Below are positions 1-64,000 of a stretch of 64,000 nucleotides of DNA, piece after piece. Both the position numbers and the translations under genes were made by a program. Numbering within the stretch: position 1 is the first letter of the stretch; every line of letters begins with the position of its first letter. The notes below the pieces were generated by a model. That model saw only the letters and a list, made by a program, of their open reading frames with translations. It did not search any database and was not told where the DNA came from. The DNA comes from Sulfuriferula nivalis (lineage in GTDB: Bacteria; Pseudomonadota; Gammaproteobacteria; Burkholderiales; Sulfuriferulaceae). The stretch lies in NCBI RefSeq assembly GCF_009937995.1, contig NZ_AP021881.1:2852001-2916000 (forward strand), given 5' to 3'.

Positions 1-1293
1 CTGATTAATTAACGGCATCGCTACACTAGGATAAGCGACAAAGCGCGTACCCGTAATTAACGTAGGATGGTCAAATCGAGTGAGCTCAGTGTTGACATTA
101 ATATCCAGCCCATTATCCGTGCTTGTCATCGCCTGCCAAGTCAATTGTGGCAAACGTTTATATGGAGGGATGACAGGGGCGTTAGGATCTTGCAGAGTCT
201 GATACTGCTGTACCCGCACAGCAGCACGCCACCAGTCAGCTTGATAACTGACTACAGCTTCCTGATTCAAGTTAGTCAGCGAGGTAGCACTGATCTGACT
301 CGATAAATCACGGAAGTAGTCATTGTCTGAAACACGCTGATACACAAAATGACCTGTCACACCAGGTGCAAAAACTTGATCATGCGCACCAAAAAAACGC
401 CAGCGGTTAGTTTGCGTCTGTGTATCAGCTAAAAAATCACCATCCAGAATACCTCGATAGGTGCTGGTTAAATAACGGAACTCGGTGCCTAGCTGTGTGC
501 CGCGCTTAGTCATTAAACGTGGTGTAATCGTTGCATCATAATTGGGGGCAATATTCCAGTAGTAGGGAATACTGAATTCACTACCACTTTTACTAGTCGT
601 ACCGAATGTAGGCGCCAATAAACCTGAACGCCGGCTGCCATCCAAAGGAAAATCCATCCAGGGTGTATAAAGTATGGGTGTGCCCTTAAATTCAAGCACC
701 GCACTATGCGCTGTTCCAACTTGACGGGTATTGTCTATATCCAGCTCTTTCACCCGCAAATACCAATCATCATTACCGACTGGACAAGTTGTATATGCTG
801 CGTTTTTCAAGCGGTATTGATTTTCGCCTACGAAGTCTAAGATATCTGCGTTACCCCGCGGGGTGAGACTCATATTAGTAAACTTACTGGCCACTGCGGC
901 GCTATCCAACTCAAATACTGGTTGAGTCATATTGCCGATTTGTTTACCCATTTGCAATTCTAGTGCCGGACCAGTAACCGTCAGACCCTGCTGCTTTAAA
1001 TTGACATTGCCTGTTGCTTGCACGGTATCAGTATCGGCCTGGTAATGAACCTCATCGGCAGTCAGCACACCCTTATTACGACGCAATTCGACATTACCTC
1101 GGGCATTGACCTGCTGATTCTTGCTTTCGTCCATTTGGTCAGCATCGATAAAAACCGCACCCTCCTGATCAGTTTTAGACACAGGGATTAAATCGGTTGC
1201 AGTGTGCAACGATACGTTATCGTCGGCCACAGCAACACCGCTGAGCAATAACAGCGGAACGGCAAAATGGCGAGTGCGTCGGTAGTTAGACAT
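1..1293 (-). CDS. lptD: LPS-assembly protein LptD, 5' part (runs off the left edge)
   Basis: The minus-strand reading frame is open from an ATG at 1293 to base 1 (431 codons, no stop), so the C-terminus lies outside the window. LptD is the outer membrane beta-barrel that, with LptE, inserts lipopolysaccharide into the outer leaflet. The first ~24 residues form a signal peptide (hydrophobic FAVPLLLLSGVAVA). An OstA-like N-terminal jellyroll follows (FIDADQMDE, ARGNVELRR, LTADEVHYQADT, ATGNVNL), then barrel strands with the family-typical YTPWMDFPLDGSRRSG segment. The divergent amgK-murU neighbours match the Pseudomonas arrangement. Only 47 bases separate the lptD and amgK start codons, so their promoters must overlap. 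The identity is seen directly in the translation; the missing half cannot be assessed. Confidence 0.95.
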   Translation of the reverse strand, partial: MSNYRRTRHFAVPLLLLSGVAVADDNVSLHTATDLIPVSKTDQEGAVFIDADQMDESKNQQVNARGNVELRRNKGVLTADEVHYQADTDTVQATGNVNLKQQGLTVTGPALELQMGKQIGNMTQPVFELDSAAVASKFTNMSLTPRGNADILDFVGENQYRLKNAAYTTCPVGNDDWYLRVKELDIDNTRQVGTAHSAVLEFKGTPILYTPWMDFPLDGSRRSGLLAPTFGTTSKSGSEFSIPYYWNIAPNYDATITPRLMTKRGTQLGTEFRYLTSTYRGILDGDFLADTQTQTNRWRFFGAHDQVFAPGVTGHFVYQRVSDNDYFRDLSSQISATSLTNLNQEAVVSYQADWWRAAVRVQQYQTLQDPNAPVIPPYKRLPQLTWQAMTSTDNGLDINVNTELTRFDHPTLITGTRFVAYPSVAMPLINQ

Positions 1294-1340
1294 TATGGTG
1301 TTAGAATATTGTGTACAAATCGGTTATTTATAGGAAAGTC

Positions 1341-3423
<2,083 letters not shown>

Positions 3424-3437
<14 letters not shown>

Positions 3438-4731
3438 GCACTTTATCGCGCGCCGCACACGACTAATGCAACAGATAGGCGAAGGTGTAGCGATACTCAG
3501 TACCGCGCCTGAGCAAGTGCGTAATCGCGACTCACATTATCCTTATCGCTATGACAGCAGCTTTTATTACCTGACTGGCTTTACCGAGCCCGAAGCCGTT
3601 ATCGTGTTATTGGCACAAAGCCAGCGCGCAATTTTATTCTGCCGCGAAAAAGACATGGAACGCGAAATCTGGGATGGTTTCCGCTATGGTCCTGTTGCAG
3701 CCGCAGAGAAATTTGGTTTTGACGAAGCCTATCCCATCAGTGAAATCAACGAGCGCCTGCCCAAACTCATGGCCAATCAATCCAGCTTGCATTACGCGCT
3801 GGGCGCAGATGCGGCTTGGGATACACGAGTATTGGGCTGGCTTAATCAGGTACGTGATTTAGCGCGTACAGGTATCCATGCACCCGCACAAATCCGCGAT
3901 GTACGTACGTTGATTGATGAAATGCGCTTGTTTAAAGATGACATCGAGCTGGCGTTAATGCGGCGCGCAGCGGATATATCCTGTACAGCACACCGCCGCG
4001 CCATGCTGGCAACCCAGCCCGGTGGTTATGAATATCAGGTCGAAGCCGAGTTGCTGCATGAATTCCGTCAGTATGGCGCGCAATCACCCGCCTACACTTC
4101 CATCGTCGCCGGTGGTGCGAACGCCTGCGTGCTGCATTATGTGGACAATAACGCGCCATTAAACGATGGCGATCTGCTGTTAATCGACGCGGGCTGTGAA
4201 CTGGATGGCTACGCAGCAGACATTACCCGCACTTTCCCCGTCAACGGCCGTTTTAGCGGTGCACAAAAAGAAGTCTATGAAATCGTGTTGGCAGCCCAAT
4301 CGGCTGCTATCGCAACAGTACGTCCACAGGCAAAGTGGAATGATGGTCACGATGCCGCCGTTCGCGTGCTAGTTCAGGGCATGATAGATTTAGGCTTATG
4401 TCACGGCACAGTGGATGGAGTAATTGAATCGGGTGATTTCCGTCGCTTTTACATGCACCGCACCGGTCATTGGCTAGGTCTGGATGTGCATGATGTGGGC
4501 GATTACAAACAGGCCGACGAATGGCGCGCATTGCAGACCGGCATGGTGCTCACCGTGGAACCTGGCTGCTATATCCGCCCTGCCGACAATGTCCCCGAAG
4601 CTTTCTGGAACATAGGCATACGCATAGAAGACGATGTGCATGTCACCGCCACAGGGGTAGAGGTGCTCACCGCTGCGGCACCCAAAACCGTCATCGACAT
4701 AGAACAGCTCATGCAACAACGAGGGCAATAA
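3424..4731 (+). CDS. pepP: Xaa-Pro aminopeptidase PepP
   Basis: 435 residues, matching the E. coli enzyme (441). It is a dinuclear-metal aminopeptidase that removes N-terminal residues preceding proline. The pita-bread fold ligands are visible: Asp in LLIDAGCE, Asp in ADITRTFP, His in HRTGHWLGLDVHDVG, Glu in VLTVEPGCY and Glu in GIRIEDDVHVT. The N-terminal creatinase-like domain begins HEHFIARRTRLMQQ. The frame is open further upstream (to 3271), but that would overlap most of the preceding gene. ATG 3424 (or 3427) with AGGA at 3415-3418 gives the normal N-terminus. It is followed one base later by ubiH, the same order as pepP-ubiH in gammaproteobacteria. Confidence 0.92.
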
Positions 4732-4732
4732 T

Positions 4733-5887
4733 ATGCAATCCCATAGCGACATCATCATTGTTGGTGGCGGTCCTGTCGGTGCGACGTTGGCGTTGGCATT
4801 AGCGGATACGCCATTCAGCGTGCAAGTGCTGGAGGCACGTGAAGATTTAAGCCGTGCTGTTTATAAACGCACACTGGCATTGTCGTACGGCAGCCGTTTA
4901 ATTCTGGAACGACTGGGAATATGGGCGCAACTGAGTGATGTAACCGCAATTAATAACATCCACATTTCTCAGCGCGGTGGTTTAGGCATGAGCCAGCTGA
5001 CAGCCACCGAAGAAAATCTTCCCGCACTGGGCTATGTGGTTGATTATGGCGAGCTGGATAGCGCCCTGCATGCTGCATTGAGCAAATCAAAAGCATCTGT
5101 CGTTACTGGCGCGCGCGTCAACAGCATACGTAACAGCGCAGGTTATGCACAAGTACAAGTGACGCAGACTGATGTGCCATGCAGCCTGACCACACGTCTG
5201 GCAGTCGTCGCAGATGGTGGGGCAGGTCAGGCGCAACGAGTCACTCAAGAATATGATCAGCATGCCTTACTGGCAACGGTGACCACTGAGTTACCCCACA
5301 ACGGCTGTGCCTATGAACGCTTCACCCCTGAAGGGCCGGTCGCATTATTGCCCAATCAACAGGGTTTTGCATTGGTGTGGACGGGCACACCAGATCGAGT
5401 TGCGGAATTACTGGCTATGCCAGAGGATGAATTCCTCACCGCTTTGCACACTCATTTTGGCGACAGAGTCGGGCAATTTTTAACTGTCACTGGACGCACC
5501 AGTTTTCCGCTGGTATTACGTTATGCGCAAGACACCGTGGCGTCGCATCAAGTCCTTATCGGCAACGCTGCACAGACTTTGCACCCTGTAGCTGGGCAAG
5601 GTTTCAATCTGGGCTTGCGTGATGCCTGGGAATTAGCGCAAGCCATACGTGAGCTCGGAACCAACAAGGAAGCGTTAGGCAGTCGCAGTATGCTACAAGC
5701 GTTCCAATCACAACGTCGCACTGACACCGGCAGCAGTATCTTTTTTACCGACTTGTTAGTGCGCCTGTTTTCTAACGACCACCCCATCCTCAAACACGGC
5801 CGCAGTCTGGGCTTGATGGCATTGCAATATTTTCCACCCGCCAGGCACATGATTGCAAGACGCATGATATTTGGAGCACGTGGATGA
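4733..5887 (+). CDS. ubiH: FAD-dependent 2-polyprenyl-6-methoxyphenol hydroxylase (UbiH-type)
   Basis: 384 residues. Class A flavoprotein monooxygenase of the ubiquinone ring-hydroxylating family. The N-terminal dinucleotide-binding motif is IIVGGGPVGATLAL, the family DG motif is VVADGGAG, and the second FAD-binding motif is LIGNAAQTLHPVAGQGFNLGLRD. An Asn replaces the usual Asp in the GDAAH segment. GAGGG at 4721-4725 precedes the ATG by 7 bases. It sits directly after pepP and overlaps the next hydroxylase by ATGA, the pepP-ubiH-ubiI/visC arrangement known from E. coli. The exact ring position hydroxylated cannot be decided from sequence; the symbol rests on order plus family. Confidence 0.82.
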   Translation: MQSHSDIIIVGGGPVGATLALALADTPFSVQVLEAREDLSRAVYKRTLALSYGSRLILERLGIWAQLSDVTAINNIHISQRGGLGMSQLTATEENLPALGYVVDYGELDSALHAALSKSKASVVTGARVNSIRNSAGYAQVQVTQTDVPCSLTTRLAVVADGGAGQAQRVTQEYDQHALLATVTTELPHNGCAYERFTPEGPVALLPNQQGFALVWTGTPDRVAELLAMPEDEFLTALHTHFGDRVGQFLTVTGRTSFPLVLRYAQDTVASHQVLIGNAAQTLHPVAGQGFNLGLRDAWELAQAIRELGTNKEALGSRSMLQAFQSQRRTDTGSSIFFTDLLVRLFSNDHPILKHGRSLGLMALQYFPPARHMIARRMIFGARG

Positions 5888-7044
5888 GTAATCACGAATT
5901 TGACATCATTATCATCGGTGCGGGCATCGTTGGTGCTGCATTTGCCGTCGCCATGCGCGATAGCAGTTTGCGTATTGCCATGATAGAACCGCATCCGCCC
6001 ACTGCGCCGACTGAGGAATGGGATACACGGATATACGCGATCAGTCCGGGTAGCCAGGACTTTCTCAGTGGCATGGGCATATGGCAACAACTGGAGGCCA
6101 GTCGCATCCAGCCTGTTTACGCCATGGATATACGCGGTGACAGTGCGGCACAATTGCAATTCGATGCTTATCAGGCAGGTGTACCGCAACTTGCAGCCAT
6201 TATGGAAAGTGGGCGCTTACAACATGCGCTGTGGCAGGCAATGCAGGCGCAGGAAAACATCACCTTGTTTAACACGCCCTGTGCAGATTTGCACTGGTCA
6301 GCACAAGGTGCGCAACTTAAATTGGCTGATAGCACAGTGTTAACCGCCGACCTGATAGTTGGCGCAGACGGTGGCAAATCTTGGGTACGCGAACAAGCCG
6401 GTATCAACTTCAAACGCAGTGACTATGAACAGTCTGGCGTAGTAGCCAATTTCATCGTTGAACACGATCATCAGGGCACCGCACATCAGTGGTTTAATCA
6501 GACCGGTGTGCTGGCATGGCTGCCATTACCCAATGGGCATATGTCCATGGTATGGTCCACCGATGCCCAGCATACAGCGGCATTAATGACCGCATCGCCA
6601 GAACAATTAGCGGAGGAAGTCGCACAAGCCGGTGGACGAGTATTAGGCAAATTGCAGCAAGTGGGTCGCACAGCAGCGTTTCCACTAAGCATCAATCGCG
6701 TAGAGCGATTGGTACAACAAGGACTAGCCTTAATCGGCGATGCCGCGCACGGCGTGCATCCATTAGCAGGGCAAGGTGTCAATCTCGGCTTGCGTGATGC
6801 CCGTGAACTGGCACAAACATTAAAACAACGTGGCAAAGCTGGCTGTGGCGAACTGCTTTTATTGCAACGCTACCAACGCGCCCGTCGCACTGATATAGTA
6901 GCAATGCAAACGATGACGGACAGCTTGCATCATCTTTTCCGCAACACCAATCCCGTATTGGCGAAATTGCGTAATGCGGGTATGAGTTTCACCAACCAGA
7001 TCACCCCACTCAAATCCTGGCTCATGCGTCAGGCACTTAATTAA
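5884..7044 (+). CDS. Second ubiquinone-biosynthesis FAD hydroxylase (UbiI/VisC/UbiF-like)
   Basis: 386 residues, same class as the preceding gene and coupled to it by an ATGA overlap. Motifs: IIIGAGIVGAAFAVAM for FAD, LIVGADGGKSWVREQAG (DG motif) and LIGDAAHGVHPLAGQGVNLGLRDA (canonical GD motif). Two such enzymes are expected because several ring positions need hydroxylation, and family members differ in regiospecificity between lineages. By position it corresponds to ubiI/visC, but UbiF- or UbiL-like activity cannot be excluded, so no symbol is given. Confidence 0.8.
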   Translation: MSNHEFDIIIIGAGIVGAAFAVAMRDSSLRIAMIEPHPPTAPTEEWDTRIYAISPGSQDFLSGMGIWQQLEASRIQPVYAMDIRGDSAAQLQFDAYQAGVPQLAAIMESGRLQHALWQAMQAQENITLFNTPCADLHWSAQGAQLKLADSTVLTADLIVGADGGKSWVREQAGINFKRSDYEQSGVVANFIVEHDHQGTAHQWFNQTGVLAWLPLPNGHMSMVWSTDAQHTAALMTASPEQLAEEVAQAGGRVLGKLQQVGRTAAFPLSINRVERLVQQGLALIGDAAHGVHPLAGQGVNLGLRDARELAQTLKQRGKAGCGELLLLQRYQRARRTDIVAMQTMTDSLHHLFRNTNPVLAKLRNAGMSFTNQITPLKSWLMRQALN

Positions 7045-7052
7045 GGAATATT

Positions 7053-7766
7053 ATGTTTAAACGTAGTGTATTGACATTAATGTTAGTTGGTAGTTTGTTA
7101 GCCTGTACGGCTAATGCGGATCAGGCGTCAATCAAATCTGTCTTGTCTGAAAAATTTCCCAATGCCGACATCAGTAGTATTACCAAAACACCTTATTCTG
7201 GATTATATGAGGTCATCATTGACGGTCAAATTGTTTACACGGATGAAAATGCCACATACGTATTTCTAGGTTCTGTGGTAGACATTAAATCCAAACGCAA
7301 TCTCACCAATGAGCGTATGGCCAAACTCAATGCCATCAAAATTGATGAGTTGCCATTTGAACAAGCGATTAAATTTGTCAAAGGCAATGGCAGCCGTAAG
7401 CTAGTTGTATTCTCTGACCCACAGTGTCCATTCTGCAAAAAATTTGAACAGGAACTCACCAAGGTAGATAACATTACGATTTATCTCTTCCCCTACCCTA
7501 TTGCCAGCCTGCATCCACAATCTACCGCAGAAGCGAAAGCGATATGGTGCGCACCTGACAAAAATGCAGCTTGGCAAAATGCTTTGCTTAAAAACACAGC
7601 ACCCAAAAATAGCGGTGATTGCAAAAACCCAGTAGATGCCAATATTGCCTTGGGCAATAAATTACACATTACAGGCACACCAACCCTGATCTTCGCCAAT
7701 GGTGAACGCGTTCCAGGCATGGTTCCAGCTGAAAAATTAGAACAATTATTAAACGAGAAAAAATGA
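7053..7766 (+). CDS. dsbC: Periplasmic thiol:disulfide interchange protein DsbC
   Basis: 237 residues with a signal peptide (LTLMLVGSLLACTANA). The N-terminal dimerisation domain covers roughly residues 25-85. A thioredoxin fold follows, with the CPFC active site in FSDPQCPFCKKFEQ and the cis-proline loop TGTPTLIFANG. A second cysteine pair (IWCAPDK and GDCKNP) matches the structural disulfide of DsbC. The enzyme isomerises wrong disulfides in exported proteins; LptD, encoded nearby, is one well-known disulfide-containing client in other bacteria. SLLAC could be read as a weak lipobox, but ANA|D cleavage looks more likely. SD AAGGAA lies just upstream. Confidence 0.9.
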   Translation: MFKRSVLTLMLVGSLLACTANADQASIKSVLSEKFPNADISSITKTPYSGLYEVIIDGQIVYTDENATYVFLGSVVDIKSKRNLTNERMAKLNAIKIDELPFEQAIKFVKGNGSRKLVVFSDPQCPFCKKFEQELTKVDNITIYLFPYPIASLHPQSTAEAKAIWCAPDKNAAWQNALLKNTAPKNSGDCKNPVDANIALGNKLHITGTPTLIFANGERVPGMVPAEKLEQLLNEKK

Positions 7767-8365
7767 TAGGTGCTTGGGATGCTCGATATAACGTACCAGA
7801 ATATATTTTTGGTACCGAGCCTAATATCTTCCTGCAGCAGCAAGTCTCTCGCCTGCAAGCCGGCCAGCATGTGCTGGCGGTAGCGGATGGCGAAGGTCGC
7901 AATGGTGTATGGTTAGCGCAGCAGGGTCTGCTGGTAGATGCAGTAGATAGTTCTGCAGTAGCGCAATCCAAGGCGAGACAACTCGCCGAATCGCGTAAGG
8001 TGGATATTAATTTCATCCATGCCGACTTGCTCAACTGGGACTGGGGTACCGCGCGCTATGATGCTGTCGTCGGTATTTTTATCCAGTTTGCCACAGGCGC
8101 GGGGCGTGATGCCATGTTTGCAGGGATAAAAGCCGCAACCAAATCTGGCGGACTAGTCCTGCTCCAAGGCTACACTCCGCGCCAACTGCAATATAAGACG
8201 GGTGGACCTCCTGGTGCAGAGAATATGTACACACCAACTATCTTACAAGCCTATTTTGCTGACTGGGACATTTTGCTGCTGAAGGAACACGACGCAGAAA
8301 TAAATGAAGGGGCACATCACAGCGGCATGTCAGCACTGATTGATCTGGTGGCTCGTAAGCGTTAA
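7763..8365 (+). CDS. Class I SAM-dependent methyltransferase (TehB-like)
   Basis: 200 residues, overlapping dsbC by ATGA. A Rossmann SAM-binding motif is visible in VLAVADGEGRNGVWLAQQG, with the acidic loop VDAVDSSAVAQSKAR and the later HADLLNWDW and YDAVVGIFIQFA. The N-terminal WDARYNVPEYIFGTEPN is characteristic of the TehB/thiopurine-methyltransferase-like group found next to electron-transport and redox genes. The substrate is unknown. Coupling to dsbC suggests co-expression, not a shared reaction. Confidence 0.75.
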   Translation: MIGAWDARYNVPEYIFGTEPNIFLQQQVSRLQAGQHVLAVADGEGRNGVWLAQQGLLVDAVDSSAVAQSKARQLAESRKVDINFIHADLLNWDWGTARYDAVVGIFIQFATGAGRDAMFAGIKAATKSGGLVLLQGYTPRQLQYKTGGPPGAENMYTPTILQAYFADWDILLLKEHDAEINEGAHHSGMSALIDLVARKR

Positions 8366-8413
8366 CATCGACAGGCAGTAGCTGTCTATTGGGGGAGCGT
8401 TAACGCCAACAAA

Positions 8414-10753
8414 ATGAATAATAAAAGCAATCAAAAACCCGCTTGGGACTTGAAGTCCATCGTACTGATGGGTTTCGCTTTGCTGTTTGTGTTAATGGCT
8501 ATTCTTGTAGTTATTGGTTTGACCAGCATGAAACAAAATGATGCGCGATTAGCTCGTGTAATCAATGAACAGAATACCAAACTGGAACAGCTTACTGCTA
8601 TGCGCATCATAGGCCGTGAGCGTGTCATATTATTATTCAGCGCCATTTCGTACACAGACCCGTTTGACCAGGAAGCAAGTCTGACTCAGGTCGATGAATT
8701 GGCTTCTGACTTTATGGTAGCGCGAAATAAATTCCAAGCCTTAGGATTAAGCACGACCGAAACAACCAACCTGAACCACGCGTTAAAGAATATTTCCGTG
8801 ACTGCAAAAAGACTGACTGAAGTCATCGCATTAATCAGAAATAATCAGCGTGACGAGGCGCAGCGGATATTGGTACAAAATGTTATCCCATTACAGACTT
8901 CAGTGGCTAAAACCTATGATGATCTTATTTCGCTACAAAAAAAGATAGCAGACAACACCATAGCGGAAGCCGAGCGCGACAACAATAATACTTTTTCCAT
9001 TATGGTTTTTCTGGCAAGTATTACTTTTTTCTTTGGCATCATCATTGCGGCAGTTGTATTACGCCGCATTACACAAATAGAAAATGCCTTATTTGACGAA
9101 AAAGAACTGGCTGAAATTACCCTGCATTCCATTGCTGACGGCGTCATTGTTGTTAATCAATATGGTTTGGTCACTTACCTAAATCCCGTTGCTGAGAGTT
9201 TGACAGGATGGCGCGTTGAAGATGCCTATAATCGACCATTAAATAAGATTTATAACATCGTCAATGAAGTCGATCGCAAAACGATAGATTATGCAGATTT
9301 ATTAAGCCGGCTTGACGGCCCCATACTGGGCATAGGACACAACCTTTTAATTCGTCGAGATGGTTATGAATTCTCGATTAAAGATTCTGCTGCACCCATA
9401 CAAAACAGAGACGGCTGGATGATGGGATCTGTAATTGTATTTAATGACGTAACTGAAGCATATCACCTGACTCAACAGCTATCCTGGCAAGCCAGTCATG
9501 ATGCACTGACAGGCCTGGTCAATCGCAGAGAATTTGATATTAAATTACGTGCAGCTGTTGGACCGCATCATAATAAAAAGCCCCTGCAAACGCTATTATT
9601 TCTGGATCTGGATAAATTTAAACTCATTAATGACACTTGCGGGCATATTGCGGGTGATGAGTTTCTGCGCCAGTTATCACGCATACTGGCAACCCGTGTT
9701 CGTGCCAGCGATACGTTAGCTCGCCTAGGTGGCGACGAATTTGCCATTTTATTGGACACATGCAGCTTAGACAGTGCGTTAGCAATAGCCGAAAATATCC
9801 GACAAATGGTTGCCGGGTTCAAATTCAACTGGGAAGATAAATCTTTTGAAATAGGTGTAAGTATCGGTGTCGCAGTTCTCGATGAACAAATCACCAACGC
9901 CATAGATGCTTTAAGTGCAGCAGATGCGGCCTGCTATAAAGCAAAACATGAAGGTCGCAATCAGATCCAGGTATTTCAGGGTAAAAGCGCTTTGGATAAT
10001 CAACGTGATGAAACCGTCTGGGTACAAAAAATTGCACGTGCATTAGAAGAAAACCATTTCCGACTATATTATCAAAAAATTGTCCCGGCAGCGCATTCCG
10101 CAACTGACACCCTGCATTATGAAATATTATTGCGCATGGTTGATGACTATAACCAAGTGATCTCACCGACTGCCTTCATACCTGCAGCCGAGCGCTATGG
10201 CCTGATGCCCAGCATAGACCGCTGGGTAGTGACTAATATGCTGCAATGGCTAAAGGATCAACCTCCTCAACCAGCGAATCATGCAATTTATTCAATTAAC
10301 CTATCTGGACATACCCTTGGTGATCCACGTTTTCTGGAGTTTATAGTCGAACAGTTGAATATTGCGAAATTACCAGCTGGTACGCTCAGCTTTGAGATTA
10401 CTGAAACGGTGGCTATTGCCAATCTGAGCCACGCCATGCACTTTATCAGCACACTAAAGGCCAAAGGCTGCCTGTTTTCTCTCGACGATTTTGGTAGCGG
10501 TATGTCTTCTTACGCCTATTTAAAAAATCTCGATGTGGATTTTTTAAAAATAGACGGGGCTTTTGTCAGGAATATGGTGAATGACCCCATAGACATGGCG
10601 ATGGTTGAATCTATTAATCGCATAGGGCATGTGATGGGAATACAAACCATAGCGGAATTTGTTGAAAATGAGGAAACTTACCAAACACTGGTCAGGTTAG
10701 GTATCGATTATGCACAAGGCTATGCGCGTCACATACCAGAACAATTATTATAA
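8414..10753 (+). CDS. Membrane-bound sensor with PAS, GGDEF and EAL domains (paralogue 1)
   Basis: 779 residues. TM1 (about 17-39), a periplasmic four-helix-bundle-type sensor (about 40-195), TM2 (about 198-217), a PAS domain (about 234-345), a GGDEF domain with RLGGDEFAILLD, and a C-terminal EAL domain. The inhibitory RxxD site is present (RASD five residues before GGDEF), so it can bind c-di-GMP as product. The EAL signature reads EILLRM, but the other catalytic elements are kept: INLSG, EITET, DDFGSGMSS, LKIDGAFV and AEFVEN. Both cyclase and phosphodiesterase activities are therefore possible. GGGGGAG at 8391-8397 lies rather far upstream of the ATG. The next gene is a full-length paralogue. 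Confidence 0.88.
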   Translation: MNNKSNQKPAWDLKSIVLMGFALLFVLMAILVVIGLTSMKQNDARLARVINEQNTKLEQLTAMRIIGRERVILLFSAISYTDPFDQEASLTQVDELASDFMVARNKFQALGLSTTETTNLNHALKNISVTAKRLTEVIALIRNNQRDEAQRILVQNVIPLQTSVAKTYDDLISLQKKIADNTIAEAERDNNNTFSIMVFLASITFFFGIIIAAVVLRRITQIENALFDEKELAEITLHSIADGVIVVNQYGLVTYLNPVAESLTGWRVEDAYNRPLNKIYNIVNEVDRKTIDYADLLSRLDGPILGIGHNLLIRRDGYEFSIKDSAAPIQNRDGWMMGSVIVFNDVTEAYHLTQQLSWQASHDALTGLVNRREFDIKLRAAVGPHHNKKPLQTLLFLDLDKFKLINDTCGHIAGDEFLRQLSRILATRVRASDTLARLGGDEFAILLDTCSLDSALAIAENIRQMVAGFKFNWEDKSFEIGVSIGVAVLDEQITNAIDALSAADAACYKAKHEGRNQIQVFQGKSALDNQRDETVWVQKIARALEENHFRLYYQKIVPAAHSATDTLHYEILLRMVDDYNQVISPTAFIPAAERYGLMPSIDRWVVTNMLQWLKDQPPQPANHAIYSINLSGHTLGDPRFLEFIVEQLNIAKLPAGTLSFEITETVAIANLSHAMHFISTLKAKGCLFSLDDFGSGMSSYAYLKNLDVDFLKIDGAFVRNMVNDPIDMAMVESINRIGHVMGIQTIAEFVENEETYQTLVRLGIDYAQGYARHIPEQLL

Positions 10754-10776
10754 TCAATTAGTTGCAATACAATCCC

Positions 10777-13107
10777 ATGGATAATAAAAACTTACCAAGA
10801 TTGAATTTGAAATCCGTAGTGATTATGGGTTTTACATTGCTATTCTTGTTAGTCTCTGTCTTAGTAGTAACAGGCTTGTACAGCACGAGCATAAACAATA
10901 AACGACTAGAAAGTACTTATATTCAACAAAGTATCAAATTAAAGTTACTTGTCTCCATGCGCAGTATTGGGCGTGAGCGCGTCAACTTGCTGTTTTCATC
11001 CGCAACCTATACCGATCCTTTTGAACAAGATGATGCGTTAATCAAATTCAGCGAACTTGCAACACAATTTATTTTAACCAGGGATAAATTTCGTAGCCTA
11101 GGACTTAATCAGGAAGAAAGCACCAATCTGCGTCGCACAGAGTTAATCATTAATTCCACATCCGCAAAACAAGCTCAAGTCATAGAGCTCATACGTAACG
11201 GAAATCCTGATGAAGCACGGCACTTACTCGTTAAATCAGTCATTCCAGCGCAAATTAAATTACTCGACAGCTATAACCAGCTCATTGAATTACAAAGCAG
11301 TATCGCAGATAACGCCATCGCAAAAGCACATGATGCCACCAGAACCGCTTATGGGTTTGTACTGTTTGTGATGATGATACTGTTTTGCTTAGGATTACTT
11401 ATCGCCGTTTTTGTAACTCGACGTATCTCCAGCATAGAAACTGCACTATTCACTGAAAAAGAGCTAGCCGAAGTAACACTGCATTCTATTGCCGACGGTG
11501 TCATTACTACAGATCAGCTTGGCATGGTCACCTATATCAATCCTGTAGCAGAAACTATGACAGGTTGGAACAACATGGAGGCGCTGAATCAATCACTGAG
11601 TCTGGTCTATCCGATTATGAATGTATCGACGGGGCAATACATTAGTTACATAGACCTCATTACCACACTCGATGCACCGCTGGTCGGCGCTGAAGATCGT
11701 GTCTTAATACGTAAAGATGGACACGAATTTGCCATCAAAGATTCGCTAGCGCCTATTCGCAATCAGCATGACATCAGCATAGGTGCCATCTTAATATTCA
11801 ATGACATCAGCGAAGCGCGTAAATTGAGTCAACAACTGTCATGGCAAGCTAATCATGATCCATTAACCGGCCTCATTAACCGTAGAGGTTTTGAAAATAA
11901 ACTTGCACATGCAATTAAGGATCAAAAAATACTTAAGCGTGAACAAGCACTGCTGTTTCTTGATCTAGATAAATTCAAACTCATCAATGACACCAGCGGT
12001 CATTTGGCAGGTGACGAGTTTTTACGACAATTCTCCCGCATGACCGAAACACAGATCAGGACGAGTGATGCGCTGGCACGCCTGGGAGGAGACGAGTTTG
12101 CAATTTTACTGGACGGTTGCGGAATAGAGCGCGCAATGACAATTGCAGAACATATTCGCCAAAATATTGCCTCTTATAAATTCGAATGGGAAGAAAAACT
12201 ATTCGAAATAGGCGTAAGCATAGGGCTGGTCATGCTAAACGAGCATATTGTGGACGCGACTGAAGCATTAGCTGCTGCAGATGCCGCCTGCTATCAGGCC
12301 AAACATGAAGGCCGCAATCAGATACAAATATTCCAGGGAGCAGCTTCCTTAAATAACCAGCGTAACGAAGCAACATGGGTACAAAAAATCACGCAAGCTC
12401 TGGAACATAATCGATTTTTACTTTATTACCAAAGAATCGTACCAACTAACACACATTCAAACAGCCCCGCGCATAGTGAAATATTACTGCGCATGCTGGA
12501 CGACGACAATCAGGTGATTTCCCCTGCCGCTTTTATTCCAGCCGCAGAGCGATATGGTTTAATGCCTAGCATAGACCGCTGGGTAATACTGCACATGCTG
12601 ACATGGATAAAAACACACCCAGCACCAGAACATACAAATTATGCTATCAATTTATCTGGACAGGCATTAGGTGATAATCGTTTTCTGGAATTTGTGGTGC
12701 AAGCCCTGACAAAGGCACAACTCCCAGCTGGAACAATTAGCTTTGAGATTACAGAAACTGCTGCCATTTCCAACCTGAGTCAGGCAATACGCTTTATCAA
12801 CACCATTAAACAAATGGGATGTTTATTCTCACTAGATGATTTTGGCAGCGGCATGTCGTCGTATACCTATCTTAAAAATCTCAACGTAGACTTCTTAAAA
12901 ATAGATGGTGCGTTTGTGAAGAACATGACCAACGACGCAATTGACAGAGCTATGGTTGAGTCCATCAATCGTATTGGCCATGTTATGAATATTAAAACGG
13001 TAGCGGAATTTGTTGAGAATGGCGAAACACTGCAAGCCTTAACTGAACTCAATGTGGATTATGCACAGGGTTATGCTATACACAAACCAGAGCCCTTACC
13101 TGAATAA
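10777..13107 (+). CDS. Membrane-bound sensor with PAS, GGDEF and EAL domains (paralogue 2)
   Basis: 776 residues, same architecture as the preceding protein throughout (both open with a L-K-S-x-V-x-MGF-like segment, then TM1, helical sensor, TM2, PAS, GGDEF, EAL). GGDEF motif RLGGDEFAILLDGC with I-site RTSD; EAL elements EILLRM, INLSG, EITET, DDFGSGMSS, LKIDGAFV, AEFVEN. The frame is open from a TTG at 10762, but ATG 10777 aligns exactly with the start of the paralogue and is chosen. The periplasmic regions are visibly more diverged than the catalytic parts, suggesting different signals feeding the same output. Confidence 0.88.
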   Translation: MDNKNLPRLNLKSVVIMGFTLLFLLVSVLVVTGLYSTSINNKRLESTYIQQSIKLKLLVSMRSIGRERVNLLFSSATYTDPFEQDDALIKFSELATQFILTRDKFRSLGLNQEESTNLRRTELIINSTSAKQAQVIELIRNGNPDEARHLLVKSVIPAQIKLLDSYNQLIELQSSIADNAIAKAHDATRTAYGFVLFVMMILFCLGLLIAVFVTRRISSIETALFTEKELAEVTLHSIADGVITTDQLGMVTYINPVAETMTGWNNMEALNQSLSLVYPIMNVSTGQYISYIDLITTLDAPLVGAEDRVLIRKDGHEFAIKDSLAPIRNQHDISIGAILIFNDISEARKLSQQLSWQANHDPLTGLINRRGFENKLAHAIKDQKILKREQALLFLDLDKFKLINDTSGHLAGDEFLRQFSRMTETQIRTSDALARLGGDEFAILLDGCGIERAMTIAEHIRQNIASYKFEWEEKLFEIGVSIGLVMLNEHIVDATEALAAADAACYQAKHEGRNQIQIFQGAASLNNQRNEATWVQKITQALEHNRFLLYYQRIVPTNTHSNSPAHSEILLRMLDDDNQVISPAAFIPAAERYGLMPSIDRWVILHMLTWIKTHPAPEHTNYAINLSGQALGDNRFLEFVVQALTKAQLPAGTISFEITETAAISNLSQAIRFINTIKQMGCLFSLDDFGSGMSSYTYLKNLNVDFLKIDGAFVKNMTNDAIDRAMVESINRIGHVMNIKTVAEFVENGETLQALTELNVDYAQGYAIHKPEPLPE

Positions 13108-13141
13108 ATCAACTCGTTATGCAAAGTACCAGAAACCTTTA

Positions 13142-13876
13142 TTAGAATCGCTCATAACCCTGCAGATAACGCCACTGAGCCACTGCCAGCCCTGCCATAG
13201 GCATACGCCCTATGCGAATACGCTTAATACCGATTACAGTCAGGCCCACCTTTTCACATGCACCAACGATCTGCCCAGCTTGCACAGCTTTGGCCGCAAA
13301 ACGTAGTCGCCGTTCATTTTGCCAACTTACCTTCATAGCAGGTAATGGCCGACCACTCCAACTTAATCCATGATTCAGCAACGCCAAACCGTCAGCCTCT
13401 AACTCACCAGTAACTTCAACAATATATTCCTGCTCCACCTTGTCAGCATCATCAACCAGTTTCCGTACTATGCGCCAGTCCTGGCTAAACACCAGTAAAC
13501 CAGACGCATTAATAGGCAATGGCATCACCATACGCAAATCACGCAAGTGTCGTTGCAAGAAAATTAACGGCGACCTGTCATCGGCAGCACGCGTCTCCGC
13601 GCTGATCAATTGCAGTAGCGGGTTAACATTATCTTCACCAGCACTCGCGTCAACACCTGCAGGCTTATGCAGTAGTATGGTCACAGGATCTGCTGTAGTA
13701 AGACAGGCATCAGGCATGATTTCCACGAGCTGTTCGGGTGTTACCCGATAACCCACCACTTCAACTACCTCACCATCAACTTTCACCCAACCACCTTCGA
13801 TATACTGCTCTGCCTCACGGCGTGAACAAGGCATCATATCCGCCAGGCGTTTGGACAAACGAATTGAATCGGTCAT
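13142..13876 (-). CDS. RsuA/RluF-like pseudouridine synthase homologue with S4 domain, catalytic motif apparently lost
   Basis: 244 residues. N-terminal S4 RNA-binding domain (RLSKRLADMMPCSRREAEQYI, then GGWVKVDGE). The synthase core is recognisable from ILLHKPAG and from SGLLVFSQD followed by QEYIVEVTGEL. In active RsuA-family enzymes the catalytic Asp lies in a GRLDxxxxGL motif; here the same place reads MPLPINASGLL, with no Asp and a shortened loop. The usual NRQIRRM element reads AGQIVGACE. The protein is therefore probably not an active pseudouridine synthase, but may still bind RNA. ATG 13876 is chosen because it forms a TAATG overlap with the upstream phnA-like gene; the frame extends further upstream to 13936 without reason. 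Confidence 0.75.
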   Translation of the reverse strand: MTDSIRLSKRLADMMPCSRREAEQYIEGGWVKVDGEVVEVVGYRVTPEQLVEIMPDACLTTADPVTILLHKPAGVDASAGEDNVNPLLQLISAETRAADDRSPLIFLQRHLRDLRMVMPLPINASGLLVFSQDWRIVRKLVDDADKVEQEYIVEVTGELEADGLALLNHGLSWSGRPLPAMKVSWQNERRLRFAAKAVQAGQIVGACEKVGLTVIGIKRIRIGRMPMAGLAVAQWRYLQGYERF

Positions 13877-14217
13877 TATATTTTTTTCACAAATTCTGAT
13901 TTTAACGACATGGCACCGACACCATCTATCTTGCAATCAATATCATGATCACCATCAACCAGACGAATATTCTTCACCTTAGTACCCACTTTCACCACCG
14001 ATGATGAACCTTTTATCTTCAAATCCTTGATTACCGTAACCGTATCACCATCGTTGAGTACATTACCATTCGCATCATGTACAACACGCTTCTGCTCGTT
14101 CTCATCCACTACAGCTGACTTTGACCACTCGTGAGCGCACTCAGGACATACAAACATTTCACCATCTTCATAAGTGTAGACTGAACCACATTGTGGACAT
14201 GGGGGCAAACCGCTCAT
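13876..14217 (-). CDS. yjdM: PhnA/YjdM-family zinc-ribbon protein
   Basis: 113 residues. N-terminal zinc ribbon [12 protein letters not shown] then [10 protein letters not shown] (two CxxC pairs), followed by the SH3-like PhnA domain ([22 protein letters not shown] and [19 protein letters not shown]). The family was named for proximity to phosphonate genes in E. coli, but its biochemical role is unsettled. GGAG lies upstream of the ATG. It is translationally coupled to the downstream S4/pseudouridine-synthase-like gene through TAATG. Confidence 0.88.
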
Positions 14218-14402
14218 CTTTGTACTCCATTTCTAATAAATTAACTGCACTCAATCCAGAACTGAGGCATAGATAGGCAATAATAACATACTGCATTGTG
14301 TGCCTGATGCTGCACTAGACTTCATGAGGTTTAGACGACACGTCTGGACACAAAACCACACATAGCATTGTTGGACTACATAATTTCAAATGTTACAGGC
14401 AT

Positions 14403-14431
14403 AAAAAAACCGAGGGACTAGCCCTCGGTTT
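14403..14431 (-). terminator. Rho-independent terminator of the FadL-type gene
   Basis: On the minus strand a stem ACCGAGGG / CCCTCGGT (14409-14416 with 14422-14429, extended by A:T pairs) and a 5-base loop are followed by a run of T (the A-run at 14403-14409 on the plus strand). It lies 38 bases past the stop codon of the outer membrane protein gene. Confidence 0.9.
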
Positions 14432-14468
14432 CTAACTACATATAGTCTTGTAAACTATTAAGTAGAAA

Positions 14469-15692
14469 TTACATTTTCCAGCCGTAAGCTACGCCCAAGA
14501 TATCTTGGTGCATACGGATAGTAGTCATTGAAGATGGAACTGCAGCATTTGGACCAGTTATCGAATTTTCAAAGCCATGTGTATAAGCAATCGTCAATTC
14601 ACCACCAGTTGAAGTAGCATAGGTAGTACCCATAGTCAGATGATCTTTAATCACACCAGGAGCGATAATGTTTGAAAAAGCATCAGCCGCATTGATAGGA
14701 TTATCTCCATGATTCCAACCAGCACGCATAGTCCATGCTTTGCTATATTTGTACTCAGCACCAAGTTTCCACACATCGATACCATTCCAACCGAAACCAC
14801 GCTGTGCAGTAGATGTTCCGATAGAAGCTACATCACCATAGTTAATACGGGTGTAATCTAAAGCCATAGTCAAGTCTGGCATAACTTTATAAGCCACACC
14901 TAAGCTATAGTTTTCAGCTAAGTCCAAAGCACCATTACCAGTCGCAAACAATGTAGTTGCATACTTGTCAAACTTTTGCATTTTGACTTTTGTAGAATAC
15001 GACGCACCAATTGTGAAATCCGGAGTAATCTTACCCATGTAGCCAATACGTACGCCATAACCAAATGCGTCATCATATCCAGGATTAATACTATTACCCG
15101 TGCCATTACCGTTAGCATTATCACTCAATACGCCATCAGCCTTAAAGCGTTGATAACCAATCAAAGGTGAAATACCGATAGAGTGATTCGGTGCGATTTT
15201 GTAAGCTGCTGTTGGTGCGATAACCAATTGCACTAAATCAACACCTAAACGGCCAGTATTACCATACATGTTGATATTGTTTGAGCCTGCAGCATAGTCT
15301 GTATTCATACCGCCATTACCGTAAACGGTAACACCTAAAGACAAATCTTTGCTCATCATTTTGTTATAACCAAACTCTGGAACAACAAAGTAATTTTTAT
15401 CACTTTGGATAGTGGTAGAACTACCATTACCAGCACCAAAATCCATACTTGTCGCTTCACGACGCGGACTAAACAATGAAGCACCAAAATCAATACGGTC
15501 ACCAACAAACACCATAGAAGCTGGGTTATTCGCACCGCCGAATGCATCTTCAGACATCGCAGTAGCCGCGCCACCCATACCAGCAGCTACCATACCGTAA
15601 CCGTCTGCGAACATACCGTTAGTTGCCATCGCTACGCCTGGCAATGTGATACCTGCCACAGCCATTAATGTAAATAATTTTTTCAATTTCAT
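14469..15692 (-). CDS. OmpP1/FadL-family outer membrane transport protein
   Basis: 407 residues. Signal peptide MKLKKLFTLMAVAGITLPGVAMA, then the mature start TNGMFADGYGMVAAGMGGAATAM, which is the conserved N-terminal hatch of FadL-type channels. It continues with the NNPA motif (FGGANNPASMVFVGDR) and a series of amphipathic barrel strands, ending in an aromatic-rich C-terminus (DILGVAYGWKM). The family takes up hydrophobic compounds such as long-chain fatty acids or aromatics; the substrate is not visible. ATG 15692 is chosen over TTG 15707 because GGAGA sits 8 bases upstream and the signal peptide then starts correctly. Monocistronic: its own terminator follows and the lipS2 terminator lies upstream. 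Confidence 0.9.
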   Translation of the reverse strand: MKLKKLFTLMAVAGITLPGVAMATNGMFADGYGMVAAGMGGAATAMSEDAFGGANNPASMVFVGDRIDFGASLFSPRREATSMDFGAGNGSSTTIQSDKNYFVVPEFGYNKMMSKDLSLGVTVYGNGGMNTDYAAGSNNINMYGNTGRLGVDLVQLVIAPTAAYKIAPNHSIGISPLIGYQRFKADGVLSDNANGNGTGNSINPGYDDAFGYGVRIGYMGKITPDFTIGASYSTKVKMQKFDKYATTLFATGNGALDLAENYSLGVAYKVMPDLTMALDYTRINYGDVASIGTSTAQRGFGWNGIDVWKLGAEYKYSKAWTMRAGWNHGDNPINAADAFSNIIAPGVIKDHLTMGTTYATSTGGELTIAYTHGFENSITGPNAAVPSSMTTIRMHQDILGVAYGWKM

Positions 15693-15901
15693 TCGTGTTA
15701 TCTCCAAAGATAAGTGTTATAAAAACCGTGCACAAAAATAACAGTGTCATTATTTTGTTTCAGAATGTTACTTAATACTGTCATATTAAACAAGACTAAT
15801 TCGCAGATCTTAGAATTATGTTGTTTTTATGCAACTTAAATTACTAGCAGCGTATAGTAATTATCTACTACGATTAAATACTAATTTTCCATACTGCAAA
15901 T

Positions 15902-15934
15902 AAAAAAGGGGGTTGACCATGCCAACTCCCTTTC
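15902..15934 (-). terminator. Terminator of the sHdr-lip operon after lipS2
   Basis: On the minus strand AAAGGGAGTTGG and its partner GTCAACCCCCTTT form a near-perfect stem around a CATG loop, followed by TTTTTTA. It lies about 30 bases past the lipS2 stop and marks the end of the long sulfur/lipoate transcription unit. Confidence 0.8.
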
Positions 15935-15963
15935 TAATCTAACTACGCAAATGCATCTGCTGG

Positions 15964-17100
15964 TTATAACAATCCAGCACCTACATCTTCACCCGCCATT
16001 TGACGTTTGACGTTTTCTACGTCTTTACGAGCCAGTGCAAACGGGAACGAGAAAATATCGGTTGGACTAGAGTCACCATATGGACGGTTACAAGCCGAAA
16101 CTTCTTCGTCGTCTTTACCAGGGCAACCAGATGTTTGGAATGGCTTGCCTGAGTTAACCAATTCAGCCAATTCATCTTCAGCCATACCGAAATCAATTAC
16201 CTGACCATTTTCATCAAACAACATCTTGCTGAAATGACCACCAGCATAGTCGATGATGAAGCGTGCTAATTGCACACGACGCCATTGACCGCGATCACAT
16301 GCCGGCCAGTCTTCCATCATTGAGCCTTGTTCAGGGAAGAAAGCGAACATATGATTGTGACCACCCAGGTCTTTGATTTTTTGACAAACCTCCAATATTT
16401 CTTTTTCAGTTTCGCCCATACCGCAAATCAAGTGTGCGCCAAATTTTTCTGGACCGAAAACGTCAGCCGCCCATTCGATGGCTTGCCAGTATTTTTCAAA
16501 ACGGTGTGGACTATCAACTGTTTTACCACGAGTACGCTCAAAAATATCTGGTGTTACTGCATCCAATGCCACAGTAAAGATATCAGCGCCCATCTGCTTG
16601 AGGCGAATCAAATCTTTTTTTTCCATGGTGGTTGGATTAGATAGTATAGAAACTGGAATGTGCGCCAATTCCTTCATCCATTTATCCAGCAGGATGAAAG
16701 TATCGGAATCTGAATTTGGATGTGTAATCATAGAGATACACATGCGCTGGAACTGGCCTTTGTCATTGCCTTTTTTTACACGGTCAATAACATCGTCAAA
16801 ACGTGCAGTTGGCCATTCAACGCGGATAAAGTTGCGATCCGCGTAATCGCGAGTTTCTTCACGATGACGCGCCAGACCGCAATAGGTACAATTAGCACGG
16901 CAACCTTCAGGATAGGTAACCAACAAATTCAAGCAGTTCGTACATGCAGTACGATGCATATTACCCGGTACCAGACCTAGCGTAATCGCTGCAGCGGTAC
17001 TCATTTGGACGTATTCTGGCGAACGCATTTCAGGCGTTTTAACATGGTAATCTGGGCGGTAAAATTGTACAACTTGAGGTTGATCTAAGACTGCGCTCAT
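15964..17100 (-). CDS. lipS2: Radical SAM lipoate-assembly enzyme LipS2 (biotin-synthase-like)
   Basis: 378 residues. The radical SAM cluster motif CxxxCxxC is seen in GCRANCTYCGLARHR (around residue 72), preceded by the TACTNCLNLL segment. Further Cys residues near the C-terminus (GCPGKDDEEVSACNRPYG) could bind an auxiliary cluster serving as sulfur donor. In archaea and sulfur oxidisers LipS1 and LipS2 act as a pair that inserts the two sulfurs into octanoyl chains (established knowledge). In this operon the two radical SAM genes flank sLpl(AB) and lipT. Which of the two is S1 or S2 rests on my memory of gene order and is less sure than the pair itself. AAGGAGAG precedes the ATG; a terminator follows. 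Confidence 0.72.
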   Translation of the reverse strand: MSAVLDQPQVVQFYRPDYHVKTPEMRSPEYVQMSTAAAITLGLVPGNMHRTACTNCLNLLVTYPEGCRANCTYCGLARHREETRDYADRNFIRVEWPTARFDDVIDRVKKGNDKGQFQRMCISMITHPNSDSDTFILLDKWMKELAHIPVSILSNPTTMEKKDLIRLKQMGADIFTVALDAVTPDIFERTRGKTVDSPHRFEKYWQAIEWAADVFGPEKFGAHLICGMGETEKEILEVCQKIKDLGGHNHMFAFFPEQGSMMEDWPACDRGQWRRVQLARFIIDYAGGHFSKMLFDENGQVIDFGMAEDELAELVNSGKPFQTSGCPGKDDEEVSACNRPYGDSSPTDIFSFPFALARKDVENVKRQMAGEDVGAGLL

Positions 17101-17132
17101 GCGTCTCTCCTTAAATAAAGCTAATCGCTTGG

Positions 17133-18197
17133 TTATGATACAAAATAATCTGGGAAGGCTATCCAGCTTTTACGGTGCAAGCCATCTGTTTGTGCTGCTT
17201 CGGTCAGCCATTGCTGGTCTAACCATTTACGCCGTGCCACAGCACGGCTTACTGCTATTTCAAATTGATCACGAACATCTTCTTCAAAATCTTCAAGAGC
17301 TCCCGCATCCTGTTCTCGCAATAGCCCAACTGCGGCTTGTCCTGCGCGCTCGCCAGAGATAACAGCAGCCGCGATACCAGCCCCCGTAATTGGATGAGTT
17401 AAACCAGCAGCATCGCCTACAAACAAAATATTACCTATGACCAAATGCTCACGCAATCCACCCACTGGAATAGCTCCACCAGTACGGTATGTAATTTCCT
17501 CACCAACCAGACCCTGTGCTACAAGTTGGCTATGCAACTCATCCAGCGGCTTTTTCATGTCTGATGTAAAGCGTTTATCTAATCCCAACCCCAAGTTAGC
17601 CCAGTTACCCTTTGGAAACAACCATGCATAACCACCGGGATAATCAGCTGATAGCCAAATATCAGTATCAACATACTCCCGCTTTAATGGGACGGTATAT
17701 TGGCGGGTGGTTACAACTTCCATTTCTGGCAAGCACAAAGATTGAGCCACAGGAGAATGCGGACCATCCGCAGCCACTAACAGCCGATATTCGATGTCAA
17801 CTTCACCATCTTCAGTATGAATCGTAGCAATATTATTAGTCACATCAAGGCTAACTAAGCGACTATTGAGCCATAAATCCGCACCTTGATCGAGGGCTGC
17901 CGTAGCGATGGCCTGATCAAATGCCGCGCGATTTATCATTAAACCCGGAAATTCGGTTTCAGCAACTGCACCCGATGGCAAAAAACTCTTCATCCCTTTG
18001 ATGTGCTGATATAACACGCCATCCGCTTTTGCATATTTACCCATAGGTAGCGGTATAAACTCTGCACATTGGACAGGGACACCAATTTCATGACGGCGAT
18101 CTACACCCATTACACTCAATCCACCTTGTGCTGCTGCCAGTGCAGCTGCCGCACCGGCAGGGCCCAATCCAATTATTAATACATCTATTTGCTTCAT
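17133..18197 (-). CDS. lipT: LipT, FAD-binding geranylgeranyl-reductase-like oxidoreductase of lipoate assembly
   Basis: 354 residues. N-terminal FAD motif LIIGLGPAGAAAALAAAQGG, an EFIPLPMG segment after VPVQCAEF as in the geranylgeranyl-reductase family, AADGPHSPVA (DG motif) and FVGDAAGLTHPITGAGIAAA (GD motif). In sulfur-oxidiser sHdr loci a protein of this family is called LipT and is thought to supply electrons to the lipoate synthases. That role is from context, not visible in the sequence. The start overlaps the sLpl(AB) stop by ATGA, and lipS2 follows after 32 bases. A chlorophyll or archaeal-lipid reductase is unlikely given this context. Confidence 0.75.
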   Translation of the reverse strand: MKQIDVLIIGLGPAGAAAALAAAQGGLSVMGVDRRHEIGVPVQCAEFIPLPMGKYAKADGVLYQHIKGMKSFLPSGAVAETEFPGLMINRAAFDQAIATAALDQGADLWLNSRLVSLDVTNNIATIHTEDGEVDIEYRLLVAADGPHSPVAQSLCLPEMEVVTTRQYTVPLKREYVDTDIWLSADYPGGYAWLFPKGNWANLGLGLDKRFTSDMKKPLDELHSQLVAQGLVGEEITYRTGGAIPVGGLREHLVIGNILFVGDAAGLTHPITGAGIAAAVISGERAGQAAVGLLREQDAGALEDFEEDVRDQFEIAVSRAVARRKWLDQQWLTEAAQTDGLHRKSWIAFPDYFVS

Positions 18198-19273
18198 GCA
18201 ACGACCTCGGCAGGCTGTATTGCCATTTTTATCAAGCCTAAAATATTTTCAGGTGTTAATGTAAGCATATCGACATGCCGCTTTTTAAAAAAATCGAGTA
18301 CGATAACATCAACATTATCAACATGACTATCCCGTAGCACGGCTTCCAGATCCACTAATGTACGGCGCGGACTAATAAAAACGTCACCACTGAACCAAAC
18401 TTGCTTGATGCGCTGTTTCACCTGGTCATACGCAATATTTACTTGTAACAAGCCAGCCGCAAATTTTTGCGATGCAGTAAGTGTTGGTCTATCGCTTTCA
18501 GGCAGATCTATCATCCCAATCCACTCAGGATGATCAATCTCTTTAATCGCTTCGCCGTACAATTCCTGTTCAATCGCGTTTAATTCGCCCGAAACAAAAT
18601 CCACATTAAATTCATTTTCCACAGCTTGCTGCAATGCTGCTATAACAATTGCACGCTCAGGTACGTAGCCAAGCAATGTCTCTAAATTAGTCACACGTTC
18701 TCGCGCAGACAAAATTGCTTTATCGGATAACTTCTCAGCGGGAATATTTAATATTCGCAACATTTTTTCAACATCAAATGAAATTAGCAAGGTACCTTGA
18801 TACATTAATGCATCACCATCGAATGCCCCACCAGTACCCGAAATTTTACGACCATCGACCTCAATATCGTTACGCGGTCTAAATTTTGCATCTACCCCTA
18901 GTGAGGATATACCTTTCGCAACTGCTGTACAGATACGACTTGAAATTGCCGTCATGTCGGCAGTTCCCAAAGTTTGCTTATCTAAATACAACTCCCATCC
19001 TATTTGCGTGGTATCAAAATATATAGCTCCACCACCCGTAATACGACGCTGAATTTCAATATCATGGTCAGCGCAATATTCCAGATTTAGTTCTTGAGCA
19101 GCACTCTGATGAAATCCCAGTAAAGCACATGGCTCAAATCCAAGAAAACGCAATGTATTGGGAGCCTGATTCGTCTGCCTGGCCTCTAACAATGCTCTGT
19201 TTAGTGCAATGTTGTTAGCTGCTGGCTGTGTACCGGTATCCAACAAACGCCATGTCTGTTTTGCATCAGACAT
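18194..19273 (-). CDS. slpl(AB): sLpl(AB)-type lipoate:protein ligase
   Basis: 359 residues. Lipoate-octanoate ligase fold: LRFLGFEPCALLGFHQ, the RRITGGGAIYFD lipoyl-AMP-binding motif, IGWELYLDK, and RPRNDIEVDGRKISGTGG with the catalytic Lys. A C-terminal accessory domain is fused (about residues 255-359), as in single-chain LplA-type ligases. In sHdr loci this subgroup, sLpl(AB), attaches the octanoyl or lipoyl group specifically to LbpA. ATG 19273 overlaps the lipS1 stop as TAATG; an ATG at 19285 is an in-frame alternative. No lipA/lipB pair is visible in the window, so this looks like a dedicated, separate route. Confidence 0.8.
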   Translation of the reverse strand: MSDAKQTWRLLDTGTQPAANNIALNRALLEARQTNQAPNTLRFLGFEPCALLGFHQSAAQELNLEYCADHDIEIQRRITGGGAIYFDTTQIGWELYLDKQTLGTADMTAISSRICTAVAKGISSLGVDAKFRPRNDIEVDGRKISGTGGAFDGDALMYQGTLLISFDVEKMLRILNIPAEKLSDKAILSARERVTNLETLLGYVPERAIVIAALQQAVENEFNVDFVSGELNAIEQELYGEAIKEIDHPEWIGMIDLPESDRPTLTASQKFAAGLLQVNIAYDQVKQRIKQVWFSGDVFISPRRTLVDLEAVLRDSHVDNVDVIVLDFFKKRHVDMLTLTPENILGLIKMAIQPAEVVA

Positions 19274-20448
19274 TAGCCGCAACATCCACCTACTGATTCT
19301 GGCTGGCCTGCTGTAACCACTTTAATACCCGACAGACTTGAGCTAGCAAAGCTTGGTCGTTTTGTACGTTCGTGCTCAATTACCTTTTGTATATCAACTT
19401 GCAGTCCCGCATCTTCCGTTTCTATCGCCATGACTTCGTCCCCTATGGCAATAGAACAGCATGCAGGCGTAACACGCACATCACGTTCTAAACGCACAGC
19501 CAATTCGACCATACCATCAGATGGATGCGCCAAGCCATTTAAACCAGCCATTACAGCATAGCTATCAATCTCAACTTTAACTTTACCAGGTGGTCGTGCA
19601 CAACCTAATAACAAGGGCACGTCAGGTAAAGCGGCGCGTGCGTCCATAAAGAATCGCCCCACTTCCTTACTGTCAGGTGTAATAAATGGACGACTCTCAG
19701 GCGCATAAAAAGGCATCACTACTACCAATACGACAGCCTGTGGTTTATGCCGCTGGATAATTTCAAGTGCGTTCCACTCACCTAACATATGCCCATAATG
19801 CAGACCAAGCACAATATGTGGTACAACTTTTAATTTAGTCGAGACTAAATATTCCAGCGTTTTTTCAAAATCATCTACTGTACGGCGCAAATGATAAACT
19901 TGGGTAATTGTATCTTGAGAACCAATCACGTCCATCATTGCAGCGTCAATACCACTATCTTCCATGCGTCGCGCAATATCCATATCAACTAGCGCGGTAT
20001 GCATTGCTATCTTAAAATCTGGAAAAGTATCTTTGATTCGACGTATGGTTGAATAATAATCATCATATTCAACTTCATTGCGATGATTAGAACCACCAGT
20101 CAATAACATACCCTGAGCGCCACTGTTAATTTGCTCATTAACGACACGCCATAAATCCTCGGGGGTACGAGCACCTATCATAGGTTCTAATATTTTAGCC
20201 TTACAATGATCACATTGCAGTTTGCAATCACCACCCGTAATAGATACAGCTGGCCATGCACTTTTTCCACAACCCGTGATTTCTGAGCTGGCAAATGCTT
20301 TAAAAGTTGGCGTGTAGAAATTAACGCGACCTACGCGCTCTCCTTGCAAACTATTAAATTTAGTTTGCATCTCATGCACCAACGCAGCATCTAACTCAAT
20401 GCCATCTAATGGTTCTACACGCCCGACGATATCTAGCCAATCACTCAT
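19273..20448 (-). CDS. lipS1: Radical SAM lipoate-assembly enzyme LipS1
   Basis: 391 residues. Radical SAM CxxxCxxC in GGDCKLQCDHCKAKI (around residue 79). GCGKSAWPAVSITGG precedes the motif and ITGGSNHRNEVEYDDYY-type strands follow in the barrel. Downstream Cys residues (LLGCARPPGKVK, VTPACCSIAIG) and a C-terminal GGCCG tail may ligate a second Fe-S cluster that gives up sulfur. It acts with LipS2 in lipoyl formation on LbpA (family knowledge). It follows lbpA after a 96-base gap containing two hairpins, and has AGGTGAT as ribosome binding site. The S1/S2 naming is from gene order, as for LipS2. Confidence 0.72.
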   Translation of the reverse strand: MSDWLDIVGRVEPLDGIELDAALVHEMQTKFNSLQGERVGRVNFYTPTFKAFASSEITGCGKSAWPAVSITGGDCKLQCDHCKAKILEPMIGARTPEDLWRVVNEQINSGAQGMLLTGGSNHRNEVEYDDYYSTIRRIKDTFPDFKIAMHTALVDMDIARRMEDSGIDAAMMDVIGSQDTITQVYHLRRTVDDFEKTLEYLVSTKLKVVPHIVLGLHYGHMLGEWNALEIIQRHKPQAVVLVVVMPFYAPESRPFITPDSKEVGRFFMDARAALPDVPLLLGCARPPGKVKVEIDSYAVMAGLNGLAHPSDGMVELAVRLERDVRVTPACCSIAIGDEVMAIETEDAGLQVDIQKVIEHERTKRPSFASSSLSGIKVVTAGQPESVGGCCG

Positions 20449-20457
20449 ACATCACCT

Positions 20458-20482
20458 TAAACCCTTGTTTAAACAGGGTTTT
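20458..20482 (-). promoter_or_regulatory. Hairpin abutting the lipS1 ribosome binding site
   Basis: AAACCCT (20459-20465) and AGGGTTT (20475-20481) flank the palindrome GTTTAAAC, giving a near-perfect 23-base inverted repeat. On the minus-strand transcript it ends directly at the AGGTGAT Shine-Dalgarno of lipS1. It could modulate lipS1 translation or protect the 3' end of a processed lbpA message. Seen directly; the function is inference. Confidence 0.55.
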
Positions 20483-20495
20483 ATAGTCTTAGAAT

Positions 20496-20524
20496 ACAAC
20501 AGGGGCGATAAACGCCCCTGTTGT
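20496..20524 (-). terminator. Strong intercistronic hairpin between lbpA and lipS1
   Basis: A perfect 12-bp stem ACAACAGGGGCG / CGCCCCTGTTGT with a 5-base loop lies 20 bases past the lbpA stop. On the minus strand it is followed by TATTCT, not a clean T-run. It is best read as a partial terminator or a 3' stabiliser that lets lbpA be made in excess over the lip enzymes. Confidence 0.65.
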
Positions 20525-20544
20525 CCTTACGTGAAACTAAATTA

Positions 20545-20982
20545 TTAGCAACCGCCGAAGCCGTCTGTGTTCATTTTTGTTTCAAATCCAGTTGCAACAG
20601 CACCACCAGTTACTAAAGCACCTGATTGACCATCCCAGTCTGTAGGCTTCATTTTAACCAACCAACCGCTACCATATGGATCTGCGTTAATCGTACCTGG
20701 CTTAGCAGCTACATCTGGGTTGATAGCCAAGATTTCACCAGTGACTGGTGCTTTAACTGGGCCTACCCACTTACCTGATTCAACTGTAGAAACAGATTTG
20801 TTTTGTTCGATTTCTTTACCCGCTTTTTTAGGGGTGTAAGATACGATTTCACCAGCCAATGAGCATGCATAAGCTGTCATACCAATGGTCAAAGTGCCAT
20901 CAGCTTCACGACGAGCCCATACGTTGTTATCCACGTTGTAGTACAAATCATCTGGAAGGTTACAACCACGTACTGTTGCCAT
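20545..20982 (-). CDS. lbpA: Lipoate-binding protein LbpA (GcvH-like carrier)
   Basis: 145 residues. GcvH-like lipoyl domain with the modified Lys expected in STVESGKWVGPVKAPV; the N-terminal WARREADGTLTIGMT segment and the GSGWLVKMKP strand are typical of the H-protein fold. In sHdr-type sulfur oxidisers LbpA carries a lipoyl arm that is thought to hand sulfur intermediates to and from the sHdr complex, in the cytoplasm. Conserved-looking Cys residues sit near both ends (RGCNLPDD, FGGC). GAGGAG precedes the ATG. It is the second lipoyl carrier of the operon and lies immediately upstream of the lipoate assembly genes. Confidence 0.9.
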   Translation of the reverse strand: MATVRGCNLPDDLYYNVDNNVWARREADGTLTIGMTAYACSLAGEIVSYTPKKAGKEIEQNKSVSTVESGKWVGPVKAPVTGEILAINPDVAAKPGTINADPYGSGWLVKMKPTDWDGQSGALVTGGAVATGFETKMNTDGFGGC

Positions 20983-21078
20983 ATTTCTTTCTCCTCAAAA
21001 GTTTCTCAAATCAAATAAATTACCTACGACCATTAAGTCACAAGCAGAATCCGCAATTAACGCGAAATTTTTTACAAA

Positions 21079-21474
21079 TCAAAAAAACATCGATTTGTCA
21101 CAAGCCAATATTAAATCCGCCATTTTACTGGCATTAGCAATTTCATCGACTTCCTCAATTATATCCGATTCAGTCAATTTATATCCAGGCATTGCTGGTT
21201 TGCACAGGTATAATTTTACACCAGCGGCCTTGGCATCCCGTATGAATTCGATGATGGTTTTACCACCCTCCATTGCTGCAAAACTTTCTGCAACACCTTT
21301 TTGCGCCAACTTGACTGCTTCCATAGTAAAAAAAATACTAACTTCAGCCTCCATGGAAGCCAATATTGCCCCTATGTAGAATGGAGTCGCACAACGGTGT
21401 GCCGTTGACGGCCCGCTTGTCATCACGATAACGACTGACTTCTCTTCGTTATCTAAATAATGATGATCTGCCAT
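21079..21474 (-). CDS. DsrE-family cytoplasmic sulfurtransferase (DsrE3-like)
   Basis: 131 residues. DsrE/F-like fold: VVIVMTSGPSTAHRCATPF, then a long helix and the strand YLCKPAMPGYKL. The Cys in YLCKPAM is at the usual sulfur-carrying position, and the Cys in HRCATPF is a candidate second one. Proteins of this class relay persulfide sulfur between rhodanese, TusA and the oxidising complex. Its start overlaps the stop of the upstream LbpA-like gene (TAATG), so the two are made together. Placement between two LbpA genes suggests a job at the carrier step; subclass DsrE3 is inferred by eye. Confidence 0.8.
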   Translation of the reverse strand: MADHHYLDNEEKSVVIVMTSGPSTAHRCATPFYIGAILASMEAEVSIFFTMEAVKLAQKGVAESFAAMEGGKTIIEFIRDAKAAGVKLYLCKPAMPGYKLTESDIIEEVDEIANASKMADLILACDKSMFF

Positions 21475-21920
21475 TAGCGCGCACCTCTTTCACAGTGTAT
21501 GTCTTCTCTTCGTGTACGCTCACAATAACCCACCTGTGCCGCATCCCCAGTTACCATAACAGACAACGCCTCATCCACACTGCCAGACGGACGCACGCGC
21601 GCTATCCACGCCTCATACGGTTCTATATTAAGCAGGTTAGGATCATCTAAAACATCGTGATTAGCATCTTCGATAACACAATCAAAGACATTAGGTACAG
21701 GACCAGCCCACTTTCCACTTTCTATTGTGGCCACTGGCTTACCTATAGGACGCAATGTTCCGGGACGACGAACTCGTACATGTAAAATTTTACCCGCAAC
21801 AGTTTGAGAAATATCTGTCATACCAATGGTTAAAGTACCGTCTTCTTCTCGGCGTGCCCATATTTGGTATTGATCATCGTAATATAACTCAGGGCGAAAT
21901 TCGCAACCGTTACATTCCAT
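21474..21920 (-). CDS. Second LbpA-like lipoyl carrier protein
   Basis: 148 residues. Clearly related to the lbpA product: QIWARREEDGTLTIGMTD, then ATIESGKWAGPVPN with the lipoylatable Lys, then NIEPYEAWIARVRP. It differs in a Cys-rich start (ECNGCEF, a CxxC) and an Arg/Cys-rich tail (GYCERTRREDIHCERGAR). Because the target Lys and its ESGKW.GPV context are kept, lipoylation is likely. It follows shdrB2 after a hairpin-bearing gap and is coupled to the DsrE3-like gene. Whether it replaces or complements LbpA is unknown. Confidence 0.85.
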   Translation of the reverse strand: MECNGCEFRPELYYDDQYQIWARREEDGTLTIGMTDISQTVAGKILHVRVRRPGTLRPIGKPVATIESGKWAGPVPNVFDCVIEDANHDVLDDPNLLNIEPYEAWIARVRPSGSVDEALSVMVTGDAAQVGYCERTRREDIHCERGAR

Positions 21921-21987
21921 ATCTTTATCTTTATTCTATGTGCTTGAAGATGGATAACTTGCTCTAAGCACAGTCAATTAATGTAAG

Positions 21988-22016
21988 TGGGGCTGCATTA
22001 ACTTCCTGCAACCCCA
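21988..22016 (-). promoter_or_regulatory. Intercistronic hairpin between shdrB2 and the LbpA-like gene
   Basis: On the minus-strand transcript GGGGUUGCA pairs with UGCAGCCCC (one U.G pair; 22007-22015 with 21989-21997) around a 9-base loop. It lies about 15 bases past the shdrB2 stop and has no T-run. It is probably an RNA processing or 3'-end stabilising element separating the sHdr subunits from the carrier genes. Confidence 0.55.
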
Positions 22017-22028
22017 ATGACAACTTAA

Positions 22029-22940
22029 TTAAACCACACCTTTTGCATGCAAGAAGTCTAATGAATCGCTTACATTCTCATGAACACCTAACTTGCGAGC
22101 AGACAAACCCATTGCCAAGCCAAGCAGTTGTGTGAAATATAAGATTTTTACATTAGTTTTGATACCAAACTCTGTTTCTGCACGAACTTGATGCATTTCC
22201 AAACCAGAATGGCATGTTGGACATTCTGTAGCAATAACTTCTGCACCTGCATCTTCAGCAGCTTGAATAATGTTCAAAACAAGTTGAGTAGAAGTATCGG
22301 CATCAGACAGTGTATGAGCACCACCACAACAGGCTGTCTTAAGTGGGAAATCCACATTCACAGCACCTGCTGCACCAAGCAAATCATCCATGAAATGCGG
22401 CTTGTAGCTTGATTCACTACCAGGGCCTTGATCCTTTTCAGGGAAAATTTGACGTGGACGTGTATACATACATCCGTAATAATTCGCAACCTTAATACCG
22501 TTCAGGCTCTTTGAAATTTTTTGCTTAATGCCATCAGCACCCAAATCTTCCATTAACCATTCCAGCAAATGCACTGTGCGCACATCACCTTTATAAACTG
22601 GATCTTCAGATTTTTTAGCCAAACCTTGCAAAGTATCCAAGGATTCTGAAGATGTAGCCAATTCATACTCAGCTTTTTTCAGATTGTGGTAGCAACCGTT
22701 ACAAGGCGCCATAACTGTGTCATAACCCATTTGCTCACTTGCAATAGCCATAACACGTGCTGACATGTAAGTTTGCAACATAGGATGGATGTTTTTAACT
22801 TCCATCGCGCCACAACAATTCCAGTCATGTACGGTTTCCATTTCCATACCAAGACTTTTAACAAGTGCACGAGTCGAACGATCATAAGGACCGCCAGAAC
22901 CTTCTAAGGCACAACCTGGATAATATGCAACCTTAGCCAT
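22029..22940 (-). CDS. shdrB2: sHdrB2, CCG-domain subunit of sulfur-oxidising heterodisulfide-reductase-like complex
   Basis: 303 residues. Two complete CCG cysteine motifs: YYPGCALEG ... DWNCCGAME ... APCNGCYHN, and YYGCMYTRP ... TACCGGAHT ... ECPTCHSGL. These ligate the unusual non-cubane [4Fe-4S] clusters of HdrB. The complex acts in the cytoplasm in oxidation of sulfane sulfur to sulfite (established for sHdr in Hyphomicrobium and related bacteria). The start overlaps the shdrC2 stop by 8 bases (ATGGCTAA). Both cysteine sets are intact here, unlike sHdrB1. Confidence 0.92.
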   Translation of the reverse strand: MAKVAYYPGCALEGSGGPYDRSTRALVKSLGMEMETVHDWNCCGAMEVKNIHPMLQTYMSARVMAIASEQMGYDTVMAPCNGCYHNLKKAEYELATSSESLDTLQGLAKKSEDPVYKGDVRTVHLLEWLMEDLGADGIKQKISKSLNGIKVANYYGCMYTRPRQIFPEKDQGPGSESSYKPHFMDDLLGAAGAVNVDFPLKTACCGGAHTLSDADTSTQLVLNIIQAAEDAGAEVIATECPTCHSGLEMHQVRAETEFGIKTNVKILYFTQLLGLAMGLSARKLGVHENVSDSLDFLHAKGVV

Positions 22941-23703
22941 GCGCTAACTCCTTTTGCTCTTTAACATATTGACTTAACACTTCGCCTGTATGACCCCATG
23001 ATTTCGTTTTTGGTTTGAAGAACATAGAGTAACCCATATGCAATGAATGCATGATAGGTGTACGTGTAATGAATTTCCATATATTACCGTTGCGCAATTC
23101 AGTCCACTTATTCATACGAGCAACAAAAATCCCTAACCAGCCATTTAACGCCATTTCTTTAATGTCTTGATTGGTGTTTTTGTAGAAGTTCGTCATCACT
23201 TCTGAATCTTCAATACGTCCACGCGCTATACACTGGCGAGCAAATTCTTCATCGAAAATAGTCGAATTTGATTTTTCACCAAATCCTTCAGCCTCAATCC
23301 AATGCGCCAAAGCTTTCATCACACCTTCAGGGCGAACATCTTTTGGGCAGATATTCGTGCACTTGTTGCACGAAACACATTGCCAAATAATATCTTTATC
23401 CTTCAGGATTTCATCTTTTAAACCTAAACGAGTAAGGTATATCCAATAACGCGGATTAAAGTCCGTATTTTGAGCATACATTGTGCATGAATTTGTGCAT
23501 GACCCGCACTGCCAGCAACGGTGTACATTTTCAGCACCTGCGTACTCTTTGATATGCGCCTCAAAACCATCGTCATATTCTTTCAAAGTACGCGGTAGGA
23601 TCATGGTATTCCAGTGACCTGAAACGTCGACCCCATCCACTACTAGGGTATCACTAGTGATTAACCGGCTAGGGTCAATCAGCGTTTTTTCATGAATTGC
23701 CAT
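22933..23703 (-). CDS. shdrC2: sHdrC2, iron-sulfur subunit of the sHdr complex
   Basis: 256 residues. Two [4Fe-4S] motifs: CWQCGSCTNSC and CVSCNKCTNICP, in a soluble helical protein typical of HdrC. It moves electrons between the FAD subunit and the CCG subunit. AGGAGA precedes the ATG, and the gene is coupled to shdrB2. It belongs to the second C/B pair of the operon, downstream of the Hyp gene. Confidence 0.92.
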   Translation of the reverse strand: MAIHEKTLIDPSRLITSDTLVVDGVDVSGHWNTMILPRTLKEYDDGFEAHIKEYAGAENVHRCWQCGSCTNSCTMYAQNTDFNPRYWIYLTRLGLKDEILKDKDIIWQCVSCNKCTNICPKDVRPEGVMKALAHWIEAEGFGEKSNSTIFDEEFARQCIARGRIEDSEVMTNFYKNTNQDIKEMALNGWLGIFVARMNKWTELRNGNIWKFITRTPIMHSLHMGYSMFFKPKTKSWGHTGEVLSQYVKEQKELAHG

Positions 23704-23763
23704 TCAATCTTCTCCTAAAATCCGTCTATTACTCAATGCTTATACAATTTAATCCGTGAATAA

Positions 23764-24639
23764 CTAATCAGTTAATGTTTCACGCCGCACTCTTGACAAT
23801 CCAACCTTCGCAGGTGCATCTATACCCAAAAACTTTTTAATATGATCACTAGGTCCACTGGCCCTGCCAAAATCAGCACTTAACATACCTTCAGCCATAG
23901 AACGGAAGTATTCGGCATACGCTTGTGCCTGAACCAAATCCACCCAGAAATGCACATCTTTATAAAGCCCTTGTTCAGCAAGTTGCGTCGCTAACCATGT
24001 TCTAGCACCTTCATACATTTCTGGACTGTTGCCTAACGGCACATCCGGCATTGTATCGTTACCACGAATAAATTCGCGCAAAGCACCGCTAACTGTATTT
24101 TGATCCCATACCCATCGAGTCATCAGTGGATACTTTATAGGATTATTAAAATGCAGCAGTTCAGCACCAAAATCGAATGCCGCACGCTTATTTTTAGCAG
24201 CCAGCTTTCTGGTCTCTTTGTCTGCACTATCATCGCACACGACTACATCAGAGAACTGATCAAGCCTATCAAGCAAACTTGCTTTACCGTATAACAAATT
24301 CCTTACCCGCTCACGCGCACTATCTATCCCTAACGTTTCTATTGATGGATAGACCCGACGACGAGCCGAAAAAACCGTTTCCAATAATGCTTCTACACTT
24401 TCCATGCTCAATTCTGTTAGCTTTTCTTCAGCTAGCAAATTTGAAAACAACTCATGCTTTGCTTGTAGACTTGCTAAAAACGCATCAACACCAGCATCCT
24501 CTTCCGCATTTTTTTGCAATGCGGAAAATTTCTGCTGAAATTGGCGGGCATCAAGCGGAACTGAAAGCTCAGCCGGAATAATTAAATCCGGCTCACTCTC
24601 AGCTGCTATCTGATTAGGCTGCTTTTTGAACCAAAGCAT
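23764..24639 (-). CDS. Conserved sHdr-operon protein of unknown function (Hyp)
   Basis: 291 residues, mostly helical and soluble; no cysteine motif and no membrane segment. It starts LWFKKQPNQIAAESEPD, has a Glu/Leu-rich N-terminal half, then MTRWVWDQNTVSGAL and WVDLVQAQAYAEYFRSMAEG. In sHdr operons an uncharacterised gene (hyp) is regularly found between shdrA and shdrC2, and this gene has exactly that position. It overlaps the 3' end of shdrA by 26 bases, so co-translation is tight. A role in assembly or as an extra subunit is plausible but unproven. Confidence 0.88.
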   Translation of the reverse strand: MLWFKKQPNQIAAESEPDLIIPAELSVPLDARQFQQKFSALQKNAEEDAGVDAFLASLQAKHELFSNLLAEEKLTELSMESVEALLETVFSARRRVYPSIETLGIDSARERVRNLLYGKASLLDRLDQFSDVVVCDDSADKETRKLAAKNKRAAFDFGAELLHFNNPIKYPLMTRWVWDQNTVSGALREFIRGNDTMPDVPLGNSPEMYEGARTWLATQLAEQGLYKDVHFWVDLVQAQAYAEYFRSMAEGMLSADFGRASGPSDHIKKFLGIDAPAKVGLSRVRRETLTD

Positions 24640-25663
24640 TCATATCACCCACAGCGCGCATAGCCATTGCCAAGCCATGAGAGATACTAGTATCGATATC
24701 TTCTGGACCCAATGCTGCACCACCGACGTAAACACCACGGCGAGTACTACTAAAACTGCTGGTGTACTGCTCGCCCTTGTCTACGAATCCGTGCTTTTCC
24801 AAACCTATGCCAAACACTTTAGCAAGTTCTGGATTTTCTTCGTTTGGATCCATACCGATAGCATGCACAACGATATCCATAGGAATAACGATAGGGCGTT
24901 TAACAAGAGTATCTTCACCCTTAACTAATAGACGACCATCAGCTGATTTGGTTACTTCTGCGATACGGGCTTTAACAAATTTAGTCTTAAACTCTTCCTG
25001 TGATTTCCAGTAGAACTTATCTTCATACAGACCAAATGTGCGAATATCCATGTAATAAATGAATACTTCAGTCGTAGGCGAAATTTCTTTAATTTCCATT
25101 GCCAAATTTGTAGATACAGTACAGCAAATCTTTGAGCACCATTCACGACCAATTTGACGATCACGAGAACCTACACACAATAGAATTGCAACACGCTCAG
25201 GCACACGACCATTCGATGGACAAGCAATTTTACCTGTACCAACCATTTGCTCCATCTGAGTAGTTGTCAACACATCTTCATGCGTACCAAAACCCCACTC
25301 AGGCTTATTGATAGAATCAAAATGTGTAAATCCTGTACCCAGAATAATGCTACCAACATTTGCAGTTTGGCCATTAGAAAGTGTCACTGTGAAATTACCA
25401 GCCTCACCCTCAACCTTAACAACTTTTGTTGATTTGTGTATGGTCACGTTAGGACTATCTTCAACGCGCTTTACCATACGACCAATCGCATCTTTAGCCC
25501 ATTCACCAGAAGGAACCAATTTCGCATAACCAGATAGAATTGGCGCACCGCCTAAGACAGATTCCTTTTCTACCAAGATTACTTTCTTACCAATAGATGC
25601 CACGCCAGCTGCTGCGGACAATCCTGTTGGGCCTGCGCCCACTACTAAAACGGTATCAGACAT
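24614..25663 (-). CDS. shdrA: sHdrA, FAD-binding subunit of the sHdr complex
   Basis: 349 residues, much shorter than methanogen HdrA and without ferredoxin inserts, as expected for the sulfur-oxidising type. FAD-binding VLVVGAGPTGLSAAAG at the N-terminus, the cluster-binding Cys segment LLCVGSRDRQIGREWCSKICC in the middle, and YVGGAALGPEDIDTSI near the C-terminus, which closes the flavin site. In sHdr the flavin is thought to bifurcate or confurcate electrons between carrier and acceptor. One base separates it from the shdrB1 stop. This is the signature gene of the locus. Confidence 0.93.
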   Translation of the reverse strand: MSDTVLVVGAGPTGLSAAAGVASIGKKVILVEKESVLGGAPILSGYAKLVPSGEWAKDAIGRMVKRVEDSPNVTIHKSTKVVKVEGEAGNFTVTLSNGQTANVGSIILGTGFTHFDSINKPEWGFGTHEDVLTTTQMEQMVGTGKIACPSNGRVPERVAILLCVGSRDRQIGREWCSKICCTVSTNLAMEIKEISPTTEVFIYYMDIRTFGLYEDKFYWKSQEEFKTKFVKARIAEVTKSADGRLLVKGEDTLVKRPIVIPMDIVVHAIGMDPNEENPELAKVFGIGLEKHGFVDKGEQYTSSFSSTRRGVYVGGAALGPEDIDTSISHGLAMAMRAVGDMNALVQKAA

Positions 25664-25664
25664 T

Positions 25665-27005
25665 TTATTGACGGCCTCCTAATGCCAGCTCTGGGTTATA
25701 TAAATACTCAATGTTTCCTGCTTCTACTTCTTTTAAGTAAGCCTCAAATGTTTTCTTGGCTTCAGTCCAAGAAACACCCATTTTCTCAACCAACTCTTCA
25801 CATGGTGATGCATGCCATTGCAATTGTACAATTTTAAATGGGTCTGCTCCGCATGCCAAAGCAGCGAATTGTATATCAGCCATAATAGGCACTGCAAAAT
25901 TGTTATCGTGAGCTTTACCAATCCACTGGTTCTTGTCCATGGTAGTAATACAACCAGTATCAATACCCAACATTACGTCAGCGTTTGCTTCCTCTCTAAC
26001 AACACGAATTTTACGATCCATCGTGAATGAACGTGTAAATTCACGTTCAGAAATAATGTGACGGAAACCAAAACCACAACAGTCATACCAAGTTGAATAG
26101 TCAATTAACTGCGCACCAAGCGCTAAAGCAACAGAACTACCAACTGCAGTACGATTACCACCCAAAACATCAGGATCATAAATTGCATCTTCATGAACCA
26201 TTTTGTAATAGTGACAAGCCGCATGCATAGTAACGCGTATGTTTGAGACATCTACAGTTTGCATCTCTGAAGCAATACGGTTGCGAACAACGTGTACCCA
26301 TTCTGAGTAGTGAATGATCTCTTCTGGTATAACCAACTTACCATCAACCAAACGACCCAACTTTCCTAATATTTTAGTAACGCGCTCACGCAACTCAGCA
26401 GATTCTACTAAATATTTACGAATTTCTTTATAGTTACCAAAAGAAGTACCACAGTGAACTAACGGGAAAAAGTGACCAGCTTCAAATCCATGCTGTTTAC
26501 CAGAAATATACGCTTGGTGGAAATTACGCATAAACACTGCAGCTAAAGACTCTACGTTACCGATACCTGATCCATGGTAATTCCATGCTGTACATGAAGT
26601 TTGATCTGTCTCATCCAAGTAGTCTTTACCTGGTACATAACCAAAGTTATTCATGAACCACAAGATTGATGTCGGGTAACCTGGAATATTGCCACACTGA
26701 CCACATGATTTGTGATGCCACAATTGTGTCGTTGGGACTTTTTTTGCCCAACCAAACAAAGTGTTGACTTCAACTGGCTTGTGATCATCAGTGATACGGT
26801 GAACGATAATTTGACCGTCCTTTTCGAGCTCCCACATATGATCGCGGATATCATCCATACGCTCACCGAGATCGACAGTACGCTTATCTACGTGTTTACG
26901 AACCCACTCAGTTGCCGTAGCTGCTTCTGCACCTGATAGATTTGTTTGCTGGAAGAACGACCCGTGACCAGCAATTCCTTCATTTTCATTGCCTATATTA
27001 CTCAT
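25665..27005 (-). CDS. shdrB1: sHdrB1, divergent CCG-type subunit of the sHdr complex
   Basis: 446 residues. The C-terminal half keeps a CCG site (HAACHYYK ... YDCCGFGF ... DTGCITTM), but the last CxxC is reduced to a single Cys. The N-terminal half has SCGQCGNIPGYP, QTSCTAWN and VHCGTSFG and no CCG. Cluster binding therefore differs from sHdrB2; this asymmetry fits what is known of the B1/B2 pair. The protein is longer than B2 because of an N-terminal extension and a C-terminal EAGNIEYLYNPE tail. AGGAGATATGCC stands before the ATG. It partners shdrC1. Confidence 0.9.
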   Translation of the reverse strand: MSNIGNENEGIAGHGSFFQQTNLSGAEAATATEWVRKHVDKRTVDLGERMDDIRDHMWELEKDGQIIVHRITDDHKPVEVNTLFGWAKKVPTTQLWHHKSCGQCGNIPGYPTSILWFMNNFGYVPGKDYLDETDQTSCTAWNYHGSGIGNVESLAAVFMRNFHQAYISGKQHGFEAGHFFPLVHCGTSFGNYKEIRKYLVESAELRERVTKILGKLGRLVDGKLVIPEEIIHYSEWVHVVRNRIASEMQTVDVSNIRVTMHAACHYYKMVHEDAIYDPDVLGGNRTAVGSSVALALGAQLIDYSTWYDCCGFGFRHIISEREFTRSFTMDRKIRVVREEANADVMLGIDTGCITTMDKNQWIGKAHDNNFAVPIMADIQFAALACGADPFKIVQLQWHASPCEELVEKMGVSWTEAKKTFEAYLKEVEAGNIEYLYNPELALGGRQ

Positions 27006-27043
27006 GGCATATCTCCTAAAATTAACTTACAGAATTGATAAAA

Positions 27044-27727
27044 TCAGTCTTCTTCCTGCTCTTCCAACCATTCTTCATACTCTTCGCGCTTCTCGTCAAT
27101 GAAATCTTCGATAACGTCAAATAAGTTTTCATCCATTGCTTCTAACGAACTTAGAACACCTGTCATTTCCCAAATTGTGTACATCTCTACCGATGTCTTT
27201 AATGAAACTTCCCAAGCTGTATCAGTTGTTTGCAATGTACGAACTGGAATTGCCTTACGTAAAGTTTTCAGATCGCCTTCAACTTTTTGTATGTTAGGAC
27301 CCCAGTCTGGAAAGTGATCTGGCTGGATCATGTCTGGAGACAACTGGTTACCTGTTGTAATCAGTTTCAACATTACACGACCAAACGGGCGAAGCACATC
27401 TTTAGCCGACTGCATACCATGCTTAATCGACACTTCACGCATAATCATCACCAATCCACCTGGTGAGTTCTTAAATGGACAACGAGCAGCACATGTCATG
27501 CATTGAGCGCACGCCCAAATTTTCTCCTGCATTGCATCGTAAATTTGCTCCACATTTTCTGTCCACAACAACTGGACAATTTCACGTGGACTGTAGTCAT
27601 AAAATTGCGCTGATGGACATGTTGCAGTGCAAATACCGCAATTCAAACATCCATTCAATTCATGGTCATAACGAAAATCGCTACGAATATCATCATAAAT
27701 TTCGCGCATTTCAGCGTAAGTTGCCAT
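27044..27727 (-). CDS. shdrC1: sHdrC1, iron-sulfur subunit, first gene of the shdr cluster
   Basis: 227 residues. Two [4Fe-4S] motifs GCLNCGICTATCP and CAQCMTCAARCPF; a very acidic C-terminus (EEYEEWLEEQEED). HdrC-type electron transfer subunit that pairs with sHdrB1. GAGAGGTG precedes the ATG. A good sigma70-type promoter lies about 50 bases upstream of the start codon, so the shdr genes can be transcribed independently of rhd-tusA-dsrE2. Confidence 0.92.
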   Translation of the reverse strand: MATYAEMREIYDDIRSDFRYDHELNGCLNCGICTATCPSAQFYDYSPREIVQLLWTENVEQIYDAMQEKIWACAQCMTCAARCPFKNSPGGLVMIMREVSIKHGMQSAKDVLRPFGRVMLKLITTGNQLSPDMIQPDHFPDWGPNIQKVEGDLKTLRKAIPVRTLQTTDTAWEVSLKTSVEMYTIWEMTGVLSSLEAMDENLFDVIEDFIDEKREEYEEWLEEQEED

Positions 27728-27783
27728 TATGCACCTCTCGTTTAGTCGTGCCGCTACAATAAATTAAAACTGGAACCATAGTC

Positions 27784-27811
27784 GTTATAGTCCAGACTGG
27801 TAAAATATCAA
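27784..27811 (-). promoter_or_regulatory. Sigma70-type promoter of the shdr operon
   Basis: On the minus strand TTGATA (27811-27806), a 16-base spacer and TATAAC (27789-27784) match the -35 and -10 consensus at 5 of 6 positions each. Transcription would start near 27777, leaving a leader of about 50 bases before shdrC1. This is the best promoter match I found in the sulfur region. Confidence 0.65.
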
Positions 27812-27846
27812 GATAAACCATTAAGCTATCTCAATCAACTATAATT

Positions 27847-27882
27847 TTGATATCAATTAGACGTTACTATTGATAATTAGAC
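27847..27882. repeat. Direct repeat and palindrome upstream of the shdr promoter
   Basis: AATTAGAC occurs twice (27855-27862 and 27875-27882), exactly 20 bases apart, that is two helical turns. The 10-base palindrome TTGATATCAA (27847-27856) adjoins the first copy. The block lies upstream of the predicted -35, a position suited to an activator or to a repressor looping site. No regulator gene is encoded next to it in this window. Confidence 0.45.
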
Positions 27883-27955
27883 AGCGCAGCTGATTGCCGC
27901 GCTATTATTGATTGAAAAACAACGATTTTGTCGCTGCTTTTCCAATCCTGCTTGA

Positions 27956-28465
27956 TTACAAGTACAAGCAAATATCTGAATCACCTGCAAATGAGAAGAA
28001 TGAAGCCGCGCCAACATAATCTACGCCATCAATGAACTCACTGTGATCAAAGCCAAAAAGCTCTACAGTCATTTGACATGCCAAGAATTTCACATCGCAC
28101 TCATGGCACATGGAACGTAGATCTTCTACTGTAGCAACACCATTGTTAGAAATCGACTTCTTCATCAGTACAGTTGCAACAGCTTCATAACCTGGCACGA
28201 TTGCCTGAATCGCATTTGGAACATTCCAATTAATCCCACGGAACCACTTAGGCCCGAACGGCATCTTCATAGGCATACCAGGATTTCCCAGCGGGCTAAC
28301 TCTTAGGAAAGAAAGATCCTTGCGCACTAACTGCAACCCGTAGAATGTAAAGAAAATCTCTACAGAATAATCCAAAGCCGCAGCTGTTGAAGCCAAGATA
28401 AATGGCGGGTACGCCCAATCCAGCGTGCCTTTTGTTGCAATGATTGCAAGTTTCTTTTGTTCCAT
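27956..28465 (-). CDS. dsrE2: DsrE2-family sulfurtransferase
   Basis: 169 residues. DsrE2-type protein: KLAIIATKGTLDWAYPPF, EIFFTFYGLQL, and the conserved Cys in LACQMTVELFGF that carries the persulfide. No clear membrane segment is seen, so it looks like the soluble form. It completes the rhd-tusA-dsrE2 module that in sulfur oxidisers passes sulfur to sHdr or Dsr (established knowledge). GAGGGA precedes the ATG. It lies 228 bases upstream of shdrC1, and the shdr promoter is in that gap. Confidence 0.88.
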   Translation of the reverse strand: MEQKKLAIIATKGTLDWAYPPFILASTAAALDYSVEIFFTFYGLQLVRKDLSFLRVSPLGNPGMPMKMPFGPKWFRGINWNVPNAIQAIVPGYEAVATVLMKKSISNNGVATVEDLRSMCHECDVKFLACQMTVELFGFDHSEFIDGVDYVGAASFFSFAGDSDICLYL

Positions 28466-28530
28466 GTCTATCCCTCAAATTTTGAGACTGACCAAACATT
28501 CAAAATGTTTGGCACATCAATTATGTTTAT

Positions 28531-28758
28531 TTATTTCTTCTTCATAAAGAAAGTAAATTCAGCACCAGCTTGAGCAGATGAAAGCAATTCATTACCTGTT
28601 TGCTTAGCAAATGCTTCGAAATCTTTAATAGCGCCTGGATCTGTTGCAACAATTTTCAACACTTGACCAGTAGTCATATCAGCCAAGCTTTTCTTGCAAC
28701 GCAAGATTGGCAATGGGCAGTTTAAACCTTTTGCATCTAATTCTTTATCGAAATTCAT
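28531..28758 (-). CDS. tusA: Sulfur carrier protein TusA
   Basis: 75 residues, full length. The hallmark CPxP motif is seen in LNCPLPILRCKKSL, with the first Cys being the persulfide carrier. It accepts sulfur from rhodanese and delivers it to DsrE proteins and sHdr in the cytoplasm. AAGGAGATG stands before the start. It is central in the rhd-tusA-dsrE2 trio. Confidence 0.95.
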   Translation of the reverse strand: MNFDKELDAKGLNCPLPILRCKKSLADMTTGQVLKIVATDPGAIKDFEAFAKQTGNELLSSAQAGAEFTFFMKKK

Positions 28759-28796
28759 TACTCATCTCCTTAAATTTAAACAAAAACACCAAAAAA

Positions 28797-29117
28797 CTAT
28801 ATCGCAGATAAAGGGCGGCCTGAACGTATCCAACCCATTATCCCTCCCTGCAAATTATACACCTCAACCAATCCCTTTGAAGCCGCGAAGGCTGAAGCTT
28901 GGGCTGAGCGTCCTCCAGACTGACAATAAAACACCACTGCTTTATCGGCCGGCAAATCTTGTGCTTTTAATGGGAGCAAATGCAAGGGCAAATGTATTGC
29001 ACCTTCTATTCCTCCGCGTGAAACCTCAGCATCTGTACGCACATCAATTAACATGCATCCTGTCTTGGCTATTAAATCATCCAAACCTTGCACATCAATC
29101 TCTTTAAATCCGTACAT
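28797..29117 (-). CDS. rhd: Single-domain rhodanese of the rhd-tusA-dsrE2 module
   Basis: 106 residues. Rhodanese fold with LIDVRTDAEVSRGGIEGAIHLP (CH2A-type) and the active-site loop CQSGGRSAQAS. It mobilises sulfane sulfur from low-molecular-weight persulfides and loads TusA. No signal peptide, so it is cytoplasmic. It starts 74 bases after soeC in the same direction. Confidence 0.92.
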   Translation of the reverse strand: MYGFKEIDVQGLDDLIAKTGCMLIDVRTDAEVSRGGIEGAIHLPLHLLPLKAQDLPADKAVVFYCQSGGRSAQASAFAASKGLVEVYNLQGGIMGWIRSGRPLSAI

Positions 29118-29191
29118 AACTACCCCAAAATAACGAAAGTTTACTAATATACCAAAATGCAGTATCCAAGCAAATAGTTTTCTTTATTTTT

Positions 29192-30127
29192 TTAAGTACG
29201 CTGTGCGCCATGATATAAATTAATAACATGCCGCGCCTCTGCAAAAAACAACCAGCGCTCTGCGACTACACCAATTACAGCAAGCATTACCGCAATATAT
29301 ATATCACCTTGGGAAGTTAGCCCCATTGATAACATTACTATTGGTAATACAAATCCTAGTAAAAACACCACAACTTTTAACATCAACGCGTATTTACGTG
29401 CAATCTTAAAACCAAACTCTTCAGTTAAAAATGTACCGTGCGTATGCCCCGTATCCAGCAATCGCACCGTTCCACGAGTAAAACCTGTTGCAGTATTAAT
29501 TGTTGATGTTGCACCTGGCTTACCAATCCAAAAATAGTAAATTGCTTTAAGCACACCTGCGATAACCGTTAACGCAATACTTATTGCAACATACCCATCC
29601 ATTTTCACTAAACTGCCATTCACTATTATCAACAGTAGCAGCCCGCCCAGCAAATGACCCAGCGCCAAATAATTAGCTGGCACCAAGGGTGAGTTCCATT
29701 GCCGTATAGTTTTCAAACATGCATATATCATTCCCGTGCTGAATATAGTCACCCATGCCAATATAGCTGCCAACACACCGAATATCATCTTAATAGTGGC
29801 AAATTGGCTCATATCCAGCCAAGTCAACCCCAAATATGCAATTGCAAATGGATAGAACATAACAGCGAACACGCCTTCCCTGGACAGCCAGGAAGTGCGA
29901 TATCGGCTAAACGCCCTCCATGCATTTTTTGGATTCGCCAAATGGAACACTGACGATGACAAACCTGCGGCCACAAGGAACAAAGCCAAACTACCCGCCG
30001 TTAGCTTTTGATCAATCGACAGACCGCCACCCAAGCCCAGCAAATCAGCCAATACTAGCAACGCAAATAAACCAAAACCAGCGCCGGAGCTAACTGTAAA
30101 AAAAATCACGGAAAATGCGGGATGCAT
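29192..30127 (-). CDS. soeC: SoeC, membrane anchor of sulfite dehydrogenase (DmsC-like)
   Basis: 311 residues with about eight hydrophobic segments. N-terminal HPAFSVIFFTVSSGAGFG and the SVFHLANPKNAWRAFSRYRTSWLSREG stretch (read in parts) are typical of DmsC/SoeC anchors. It passes electrons from SoeB to the quinone pool. GGAG lies 7 bases before the ATG. It follows soeB after 38 bases. Confidence 0.9.
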   Translation of the reverse strand: MHPAFSVIFFTVSSGAGFGLFALLVLADLLGLGGGLSIDQKLTAGSLALFLVAAGLSSSVFHLANPKNAWRAFSRYRTSWLSREGVFAVMFYPFAIAYLGLTWLDMSQFATIKMIFGVLAAILAWVTIFSTGMIYACLKTIRQWNSPLVPANYLALGHLLGGLLLLIIVNGSLVKMDGYVAISIALTVIAGVLKAIYYFWIGKPGATSTINTATGFTRGTVRLLDTGHTHGTFLTEEFGFKIARKYALMLKVVVFLLGFVLPIVMLSMGLTSQGDIYIAVMLAVIGVVAERWLFFAEARHVINLYHGAQRT

Positions 30128-30165
30128 TATTTACTCCATCTAGAATGAATATGTATAAAACGTAC

Positions 30166-30861
30166 TTAACGTTTTACTACTTTATTAACAATACCCTTTA
30201 ATCTATCTTTAAAGCCTGACTTACCCATATTGTCAGTAGATATTGGCGTAGCTTTGCGCACTGGAAGGTAATGATTAGTAGGGTTATAACCTAACTCAGG
30301 CATTAATTGATAACCACCACGCTCACGAATGACAACACTCACAGCAGAGTTTGCATCATCCATGTCACCAAACATCCGAGCATGCGCAGGACATGTTAAT
30401 ACGCATGCGGGCTGACGCTCTTCAACTGGCATAAACGTGTCATATATACGATCAATACACAAAGTGCACTTCTTCATTGTGCCAGATTCTCTGTCCAATT
30501 CCCGAGCGCCATAAGGACATGCCCATGAGCAGTAATTACATCCCATGCACTTGGTTTGATCAACCAAAACAATACCATCTTCCGCACGTTTGTATGACGC
30601 ACCAGTTGGGCATACCGTCACACAGTCCGCATCTTCACAATGCATACATGACATAGGAAAATTAATAGTCTTATTGTTGGGATACTCACCCACTTCGTAA
30701 CTACGTATACGATTAAACCAAACCCCGGATGGCTGAGCTCCATAAGGTTGATAATCAGTCAACGGAGCAGTCGCACCAGACGCATTCCATTCTTTGCAGG
30801 CAATCGCACAAGCATGACACCCCACGCACACATCCAAATCAATTACTAAACCTAATCTCAT
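30166..30861 (-). CDS. soeB: SoeB, four-cluster ferredoxin subunit of sulfite dehydrogenase
   Basis: 231 residues. Four Cys groups are seen: CVGCHACAIACKEW, CMHCEDADCVTVCP, CMGCNYCSWACPYG, and CTLCIDRI with ACVLTCPAHA. Together they bind four [4Fe-4S] clusters that wire SoeA to SoeC. There is no signal peptide. AGGAAGAG precedes the ATG. Confidence 0.93.
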   Translation of the reverse strand: MRLGLVIDLDVCVGCHACAIACKEWNASGATAPLTDYQPYGAQPSGVWFNRIRSYEVGEYPNNKTINFPMSCMHCEDADCVTVCPTGASYKRAEDGIVLVDQTKCMGCNYCSWACPYGARELDRESGTMKKCTLCIDRIYDTFMPVEERQPACVLTCPAHARMFGDMDDANSAVSVVIRERGGYQLMPELGYNPTNHYLPVRKATPISTDNMGKSGFKDRLKGIVNKVVKR

Positions 30862-30878
30862 TTATCTCTTCCTAAAAA

Positions 30879-33758
30879 TCAAGCCTGTTCATTATCTTCT
30901 GGACGCGTGCTATAACGCAGCGTATCAGGGCGCTCACCATCATCCCATGGCAATGGCTTCAATGGAGGGAACTCTGGCCAACTGCCTGTCTCTCCTTCAG
31001 CTGCCTTGGATATCTTCACGCGCAAGTCAAACCATGCCGCCTGTCCCGTAACAGGGTCGGAATTAGTAATGCGACGCTCACCCTTTTTAGCTGGAAGCAA
31101 CTCTGAAATAAGGTGATTTAGCAGAAAGCCATTTTTAGCTTCCGATGCTTCTGGCTTCAGACCCCAAGCACCACCCTGCTTACCAATTGCATTCCACGTC
31201 CATACTGTATTTTCTTGCGTACCTTCCATAGTGCGCATTTGGCAACGAATCTTGCCGTTATGCGACTCAACCCAAATCCAGTCAAAATCTTTTAATCCCA
31301 TACGGGTAGCCTGACCACGATTCATGTACATATAGTTTTGCGCAAGTATCTGACGCAACCATACGTTTTGCGAATCCCATGAGTGATACATCAACATTGG
31401 ACGCTGAGTTAATGCGAAGAACGGATATTCATTTGCATCCACACGCTCTTGTTCCAACGGCTTATACCACATAGGCAATGGATCAAAATAGGTTGCCAGG
31501 CGTTCGCGATCTACTGGATTATTAGGCTGAGGCCCATCATACAAACCCTGACCCGCCAATCTAAATTTTTGCAGTGGTTCTGAATAAATTTGCATCGTAA
31601 TCGGCTCGGACTTACCTACGAAACCAACTTCAGCAGCAATATCCAAATACTCCTTGTTTGCAAAACGATTGTATTTTTGACTGTCTGGCCAATGGTGCGC
31701 AAAGAAAGACTCGTTTTCTATGTACTTTTCCCATTGTTTTGGATTTGGCTCGCCCTTAAGCGACTTTTCACCATTTTTACCACGCCAACCCGCAAGGAAA
31801 CCTATACCAGGCGCGCGCTCATAATTGACGATAAAATCAGGATAATCCTTGAATTTAGGCGTTCCATCTGCATTAGTAAACGCTGGAAACTTGAGACGCC
31901 CCGCCAACTCCACCATCACTTCTTGCCATGGGCGCACATCCCTATCCAGCTTCAATAACGGATAACGGATTGCATCAGCAGCTGCATCAGGCTCTGATAT
32001 AGGTCGGTCTAACAGCGAAATCGTATCATAACGTTCCAAATAGGTTGTATCCGGCAATACCAGGTCAGCAAAGTTAACCATTTCCGAATGGAATGCATCA
32101 ACGACTACCAAGAACGGGATCTTATGTTGATCTGGTTTAGCCGGATCCTTTTCTCGTAACATATCCTGCACATTCTTGGTATTCATTGTCGAATTCCAAG
32201 CCATGTTAGACATAAACAGCAACAATGTATCAATAGGGTATGGATCGTGGTTTGTTGCGTTAGTAATTACCATATGCATCAAACCATGAGATGCAATAGG
32301 TATTTCCCAAGAATAAGCCTTATCGATCCGCAATGGATTACCCTGCTTATCTATTACCAAATCTTCTGGGCGTGTTGGAAAACCTAGCGGTGTTTTTGAT
32401 AATGGCGTATTTGGTGCATTGATTACATCGATATTGTTTTCCGGCAACTGATGCGGCGGAATTGGCTTAGGGTAAGGCGCTCGCGCACGGAAATTACCTG
32501 GGCCATCCAGCGCACCCAACATAATCTGTATCAGATGAACTGCACGACAAGCATGGAAACCGTTGGAATGTGCAGCGATACCACGCATCGCATACATTGC
32601 TACCGGACGGCCTATGACTTTATCATGCTGACGACCCCAGCTATCGGTCCACTGTATATCTAGCTCTACTGTTTCTTTGAACGCCACATGCGCCATCTCT
32701 AACGCCATGCGCTCTATAGTTTCTGCAGACACACCACATTCCTGCGCAACATTTTCGGGCGCGTAACGATCATCTAAGTAACGCTCTGCAGTTAGCGTCA
32801 TGACCGTTTTAACTGGACGACCATCAGGAGCAACATAATTCCCAAATAATGCAGGGGCTATATCTTTATCCAGCCCATTTACAAATCCAGCCTTTTCTAT
32901 GTCCCAAACCAGAGGATTACCCTGCTCATCACGCAAGAACAAGCCATGGCCTTTCTGCCCAGGAGTATCAACCACCAGCCAAGCCGAGTTCGTGTAACGA
33001 ACCAGGAATTCCCAGTCAAACAATTCACGTGACAACAAGACATGCACTACAGACAGCGCCAGCAGACCATCCATACCCGGCTTAATAGGTATCCATTCAT
33101 CAGCGATTGCAGAATACCCTGTACGCACAGGATTAACTGAAACGAACTTCCCACCATGGCGCTTTAGTTTCTCTAAACCAATTTTAATTGGATTGGATGA
33201 GTGATCTTCAGCTACGCCCCACATTATGAAATACTTGGCATAATCCCAATCTGGCGCGCCAAATTCCCAGAACGAGAAACCTATAGAATACAAACCTGCC
33301 GCCGCCATATTGACAGAACAAAATCCACCGTGTGCAGCCCAGTTAGGCGTACCAAACTGTTGCGCCCACAAACCTGTTAACGCCTGCATCTGATCTCGAC
33401 CAGTAAAGAAAGCAAGCTTAGAGGGATTCGTGGCGCGAATATCAGCCAGACGCGTGGTTAACATATCCAACGCCTGATCCCATTCAATCTCAACAAACTC
33501 ACCACTACCACGCTCAGCGCCAGGCTTGCGCATCAACGGTTTACGCAACTTAGCAGCAGAATACTGTTTCATAATGCCCGCAGACCCCTTGGCACACAAC
33601 ACACCCTGATTGGTAGGGTGATTGCGATTACCTTGAATAAAGCGGACTTTATTCTCTTCCAAAGTCACTTTAATACCACAACGGCACGCGCACATATAAC
33701 AAGTGGTGAACTTGATTTCTTGATTGTCGTGATTTTCTATTTTAACGATAGCGTTCAT
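30879..33758 (-). CDS. soeA: SoeA, molybdenum catalytic subunit of cytoplasmic sulfite dehydrogenase
   Basis: 959 residues. DMSO-reductase-family molybdoenzyme with an N-terminal [4Fe-4S] site (CYMCACRCG and the fourth Cys in VLCAKGSAG). No twin-arginine signal, so the active site faces the cytoplasm, as in SoeABC. It oxidises sulfite, the product of sHdr, to sulfate and reduces quinone through SoeBC. Family segments include FFTGRDQMQALTG, WGVAEDHSSNPIK and FADLVLPDTTYLERYD. Tetrathionate or polysulfide reductases are alternatives, but they usually carry Tat signals. There is no clear ribosome binding site upstream of ATG 33758. Confidence 0.9.
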   Translation of the reverse strand: MNAIVKIENHDNQEIKFTTCYMCACRCGIKVTLEENKVRFIQGNRNHPTNQGVLCAKGSAGIMKQYSAAKLRKPLMRKPGAERGSGEFVEIEWDQALDMLTTRLADIRATNPSKLAFFTGRDQMQALTGLWAQQFGTPNWAAHGGFCSVNMAAAGLYSIGFSFWEFGAPDWDYAKYFIMWGVAEDHSSNPIKIGLEKLKRHGGKFVSVNPVRTGYSAIADEWIPIKPGMDGLLALSVVHVLLSRELFDWEFLVRYTNSAWLVVDTPGQKGHGLFLRDEQGNPLVWDIEKAGFVNGLDKDIAPALFGNYVAPDGRPVKTVMTLTAERYLDDRYAPENVAQECGVSAETIERMALEMAHVAFKETVELDIQWTDSWGRQHDKVIGRPVAMYAMRGIAAHSNGFHACRAVHLIQIMLGALDGPGNFRARAPYPKPIPPHQLPENNIDVINAPNTPLSKTPLGFPTRPEDLVIDKQGNPLRIDKAYSWEIPIASHGLMHMVITNATNHDPYPIDTLLLFMSNMAWNSTMNTKNVQDMLREKDPAKPDQHKIPFLVVVDAFHSEMVNFADLVLPDTTYLERYDTISLLDRPISEPDAAADAIRYPLLKLDRDVRPWQEVMVELAGRLKFPAFTNADGTPKFKDYPDFIVNYERAPGIGFLAGWRGKNGEKSLKGEPNPKQWEKYIENESFFAHHWPDSQKYNRFANKEYLDIAAEVGFVGKSEPITMQIYSEPLQKFRLAGQGLYDGPQPNNPVDRERLATYFDPLPMWYKPLEQERVDANEYPFFALTQRPMLMYHSWDSQNVWLRQILAQNYMYMNRGQATRMGLKDFDWIWVESHNGKIRCQMRTMEGTQENTVWTWNAIGKQGGAWGLKPEASEAKNGFLLNHLISELLPAKKGERRITNSDPVTGQAAWFDLRVKISKAAEGETGSWPEFPPLKPLPWDDGERPDTLRYSTRPEDNEQA

Positions 33759-33894
33759 AATTGAATAACGGAATAGGTTTAAGGTTAATACACCAGAATT
33801 TCATATTTTCCCCCATGCACAACACTTTAGGCAAACTATAATCTTTAATGGGGCTATAAATATTATCAAAAGAACTTCTTCGCTTAGCTAGTTG

Positions 33895-33923
33895 TTTACG
33901 CCCCTGACTTTCCATGCTATATT
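33895..33923 (+). promoter_or_regulatory. Possible promoter of the 101-residue gene
   Basis: TTTACG (33895-33900), a 17-base spacer and TATATT (33918-33923), with a repeated GCTATATTTT block next to it. It would give a leader of about 90 bases containing a small AAGCG/CGCTT hairpin (33981-33993). A modest match only. Confidence 0.3.
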
Positions 33924-34019
33924 TTGCTATATTTTTTGCAGCCGTTTCTGGATTCACCACATCTTTATTCATTTAAAATCAAGCGTTACGCTTTAGCAAT
34001 TACTTTTAGGAGTGCAGCA

Positions 34020-34325
34020 GTGGACAAGACCAACTTTAAAGAAAATACTCGTTACACAGTAGCTTGGCGTGCAACAGATGGCAAAATTCGCCCAGCAAAC
34101 ATTTACGTTTATAAAATGTTTGAATCTGCGATGATTGCACGCATGACGGACAAAGCAGGATTTTTATACAAAATTGCTTATGACGACATTACCAAGATTG
34201 TTAAAGAAATTGCTGTTGAAACAGAAAACCAGTTCCACATTCCAGCTGCAGTGCTGGATGAGAAGGTTTGGAAAGATCGCTCCATGATGGAACGTTACTC
34301 TTCTTCGCCACACATGGGCAAATAA
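34020..34325 (+). CDS. Unknown 101-residue protein divergent from soeA (GTG start)
   Basis: Not recognised. The frame is open from 33924, but the GTG at 34020 has a perfect TTAGGAG (34006-34012) seven bases upstream, so it is taken as start. The protein is small, soluble, without Cys, and rich in Lys, Met and Tyr: N-terminal TRYTVAWRATDGKIRP, a central KMFESAMIARMTDKAGFLYK, and a C-terminal RSMMERYSSSPHMGK. It reads like one alpha/beta domain. A strong terminator follows 14 bases after the stop, so it is a well-expressed single-gene unit. It lies head-to-head with the soe-shdr block, which hints at a link to sulfur oxidation, but nothing in the sequence proves it. Confidence 0.8.
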   Translation: MDKTNFKENTRYTVAWRATDGKIRPANIYVYKMFESAMIARMTDKAGFLYKIAYDDITKIVKEIAVETENQFHIPAAVLDEKVWKDRSMMERYSSSPHMGK

Positions 34326-34338
34326 GCAATTAACACCT

Positions 34339-34364
34339 AACGGCGATTTACTCGCCGTTTTTTA
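34339..34364 (+). terminator. Rho-independent terminator after the 101-residue gene
   Basis: AACGGCGA / TCGCCGTT stem with a TTTAC loop, followed by TTTTA. It starts 14 bases past the stop. Confidence 0.92.
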
Positions 34365-34431
34365 TTCCCGCTTGACAACCATTCTCCAAGCGCTAAACTG
34401 AATCACTCCTACATACTCGTTTTAATTTAGC

Positions 34432-35703
34432 TTGAACGACATCCCTATTGCCATCCTATTGGCGGCACTTTTTGTTTTACTTGCGCTATCTGCATTTTTT
34501 TCCGCCTCAGAAACCAGCATGATGGCACTTAATCGCTATCGTTTACGGCACCTAGCCAACCAAGGCAATCAGAATGCCAAACGCACCGCATTATTGCTAG
34601 CCAATACAGACAAACTGCTGGGTGTAATTTTACTAGGCAATAATTTAATCAATGCAGCATCTGCCACCCTAGTCACCATCATTTCAATCAGACTATTTGG
34701 TAATAGCGAATGGGTGCTAGGTGCAGCAACACTTGCCGTCACCTTTGCAATTCTGGTGTTTAGCGAAGTCACACCTAAAGTGATAGGCGCAGCTTACCCT
34801 GAAAACATTGCGTTACCTGCCAGCTTCATCCTGCGCCCGCTATTGACACTAGCCTACCCCATAGTCTGGTTCGTCAATCTTTTTGTGCAAGTTCTACTCA
34901 AAGCGTTACGACTAAAGCCCAACAACGACACAGGACACACTTTGGGAATAGAAGAGCTCAGAACCATCATTTTTGAATCAGGAAAACTACTCCCCCCTAC
35001 CCACAAGAGCATACTAATCAACTTATTAGACTTGGAAAACATCACCGTGGATGACATCATGACGCCACGAAGTCAGATGGAAGCCATCGCGCTGGATGAT
35101 TCTGCAACCAATATTACCAAACATCTTATCAGCAGCCACCACACACGCATCCCTATTTATCGAGATCAACCCAATGAAATAATCGGTATACTTCATCTAC
35201 GTGACATTGCTCGCGATCTGCGCCAACAAGACATTAGTAGCGACATCATCCTTGCCAACGTAAAAACTCCATACTTCATTCCCTCTGGCACCTTATTATT
35301 TACTCAATTACGCCAATTCCAAGAAAACAAACGCAAGTTAGGCATCATTGTAGATGAATATGGCGAACTACTCGGCTTGCTTACCCTGGAAGATATACTT
35401 GAGGAAATAATAGGTGAGCTAAGACAAACCTCCCACAATCACTCCCTGGACTGCATCCCTCAGCCCGATGGAAGCTGGCTGGTTGAAGGAGGCACCCCTA
35501 TACGAACCATCAATCGTCGGCTTAAGCTTGCTCTACCAGAAATCGGCCCGAAAACACTCAACGGCCTAATTTTAGAGCGACTAGAAGACATACCTGAATC
35601 AGGCACCACCATCAAAATTGCCGACCACCCTATCGAAATAATGCAAATACATGACAGAGCAGTTAAGACTGCACGCATCTACCCGAAACAACCTACCACC
35701 TAG
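34432..35703 (+). CDS. CNNM/CorC-family membrane transporter (YfjD/CorB-like)
   Basis: 423 residues. N-terminal DUF21/CNNM membrane domain with SAFFSASETSMMALNRYRLR and VFSEVTPKVIGAAYPE, then a CBS pair (about 195-325; DDIMTPRSQMEAI, HTRIPIYRDQPNEIIGILHLRD, LGIIVDEYGELLGLLTLED), then a CorC_HlyC C-terminal domain. Related proteins take part in magnesium or cobalt homeostasis. The start is TTG 34432; no ATG or GTG gives a complete first helix. It is likely monocistronic, ahead of pilB. Confidence 0.85.
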   Translation: MNDIPIAILLAALFVLLALSAFFSASETSMMALNRYRLRHLANQGNQNAKRTALLLANTDKLLGVILLGNNLINAASATLVTIISIRLFGNSEWVLGAATLAVTFAILVFSEVTPKVIGAAYPENIALPASFILRPLLTLAYPIVWFVNLFVQVLLKALRLKPNNDTGHTLGIEELRTIIFESGKLLPPTHKSILINLLDLENITVDDIMTPRSQMEAIALDDSATNITKHLISSHHTRIPIYRDQPNEIIGILHLRDIARDLRQQDISSDIILANVKTPYFIPSGTLLFTQLRQFQENKRKLGIIVDEYGELLGLLTLEDILEEIIGELRQTSHNHSLDCIPQPDGSWLVEGGTPIRTINRRLKLALPEIGPKTLNGLILERLEDIPESGTTIKIADHPIEIMQIHDRAVKTARIYPKQPTT

Positions 35704-35782
35704 CATCTTTACAAAAAAAAATTAACAGCGCATTATTACCAAGCAAGAACCCATTCCAACTAAAAATTCAACTTCGAGACTA

Positions 35783-37501
35783 ATGGCATCAAACTCAAAC
35801 CCCATCATATTGACAGGTCTTGCGCGCGCACTAGTTAGCCAACAATGGCTCACCAATGACGAGGCAGAGGCCATTATGAAAGACGCCAAAGCCAGCAATG
35901 AACAATTCGTCACCCAGCTGCTAAAATCCAAGAAAACTACGGCCGTTAAATTAGCTGAGTTTGCGGCAGTACAATTTGGTTTTCCTTATTTTGATTTAAA
36001 TGCGATAGACCCTGAAGTCATACCCAACAAACTGTTAGACAGCAAACTGATACAAAGTCGTCGCGTCGTTGCACTATATCAAAGAGGTACCAAATTAGCG
36101 GTTGGGCTGTCCGACCCAACCAATTTACAAGCCATCGATGACATAAAGTTTCAAACATCACTGACTGTTGAAGTTATCGTTGTTGAAGATGACAAACTTG
36201 GCAAACTCATTACTCAAATTAGTGAAAGCAGTAACAACACCATCGCCAATTTGGCGGGTGACGATGATTTTGAACTTGATCTTACTGACGACGCTACACA
36301 AAATGCAAAAAATGCTGAAGAATCCCAAGAAATCGATGACGCTCCAATTGTTCGGTATCTGCAAAAAATACTCTTAGATGCTATCAATGATGGTGTATCT
36401 GACATCCATTTCGAGCCCTACGAAAAATATTACCGCATACGCTACCGATTAGACGGTGTGCTACGCGAGATCGCGCAGCCTCCATTAGCAATTAAAGACA
36501 AACTGGCTTCCCGCATTAAGGTCATCTCGAAACTCGACATTTCAGAAAAACGCGTCCCACAAGACGGGCGCATGAAACTCGTGTTATCAAAAAACCGCGC
36601 AATCGATTTCCGCGTCAGCACCCTACCCACCCTGTATGGTGAAAAAATTGTGATGCGTATTCTTGACCCAACCAGTGCAACATTGGGTATTGAAGCATTA
36701 GGATATGAACCCAAGCAAAAAGAGCTGCTGCTAAACGCAGTACAACGCCCCTATGGCATGGTGCTCGTGACCGGGCCAACAGGTAGTGGTAAAACTGTCT
36801 CGCTGTACACCTGCTTAAACATCCTGAATCAGCCGGGCGTCAACATCGCTACAGCAGAAGATCCAGCTGAAATTAACTTGCCTGGCATAAACCAAGTTAA
36901 CGTGAATGATAAAGCGGGCTTAACCTTTTCTGCCGCATTAAAGTCGTTTTTGCGACAAGACCCAGACATCATCATGGTCGGTGAAATACGCGATCTGGAA
37001 ACAGCTGAAATCGCGATTAAAGCCGCACAAACAGGTCACATGGTGCTATCAACACTGCATACAAATGATGCACCATCCACATTGACCCGTTTAATGAATA
37101 TGGGAATCGCTCCATTTAACATAGCATCCAGCGTCATCATGATTACCGCGCAGCGACTAGCTCGGAAATTATGCAAGTGCAAACAACCTATAGACATACC
37201 AAAGGAAGCCTTGTTAAGAGCTGGGTTTGCTGAGAGCGAGCTTGATGGTAGCTGGAAACCCTATCATGCTGTTGGTTGCGATCTTTGCAAAGGTACAGGA
37301 TACAAAGGAAGGCTAGGCATTTACCAAGTCATGCCCATAACTGATGAAATGCGCCGCATCATTATGAGCAACGGCAATGCAATTGACATTGCCGACCAGG
37401 CGCGCCGCGAAGGTGTGAGCGACTTGAGGCGCTCTGGTCTAAATAAGGTCATTACAGGACTGACCTCACTAGAAGAAGTTGAGTCAGTTACTAACGAATA
37501 A
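35783..37501 (+). CDS. pilB: Type IV pilus assembly ATPase PilB
   Basis: 572 residues. N-terminal T2SSE_N domain, then the ATPase with Walker A GPTGSGKTVSLYTC, Asp box, Walker B IIMVGEIRDLETAEIA and His box STLHTNDAPSTL. A zinc-binding tetracysteine is kept (CKCKQP ... CDLCKGTGYKGR). It powers pilus extension at the inner membrane. The pilB-pilC-pilD-coaE-zapD-yacG order is standard in beta- and gammaproteobacteria. No pilin gene is encoded in the window. Confidence 0.95.
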   Translation: MASNSNPIILTGLARALVSQQWLTNDEAEAIMKDAKASNEQFVTQLLKSKKTTAVKLAEFAAVQFGFPYFDLNAIDPEVIPNKLLDSKLIQSRRVVALYQRGTKLAVGLSDPTNLQAIDDIKFQTSLTVEVIVVEDDKLGKLITQISESSNNTIANLAGDDDFELDLTDDATQNAKNAEESQEIDDAPIVRYLQKILLDAINDGVSDIHFEPYEKYYRIRYRLDGVLREIAQPPLAIKDKLASRIKVISKLDISEKRVPQDGRMKLVLSKNRAIDFRVSTLPTLYGEKIVMRILDPTSATLGIEALGYEPKQKELLLNAVQRPYGMVLVTGPTGSGKTVSLYTCLNILNQPGVNIATAEDPAEINLPGINQVNVNDKAGLTFSAALKSFLRQDPDIIMVGEIRDLETAEIAIKAAQTGHMVLSTLHTNDAPSTLTRLMNMGIAPFNIASSVIMITAQRLARKLCKCKQPIDIPKEALLRAGFAESELDGSWKPYHAVGCDLCKGTGYKGRLGIYQVMPITDEMRRIIMSNGNAIDIADQARREGVSDLRRSGLNKVITGLTSLEEVESVTNE

Positions 37502-37544
37502 CCCCACTAATCAAATAACTAAATCAATACGGGAGAAACACGAT

Positions 37545-38771
37545 ATGGCTGTTGCAAAAAAAACACCCACAAGCAAAGATGTTGCTTATAGCTGGGAAGG
37601 AACTGACAAATCAGGCAAAACGGTTAAAGGTGAGATGATAGCCGGCGGCGAGGCTGTGGTGAGCTCCACTTTGCGCCGCCAAGGTATTAATGTTAAAAGA
37701 ATAAAGAAAAAGGGTAACTTGGCAGGCAGTAAAAAAATCACAGCCAAAGATGTTGCCTTATTTACCCGCCAACTCGCAACCATGATGAAATCTGGCGTAC
37801 CACTTTTACAAGCCTTTGACATTGTAGCTAAAGGGCATGCTAACCCTGCTGTACAGAAGTTATTGATTGACATTAAAACGGATATAGAAGGCGGTACAAG
37901 TTTAAGTAAATCTTTCGCCAAACATCCACTTTACTTCGATACACTTTATGTCAATTTGGTTGATGCAGGTGAGCAAGCAGGTATTTTAGATGGCGTACTG
38001 GATCGCCTAGCGACTTATCAGGAAAAAATAATTGCGATTAAAGGTAAAATTAAGTCCGCATTATTCTACCCACTTTCCATTATTGTCGTTGCATTTGTTA
38101 TTACTGCGGTGATTATGCTTTTTGTCGTTCCCGCATTTAAGGAGTTATTCAGTAGCTTCGGTGCCGACTTACCCGCACCAACCCTCATTATGATGAGCAT
38201 TTCTGACTTCTTCGTTCAATATTGGTGGTTAATATTTGGCTCTATAGGCGGCGGATTCTGGTTCTTTTTCTACACATGGAAACGGTCTATCAAAATGCAA
38301 GAAATCATGGATAGAGCAATGCTTAAAATGCCAATTTTTGGCGTTATTTTAGAAAAAGCCGCCATCGCACGCTGGACACGCACACTCTCAACCATGTTTG
38401 CTGCTGGTGTGCCCCTAGTTGAAGCATTAAATTCAGTCGCAGGCGCTGCTGGCAACATCGTTTTTTATCACGCAACCATGAAAATCAAAGCAGAAGTCAC
38501 TACAGGTACCAACCTCACAATTGCCATGCAGAATACTCATTTATTCCCTAACATGGTACAACAGATGGTACAGATAGGTGAAGAATCGGGTGCACTTGAT
38601 TCTATGTTAAGCAAAGTTGCTGACTTTTATGAAGCTGAAGTAGATGATGCAGTTGCATCTATTTCCAGCTTGATGGAACCTGTTATCATGGTCATACTTG
38701 GCGGTTTAATTGGCAGCATGGTGGTCGCGATGTACTTGCCAATTTTCAAAATGGGCAGCGTGGTCGGTTAA
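37545..38771 (+). CDS. pilC: Type IV pilus inner-membrane platform protein PilC
   Basis: 408 residues, the usual PilC length. Two GspF domains (FTRQLATMMKSGVPLLQAFDI and RWTRTLSTMFAAGVPLVEAL, seen in parts) and about three membrane helices. The frame is open from 37479, inside pilB, but ATG 37545 has GGGAG at 37531-37535 and the family-type VAKKT start. It links PilB to the growing pilus. Confidence 0.95.
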   Translation: MAVAKKTPTSKDVAYSWEGTDKSGKTVKGEMIAGGEAVVSSTLRRQGINVKRIKKKGNLAGSKKITAKDVALFTRQLATMMKSGVPLLQAFDIVAKGHANPAVQKLLIDIKTDIEGGTSLSKSFAKHPLYFDTLYVNLVDAGEQAGILDGVLDRLATYQEKIIAIKGKIKSALFYPLSIIVVAFVITAVIMLFVVPAFKELFSSFGADLPAPTLIMMSISDFFVQYWWLIFGSIGGGFWFFFYTWKRSIKMQEIMDRAMLKMPIFGVILEKAAIARWTRTLSTMFAAGVPLVEALNSVAGAAGNIVFYHATMKIKAEVTTGTNLTIAMQNTHLFPNMVQQMVQIGEESGALDSMLSKVADFYEAEVDDAVASISSLMEPVIMVILGGLIGSMVVAMYLPIFKMGSVVG

Positions 38772-38773
38772 AC

Positions 38774-39628
38774 ATGCTCACACTTCTGCAAACCAACCCC
38801 CTCTGGTTTACCGTTACTTGTGGCATTATCGGTTTACTGGTGGGGAGCTTCCTCAACGTGGTAATTTATCGCTTGCCGAAGATAATGGAAAACGAATGGC
38901 GTGTTCAATGCGCGGAGTTGAATCAAACCAGCTTGCCAGATCAGCCACCGTTTAGCCTGTCAATTCCACGCTCTGCGTGCCCTACATGTGGTCATGCCAT
39001 CACCGCTTTAGAGAACGTTCCCATACTAAGTTATTTATGGTTACGAGGAAAATGTCGTGGCTGCCAGACTCGCATTAGCGTACGTTACCCTGTCGTGGAA
39101 GCCATCACTGGCATATTAACCGCAATCACCGCTGCCTACTTTGGCTATGGCACAGCCTCTCTAGCAGCCATTGTATTTGTATGGGCACTCATTGCACTTA
39201 CATTTATTGATTTTGATACTCAATTACTGCCTGACAACATTACCTTACCTTTACTTTGGCTAGGACTACTGGCCAATATGCAAAATACCTTTACCCCTTT
39301 AAATTCAGCTGTCATCGGTGCGATGATGGGCTATTTAAGCCTATGGTCTATTTATTGGTTATTCAAACTTATAACTGGAAAAGAAGGTATGGGTTATGGT
39401 GATTTTAAACTGCTTGCTGCAATCGGTGCCTGGCTAGGCTGGTCCATGCTGCCTATAGTCATCCTGCTTTCTTCTGCAGTAGGCGCAGTGGTCGGAATCA
39501 TACTGATCGTCGTTGCTAAACAAGGACGCTCAATTCCCATACCATTCGGCCCTTATCTTGCAGGTGGTGGATTAATTGCACTATTTTGGGGTAAGGAAAT
39601 CATGCAAAGTTACCTCGCCACACTCTAA
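38774..39628 (+). CDS. pilD: Prepilin peptidase and N-methylase PilD
   Basis: 284 residues. N-terminal cytoplasmic domain with two CxxC pairs (CPTCGHA and CRGCQTR), the segment GSFLNVVIYRLP, and the two catalytic Asp residues in FIDFDTQLLPD and GYGDFKLLAAIGAW. About eight membrane helices. It cleaves and methylates prepilins. It starts two bases after pilC and overlaps coaE through TAATG. Confidence 0.95.
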   Translation: MLTLLQTNPLWFTVTCGIIGLLVGSFLNVVIYRLPKIMENEWRVQCAELNQTSLPDQPPFSLSIPRSACPTCGHAITALENVPILSYLWLRGKCRGCQTRISVRYPVVEAITGILTAITAAYFGYGTASLAAIVFVWALIALTFIDFDTQLLPDNITLPLLWLGLLANMQNTFTPLNSAVIGAMMGYLSLWSIYWLFKLITGKEGMGYGDFKLLAAIGAWLGWSMLPIVILLSSAVGAVVGIILIVVAKQGRSIPIPFGPYLAGGGLIALFWGKEIMQSYLATL

Positions 39629-40230
39629 TGACTTACTTGGTAGGACTGACTGGTGGCATAGGTTGCGGGAAATCAACTATCGCCAATTTTTTCAAGGAAT
39701 TAGGCGCTCATATTATTGATGCCGATGAAATTTCACATGCCTTAACTGCACCATCAGGGATAGCGATTGAAGCCATTAAACAAGCATTTGGCAATGAATT
39801 CATAGATGACCTCGGCGCCATGCATCGCGCCAAAATGCGTGAATTAATCTTTTCCGATCCTGACACGAAACGTCAACTAGAAAACATTTTGCATCCATTA
39901 ATATATCAACAAGTTTTGGCTAAGATTAACCAATTACAACACACACCATACATATTGCTGGTTATCCCACTACTTATTGAGAGTCCCAAGTATTTAGCCT
40001 TGGTGCAACGTATCGCTGTGGTCGATTGCGATGAGCCACAACAAATCAGTCGCACTATGGCTCGCAGCCACCTGACAGAAGACACCATCCATAAAATCAT
40101 GGCCTGCCAGATTAGTCGAACCCAACGACTACAGCACGCTGATGATGTTATTAGCAACCAAAATGAACTCGTACTGACAAAAGCACAGGTAACTGCCTTA
40201 CATGCTCAATATCTCAAGATGAGAAATTAA
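39628..40230 (+). CDS. coaE: Dephospho-CoA kinase CoaE
   Basis: 200 residues. P-loop LTGGIGCGKSTIANFF, the DADEISHAL segment, HPLI lid and VIPLLIE. It catalyses the last step of coenzyme A synthesis. It overlaps the pilD stop (TAATG), as in many proteobacteria. Confidence 0.95.
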   Translation: MTYLVGLTGGIGCGKSTIANFFKELGAHIIDADEISHALTAPSGIAIEAIKQAFGNEFIDDLGAMHRAKMRELIFSDPDTKRQLENILHPLIYQQVLAKINQLQHTPYILLVIPLLIESPKYLALVQRIAVVDCDEPQQISRTMARSHLTEDTIHKIMACQISRTQRLQHADDVISNQNELVLTKAQVTALHAQYLKMRN

Positions 40231-40303
40231 TATTAAGCATTTGCCAAGTGTGCACTACCATGTCAAAATCAATGAAATCAACATTCCAAAACCCCTATTA
40301 CAC

Positions 40304-41056
40304 GTGATAGATTACGAATATCCATTAAGTGAACGTGTACGTACCTTGTTACGTCTAGAAAGCCTTTTCCACAAGGCGTTCTATTTCGTTGCGCTGGAAG
40401 ATGCATTGCAGCATCATGCGGCGTTACTTGCGTTATTCGAAATCATCGAAGTGGCAGGCCGCGCTGATTTAAAATCAGACATACTGCAGGAATTGGAACG
40501 CCAACGCCAAGGTTTAGAAAACCTGCGTAATAACAAAGCAATCGACCAGGATAAATTAGCAGAAGTATTAACTGAAATTAGCCAGTGCCTAAAGTCTATT
40601 CATGGCTTAGCAGGTAAACTAGGGCAGAATCTCAAAGAGATAGAATGGTTAATGAATATTAAGCAACGCGCCAGCATACCAGGTGGCACTTGTGAATTTG
40701 ACTTACCTGCTTATCATTATTGGTTACATATACCAAGTGACGAACGGCGTGCACAATTGAATCTTTGGCTTAAACCTATGCTGCCAATTTATCAGGGTAT
40801 CAGCGTCGTGTTAAAACTATTACGTGAAAGCGGCGCGCCTCAAACCGTGCTTGCTATCAAAGGCAGTTATCAACAAATGCTTAATGGTCGTAATGCGCAG
40901 CTAATTAAAATTAGCCTGAATCAACATCAACCTTACACCCCAGAAACCAGTGCAAATAAGTACGCGCTCAGCATACGCTTTTTAGAAGCGCTGACCGAGC
41001 ACCCCAAAACTTGCACCGAAAATCTGGAATTTAAACTCACCTTCTGCAATTTATGA
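40304..41056 (+). CDS. zapD: Cell division protein ZapD
   Basis: 250 residues from the GTG at 40304. [35 protein letters not shown] and [22 protein letters not shown] are diagnostic for ZapD (YacF), an FtsZ-bundling protein at the division ring. The frame is open up to a TTG at 40241, which would add 21 residues. No start has a clear ribosome binding site; GTG 40304 fits the family N-terminus and the E. coli length (247). It overlaps yacG by ATGA. Confidence 0.9.
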
Positions 41057-41235
41057 ACCTGGTTGTTAAATGCCCAACCTGCAAAACTGCTGTGGAATGG
41101 ACTAAAGACAGCCAGTTTCGCCCATTCTGTTCAGAGCGCTGCCGCCTGATAGATCTTGGCGCATGGGGAAGTGAGCAATACAGCGTGCCCGTCTCAGGTC
41201 TACCTGATCAGAGCGACGCCGAGCCACTCAACTAG
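41053..41235 (+). CDS. yacG: DNA gyrase inhibitor YacG
   Basis: 60 residues. Zinc-binding protein with CPTC at the N-terminus and [14 protein letters not shown], the family signature; four Cys ligate one zinc. It binds GyrB and inhibits gyrase in E. coli. The ATGA overlap with zapD is conserved in many genomes. Its stop codon overlaps that of the convergent rpiA within the palindrome CTAG. Confidence 0.95.
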
Positions 41236-41894
41236 TCACCAGCCTTCATCGTTTTCACACCATCAGCAGTACCAAGCAACAGTACATCTGCAGGACGCAG
41301 TGCAAACAAACCGTTAGTGACCACACCGACGATTTGATTCAATGCCGTTTCCAGCTCAACTGGATTCATAATAGTCAAGCCCACCACATCCAGAATCACA
41401 TTACCGTTGTCGGTTATAAAGCCTTCACGTAAACGCGGCTGACCACCGAGTTTTGCCAATTCGCGGGCAACATAACTACGCGCCATCGGAATAACTTCGA
41501 CTGGCAACGGAAAGTTACCCAGCAAATCGACCAACTTAGATGCGTCAGCCAAACAAATAAATTGCTTTGCACATGCTGCAACGATTTTCTCCCTTGTCAA
41601 CGCACCACCACCACCCTTGATCATATGCATGTGTTTGGTGATTTCATCTGCGCCATCTACGTAAATTTCCAATTCGCCGACATCATTCAATTCATATACG
41701 GAAATACCATGCGACTTCAGACGTTGTGCCGTAGCCTCACTACTTGCGACCGCACCATCAAAACGGCCTTTGACCTTGGCCAACTCATCAATAAAAAAAT
41801 TAGCCGTTGAACCCGTCCCCACCCCGATAATACCTTGTGGCACATATTCTATTGCTGCACGGGCTACAGCTTGTTTCAATTCATCTTGCGTCAT
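41232..41894 (-). CDS. rpiA: Ribose-5-phosphate isomerase A
   Basis: 220 residues (E. coli 219). [15 protein letters not shown], the YVDGADE phosphate loop and [11 protein letters not shown] are the hallmark motifs. It interconverts ribose-5-P and ribulose-5-P in the pentose phosphate and Calvin cycles. ATG 41894 is chosen over a GTG at 41906: GAGG lies six bases upstream and the MTQDELK start matches E. coli. Confidence 0.95.
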
Positions 41895-41994
41895 TATCAT
41901 CCTCACATTACTTAACTAAAAACAAAACAAACAGCATAACCATAAATGAGAATTTTCACAAATCACGCAAGGTCTGTTAATCTAGACGACTCTT

Positions 41995-43530
41995 ATGGAA
42001 CAAAACATCATCATGACTAGCGACACCGATTACCTGGCTAAAATACTCACCTCCCACGTTTATGACGTAGCAATAGAATCTCCGCTGGAACTCGCGCCAA
42101 ATTTATCTGCGCGCATAGGCAACCAGATCTACCTCAAACGTGAAGACTTGCAGCCCGTTTTTTCATTCAAACTACGCGGCGCATATAACAAAATGGCGGG
42201 GTTATCCGCCGATGCACTCCAGGCGGGGGTTATTACCGCATCAGCGGGCAACCACGCTCAAGGCGTTGCGCTCGCCGCACAGAAGCTCGGATGTCACGCC
42301 ACTATCGTCATGCCATCACCTACCCCACAAATCAAAGTCAATGCAGTCAAAGCACGCGGTGCCGAAGCCATACTCATAGGTGACACCTATGATGACGCTT
42401 ACGCCCACGCCAAACAGCTTGCCGAACAAACGGGGGCAACCTATGTGCATCCCTATGATGATCCCGCTGTCATTGCAGGACAAGGCACTATCGCCATGGA
42501 AATCCTGCGCCAGCACAGCGCGCCCATAGATGCAATTTTTATTCCGGTTGGTGGTGGTGGACTGATTGCAGGCATGGCCGTCTACATAAAGCGGCTCAAG
42601 CCGGGTATCAAAGTTATCGGTGTAGAGCCTGAAGATGCGGATGCGATGGCACGCTCGCTGTCAGCCAAGCAGCGGGTGCTTTTATCACAAGTAGGCATAT
42701 TCGCTGATGGTGTAGCCGTCAAGCAAGTCGGGGAAGAAACCTTCCGTCTGGCTAGCTTATACGTTGATGAAATTATCCGCGTCGATAATGATGCAATCTG
42801 TGCAGCCATCAAGGATGTGTTTGAAGATACTCGTTCCATATTAGAACCCTCTGGTGCGCTCTCCATCGCCGGTGCCAAACTGTGGAGCGCACGTGAGCAA
42901 GTCCAGAATGCCACGCTTATCGCCATCGCCAGTGGTGCCAACATGAATTTTGATCGCTTACGCTATATCGCTGAGCGCGCCGAACTCGGCGAACGTCGCG
43001 AAGCCATTCTGGCCGTCACCATACCCGAAACACCAGGCAGCTTTAAAGCCTTTTGTACGCTATTGGGTACTCGCAACATCACCGAATTTAATTATCGTTT
43101 TGCCAACAATCAGGACGCACATGTATTCGTCGGCTTACAAGTACCCAACCGTCAGGCCAGCACCGATTTGGTCGCCATGCTACAGGCAAACAAACTAACT
43201 ACGCTGGATCTGACTGACAACGAAATGGCCAAACTGCATGTACGCCATCTAGTCGGCGGTCATGCGCCTCAGGTTGAGCATGAACTGCTCTATCGATTTG
43301 AGTTCCCTGAACGGCCTGGCGCATTGATGCAGTTCCTCAACGCACTCAGCCAGAATTGGAATATCAGCTTGTTCCACTACCGTAACCACGGCGCTGATTA
43401 TGGTCGTGTCTTAGTCGGCATTCAGGTACCACCAAACGAACGCGATCACTTCCATACATCACTGGACAACCTGGCCTATCCATACTGGGATGAAACAGAT
43501 AACCCCGCTTATCAATTATTTCTCAGTTGA
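41995..43530 (+). CDS. ilvA: Threonine ammonia-lyase, biosynthetic (IlvA)
   Basis: 511 residues. PLP-dependent enzyme: PLP Lys in VFSFKLRGAYN, SAGNHAQGVA, and the glycine loop PVGGGGLIAG. Two C-terminal ACT-like regulatory subdomains (VTIPETPGSFKAFCTLLG and FEFPERPGALMQFLNALS) indicate the isoleucine-regulated form. It makes 2-oxobutanoate for isoleucine. ATG 41995 is used; ATG 42013 is an in-frame alternative. The stop overlaps the slt start. Confidence 0.95.
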   Translation: MEQNIIMTSDTDYLAKILTSHVYDVAIESPLELAPNLSARIGNQIYLKREDLQPVFSFKLRGAYNKMAGLSADALQAGVITASAGNHAQGVALAAQKLGCHATIVMPSPTPQIKVNAVKARGAEAILIGDTYDDAYAHAKQLAEQTGATYVHPYDDPAVIAGQGTIAMEILRQHSAPIDAIFIPVGGGGLIAGMAVYIKRLKPGIKVIGVEPEDADAMARSLSAKQRVLLSQVGIFADGVAVKQVGEETFRLASLYVDEIIRVDNDAICAAIKDVFEDTRSILEPSGALSIAGAKLWSAREQVQNATLIAIASGANMNFDRLRYIAERAELGERREAILAVTIPETPGSFKAFCTLLGTRNITEFNYRFANNQDAHVFVGLQVPNRQASTDLVAMLQANKLTTLDLTDNEMAKLHVRHLVGGHAPQVEHELLYRFEFPERPGALMQFLNALSQNWNISLFHYRNHGADYGRVLVGIQVPPNERDHFHTSLDNLAYPYWDETDNPAYQLFLS

Positions 43531-45461
43531 TGCGTTATTTATTCATTCTCTTGATACTGTCATTAAGCGTGCTCACCCACGCTGATGACAGTAAAGACTA
43601 CCTTGCGGCACGTGATGCATTTCGCAACGGACAACTACAAAAACTGCCCGCCTATGCTGCTCGACTAAAAGACTCGCCATTACTGCCCTACCTACAATAC
43701 TGGCAACTTACCTCCCAGATTAAAACGGCAAGCGCTGATGATATCCGTTATTTCATCGACCGCAACAGCGACACGCCACTATCTAACAAGCTCCGTGTTG
43801 ACTGGCTGCGTTTGCTCGCTCAACAACAAGACTGGGCGACCTACCTGGATTTATACCCGCTGGCTGTCAATCCTGATCTAAGCCTGCAATGCTACGCACT
43901 ACAAGGACGCGTCCAGCAAAATCAACCCACCGCCATCACCGAGGCAAAACAACTCTGGCTTACCAACAAAGACCTGCCCAGCGCCTGCGATCCACTTTTC
44001 ATCGGCCTCATCAACGGACAACAAATCAGTAACGATAATATCTGGCAGCGCATCAGGCTATTACTGGCAAACAACAATAGCGCTAGCGCAATGACATGGT
44101 CTGAATATCTGGACACACCTTTAACAGATAAACAACTTAACCTTGCTAATACTAACCCTGAAAACTTTCTGTCCAGCGACAATCTCAATCTAAAGTTAAG
44201 AGATCAACGTGAAATCGCCATCTATGCAGTTACCCGCCTCGCCACAAAGGATGCGGCACAGGCTGTGCAACAGTGGCAACTAATTAAAGATCAATTTCCT
44301 AAAGCTGACCGCCAATATACCTGGGCGCAAATTGCCTACCATGCTGCACGCCAGCACCTCCCAGAAGCTTACGACTGGTTTGAACATAGCGACTTAACCC
44401 AACTGAGTGATGAACAACATGCATGGCGCGTACGAGCAGCGCTCTGGCAGGGCAACTGGCGTAATGTACAGACCAGCATCCTCGCCATGCCTGAATCCGA
44501 ACGCAATGAAGCCGCATGGCGTTACTGGTTAGCTCGCGCCTACAAAATCCAGAATAAAACACTGGCTGCAAATACGCTATTCGTCACCTTATCCAAAGAA
44601 TACAATTTCTACGGCTTACTCGCTGAAGAAGAATTAGGTGCAACCGTAGGAAATCTCACTATCAATGTTAATGTCAGCAACGACGAAATTGCTGCCATCC
44701 AGCGCATTCCCGCGATACAGCGCGCATTAGCACTCTATCAAATGGATTTACGCACCGAAGCCAATAACGAATGGTCATGGGCAACACGTGATTTCGATGA
44801 CAGGCGCTTACTTGCTGCAGCTGAACTCGCACTACAATATAACTGGCTAGATCGTGCTATCAACACGGCTGATCGCACGCAGCAACTCCACAATTTTGAT
44901 TTACGCTTTCTGGCACCATATCGCGACAAAGCCAAACAATATGCCAAGGAAAGTGGGCTGGACGAAGCCTGGGTATATGGACTCATCCGTCAGGAGAGCC
45001 GCTTTGTCAGCCATGCAAAATCTGGTGTAGGTGCATCTGGCCTCATGCAAATCATGCCCGCCACCGCGCACTGGATCGCTAAAAAACTCGGCATCAAACG
45101 TTTCCAGACCGAAGATTTACATGATATGGATACCAACATGCAATTTGGCATGTATTACCTTAAAACCATACAACAAAGTCTGGATAACTCTGATGTGCTA
45201 GCTACCGCTGCCTACAATGCAGGGCCAAGTCGCGCCCGTCGCTGGCGTGCAGACCATGCCATAGAAGGCGCAATTTATGCGGAAAATATTCCCTTTAGCG
45301 AAACACGTGACTATGTCAAAAAAGTTATTTCCAACGCCATCTTTTACGCTCGCCGCTTCGATGAACCAGAAACGTCCATCAAAACACGTCTGGGCACTAT
45401 TACCGGCAACAATCTGACTTGCGCTGACGCAGACAGCAACTCACCAGCCTGCACTAACTAA
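43530..45461 (+). CDS. slt: Soluble lytic murein transglycosylase Slt
   Basis: 643 residues. Signal peptide YLFILLILSLSVLTHA, a long alpha-superhelical ring (about 20-440), and a C-terminal SLT domain with catalytic Glu in LIRQESRF, GASGLMQIMPATA and AYNAGPSRARRW. It cleaves peptidoglycan strands in the periplasm to anhydromuropeptides. It starts in a TGATG overlap with ilvA and ends overlapping the convergent bioA by 8 bases. Confidence 0.93.
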   Translation: MRYLFILLILSLSVLTHADDSKDYLAARDAFRNGQLQKLPAYAARLKDSPLLPYLQYWQLTSQIKTASADDIRYFIDRNSDTPLSNKLRVDWLRLLAQQQDWATYLDLYPLAVNPDLSLQCYALQGRVQQNQPTAITEAKQLWLTNKDLPSACDPLFIGLINGQQISNDNIWQRIRLLLANNNSASAMTWSEYLDTPLTDKQLNLANTNPENFLSSDNLNLKLRDQREIAIYAVTRLATKDAAQAVQQWQLIKDQFPKADRQYTWAQIAYHAARQHLPEAYDWFEHSDLTQLSDEQHAWRVRAALWQGNWRNVQTSILAMPESERNEAAWRYWLARAYKIQNKTLAANTLFVTLSKEYNFYGLLAEEELGATVGNLTINVNVSNDEIAAIQRIPAIQRALALYQMDLRTEANNEWSWATRDFDDRRLLAAAELALQYNWLDRAINTADRTQQLHNFDLRFLAPYRDKAKQYAKESGLDEAWVYGLIRQESRFVSHAKSGVGASGLMQIMPATAHWIAKKLGIKRFQTEDLHDMDTNMQFGMYYLKTIQQSLDNSDVLATAAYNAGPSRARRWRADHAIEGAIYAENIPFSETRDYVKKVISNAIFYARRFDEPETSIKTRLGTITGNNLTCADADSNSPACTN

Positions 45462-46767
45462 GCAACACTTGATTTAGCGCAGTCAATGCACCTGTCACCA
45501 GCTGATCTATCTCCGCCTCACTTATCACATAAGGCGGCATAAAATAAACCGTATTACCGATAGGGCGCAGCAATAAACCTTGCTTTAGCGCAGCCAGATA
45601 AAACAAACGTGAAAAATCGGCTGGTGCATCAGCGACATCAAACGCCCATATCATCCCAGTGCGGCGCCAATGGCGCACTTGCGGATGATAACGCAACGTT
45701 ATGGCCACGCTATCGAGATAATCACCCTTATGCGCGTTCTGCATCAACACATCATCCTCGGTAAAGATCGCCAAAGTCGCTAATGCAGCACGACACGCCA
45801 ATGGATTCCCTGTGTATGAATGTGAATGCAAAAAGCCACGCACCGTGCTATCCGCATAAAATGCGCTATAAATTTCGTCCGTAGTCAACACCGCCGACAA
45901 TGGCAAATATCCTCCGGTAATCCCTTTTGAAAGACACAGCATATCAGGCTTAATCTGCGCCTGTTCACAGGCAAACATCGTTCCTGTACGCCCAAAACCA
46001 ACAGCAATTTCATCAGCAATCAAATGCACCTGATATTTGTCACATAACTCACGCACATGACGCAAATAGGCAGCGTCATACATTGCCATCCCCGCCGCCC
46101 CCTGCACCAGCGGTTCAACAATGATCGCTGCCACACGCTGATGATGTTGTGCCAGGTAATCCGCCACATCCTGCGCTGCGCGCAACGCATAATCCGATAC
46201 AGTTTCACCCGCGGCGACCAAACGACTATCAGGACTCATCACCTGCACACTATGTCGTAACAATGGCGCATAAATATCTTTGAATATTGCCACATCCGTA
46301 ACCGACAACGCACCCAACGTTTCGCCGTGATAGCTATTTTTCAGACTAATAAACTCGGTCTTGCCGCCTAAACCAACATTGCGCCAGTAATGAAAACTCA
46401 TTTTCAGTGCGATTTCGGTTGCACTGGCGCCATCTGAACCATAAAAAGCATGCCCCAACCCAGTTAACTGCGCGAGCTGCTCGGACAGCTCAACCACAGG
46501 CGCATGGGTACAACCTGCCAGCATCACATGCTCAATTTTACCAAGCTGATCAGTGATCGCTGCATTAATACGAGGATTGGCATGCCCAAACAAATTCACC
46601 CACCAGGAAGAAATACCATCTATATAACTTCGTCCCGCTTCATCGAAAAGCAGTACGCCCTGCCCACGTGTAATCATCAAAGGTGGCGTCAATAACTGCT
46701 GCTTCATTTGTGTACACGGATGCCACACAGCCGATTGCGTGCGAACTATCCAATCTAAATCACTCAT
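45454..46767 (-). CDS. bioA: Adenosylmethionine-8-amino-7-oxononanoate aminotransferase BioA
   Basis: 437 residues. Class III PLP aminotransferase: start WHPCTQMKQQ typical of BioA, ISSWWVNLFGHANPRI, YHGETLGALS, DEIAVGFGRTG, and the PLP Lys in LCLSKGITGGYLPL. It makes 7,8-diaminononanoate in biotin synthesis. It stands alone, about 9 kb from the other bio genes. GAGGATGA precedes the ATG. Confidence 0.95.
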   Translation of the reverse strand: MSDLDWIVRTQSAVWHPCTQMKQQLLTPPLMITRGQGVLLFDEAGRSYIDGISSWWVNLFGHANPRINAAITDQLGKIEHVMLAGCTHAPVVELSEQLAQLTGLGHAFYGSDGASATEIALKMSFHYWRNVGLGGKTEFISLKNSYHGETLGALSVTDVAIFKDIYAPLLRHSVQVMSPDSRLVAAGETVSDYALRAAQDVADYLAQHHQRVAAIIVEPLVQGAAGMAMYDAAYLRHVRELCDKYQVHLIADEIAVGFGRTGTMFACEQAQIKPDMLCLSKGITGGYLPLSAVLTTDEIYSAFYADSTVRGFLHSHSYTGNPLACRAALATLAIFTEDDVLMQNAHKGDYLDSVAITLRYHPQVRHWRRTGMIWAFDVADAPADFSRLFYLAALKQGLLLRPIGNTVYFMPPYVISEAEIDQLVTGALTALNQVLLS

Positions 46768-46919
46768 TTATCATCCTCGTTACTACTTATCTCATTTTAA
46801 TCAAATTTCGTACATCACTTCACATTTACCCAATTTTTAGTTAGCATACGTTATCTACAAATATGCCTGTGCTAAAAGCACAACGCATCAACCCGAATCA
46901 TTTACCTTACGAGGCATCC

Positions 46920-47246
46920 ATGAGCGAACATATTCATTACGTTACCGACGACACCTTTGAACAGGAAGTCCTACAGTCCACCGTGCCAGTTTTAGTTGAT
47001 TACTGGGCTGACTGGTGTGGTCCTTGCAAAATGATAGCGCCTATCCTTGACGAAGTCGCCAAAGAATATGCAGGTCGTTTAAAAATAGCCAAACTCAACA
47101 TCGACGAAAACCAAGCTACTCCGCCTAAATTTGGCATCCGCGGCATCCCAACCTTGATGATATTTAAAAACGGTAATGTAGAAGCTACCAAAGTTGGCGC
47201 ATTATCTAAATCACAACTCACTGCTTTTGTTGACAGCAACATTTAA
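46920..47246 (+). CDS. trxA: Thioredoxin TrxA
   Basis: 108 residues, the E. coli length. Active site [13 protein letters not shown], cis-Pro loop [12 protein letters not shown]. The frame opens at 46863 but ATG 46920 has GAGG five bases upstream and gives the standard start. It reduces cytoplasmic disulfides. It sits directly upstream of rho, as in E. coli. Confidence 0.96.
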
Positions 47247-47257
47247 TTCCTTTATCC

Positions 47258-47313
47258 TGCGCCTGAGCCTTGTCGAATAGCTACAAAATCTAAACATTCG
47301 ATAATCAGGCGCA
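47258..47313 (+). promoter_or_regulatory. Nested inverted repeat between trxA and rho
   Basis: TGCGCCTGA (47258-47266) pairs with TCAGGCGCA (47305-47313), and inside it TCGAAT (47273-47278) pairs with ATTCGA (47296-47301). There is no T-run, so it is not a simple terminator. It may be part of a rho leader control element, or protect the trxA 3' end. Confidence 0.5.
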
Positions 47314-47366
47314 AACTACCCCCTTCATAACATCCAGCCTACTAATTAGGTTTAGAGCTTCCCTAC

Positions 47367-48629
47367 ATGCATTTATCAGACCTGAAACTACTTCACGTCA
47401 CCGAACTCGTAGAAATGGCAACAGCCAATTCCATCGAAGGTGCTAACCGCTTACGCAAGCAAGAGCTTATTTTTGCCCTGCTCAAAAACCAGGCCAAAAA
47501 AGGCGTCAGCATATTTGGTGAGGGCACGCTAGAAGTCCTGCCAGATGGCTTTGGCTTCTTACGCTCCCCAAACACTTCGTATCTTGCCAGTCCTGATGAT
47601 ATTTATATCTCACCCTCGCAAATACGCCGCTTCAATTTACATACAGGCGACTCCATCGAAGGCGAAATTCGCATTCCTAAAGATGGTGAACGTTATTTTG
47701 CACTGGTAAAAGTCGACAAAGTTAACAGCGACGCGCCAGAGAATGCCAAAAACAAAATCCTGTTTGAAAACCTTACCCCGTTACACCCTACCGAACCCTT
47801 GTTACTCGAGCGCGATATCCGCGCTGAAGAAAACATCACTGGCCGCATCATCGACATGATAGCGCCTATCGGTAAAGGCCAACGTGGATTGCTGGTTGCC
47901 AGCCCAAAATCCGGTAAAACTGTCATGTTGCAACATATCGCGCATGCGATTACCAGCAACCACCCTGACATCACCATGATCGTCCTGCTCATCGACGAAC
48001 GTCCTGAAGAAGTGACTGAAATGACGCGCTCAGTACGTGGCGAAGTCGTTGCTTCCACCTTTGACGAACCCGCAACTCGCCACGTGCAAGTTGCTGAAAT
48101 GGTTATCGAAAAAGCAAAACGTCTGGTTGAGCATAAAAAAGACGTCGTCATCTTGCTAGACTCAATTACCCGTCTGGCACGTGCTTACAACACCGTTATC
48201 CCATCATCAGGCAAAGTATTGACCGGTGGTGTTGATGCGAATGCTTTACAACGCCCTAAACGCTTCTTTGGTGCGGCCCGTAACATCGAAGAAGGTGGTT
48301 CACTCACCATCATCGCTACCGCACTGGTTGATACCGGCAGCCGTATGGATGACGTGATCTTTGAAGAATTCAAAGGTACGGGCAATATGGAAATCCATCT
48401 TGATCGCCGTATGGCTGAAAAGCGTCTGTATCCTGCAATCAACGTCAATCGTTCTGGCACACGTCGTGAAGAGCTGCTTATCAAGAATGACATACTACAA
48501 AAAATCTGGGTGCTGCGTAAACTGCTCTATCCTATGGATGATCTGGAGGCGATGGAATTCTTGCTGGACAAGGTCAAAGCCACTAAGAACAATGCGGAGT
48601 TTTTCGATTCCATGCGTGGTGGTCGTTAA
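47367..48629 (+). CDS. rho: Transcription termination factor Rho
   Basis: 420 residues. N-terminal Rho_N helices, cold-shock-like RNA-binding domain ([25 protein letters not shown]), ATPase with Walker [13 protein letters not shown] and Walker [17 protein letters not shown], and the R-loop region. Hexameric helicase that ends transcription. No insertions, normal length. A terminator follows. Confidence 0.97.
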
Positions 48630-48656
48630 CTCAATCAGATACCCAATCTGAAAATG

Positions 48657-48684
48657 AAATTCCCGCTCCGGCGGGAATTTTTTT
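48657..48684 (+). terminator. Rho-independent terminator after rho
   Basis: AAATTCCCGC / GCGGGAATTT, a perfect 10-bp stem with loop TCCG, followed by TTTTA; 27 bases past the rho stop. Confidence 0.95.
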
Positions 48685-48723
48685 ATCTACTAACAGCCGC
48701 TCATCAGTCTAACCACCAGCATC

Positions 48724-49917
48724 TCAACGCTTCGCCAATACACCAGGCACAGACATTGTTTTAGGCAGCAACACCCACATCTGCCCAGACTGTTTCATCA
48801 TACCTGCTTGCTTACCCGCTGCATCACCAAAACCCCAGAAGAAATCAGCACGCACATTGCCGCGTATCGCGCCGCCGGTATCCTGTGCCATCACCAGACG
48901 ATTCATCGGGGTCGTTGACAATGGCTGGGTGGTAGCCAACCACACTGGCGCACCCAAGGGAATAGCGCGAGTATCAACTGCCACGCTACGCTCTGGCGTC
49001 AGCGGCACGCCCAGTGCACCTATCGGCCCGGCATCATTATTTGGCAATATTTTGAAAAAGACAAAACTCGGATTCTGTGCCAACAGATTCGGCAACTTGG
49101 CAGGATTTTTCCGTGCCCAATCCTTAATTCCCTGCATAGATGCCTGTGCTAACGGCAACTCACCTCTGTCCGCCAATACTTTACCAATAGCGCGGTAAGG
49201 ATAACCATTTTGGTCTGCATAGCCTACACGCAACATCCCGCCTTCAGCTAATTGAATGCGGCCAGAACCCTGTATTTGCAGAAAAAATGCATCCACCGCA
49301 TTATTAACCCACACCAGCTCATTACCCGCCAATGCTTGTGGTTTGTTGTCAATTTGCTCACGACTCAAATAAGGCACAACCTTATTGCCTTCCAGACGAC
49401 CACGCAAACGAATATTTTTTAATTCAGGATAAACCGCGCTTAAATCCACTGTCAGTAAATCTTTAGGCACACTATAAAGCGGTATATTATTCTGCGCACT
49501 AGGCTTGAGACTACCCTGTAACAAGGGTTCATAATATCCTGTGACTAAGCCGCTAACCGATCCATCTGACTGCTGTGATTGATATACGTTAAACCATGTT
49601 TCAAAAAACGCACGTACTTGATCACTGCTTTCCGGCTTTAACTGATTAGCTGCAGCGCACACCGCTCTCCAGTCAGGCTTGTTCTGCAAACCAGCACAAG
49701 ACTGTATCCAGCTATTCCATGCAATTAATAAGTCATCATCTGCCCAGCCTGGCATTGCATCCCAAGTTGCCGAATGTAAATTAGGTACAACAACTGGCTC
49801 AGCGCCAGGCACTACAGCAGGCGTACAGGGAACAGCCACAGGAACGGGAGGCACAGCAGCACACCCCGACAATAACAACAGGCTCAAGACAAGTTTGACA
49901 CGCGTAAGATAAGTCAT
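48724..49917 (-). CDS. mltA: Membrane-bound lytic transglycosylase A (MltA)
   Basis: 397 residues. Lipoprotein signal VKLVLSLLLLSGCAAVPP with lipobox LSGC, then a Pro/Val-rich linker, the MltA domain (VTGYYEPLLQGS, VWVNNAVDAFFLQIQGSGRIQL) and the C-terminal 3D domain with catalytic Asp (AQDTGGAIRG, FFWGFGDAAGKQAG). It cleaves peptidoglycan from the outer membrane side. ATG 49917 is used, not the more upstream one, since it starts the signal peptide properly. Confidence 0.93.
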   Translation of the reverse strand: MTYLTRVKLVLSLLLLSGCAAVPPVPVAVPCTPAVVPGAEPVVVPNLHSATWDAMPGWADDDLLIAWNSWIQSCAGLQNKPDWRAVCAAANQLKPESSDQVRAFFETWFNVYQSQQSDGSVSGLVTGYYEPLLQGSLKPSAQNNIPLYSVPKDLLTVDLSAVYPELKNIRLRGRLEGNKVVPYLSREQIDNKPQALAGNELVWVNNAVDAFFLQIQGSGRIQLAEGGMLRVGYADQNGYPYRAIGKVLADRGELPLAQASMQGIKDWARKNPAKLPNLLAQNPSFVFFKILPNNDAGPIGALGVPLTPERSVAVDTRAIPLGAPVWLATTQPLSTTPMNRLVMAQDTGGAIRGNVRADFFWGFGDAAGKQAGMMKQSGQMWVLLPKTMSVPGVLAKR

Positions 49918-49959
49918 GCGAAAATAGTAAACATCGATAATCTGCAAGTATAACAAATC

Positions 49960-50208
49960 ATGCACAAACCCTATCAGCCTGTTCCACGTTTTTACCTTGA
50001 GCGACTCACTATCGCAGCACTTTGCAATGAGACTATGAATTTACACTGGCAAGATGAAGTAACAGACATGCACTACATCGCACAATTATTGCCAGTAGAT
50101 ACGACAGAAGAAAACGCAACTGAATACCTGATTGCTCACAACGAACAGGGCGAGACATTGAAAATCCGTCTGGATTTAATCCATAACTTCCCTACACCGG
50201 TGAAATGA
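49960..50208 (+). CDS. Rof-like (YaeO family) putative Rho inhibitor
   Basis: 82 residues. It resembles E. coli Rof by eye: KPYQPV start, a middle LTIAALCNETMNLHWQDE strand region, then NATEYLIAHNEQGETLKIRLDLIHNF, matching the VEYLVVEAAGETRELRLDKITSF pattern of Rof (read in parts). Rof binds Rho and blocks its RNA site. The gene lies 1.3 kb from rho, separated by mltA. No clear ribosome binding site. The assignment is by pattern recognition only. Confidence 0.65.
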   Translation: MHKPYQPVPRFYLERLTIAALCNETMNLHWQDEVTDMHYIAQLLPVDTTEENATEYLIAHNEQGETLKIRLDLIHNFPTPVK

Positions 50209-50239
50209 CGGTAAAACCCGTAGTAACAACGCTACAGCA

Positions 50240-53200
50240 TCAATCCGTTTTTATGCTACGCGCAACCTTGCGCTGCAGATCTGCCAATAACACCAGCACC
50301 TGCTCTTTCAATGACAATAGTTTTTCACTTAATTGCTTAGCCGCCATAATCTTGCCATCGGCATGCAAACGTACAATTTCCTGACCGACACGGTGTACGT
50401 CAGCATGCACGCTCTCCAGCGCAGCATATTCAGCAAGATGACCATAACGCTGTTTACCCAGACCGTAGAACCAGCGTCCGAAGCGACAATGGTGATGATC
50501 AACCAATTCCGCCTCGGTCATCGCCAGCGGCTCATTGAAAATGGATGACATCACCTTCTTGATCCAGGTTAAATGATCATATTGTGCAATTAACAAAGGA
50601 AAATCGCTCAAATCCCAATGTGCATTAGCCCACAATTGCCAGTTTTTATCAGGCTGATATTGCTGCGCCCATTCCAGCACATTTGCAGCCGGCATGGGTC
50701 TGGCGATACCATACCCCTGACCACGATCACAACCCAAACGCAGCAATAGCACCCCGTGCTCACTGGTCTCTACCCCTTCAGCAATCACTTCGTTGCCAAA
50801 CACTTTAGCCAGGCTAATGACCGCTTCAATCAACGCAATACCAGATTTATCACTAAGCATATCGCGCACAAATGACTGATCAATTTTAAGCACATCTGCT
50901 GGCAATCGCTTGAGATAACTCAATGACGAATATCCGGTACCAAAATCATCCAATGCGAAACGCACACCCAAAGATTGGCAACGCTCTATGGTATCGCGAG
51001 CATAATCCAGATTACCAATAGTGGCAGATTCCAGTATTTCAATTTCCAGCAAATTCGCCGGCACTTCAGGATGTTGTTTTAATAATTGAGTTAACCGATC
51101 TGCAAAATTTGCCTGCTGAAAATGCAATCCAGCAATATTGACACTCACCTCCCAGAACTTACCCAATTGCAACCAGTGACCAATTTGCTGCAGCGCTTGC
51201 ACTATGACCCACTCACCGATTTCAATAATCAGATCCGTTTGTTCAACTAATGGCAAAAACTCCATCGGCGGTACCAAACCCTGCTCAGGATGCTGCCAGC
51301 GCAACAAAGCTTCCATCCCTTGTACCGTACCCGTACGCATATTCACCTTGGGCTGGTAATACAATACGAACTCATCAGCATATAACGCCTGCCTGATGCG
51401 ATTAACCCGTTCCAGATTAGTTCGTGTTGCCACATCTTTATCAACATCAAACAAATGATAGCGATTACGCCCGCCTATCTTGGCCTGATACATAGCCTGA
51501 TCAGCATGTCGCATCAGCGTATCAGCATCCACATCGTCCAGGGGATATACAGTTACCCCCAAACTCGCACTCACAGTAACTGCTACATTGCCAATCTTAT
51601 ATGGTTGCGCAATCGCCGCCAAAATACGACACATGGCAATTTCAATCTCGTCGACATCATGTAGATCATTTATCAGTAAAACAAACTCATCGCCACCCAG
51701 ACGCGCTGCTGTGTCCTCTCCGCGTATCACCATACTCAATCTACGTGCTACTTCTATGAGTACTGCGTCGCCCGCCTCATGCCCATAAGTATCATTAATT
51801 GGCTTAAAGTCATCCAGATCCAGCAGACAGACTGCCGTCAAGGTATTGCTGCGTCGCGCATTGGATAAAGTCAGGATAAACCGATCGTTAAGCAATGCCC
51901 GATTAGGCAGATTGGTCAGAACATCATGCCCTGCTTGCCAGCGCACTGCTGACATCAACCTATGCTTATCACTCACGTCATGGAATACCAGTACACAACC
52001 CAGCAAGCTGTGATCACCCATCATGATGGGCGCAGCTGAATCTTCGATATGGTACTCAGTTCCATCTTGCGCAATCAGCAAGGTATGATTTGCCAGCGCC
52101 ACAATCGAAGCGCTGCCTAGCGCTTCACGCACAGGATTGCTAACAATCTCACGAGAATGTTCATTTACAATATGGAATATCTGCTCTATCGGCAAGCCAA
52201 CTGCATCAGGCTGCGTCCATCCCGTCAATTTCTCTGCTACCTGATTCAAAAACACCACATTACCCAGTTCATCAGTCGTCAATACGGCATCGCCAATACT
52301 GGCCAATGTCACTTCAGCACGCTCCTTTTCCAGATACAATGCGTGCTCGAGCACCTTACGCTGGGTCACATCCAGCGCAATACCCAGGTAGCCCGTAATC
52401 ACTCCATTCAGATCACGTACGGGCGTAACGCCCAGACTCACCTGTATATGCACGCCATCCTTGCGCACATACATCCACTCACGCCGTTCCTGACCTTCAA
52501 CTATTGCTCGGGTAATAAACACATCAAATCCGGCAATTTCTCTTCCAAATTCAGCACTCAGGATTGCACCATAAGCAATCACTTCCTCTGCAAGATGGAA
52601 CACAGCTGGCGTCGCTTTACCCACGAATTCCTCGGCAGCATAACCTAGCATGCGTTCTGCACCCGCATTAAACAGCGTAATCACTCCATGCAAATCGGTC
52701 GAGATTATTGACACTTCAACAGCTGCCTGCATCACACTGCGCAATTGATGGCTTACCCTTAATGCTTCACTCTCCGCAAACTTACGTGCAGTGATATCAA
52801 AACGTATCACTTTATAACACCATGGCTTCTGAGTTTCTTCATCCAGCATAGGCACAATGGTGGTATCTACCCAATATAAATGACCATCTTTCGCACGATT
52901 ACATATTTCCCCATGCCAAACTTTACCTGTGGTTATGGTGCGCCATAATTCCGCATAAAATGCTTGTGTATGAATGCCGGAACTAAATTCCCTATGGTTT
53001 TTACCCAACAACTCTTCGCGACTGTAACCCGATACCATAGCGAATTTCTCGTTGGCATAAGTAATATTTCCCGCCAGATCAGTCTCTACCAGAATCGCGG
53101 CAGCATTCACAGCGCGATGCTGTTCTTGCAAGGAAAAGTTTTTGGCATGTATCTCTTCCAGCTGCTCGACTTGCTCCATATCTCGCTGCCGCAATGTTTT

Positions 53201-53887
53201 AATCAGACTACCCAGACGTGAATTACCTTCGTTAAACGCACGTACCAGCAAGCGTAATTCGGGTGCACCCTGTTCAGGCACAACATAGTTGTAATTACCC
53301 GACTGCATCTGCGCAACTGCTTGCGCCAAATCGGCTATCGTATGCAAGCTGCGTCTGAGCACCCAATATACAAACCCTGAAATTAATATCAGCGCCAATA
53401 CCACCAATTTTGTGTAGCGGATAAAATCGCGCCACAAGGCATCATTTCTCTCGGTCGGATCAAATGTCATGGACAGGTCACCATAGGCCTGCCCACTAAA
53501 ATTCAGCGGCGCAACTAACTCTACTGATGGCAATCCCATAGTCTGTAAGAACCATAGCGGGGCGGCACTCTGACCAGCTGGCACATAGCCAACCACCGTC
53601 ATACCTCGCTGATTACGCCACACCAATTTAGATACTTCAGGCCGCAATTGTGCCTGCATGGATAAGTTTTGTTTAATGCTCGCATAATCACCTGTTACCA
53701 CACCTTCAACAATCGTGGGCAATGTCAGCACTTGCATCTGATGCATCGTAGACTGCGCGCGCAACGCGCCTAATTCACGCTCTTGCGAGACACTCAATGA
53801 CAATATCAGGGTTGCAATCATGAGCACTATACCCATTACGCCGCATAGCAAACGCACCAGCAATGACATATCACGAATATATTTCAT
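50240..53887 (-). CDS. Membrane PAS-GGDEF-EAL protein with C-terminal CZB zinc-sensing domain
   Basis: 1215 residues. TM1 (about 10-32), periplasmic domain, TM2 (about 155-172), HAMP, three PAS domains (about 255-635), GGDEF with RLGGDEFVLLIND and I-site RGED, EAL with MEALLRW, DDFGTGYSSLSYL, LKIDQSFV and AEGVETSEHG, then a CZB domain (about 1105-1195). CZB ligands are seen: His in YDHLTW, Cys in HHHCRFGRWFYG, and His in ESVHADVH. Both catalytic domains look intact. CZB binds zinc and in DgcZ represses cyclase activity. The start overlaps the stop of the PhnD-like gene, so the two form one sensory unit. Confidence 0.9.
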   Translation of the reverse strand: MKYIRDMSLLVRLLCGVMGIVLMIATLILSLSVSQERELGALRAQSTMHQMQVLTLPTIVEGVVTGDYASIKQNLSMQAQLRPEVSKLVWRNQRGMTVVGYVPAGQSAAPLWFLQTMGLPSVELVAPLNFSGQAYGDLSMTFDPTERNDALWRDFIRYTKLVVLALILISGFVYWVLRRSLHTIADLAQAVAQMQSGNYNYVVPEQGAPELRLLVRAFNEGNSRLGSLIKTLRQRDMEQVEQLEEIHAKNFSLQEQHRAVNAAAILVETDLAGNITYANEKFAMVSGYSREELLGKNHREFSSGIHTQAFYAELWRTITTGKVWHGEICNRAKDGHLYWVDTTIVPMLDEETQKPWCYKVIRFDITARKFAESEALRVSHQLRSVMQAAVEVSIISTDLHGVITLFNAGAERMLGYAAEEFVGKATPAVFHLAEEVIAYGAILSAEFGREIAGFDVFITRAIVEGQERREWMYVRKDGVHIQVSLGVTPVRDLNGVITGYLGIALDVTQRKVLEHALYLEKERAEVTLASIGDAVLTTDELGNVVFLNQVAEKLTGWTQPDAVGLPIEQIFHIVNEHSREIVSNPVREALGSASIVALANHTLLIAQDGTEYHIEDSAAPIMMGDHSLLGCVLVFHDVSDKHRLMSAVRWQAGHDVLTNLPNRALLNDRFILTLSNARRSNTLTAVCLLDLDDFKPINDTYGHEAGDAVLIEVARRLSMVIRGEDTAARLGGDEFVLLINDLHDVDEIEIAMCRILAAIAQPYKIGNVAVTVSASLGVTVYPLDDVDADTLMRHADQAMYQAKIGGRNRYHLFDVDKDVATRTNLERVNRIRQALYADEFVLYYQPKVNMRTGTVQGMEALLRWQHPEQGLVPPMEFLPLVEQTDLIIEIGEWVIVQALQQIGHWLQLGKFWEVSVNIAGLHFQQANFADRLTQLLKQHPEVPANLLEIEILESATIGNLDYARDTIERCQSLGVRFALDDFGTGYSSLSYLKRLPADVLKIDQSFVRDMLSDKSGIALIEAVISLAKVFGNEVIAEGVETSEHGVLLLRLGCDRGQGYGIARPMPAANVLEWAQQYQPDKNWQLWANAHWDLSDFPLLIAQYDHLTWIKKVMSSIFNEPLAMTEAELVDHHHCRFGRWFYGLGKQRYGHLAEYAALESVHADVHRVGQEIVRLHADGKIMAAKQLSEKLLSLKEQVLVLLADLQRKVARSIKTD

Positions 53888-54720
53888 TCTTCGCCACCCT
53901 GCATTTGCAGTCGATAGAATGTACGATAATTGTCATAATCGCTGTCATTCGCACTAATGAACTGTACTGATTCAGATTGATGCAGTAACTGCTGTGCCGC
54001 TGCCAGAATACGCTGACCTTCGGTATCTTGCCCCATGCTCACCAAGGCAAGCTGAACTGCACCAACTGTGGAAGCTGGCACACGCGGGTTAGCCATTACA
54101 GGAAGATCATAATAATAAGGGGATTGATATAACACACGAAATTTTGCCTTTTCGCGCTGTATATAGTTGGCATAGACAATATTATTTACTCCAGCTGCTG
54201 CGGCCTTACCATATTGCACATTGGAAAGTGCAGCCTCCTGGTTACCTACAAAAACAGATTGCATATGCACGCCTGCTCTTAACAAGCCATCCATAGGCAA
54301 AGCGTAAGCTGAAAACCCATTTGGGGTTGGGAATGCAACCACTTTACCCTGAAGATCGATCAGTTTTTGGTAAGGTGAGTCGATTGAGGTAACGACCATA
54401 CCGCTAATACCTTCATTCTTAAAGCGTGCAATGACGTGATAGCCTAATTTATCGCGGTCAGGTGTAAACAAGTGATTAGAGTAGACAAAATCAAACTCAC
54501 CGCGCACAGTCATCACCAACGTTTCATCTGCGGTCTTACCCATTTTCAACACCAATGGCACACCGGTTTTAGCAGTCACATAGTTTAAAATAGGGTTCCA
54601 CAATTGCGCAGTCAACAACACCGAGCGTTGATTTAACACGCCAAATCGCAATGGCTCCTGCGCTAGTGAGTTAGCCATCAAACTGAATAAAATAAAGCAT
54701 AAACCCAAGTTTCTTAACAT
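53884..54720 (-). CDS. PhnD-like periplasmic substrate-binding protein
   Basis: 278 residues. Signal peptide LGLCFILFSLMANSLAQ, then the phosphate/phosphonate-binding-protein-like fold: LRFGVLNQRSVLLTAQLW, GEFDFVYSNHLF, LQGKVVAFPTPNGFSAY and GKAAAAGVNN. No ABC permease or ATPase gene is nearby. It overlaps the PAS-GGDEF-EAL gene by ATGA, so it is more likely the ligand sensor for that protein than a transport component. CAGGGGA lies before the ATG. Ligand unknown. Confidence 0.85.
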   Translation of the reverse strand: MLRNLGLCFILFSLMANSLAQEPLRFGVLNQRSVLLTAQLWNPILNYVTAKTGVPLVLKMGKTADETLVMTVRGEFDFVYSNHLFTPDRDKLGYHVIARFKNEGISGMVVTSIDSPYQKLIDLQGKVVAFPTPNGFSAYALPMDGLLRAGVHMQSVFVGNQEAALSNVQYGKAAAAGVNNIVYANYIQREKAKFRVLYQSPYYYDLPVMANPRVPASTVGAVQLALVSMGQDTEGQRILAAAQQLLHQSESVQFISANDSDYDNYRTFYRLQMQGGEE

Positions 54721-54762
54721 TATTTCCCCTGCAGTCTATGTGGTTTATCGTTTTTTATTTCA

Positions 54763-55425
54763 TCATAGGCATAATTTATCCACCTGTAAATGCCGAGCTG
54801 TCTGCATTGCAGAGATATTTAACGCATGAGGTATGATGCCTAACAAGGGTGCGTTAATTCGCTGCTGCACAGCCAAGATATTTTCATCCAGCAATGGCAT
54901 ACCAGCGTTTACACAATTCGCCACCCATCCCGCCAATCGCAGGCCGCGCGACTGTATCGCCAATACTGTCAATAGCGCATGATTAATACAACCCAAGCGC
55001 ATTCCTACGACGAGTATCACAGGCAATCCTAGCTGTTGCGCCACATCGGCAAGGCTCTCAGTATCATTTAATGGCACGCAAAAACCACCCGCACCCTCAA
55101 CTATCACCACATCAGCTAATACACTTAACTGCCTGTAAGCAGCCTGTATTACCTGAGTTGATATGACCACACCCGCCTGTTGCGCAGCGAGATGTGGCGC
55201 AACTGGTGGTTCAAAACGATAAGGGTTACGAACATCCAGTGGTGCAACGATATTGCTGGCCTGTTCCAACTCGACAACATCATGCCAAATACCCGCCACA
55301 CTTCCCGCTGCGACTGGCTTCATACCCATCACGCGCAAACCCCGTGCTGCAAAAGCATGCAGTAGCGCCGAAGCTATCAGCGTCTTACCGACATCGGTAT
55401 CCGTCCCTGTAACAAAAAAACTCAC
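54763..55425 (-). CDS. bioD: Dethiobiotin synthetase BioD
   Basis: 220 residues. P-loop FVTGTDTDVGKTLIASALL, MKPVAAG and VIVEGAGGFCVPL. ATP-dependent closure of the ureido ring of dethiobiotin. It overlaps bioC by ATGA; last gene of the bioBFHCD operon. Confidence 0.95.
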   Translation of the reverse strand: MSFFVTGTDTDVGKTLIASALLHAFAARGLRVMGMKPVAAGSVAGIWHDVVELEQASNIVAPLDVRNPYRFEPPVAPHLAAQQAGVVISTQVIQAAYRQLSVLADVVIVEGAGGFCVPLNDTESLADVAQQLGLPVILVVGMRLGCINHALLTVLAIQSRGLRLAGWVANCVNAGMPLLDENILAVQQRINAPLLGIIPHALNISAMQTARHLQVDKLCL

Positions 55426-56339
55426 AACAACCCTTTTTCGCTACGGCGACGCTGGATATTCATTTGCACGATTTGATAACCGTCCTGCGTACGCGTTTTT
55501 TGATTAACCCATGCATGACCGTAAATCACTTCATATGTCGCAGGTAGCTTCCCATCCTTGCGTCTGCGCTCAAATGCCGCCTCCAGCGCTTTCCAGCGCG
55601 CACGGCCCATCAAACCCTGATTGCGCCCCGACGTCACATTATGCGCACCGATACCCTTGAGTTCCAGCAACATGGTTTTCAAATCTGCATAAGTTAAGGT
55701 AATGTATTCCATGTCCATGACGGGTGTATTAAATCCCGCGCTCACCAGCACATCACCGATATCATGCATATCAACAAACTCATTCACATGACTGTAGCCA
55801 TCCACTTCAGCAAATGCGGATCGCAGCTCTTTCAAAGTATCGGGGCCAAAGGTCGCGAACATCAGCAACCCGCCTGGCGCCAATACACGGTACAACTCTG
55901 CAAAACTCACATTCAGATCATTACACCACTGCAACGCAAGACTAGACCACACCATATCCACACTGGAAGTTTTCAGGGGAAGATGATCAATATCACCACA
56001 TACGGCATGAAACGGCGTAGCGCCACGTATTTTTTGCCACAAACTGGTCTGAGGTCTGGCGATTTTTAACATGGCTTCCGCCAAATCCAACGCAATAATC
56101 GCGGCATCAGGGTAACGTGCACGCAAATGCTGTGCCCCATAACCCGTACCTGTACCCGCATCAAGTAACGTACCTGGCTGATGTTTGATATAGTCCAGCC
56201 GCTCCAGCATGCGGTCAGCAATCTCGCGTTGCAGCACGGCATTGGCGTCATAGGTTTTCGCTGCTCGATCAAACGCAACACGCACTAAACGCTTATCGAC
56301 AGTCAAAGCGTCGTTTGTCATATCAGGATTATCTTTCAT
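55422..56339 (-). CDS. bioC: Malonyl-ACP O-methyltransferase BioC
   Basis: 305 residues. SAM-binding LLDAGTGTGYGAQHLR, IALDLAEAML and the BioC start FDRAAKTYDANAVLQREIADRM. It methylates malonyl-ACP to start pimeloyl synthesis. ATG 56339 overlaps bioH by 11 bases; ATG 56321 is an alternative. Longer than E. coli BioC (251) through a C-terminal extension (HAWVNQKTRTQDGYQ). Confidence 0.93.
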   Translation of the reverse strand: MKDNPDMTNDALTVDKRLVRVAFDRAAKTYDANAVLQREIADRMLERLDYIKHQPGTLLDAGTGTGYGAQHLRARYPDAAIIALDLAEAMLKIARPQTSLWQKIRGATPFHAVCGDIDHLPLKTSSVDMVWSSLALQWCNDLNVSFAELYRVLAPGGLLMFATFGPDTLKELRSAFAEVDGYSHVNEFVDMHDIGDVLVSAGFNTPVMDMEYITLTYADLKTMLLELKGIGAHNVTSGRNQGLMGRARWKALEAAFERRRKDGKLPATYEVIYGHAWVNQKTRTQDGYQIVQMNIQRRRSEKGLL

Positions 56340-57060
56340 CTAAAAATTCAATTAACGCCGTTTCAAATTCGGTGCGATGCGACAGGAATGGCGCGTGCGA
56401 AGCGCCGGGTATCACATGCAAGCGACCATCCGGCAAAGCGGGTGCCAGCCACTCTGCTGCACATACTGGTGCCAGTTGGTCAAAGCTGCCATGCACGACT
56501 AGCGTCGGCATAGTAATTTGATTCAGCTGGGGGCGTAAATCTGCCTGCAGCAAAATTGTTAGTCCTGCCTGCAATACCGCACTATCGGGCTTGCCGCGCG
56601 CAAACAACAAACTGCGCAGCCGCACCAATACAGCACGCGCCTCCTCGTCGCCACGCGCCTGCAACGCCAGAAAACGCTTCAGCGTCACTTCGTAATTAAC
56701 CGCCAGCTCTTCACCAAACTGCGTAAGTACTTCAGGTGCAATGCCGCAATGCCAGTCAGTCCGTGTGGTAAAACAAGGATTCGCGCCCACCAGCACCAGC
56801 CGCCGTACCCGCTGCGGCATCAATCGCGCCAGTGTCATCGCCACCTGCCCGCCCAGCGACCAGCCACACAGATCAAACAACGGTGGCAACTCGGCGGCAA
56901 TCGCCTCGGCCAGATTTTCCAGCGTATAAGGCGCTACCGCAGCACGCCCGCCATAGCCCGGCATATCCACCAGCTGTGCCCGCTCACCCAACACTTCCGC
57001 CGTTGCCGTCCACACTCCGCTGTGCATACCCCAGCCATGCAACATCACTAACGGCGTCAT
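56329..57060 (-). CDS. bioH: Pimeloyl-ACP methyl ester esterase BioH
   Basis: 243 residues. Alpha/beta hydrolase: LHGWGMHSGVW, nucleophile elbow CGWSLGGQVA, acid VVHGSFDQLAP and His in PGASHAPFLS. It removes the methyl group that BioC added. It overlaps bioF by ATGA. Confidence 0.95.
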   Translation of the reverse strand: MTPLVMLHGWGMHSGVWTATAEVLGERAQLVDMPGYGGRAAVAPYTLENLAEAIAAELPPLFDLCGWSLGGQVAMTLARLMPQRVRRLVLVGANPCFTTRTDWHCGIAPEVLTQFGEELAVNYEVTLKRFLALQARGDEEARAVLVRLRSLLFARGKPDSAVLQAGLTILLQADLRPQLNQITMPTLVVHGSFDQLAPVCAAEWLAPALPDGRLHVIPGASHAPFLSHRTEFETALIEFLDER

Positions 57061-58214
57061 GCGTTACCCATGGCATTTAACAGCAGCGCCACATCGGCTG
57101 CGCTGTGTGCCGCCGACAAGGTAATGCGCAACCGCGCACTGTTGACCGGAACAGTTGGTGGCCGTATCGCTGGCACCAGAATACCCTGCTCCAGCAATGC
57201 GCTGCTAATGGCTAATGTCGCTTCATTGCTGCCGATGATAACCGGCTGTATCGGCGTAGCGCTGTCCAGCAATTCCCACCCCTGCGCCTGCAACCCGTCG
57301 CGCAACTGCATAACCAGTTCACGCAAATGCGTGCGCCTGTCATCGGCACCCGCAATCACTTGCAGACTCGCCAGCAGCGCCGCCGACAATAGTGGTGGTG
57401 TTGCCGTGGTATAGATATAGGTACGCGCTTTTTGCAGCAGCCAAGTGATGACGTCGTGTTCCGCAGCCACCACCGCACCGGCCACACCCGCTGCTTTACC
57501 CAGTGTCGCCATGTAAATAATTCGCGGCGACTGTAAGCCGAAATGCGCCAGCGAGCCGCGACCACCGGCTCCGAGCACGCCAAAACCATGTGCATCGTCG
57601 ACCAGCAGCCAGGCATCATGCGCCTCGCACAATGCCAGCAACGCTGGCAGATCCGCCACATCGCCATCCATGCTGAACACTGCATCAACCAGCACCAGCT
57701 TACTGCGGGCAGTACTCGCGGCCATTAGTCGTTCTAATGCTGCCAGATCATTGTGGGCATAACGGCTGAATTTCGCCCGAGACAGCAGCGCCGCGTCATT
57801 GAGTGAAGCATGATTGAGTTTGTCACCAAACACCTCACCTTCTCTGCCAACCAGCGCGGTCACTACCGCGAGATTAGCCATATAGCCGGTAGAAAACAGC
57901 AAAGCGTCAGGCAAGCCGACAAATTCGGCGAACTTGGTTTCAAATGCATGATGCGCGGTATGATGCCCAGTAATCAGATGCGAAGCGCCGGCACCGACGC
58001 CCATCTCCGGTAAGGCTTGCGCCACTGCCGCAGCCAGTGCAGGATGATTGGCCAGGCCGAGATAATCGTTACTGCAGAATGACAGCAGTTCGCGGCCATC
58101 GACATGCACCCTAGCGTCCTGTGCGCTTTGCAGCATACGCCGCTGGCGCAACAGGCCTTGCTCGCTTAGCGCGGTCAGCCCGCTGCGTATTTCAGAGAGT
58201 GCCGCGAACGTCAT
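57057..58214 (-). CDS. bioF: 8-amino-7-oxononanoate synthase BioF
   Basis: 385 residues. PLP enzyme: SNDYLGLANHPAL, GAGASHLITGHH, DDAHGFGVLGAGGRG, and the PLP Lys in TLGKAAGVAGAVV. It condenses pimeloyl-ACP with alanine. High GC by eye compared with the sulfur genes. Confidence 0.95.
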   Translation of the reverse strand: MTFAALSEIRSGLTALSEQGLLRQRRMLQSAQDARVHVDGRELLSFCSNDYLGLANHPALAAAVAQALPEMGVGAGASHLITGHHTAHHAFETKFAEFVGLPDALLFSTGYMANLAVVTALVGREGEVFGDKLNHASLNDAALLSRAKFSRYAHNDLAALERLMAASTARSKLVLVDAVFSMDGDVADLPALLALCEAHDAWLLVDDAHGFGVLGAGGRGSLAHFGLQSPRIIYMATLGKAAGVAGAVVAAEHDVITWLLQKARTYIYTTATPPLLSAALLASLQVIAGADDRRTHLRELVMQLRDGLQAQGWELLDSATPIQPVIIGSNEATLAISSALLEQGILVPAIRPPTVPVNSARLRITLSAAHSAADVALLLNAMGNA

Positions 58215-58223
58215 TGACCCGCC

Positions 58224-59213
58224 TTAACCGCAGGTATTACAAGCCGCAGCACCTTGTGGCTGTATGCCCAGTTTGGCCAGCAGATCACGATCACGCTGCA
58301 CGTCCGGGTTCCCTGTGGTCAGCAGCTTCTCGCCGTAAAATATTGAATTCGCACCAGCCAGGAAACACAAGGCCTGAATAGCTTCAGACATCGCGCTGCG
58401 TCCGGCCGATAAACGCACATAACTCTTGGACAGCACGATGCGCGCCACTGCGATAGTACGCACAAACTCCAGCTGATCCAGCGCTTCGGTATCCTGCAAC
58501 GGCGTACCTTCTACTTGCACCAGCATGTTGATAGGTACCGATTCAGGTTGCGGTGTCAGATTCGCCAATTGCGCAATCAGACCGGCACGTTGCGTACGCG
58601 ATTCACCCATGCCAACGATACCGCCGCAGCACACGTTGATTTCAGCGCCACGCACGCGCTCGAGCGTGTCCAGTCGGTCCTGATAGGTGCGGGTGGTAAT
58701 CACCTCACCGTAGAATTCCGGTGCGGTATCGAGATTGTGGTTGTAGTAATCCAGACCGGCGACTTTCAACTGCTCGGCCTGCCCGTCTTTGAGCATTCCC
58801 AGAGTGGCACAAGCTTCCAGACCCAAATCCTTGATACCTTTCACCATTGCCAGCACCGGCTCCAGATCACGCTGCTTGGGGCCGCGCCAAGCAGCACCCA
58901 TACAGAAACGGGTAGCACCGGCTTCTTTGGCGGCACGCGCAGCGGTCATCACCGTATCAATATCAAGCAACAGATCAGCTTCAACATCGGTGCTGTAACG
59001 CGCCGCCTGCGGGCAGTAGCCACAATCTTCTGAGCAACCACCCGTTTTTATCGACATTAATGTCGATAACTGCACGGTATTTGCATCAAAATGTTCACGG
59101 TGCACAGTCTGCGCACGGAAGATCAGATCATTAAATGGCAAGGCAAATATTGCCTCAATATCGGCTACACGCCATTTTGCTGATTCAGTTACAGGTTGTG
59201 TCATATCGTTCAT
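58224..59213 (-). CDS. bioB: Biotin synthase BioB
   Basis: 329 residues. Radical SAM CxxxCxxC in [16 protein letters not shown]; [2Fe-2S] ligands in [23 protein letters not shown] and the Arg in [10 protein letters not shown]. It inserts sulfur into dethiobiotin. ATG 59213 with AGAGG upstream is chosen; it overlaps the stop of the preceding membrane protein gene as ATGA. Confidence 0.96.
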
Positions 59214-59635
59214 TGTTCTACCTCTACAGTTAAATCTTCCCAATTTTCACGACCAGCGCGAATTATGTCCCAAATACCAAATGGCACGACGACGGCAACT
59301 ATAATCAGCCACACCACAACCCAGCCATAAAAATTACCAAACAGGGTATGTGTGGACAAACCTAATTCATGCGAAATAATCGGCTCGAGCAAGAAATTAA
59401 TCGGCTGGCCAAAAATCACCATCGCACCCGTTATTCCATAAAATCGATATCCTGAGATACGGTTGTAATACACAGCACGCGGATTAGGGTGATGCGCAAC
59501 TGTGGCGTAAGCAAAAATGGATATCGCCACCCAAACCATCAACAATGGAGCGATGAGAGTCGCAACTATACTGGCGATATTAAACAACCGTGCAGCAAAT
59601 AACGCACTTTTGCCTGTAACTATTTTGGTTGCCAT
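59210..59635 (-). CDS. Small membrane protein of unknown function upstream of bioB
   Basis: 141 residues with about three hydrophobic segments ([25 protein letters not shown], read in parts; [33 protein letters not shown]) and an acidic C-terminus ([10 protein letters not shown]). Not recognised. The frame extends upstream to 59830 into comF, but ATG 59635 starts a sensible membrane protein. It overlaps bioB by ATGA, so it is co-translated with biotin synthase. No known biotin transporter signature. Confidence 0.75.
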
Positions 59636-59694
59636 GAGTGTACTCAGATACAATAAATATCTAATTTTGTGGGATTTGCATGAGATAGTCAATT

Positions 59695-60402
59695 TTGAAT
59701 AGCACGGCATTAAACATCTGCTTAAATTTTGCACAAAGCCTGTTTCCGCAGAACTGCTATTTATGTGGTGCACTGGCAGGACTGTACCCTGTATGCGCCG
59801 ACTGTCGCGCTGATTTAACGCTGCACTCAACTGCCGCTTGCCCGATTTGCGCCTACCCTACAGCACAGGGTGAAATATGCGGCCAGTGTTTACGTCGACC
59901 GCCCGCTTACCAACGCACTCTCGCAGGCTATCGTTATGAATTTCCGACCAACAAACTAATCCATGGCCTGAAATATCAGCACCAATTCGCATTAGTCGAC
60001 ACACTCATCGCACCGTTGCTCGAATCAGCGCAGGCAACCCCAAGTCCCGACGCGCTGCTTGCTATGCCGCTACACCCGCAACGCTTACGTGAACGTGGTT
60101 ACAATCAGGCGCAACTACTTGCTGCCGCACTCAGTCGCCAATTGCATATCCCATTATTAACACTCGCTGCAGAACGCAGCCGTAACACTCGACCTCAAAC
60201 TGGCCTGCCTCTCACTGAACGGCATGCAAACATCAAAAACGCATTTACTACCGATGCGCAGCAAGTCACTGGCAAACATATAGCCATCATCGACGACGTA
60301 ATGACCAGCGGCAGCACACTGAACAGCCTTGCCCACAGTTTGAAATCAGCAGGGGCAAGTGAAGTCAGTTGCTGGGTGGTTACACGTGCGGTGCTTAAAT
60401 AA
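59695..60402 (+). CDS. comF: ComF/GntX-family phosphoribosyltransferase-like protein
   Basis: 235 residues. N-terminal zinc-binding Cys pairs (CYLCGA, CADC, CPICAYP, CGQCLRRPP), then a PRTase domain with RGYNQAQLLA and the PRPP loop IAIIDDVMTSGSTL. Role in DNA uptake in some bacteria; exact function unclear. The start is TTG 59695. ComF is often beside bio genes in proteobacteria. Confidence 0.9.
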   Translation: MNSTALNICLNFAQSLFPQNCYLCGALAGLYPVCADCRADLTLHSTAACPICAYPTAQGEICGQCLRRPPAYQRTLAGYRYEFPTNKLIHGLKYQHQFALVDTLIAPLLESAQATPSPDALLAMPLHPQRLRERGYNQAQLLAAALSRQLHIPLLTLAAERSRNTRPQTGLPLTERHANIKNAFTTDAQQVTGKHIAIIDDVMTSGSTLNSLAHSLKSAGASEVSCWVVTRAVLK

Positions 60403-60404
60403 TC

Positions 60405-61775
60405 CTAGGTAACCACTGGCGAAAAACGCACTACCATCCGCGTTCCGCGCCCTAGTTCTGGCGTCAGGATTTCCAGCGTTGCGCCATGTAACTTGGCGAT
60501 CTCATCAACGATAGCCAAGCCTAAACCGCAGCCATTACCAGGACTGCCATCGACACGATAAAAACGTTCTAACACTCGCCGCCTTAAAGACTCAGGAATT
60601 CCCAATCCGTTATCTTCTACCTCCAGCACGGCACCGGCAGCAGTTTGATAACAGCGCACGGTAATATAGCCATTTTCCAGGGTGTAGCGTATGGCGTTAT
60701 CAAGCAAATTAGTAATAAGCTCCGTTAACAACAATTTGTCGCCTGTTACCACCGTTTCCGACAACTCAAAACCCAGATCAAGTTTCTTGACCTGCGCCCG
60801 AACCAGCATTAACCCGATCAAAGGCTCTACCAGTTGCGCCAAATCAAGACGTTGCATGCTGACCAAATGCATAGCACCCGGCTCTACCCGGGCAAGTGTA
60901 AGCAGCTGATTGGCAAGATGAGTAGCACGTTGGGTCGCATCCAGTAACTGAGTAAAAATAGCATGCACATCTGCTGGCATATCCATACGCAGCGCGAGTT
61001 CCACCTGGGTTTGCAGACCTGCCAGCGGCGTGCGCAACTGGTGAGCTGCATTGGCCAAAAAACGTTGTTGCCCATCAATGGCCGCCTCGAGATTAGACAG
61101 CAAGTTATTCAAGGCATGTACTACCGGAAGCACCTCTATAGGCACATTAGATTCTGGCACTGCGCGCAAATCATTGAGCGAACGTCGGGTAATCTCATTT
61201 TTTAATTTCTGTAACGGCACTAATCCGCGACTGATACCAAAACCAACCAAAACCACGGCCGCCAGCGTAATAATGATGGAAGGCAAAATCATAATCAGCA
61301 AAGTTTCATATAAATTGCGATCACGCTTGGTCAAGGTCTCTGCGATCTGGACTATCACATCATCATCACTGCCATCAAGCGTAAGCCGTATCGCCGCCAC
61401 ACGAATATCCCTGCCTTTAAACTTGGCAGAATAGAACTGTGGTTTGTATCCGACGTTAGATGGCACACTCAAATTGAGTGTGCCCGTATACAGCTTGTTC
61501 GTTGGCGAGACCACCTGATAGTAGACGCTGTCATAAGCATCGGTAAATAATGAATGCAAAGACTCGGGTGACAAGGTGATGATGGGCGGCGCACCCTTTT
61601 GCAGTTGTATATGCTGACTCAGCACTTGTATGGGATCCAACAAGGCTTTATCGAATGCGCTAGTCGCTGACTTGTCGGCCACATAAAACGCCCCTACCGA
61701 GGCGAGCGTCAACAAGCTCAACAACGGTATGAGCAGCCAGGTCAGCAGCGATTTTTTAAGGCTAGGCACTCGCAT
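60405..61775 (-). CDS. Sensor histidine kinase (TctE/QseC-like)
   Basis: 456 residues. TM1 (about 9-30), a periplasmic 2CSK_N-type sensor (about 35-150), TM2 (about 157-180), HAMP-like linker, phosphoacceptor His in ANAAHQLRTPLAG (about 242), N box TELITNLLDNAIRYT and G2 box GCGLGLAIVDEIAKLHG. ATG 61775 is chosen; it overlaps the response regulator stop by 14 bases. The signal is unknown; a metal is plausible from the neighbouring RND pump. Confidence 0.88.
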   Translation of the reverse strand: MRVPSLKKSLLTWLLIPLLSLLTLASVGAFYVADKSATSAFDKALLDPIQVLSQHIQLQKGAPPIITLSPESLHSLFTDAYDSVYYQVVSPTNKLYTGTLNLSVPSNVGYKPQFYSAKFKGRDIRVAAIRLTLDGSDDDVIVQIAETLTKRDRNLYETLLIMILPSIIITLAAVVLVGFGISRGLVPLQKLKNEITRRSLNDLRAVPESNVPIEVLPVVHALNNLLSNLEAAIDGQQRFLANAAHQLRTPLAGLQTQVELALRMDMPADVHAIFTQLLDATQRATHLANQLLTLARVEPGAMHLVSMQRLDLAQLVEPLIGLMLVRAQVKKLDLGFELSETVVTGDKLLLTELITNLLDNAIRYTLENGYITVRCYQTAAGAVLEVEDNGLGIPESLRRRVLERFYRVDGSPGNGCGLGLAIVDEIAKLHGATLEILTPELGRGTRMVVRFSPVVT

Positions 61776-62448
61776 GCTGCGTATTTTCAGATTCCAGCAA
61801 ATAGCCAAAGCCACGGATCGTGCGTATGAACACACCAGCAGGATCCAGCTTGCTACGCAGTCGGGACATATACACTTCGATCGCATTAGGGCTTATCGAT
61901 TCATCCCAGCTGCAAACTGCCTGCAGTATCTTTTCCTTGCTGAGCACCTGCCCTTGACGCATCAGCAAATACTCCAGTATTCCCCATTCCCGCGCGGTCA
62001 AATTCAGCGGGGTTTCACCCAGCCATGCCCGATGTGACAAGGTATCCAGCATCAGCGTGCCGCAGTTAAGTTGTGGGCTGTTGACCTGCGTACCACGCCG
62101 CACCAGAGCACGTAATCGGGCTTCAAATTCACTCAAGGCAAAGGGCTTAATCATATAATCATCCGCACCCAGATCCAGACCACGCACTCTGTCGTTGACT
62201 GCATCTCGCGCTGTTAAAATCAGCACCGGACAGGTTTGTCCCCGAGTACGCATATGTTTAAGCACAGTAAAGCCATCGATACCCGGCAAACCAATATCCA
62301 GCACCACCAGATCATACGTTTCTGCAGTCAAGGCCAGATCGGCGCGTTCTCCACTGTTAACACGATCGACCGCATAACCCGTTTGATCCAGAGCGCGAAC
62401 CAGTCCCGCAGCCAACAAATCATCATCTTCAACTATTAATACTCGCAT
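61762..62448 (-). CDS. OmpR-family response regulator (TctD/QseB-like)
   Basis: 228 residues. Receiver with phosphoacceptor Asp in LVVLDIGLPGIDGF, acidic pocket IVEDDDLLA, Lys in YMIKPFALSE; C-terminal winged helix with LTAREWGILEYLLMRQG and the IRTIRGFGYLL end. The ATG follows the czcA-type stop without any gap (TAAATG), with GAGG inside the pump gene as ribosome binding site. Confidence 0.92.
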   Translation of the reverse strand: MRVLIVEDDDLLAAGLVRALDQTGYAVDRVNSGERADLALTAETYDLVVLDIGLPGIDGFTVLKHMRTRGQTCPVLILTARDAVNDRVRGLDLGADDYMIKPFALSEFEARLRALVRRGTQVNSPQLNCGTLMLDTLSHRAWLGETPLNLTAREWGILEYLLMRQGQVLSKEKILQAVCSWDESISPNAIEVYMSRLRSKLDPAGVFIRTIRGFGYLLESENTQHASA

Positions 62449-64000
62449 TTATTCCTCACTCGGTTTAGGTGACGTTGCATTCCGCTGAAATACCAACGGC
62501 AGAAGTAGCAATGTAAACAAAGTGGCAGAAACGATACCACCGACGATAACCACGGCAAAAGGACGCTGTGTTTCCGAGCCTATGCCATGTGAAAGTGCAG
62601 CTGGCAGCAGGCCCAGGCCCGCCATCAACGCTGTCATCAAAATAGGGCGTAACCGCTGTACAGCACCTTCCATCACAGCGGTACGCATGTCTGCACCATT
62701 ACGCAACAGATCAATAATCTGCTCCATCATGATCACACCATTTTGCACAGAAATACCCGCTACTGCGATAAACCCTACCGCTGCTGATACGGACAAATGC
62801 AAGCCTGCCAGACCCAGACCGGCAATACCGCCTATCAAAGTAAACGGCACCATCATCAGCACCATACTGGCCAGACGCATGGATCTGAACGCCCAGAATA
62901 ACAGCGCAAATATCATAAACAGACTAATCGGCACAATGACCTTTAGCCGCTTCATGGCGCGTTGCTGGTTCTCGAATTGCCCACCCCAGGTAATGCTATA
63001 TCCGGGCGGCAATACAACTTGCTCCTTCACTTTCTGTTGCGCTTCAGCCACGAAACCGCCCTGGTCGCGCCCCAGTATGTTGGATTTTATCGACACATTG
63101 CGCCCACCGCCCTCGCGACTAATTCGGGAAGCGCCCTGCTTGACGCCAATACGCGCAATATCACCTAACGCGACAGTTCCTGCACCATTAGGTAATGCCA
63201 CTTGCAAATTGGCTACGTCATCAACCGCTTCACGATAATCTTTTTCCATACGTAAGGTGACATCAAATCGACGTTCGCCTTCATAAAAATCATTCACCAC
63301 CAGTCCACCCAGTGCAGTTTGAATCACGCTATTGGCATCAGCCACATTAATGCCCAGACGTCCCATTTTGGCTCTGTCCAACACAATATTCAGCTCGGTC
63401 TGCCCACCTACCTGTATCGCCGCTACGTCAGTCGCACCCGGCACTTTGCTAAGTATCGAAGCGATCTGGTCGGCTTTATCCTGCAGAATTTCCAGGTCAG
63501 GGCCGAACACCTTGACCGAAATCTCACCCTTCACCCCGGACATCGCTTCTTCAACGTTATCCTGTATGACCTGAGAGAAGTTAGTCGGCAAGCCAGGAAT
63601 AGACTTCAGCTTAGCCGTCATGCTTGCGATCAAGTCCTCTTTGGTCGCAAAACGCCAGGTATCGTGTGGGTTCAAGTCCGCCAGTATTTCCATATTGTTC
63701 GGCCCTTTAGGATCAGTCCCGTCATCCGGTCGGCCAACCTGGGTAATAATATTGCCTACTTCAGGGTAGCTGCGCAGTATGGCACGCACCTGCCGCTCGA
63801 CTTCCTTAGTTTTATCCAGTGCAGTTTGCGGTGGCAAGCTGATGGTCAGCCAGATATTACCCTCATCCAGCTTAGGCAAAAACTCGCTACCCAGCATCGG
63901 CGCACCTGCCAACGCCACCACCAGTAACGCGATCGAACCTGCCAGTATCATCTTGTAACGATCAGCAGCCCAGATTAGCAGTCCACGATATCGTTTTTGC
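62449..64000 (-). CDS. Heavy-metal-type RND efflux pump inner membrane protein (CzcA/CusA-like), C-terminal half
   Basis: The frame is open to the right edge (517 codons inside the window), so the N-terminus is missing. Features: GSEFLPKLDEGNIWLT, QVGRPDDGTDPKGPNNME, ISVKVFGPDLE, GGRNVSIKSNILGRDQGGF (read in parts), and the C-terminal TM block with FALLFWAFRS and MMEQIID. The GxNxxxIxxNxxGRD/GxF pattern and LDEGxxW start are typical of CzcA/CusA rather than drug RND pumps. It exports metal ions with a membrane fusion protein and outer membrane factor, presumably encoded upstream. The metal cannot be told from this part. Confidence 0.9.
   Translation of the reverse strand, partial: QKRYRGLLIWAADRYKMILAGSIALLVVALAGAPMLGSEFLPKLDEGNIWLTISLPPQTALDKTKEVERQVRAILRSYPEVGNIITQVGRPDDGTDPKGPNNMEILADLNPHDTWRFATKEDLIASMTAKLKSIPGLPTNFSQVIQDNVEEAMSGVKGEISVKVFGPDLEILQDKADQIASILSKVPGATDVAAIQVGGQTELNIVLDRAKMGRLGINVADANSVIQTALGGLVVNDFYEGERRFDVTLRMEKDYREAVDDVANLQVALPNGAGTVALGDIARIGVKQGASRISREGGGRNVSIKSNILGRDQGGFVAEAQQKVKEQVVLPPGYSITWGGQFENQQRAMKRLKVIVPISLFMIFALLFWAFRSMRLASMVLMMVPFTLIGGIAGLGLAGLHLSVSAAVGFIAVAGISVQNGVIMMEQIIDLLRNGADMRTAVMEGAVQRLRPILMTALMAGLGLLPAALSHGIGSETQRPFAVVIVGGIVSATLFTLLLLPLVFQRNATSPKPSEE

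Follow-up and report, generated by a model that had tools for sequence, protein, structure and literature searches.

The two overlapping genes at positions 21,079 to 21,920 of this Sulfuriferula nivalis stretch are very probably the known LbpA1-DsrE3B part of the group I sHdr-LbpA sulfur-oxidation cluster, an assignment of identity and context made from sequence, for which a mechanism is proposed below. The window, meaning the whole stretch of 64,000 nucleotides that was analysed, is a clear case of a published, poorly understood arrangement. The system itself is already known, and the additions made here are a cysteine signature (Cys81) of LbpA1, distribution data and a third carrier clade, LbpA3. 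With these data, the question of why two lipoyl carriers are retained in sHdr bacteria can be put as specific tests, namely of Cys81, of the co-occurrence of LbpA1 with DsrE3B, and of LbpA2 in genomes that have dsrA without sHdr.

Both genes lie on the minus strand, lbpA1 at 21474-21920 (148 aa) and dsrE3B at 21079-21474 (131 aa). The lbpA1 stop and the dsrE3B start read TAATG with one base (A) in common, and an AGAGG stretch is located about 10 bases 5' of the dsrE3B start, within the 3' end of lbpA1. The pair is flanked by shdrB2 (22029-22940) and lbpA2 (20545-20982). The overlap and the position between shdrB2 and the canonical lbpA, both reported in the first-pass annotation, thus agree with the sequence and with the ORF coordinates. 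The complete minus-strand order is a rhodanese-like sulfurtransferase gene (28797-29117, Pfam search), a tusA-like sulfur carrier gene (28531-28758, with NCPLPIL), dsrE2 (27956-28465, above the NCBIfam cut-off), shdrC1 (27044-27727), shdrB1 (25665-27005), shdrA (24614-25663), a hypothetical gene termed hyp (23764-24639), shdrC2 (22933-23703), shdrB2, lbpA1, dsrE3B, lbpA2, lipS2 (19273-20448, a radical SAM lipoate synthase subunit), slplA (18194-19285, lipoate-protein ligase-like), lipT (17133-18197, an FAD-dependent oxidoreductase) and lipS1 (15964-17100, radical SAM). The five shdr genes were recognised as ORFs with counterparts in homologous loci (shdrB1 by a homologue search) and hyp as an ORF, while slplA and lipT came from family searches and lipS1 and lipS2 from their position. 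The hdr, lip and tusA gene names follow the published cluster, and CPxP is the motif of TusA.

Family searches against Pfam and NCBIfam covered eight proteins of the cluster. No Pfam or NCBIfam match was obtained at E 0.001 for the hyp protein, a homologue of which is present in most HdrB1 loci having the rest of the cluster (best 80 of at least 566 matches). Scans of the window for promoters did not rise above shuffled sequence, and those for terminators stayed within about one standard deviation. A search of the source genome for dsrA gave nothing near the cut-off (best match 50 bits vs 393). Among the matches listed, the closest named HdrB1 match (99%) belongs to a Sulfuriferula MAG (L062), and an hdr cluster in Sulfuriferula strains is already in print (PMC6397845).

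The LbpA1 protein, which starts with MECNGC, matched Pfam GCV_H with 97.6 bits (E 6e-28) and carries its lipoyl lysine as K70 in ESGKW. Its structure model (pLDDT 95) was closest in the PDB to 3a7l, the E. coli H-protein. The fold and the lipoyl lysine are therefore common to LbpA1 and the glycine cleavage H-protein GcvH, but the scores of LbpA1 fall short of the NCBIfam GcvH cut-offs (53.1 vs 115.85 bits and 83.2 vs 117 bits), which rules out a plain GcvH. Over the whole source genome three GCV_H matches were found, namely LbpA1, LbpA2 and one protein outside the cluster that scores higher than LbpA1 and is taken as the genome's own GcvH. This GcvH lacks N- and C-terminal cysteines, whereas LbpA1 has both; PMC6067878 describes GcvH in general as being without them. 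In the alignment, a cysteine is found near each terminus of every LbpA1 (Cys6 and Cys143, each in 65/65 rows), and the lipoyl lysine is kept in all 154 rows of LbpA1, LbpA2 and LbpA3. The shdr cluster also comes with its own lipoate ligase and with LipS1/S2, the latter putative and assigned by position.

The phylogeny of LbpA paralogues that the first-pass annotation had called for placed LbpA1 and LbpA2 in split clades. Support was 99/96 for LbpA1 proper, 97/99 for LbpA1 plus LbpA3, 100/99 for LbpA3 and a moderate 91/79 for the LbpA2 rows. The window LbpA1 falls within the LbpA1 clade and separate from LbpA2, the type names having been transferred according to operon position and published usage. 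The tree was rooted at the midpoint after removal of rows more than 90% alike, and GcvH and two pair proteins formed long branches in it. Each carrier in the loci was typed after the reference, out of a small set, that gave it the highest phmmer score, and the types were then checked in this one tree.

The product of the second gene belongs to the DsrE family (Pfam, 65.4 bits), so the pair described at first pass as an LbpA-like carrier with a lipoyl lysine and a DsrE-family protein stands. Its model (pLDDT 90) has the DsrE fold, with 3mc3 as the best PDB match, a protein called a DsrE3A in PMC4175335. DsrE3B was defined in 2014 as the DsrE3 linked to lipoamide-binding proteins, with Atc_2345 as prototype (PMC4175335), and the window gene is indeed directly linked to lipoamide-binding protein genes; like Atc_2345, its product is encoded beside lipoyl carriers. 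DsrE3A proteins have a Cys-X7-Cys motif, whereas the window DsrE3B is without it and has the invariant Cys28 and Cys91 instead (67/67 DsrE3B rows), a separation made on sequences other than that of Atc_2345. Cys91 is probably the persulfide-carrying cysteine and may occupy the DsrE active-site position. A plain pattern search of the class loci did not pick up the Cys91 motif in L192, L193 and L199, nor the RCATPF motif in L202. Two more DsrE homologues of the window's genome (G000; L155/L175 and L156/L176), with 37% and 33% identity to DsrE3B, are situated away from the cluster.

The same arrangement has been described in another genus. According to PMC6382920, the order hdrC1B1A-hyp-hdrC2B2-lbpA1-dsrE-lbpA2 occurs in all hdr-bearing Thioalkalivibrio genomes studied there, and both Thioalkalivibrio carriers were lipoylated in vitro by the cluster's own ligase, the LbpA1 orthologue as seen by mass spectrometry (PMC6067878). 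Gene order, both carrier types, the dedicated ligase and nearby lip genes are thus as in the window (PMC6382920, PMC6067878). A difference lies at the junction, since in several Thioalkalivibrio loci, such as L084, L098 and L110, the first listed dsrE start comes after the lbpA1 stop, while the window genes overlap as TAATG. As order, lipoylation and DsrE3B linkage are all in print, the published scheme already has room for a second LbpA, and the first-pass view that it departed from the usual single-LbpA scheme finds no support. Single-LbpA clusters, published for Hyphomicrobium, share sHdr, an LbpA2-type carrier and lip genes with the window, and the Hyphomicrobium LbpA, which is of the LbpA2 type, was reported to be essential for sulfur oxidation (PMC6067878). 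In the stretches fetched for five further single-LbpA clusters (L165-L169), no LbpA1 and no DsrE3B-level match was found, the DsrE proteins there reaching 53-72 bits to DsrE3B.

Conservation of the arrangement was examined in several samples, which overlap in part; G000 belongs to both the order and the class samples. Named loci anchored on the window HdrB1 (best 80 of at least 566 matches) contained hdrB2, lbpA1, dsrE3B and lbpA2 together in 58 of 80 cases, much more often than chance would give. Among the other 22, 17 had none of the four, three stop less than 170 bases past hdrB2, L128 has shdrB2 and lbpA2 without lbpA1 and dsrE3B, and L134 has hdrB2 only, with no LbpA or dsrE3B in 8.2 kb downstream. 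The four genes also stood together in all 15 same-order loci fetched around LbpA1 matches (among the matches listed) and in all 20 LbpA1 genomes of the class sample, G000 included. The phylum sample (398 genomes per search) gave seven genomes with shdrC1. The trio was present in G000 and G300, and the stretches fetched from the other five (L165-L169) showed a single LbpA2-type carrier, with a DsrE of more distant relationship lying upstream of shdrC1. When the class of G300 was searched, just one genome came up.

LbpA1 and DsrE3B were together or both absent in the sHdr genomes examined, and LbpA1 without sHdr was seen in none of the genomes examined. The idea that carrier and DsrE belong together is borne out in this respect. 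The same-order sample comprised 300 genomes, 45 of which (G000 included) had an LbpA-type carrier among the matches listed. All 20 with LbpA1 had DsrE3B (180 bits or more) and shdrB2, and eight had dsrA over the cut-off. The 25 with an LbpA2-like carrier and no LbpA1, for which the carrier had to match at E 3e-18 or below, gave one DsrE3B-level match (G170, 177 bits) and five shdrB2, again among the matches listed; none of these five LbpA1-less shdrB2 genomes had dsrA over the cut-off. In the class sample, 32 of 369 genomes had a match, 20 of them to LbpA1, 10 to LbpA2-type carriers only and two to LbpA3-type carriers only. These two (G990, 75% complete, and G849, in which shdrB2 is cut by a contig end) have no LbpA1 and stand outside the counts. 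The search for DsrE3B in this sample covered some 1.5 kb around the carrier; G939 and G965, which are among the 10 genomes with LbpA2-type carriers only, gave no locus.

A strict dependence of DsrE3B on LbpA1 is contradicted by three genomes in which DsrE3B stands beside LbpA2 and neither LbpA1 nor shdrB2 was found (L177, L213 and L214, from G170, G699 and G923, which are 85, 86 and 96% complete). As these genomes keep DsrE3B with LbpA2, DsrE3B is neither an obligate partner of LbpA1 nor tied to sHdr alone. L177, with the order dsrE2-dsrE3B-lbpA2-lipS2, resembles what would be left of a cluster after the loss of shdr and lbpA1.

Over the 58 loci the lbpA1/dsrE3B junction was TRATG in 19 and of the ATGA type in 14; in 21 the stop was followed by the first start at a distance of up to 80 bases, and four had none of these. 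Start and stop thus overlap in 33 of 58 loci only, and the overlap was rejected as a conserved coupling signal. Its likeliest meaning is that both genes are expressed together in matched amounts, with physical hand-over possible. Gene linkage cannot separate these two, nor can it prove joint function.

The cysteine pattern distinguishes the two carriers at one position above all. In the 65 LbpA1 rows, Cys3 is present in 53, Cys6 in 65, Cys81 in 64, Cys133 in 47 and Cys143 in 65. In LbpA2 (75 rows) a cysteine is aligned with Cys6 in 74 rows and with Cys143 in all 75, whereas no row has one at the positions of Cys3, Cys81 or Cys133. Cys81, which lies 11 residues past the lipoyl lysine, is therefore found in 64/65 LbpA1 vs 0/75 LbpA2 rows; the position is Gly in 73 of the 75 LbpA2 and Cys in two of 14 LbpA3. 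Peculiar to LbpA2 is a cysteine at the LbpA1 Gln39 position (55/75 rows). These counts were made after rows with identical last 110 residues had been removed (75 to 65 for LbpA1, 84 to 75 for LbpA2, 76 to 67 for DsrE3B), and close relatives are over-represented in them because similarity to the window's HdrB1 or LbpA1 was the basis on which most loci behind the LbpA1 rows were chosen. Cys81 was also present in 20/20 LbpA1 of the class sample, of which G000 and probably its relatives are common to the first set. The sole LbpA1 row without it is the divergent LbpA1 of G300 (L164), so Cys81 is not needed in every LbpA1.

As to the cysteines noted at first pass, the CNGC near the start and the tail cysteine are present, but they do not mark the second carrier, because the inner N-terminal cysteine and the tail cysteine occur in LbpA2 as well and the terminal cysteines are hence not distinctive of LbpA1. 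Cao et al. 2018 reported no conserved cysteine difference between the two carriers (PMC6067878). Since Cys81 is found in LbpA1 and not in LbpA2, such a difference does exist in the present lineages, contrary to that statement, whose data set covers taxa outside the present rows.

In the proposed mechanism, cytoplasmic sulfane sulfur would be passed as persulfide among rhodanese, TusA, DsrE2 and DsrE3B and then be offered to the sHdr complex, which would oxidise it to sulfite. The swinging lipoyl arms of LbpA1 and LbpA2 would move from one sHdr site to another with sulfur bound to them, with electrons or with both, as in the model of Cao et al. 2018. Their lipoyl group would be made by the dedicated ligase together with LipS1/S2 of the cluster, by analogy with orthologues for which this has been shown elsewhere. 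DsrE3B may serve the sulfur pool that feeds the carriers, via TusA or directly.

These two routes lead to different readings of the gene pair. DsrE3B homologues are reportedly homotrimers that donate sulfur to TusA, a finding attributed to Tanabe et al. in 2024, so TusA and not LbpA1 may be the immediate partner of the window DsrE3B. That DsrE3B works with TusA only, and lies between the carriers since sulfur-trafficking genes share one operon, is a credible reading, if one that falls somewhat short of an even chance. It is consistent with the make-up of the cluster, which opens with rhodanese, tusA-like and dsrE2 genes, and an archaeal DsrE3A-TusA transfer and complex have been demonstrated (PMC4175335). 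It leaves unaccounted for, however, that a DsrE3B-level match accompanies LbpA1 in 20/20 genomes of the order vs 1/25 without LbpA1, among the matches listed. This co-presence and co-absence would suit a direct hand-over, in which LbpA1 would receive sulfur from the Cys91 persulfide of DsrE3B, either on its reduced lipoyl arm or on Cys81/Cys143, and would then dock to sHdr. Adjacency, the overlap in 33/58 loci and Cys81, which LbpA1 has close to its lipoyl lysine and LbpA2 lacks, point in the same direction, as does a DsrE gene adjoining a lipoyl-type carrier outside sHdr clusters (L170-L172, L174). Nevertheless, DsrE3B also occurs with LbpA2 alone, TusA is the reported acceptor of DsrE3B sulfur, and the linkage might reflect co-expression only; we consider a direct hand-over plausible, though less likely than not.

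The occurrence of two carriers may have another cause. Cao et al. 2018, who described the two carrier types and called the reason for two unexplained (PMC6067878), suggested that LbpA1 might have no distinct chemistry and be a duplicate that is retained because it raises the dosage or partners LbpA2 structurally. One ligase lipoylates both carriers, and the lack of a conserved cysteine difference in that report would agree with a duplicate, but the split clades, the distribution of Cys81 between the two types and the differing gene distribution make this improbable. That the extra LbpA1 cysteines bind metal or form a structural disulfide and do not carry sulfur is very unlikely, for although an N-terminal CxxC (Cys3/Cys6) occurs in 53/65 LbpA1, 12/65 are without Cys3 and 18/65 without Cys133, and the invariant Cys6 and Cys143 are common to LbpA2.

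For the known LbpA1-DsrE3B part of the sHdr-LbpA cluster, gene distribution suggests that LbpA1 (Cys81) is an sHdr-dedicated carrier and LbpA2 (145 aa, with N- and C-terminal cysteines) a more general one. LbpA2 without sHdr was met in 30 genomes, 27 of which had dsrA. In the order, all 20 LbpA2 genomes without shdrB2 had dsrA, 18 over the cut-off and two as fragments, among the matches listed. None of the 10 LbpA2-only genomes of the class had shdrB2, and seven had dsrA (five over the cut-off and two fragments); the three without dsrA are 72, 72 and 81% complete, and two of the ten have DsrE3B beside LbpA2 (L213 and L214). LbpA2 may thus have another use in sHdr-less genomes. Furthermore, sHdr and rDsr are not mutually exclusive, because dsrA was found in 8/20 LbpA1 genomes of the order. 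We tentatively propose, as a minority expectation, split roles in which LbpA1, partnered by DsrE3B and with Cys81 next to its lipoyl arm, works for sHdr, and LbpA2 is general and also serves sHdr-less reverse-Dsr oxidisers. If so, lipoyl carriers would be part of both cytoplasmic sulfur-oxidation pathways, and the two-LbpA question would become testable. A link between LbpA and rDsr was not found in the searched literature, which was mostly non-subscription, and the word Dsr is absent from PMC10332631. Besides, LbpA2-type carriers with lip genes and/or DsrE2 and no shdrB2 match were observed in L025-L028, L030, L032, L033, L178, L207-L209 and L212.

LbpA3 is a third LbpA clade that groups with LbpA1, to which it has 45-49% identity. 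It was found in at least 12 of the 300 order genomes (at least 13 places, G100 included) and, by score band, in 17 of the 369 class genomes, 10 of which were examined; the window's genome gave no match. Among the matches listed it also occurs on three A. ferrooxidans plasmid records, in a plasmid search that gave enterobacterial and other matches as well, annotated gcvH or unannotated. By a script count, a C-terminal C-x-R-C motif is present in 24/24 LbpA3 loci. In 20 of the 24, a small membrane protein precedes LbpA3 and a thioredoxin-domain membrane protein follows it (L035-L046, L181, L216, L218-L223), the former with a weak COX1 match below the cut-off. In L034, L215, L217 and L224 a hemerythrin-like gene lies before LbpA3. 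Overall, the LbpA3 stretches hold a Crp/Fnr-like gene in 13/24 and a hemerythrin-like gene in 11/24, one of them weak (21 bits). These neighbours hint that, apart from sulfur oxidation, an LbpA relative may have a part in redox or nitric-oxide stress. Nothing relevant on a lipoyl carrier with hemerythrin was found in the searched literature, and 'lipoate-binding' occurs in PMC10086054 and PMC11294248 in the reference lists only. Viral contigs gave three pattern matches, none of them a relative.

Several further loci are of note. In L170 (8122-9097), L171, L172 (G360, G356 and G441, respectively) and L174 (7988-8925; G264), a DsrE-like gene adjoins a distant LbpA-like carrier; the L170 and L174 carriers keep the lysine and are without the N- and C-terminal cysteines. 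shdrB2 was not matched in G360 and G264, and dsrA was not over the cut-off in G360, G356 and G441, while G264 has one. The L174 pair is located downstream of genes that resemble, by eye, fdh, selA and selB. An HdrB1-like gene without other shdr genes in the stretch was seen in L071, L072, L126, L132, L139 (which ends just after the gene) and L182. Another lies near LbpA3 on an A. ferrooxidans plasmid (L034, 12358-13698), and in G256 such a gene shares its contig with dsrA, the two being some 5 kb apart.
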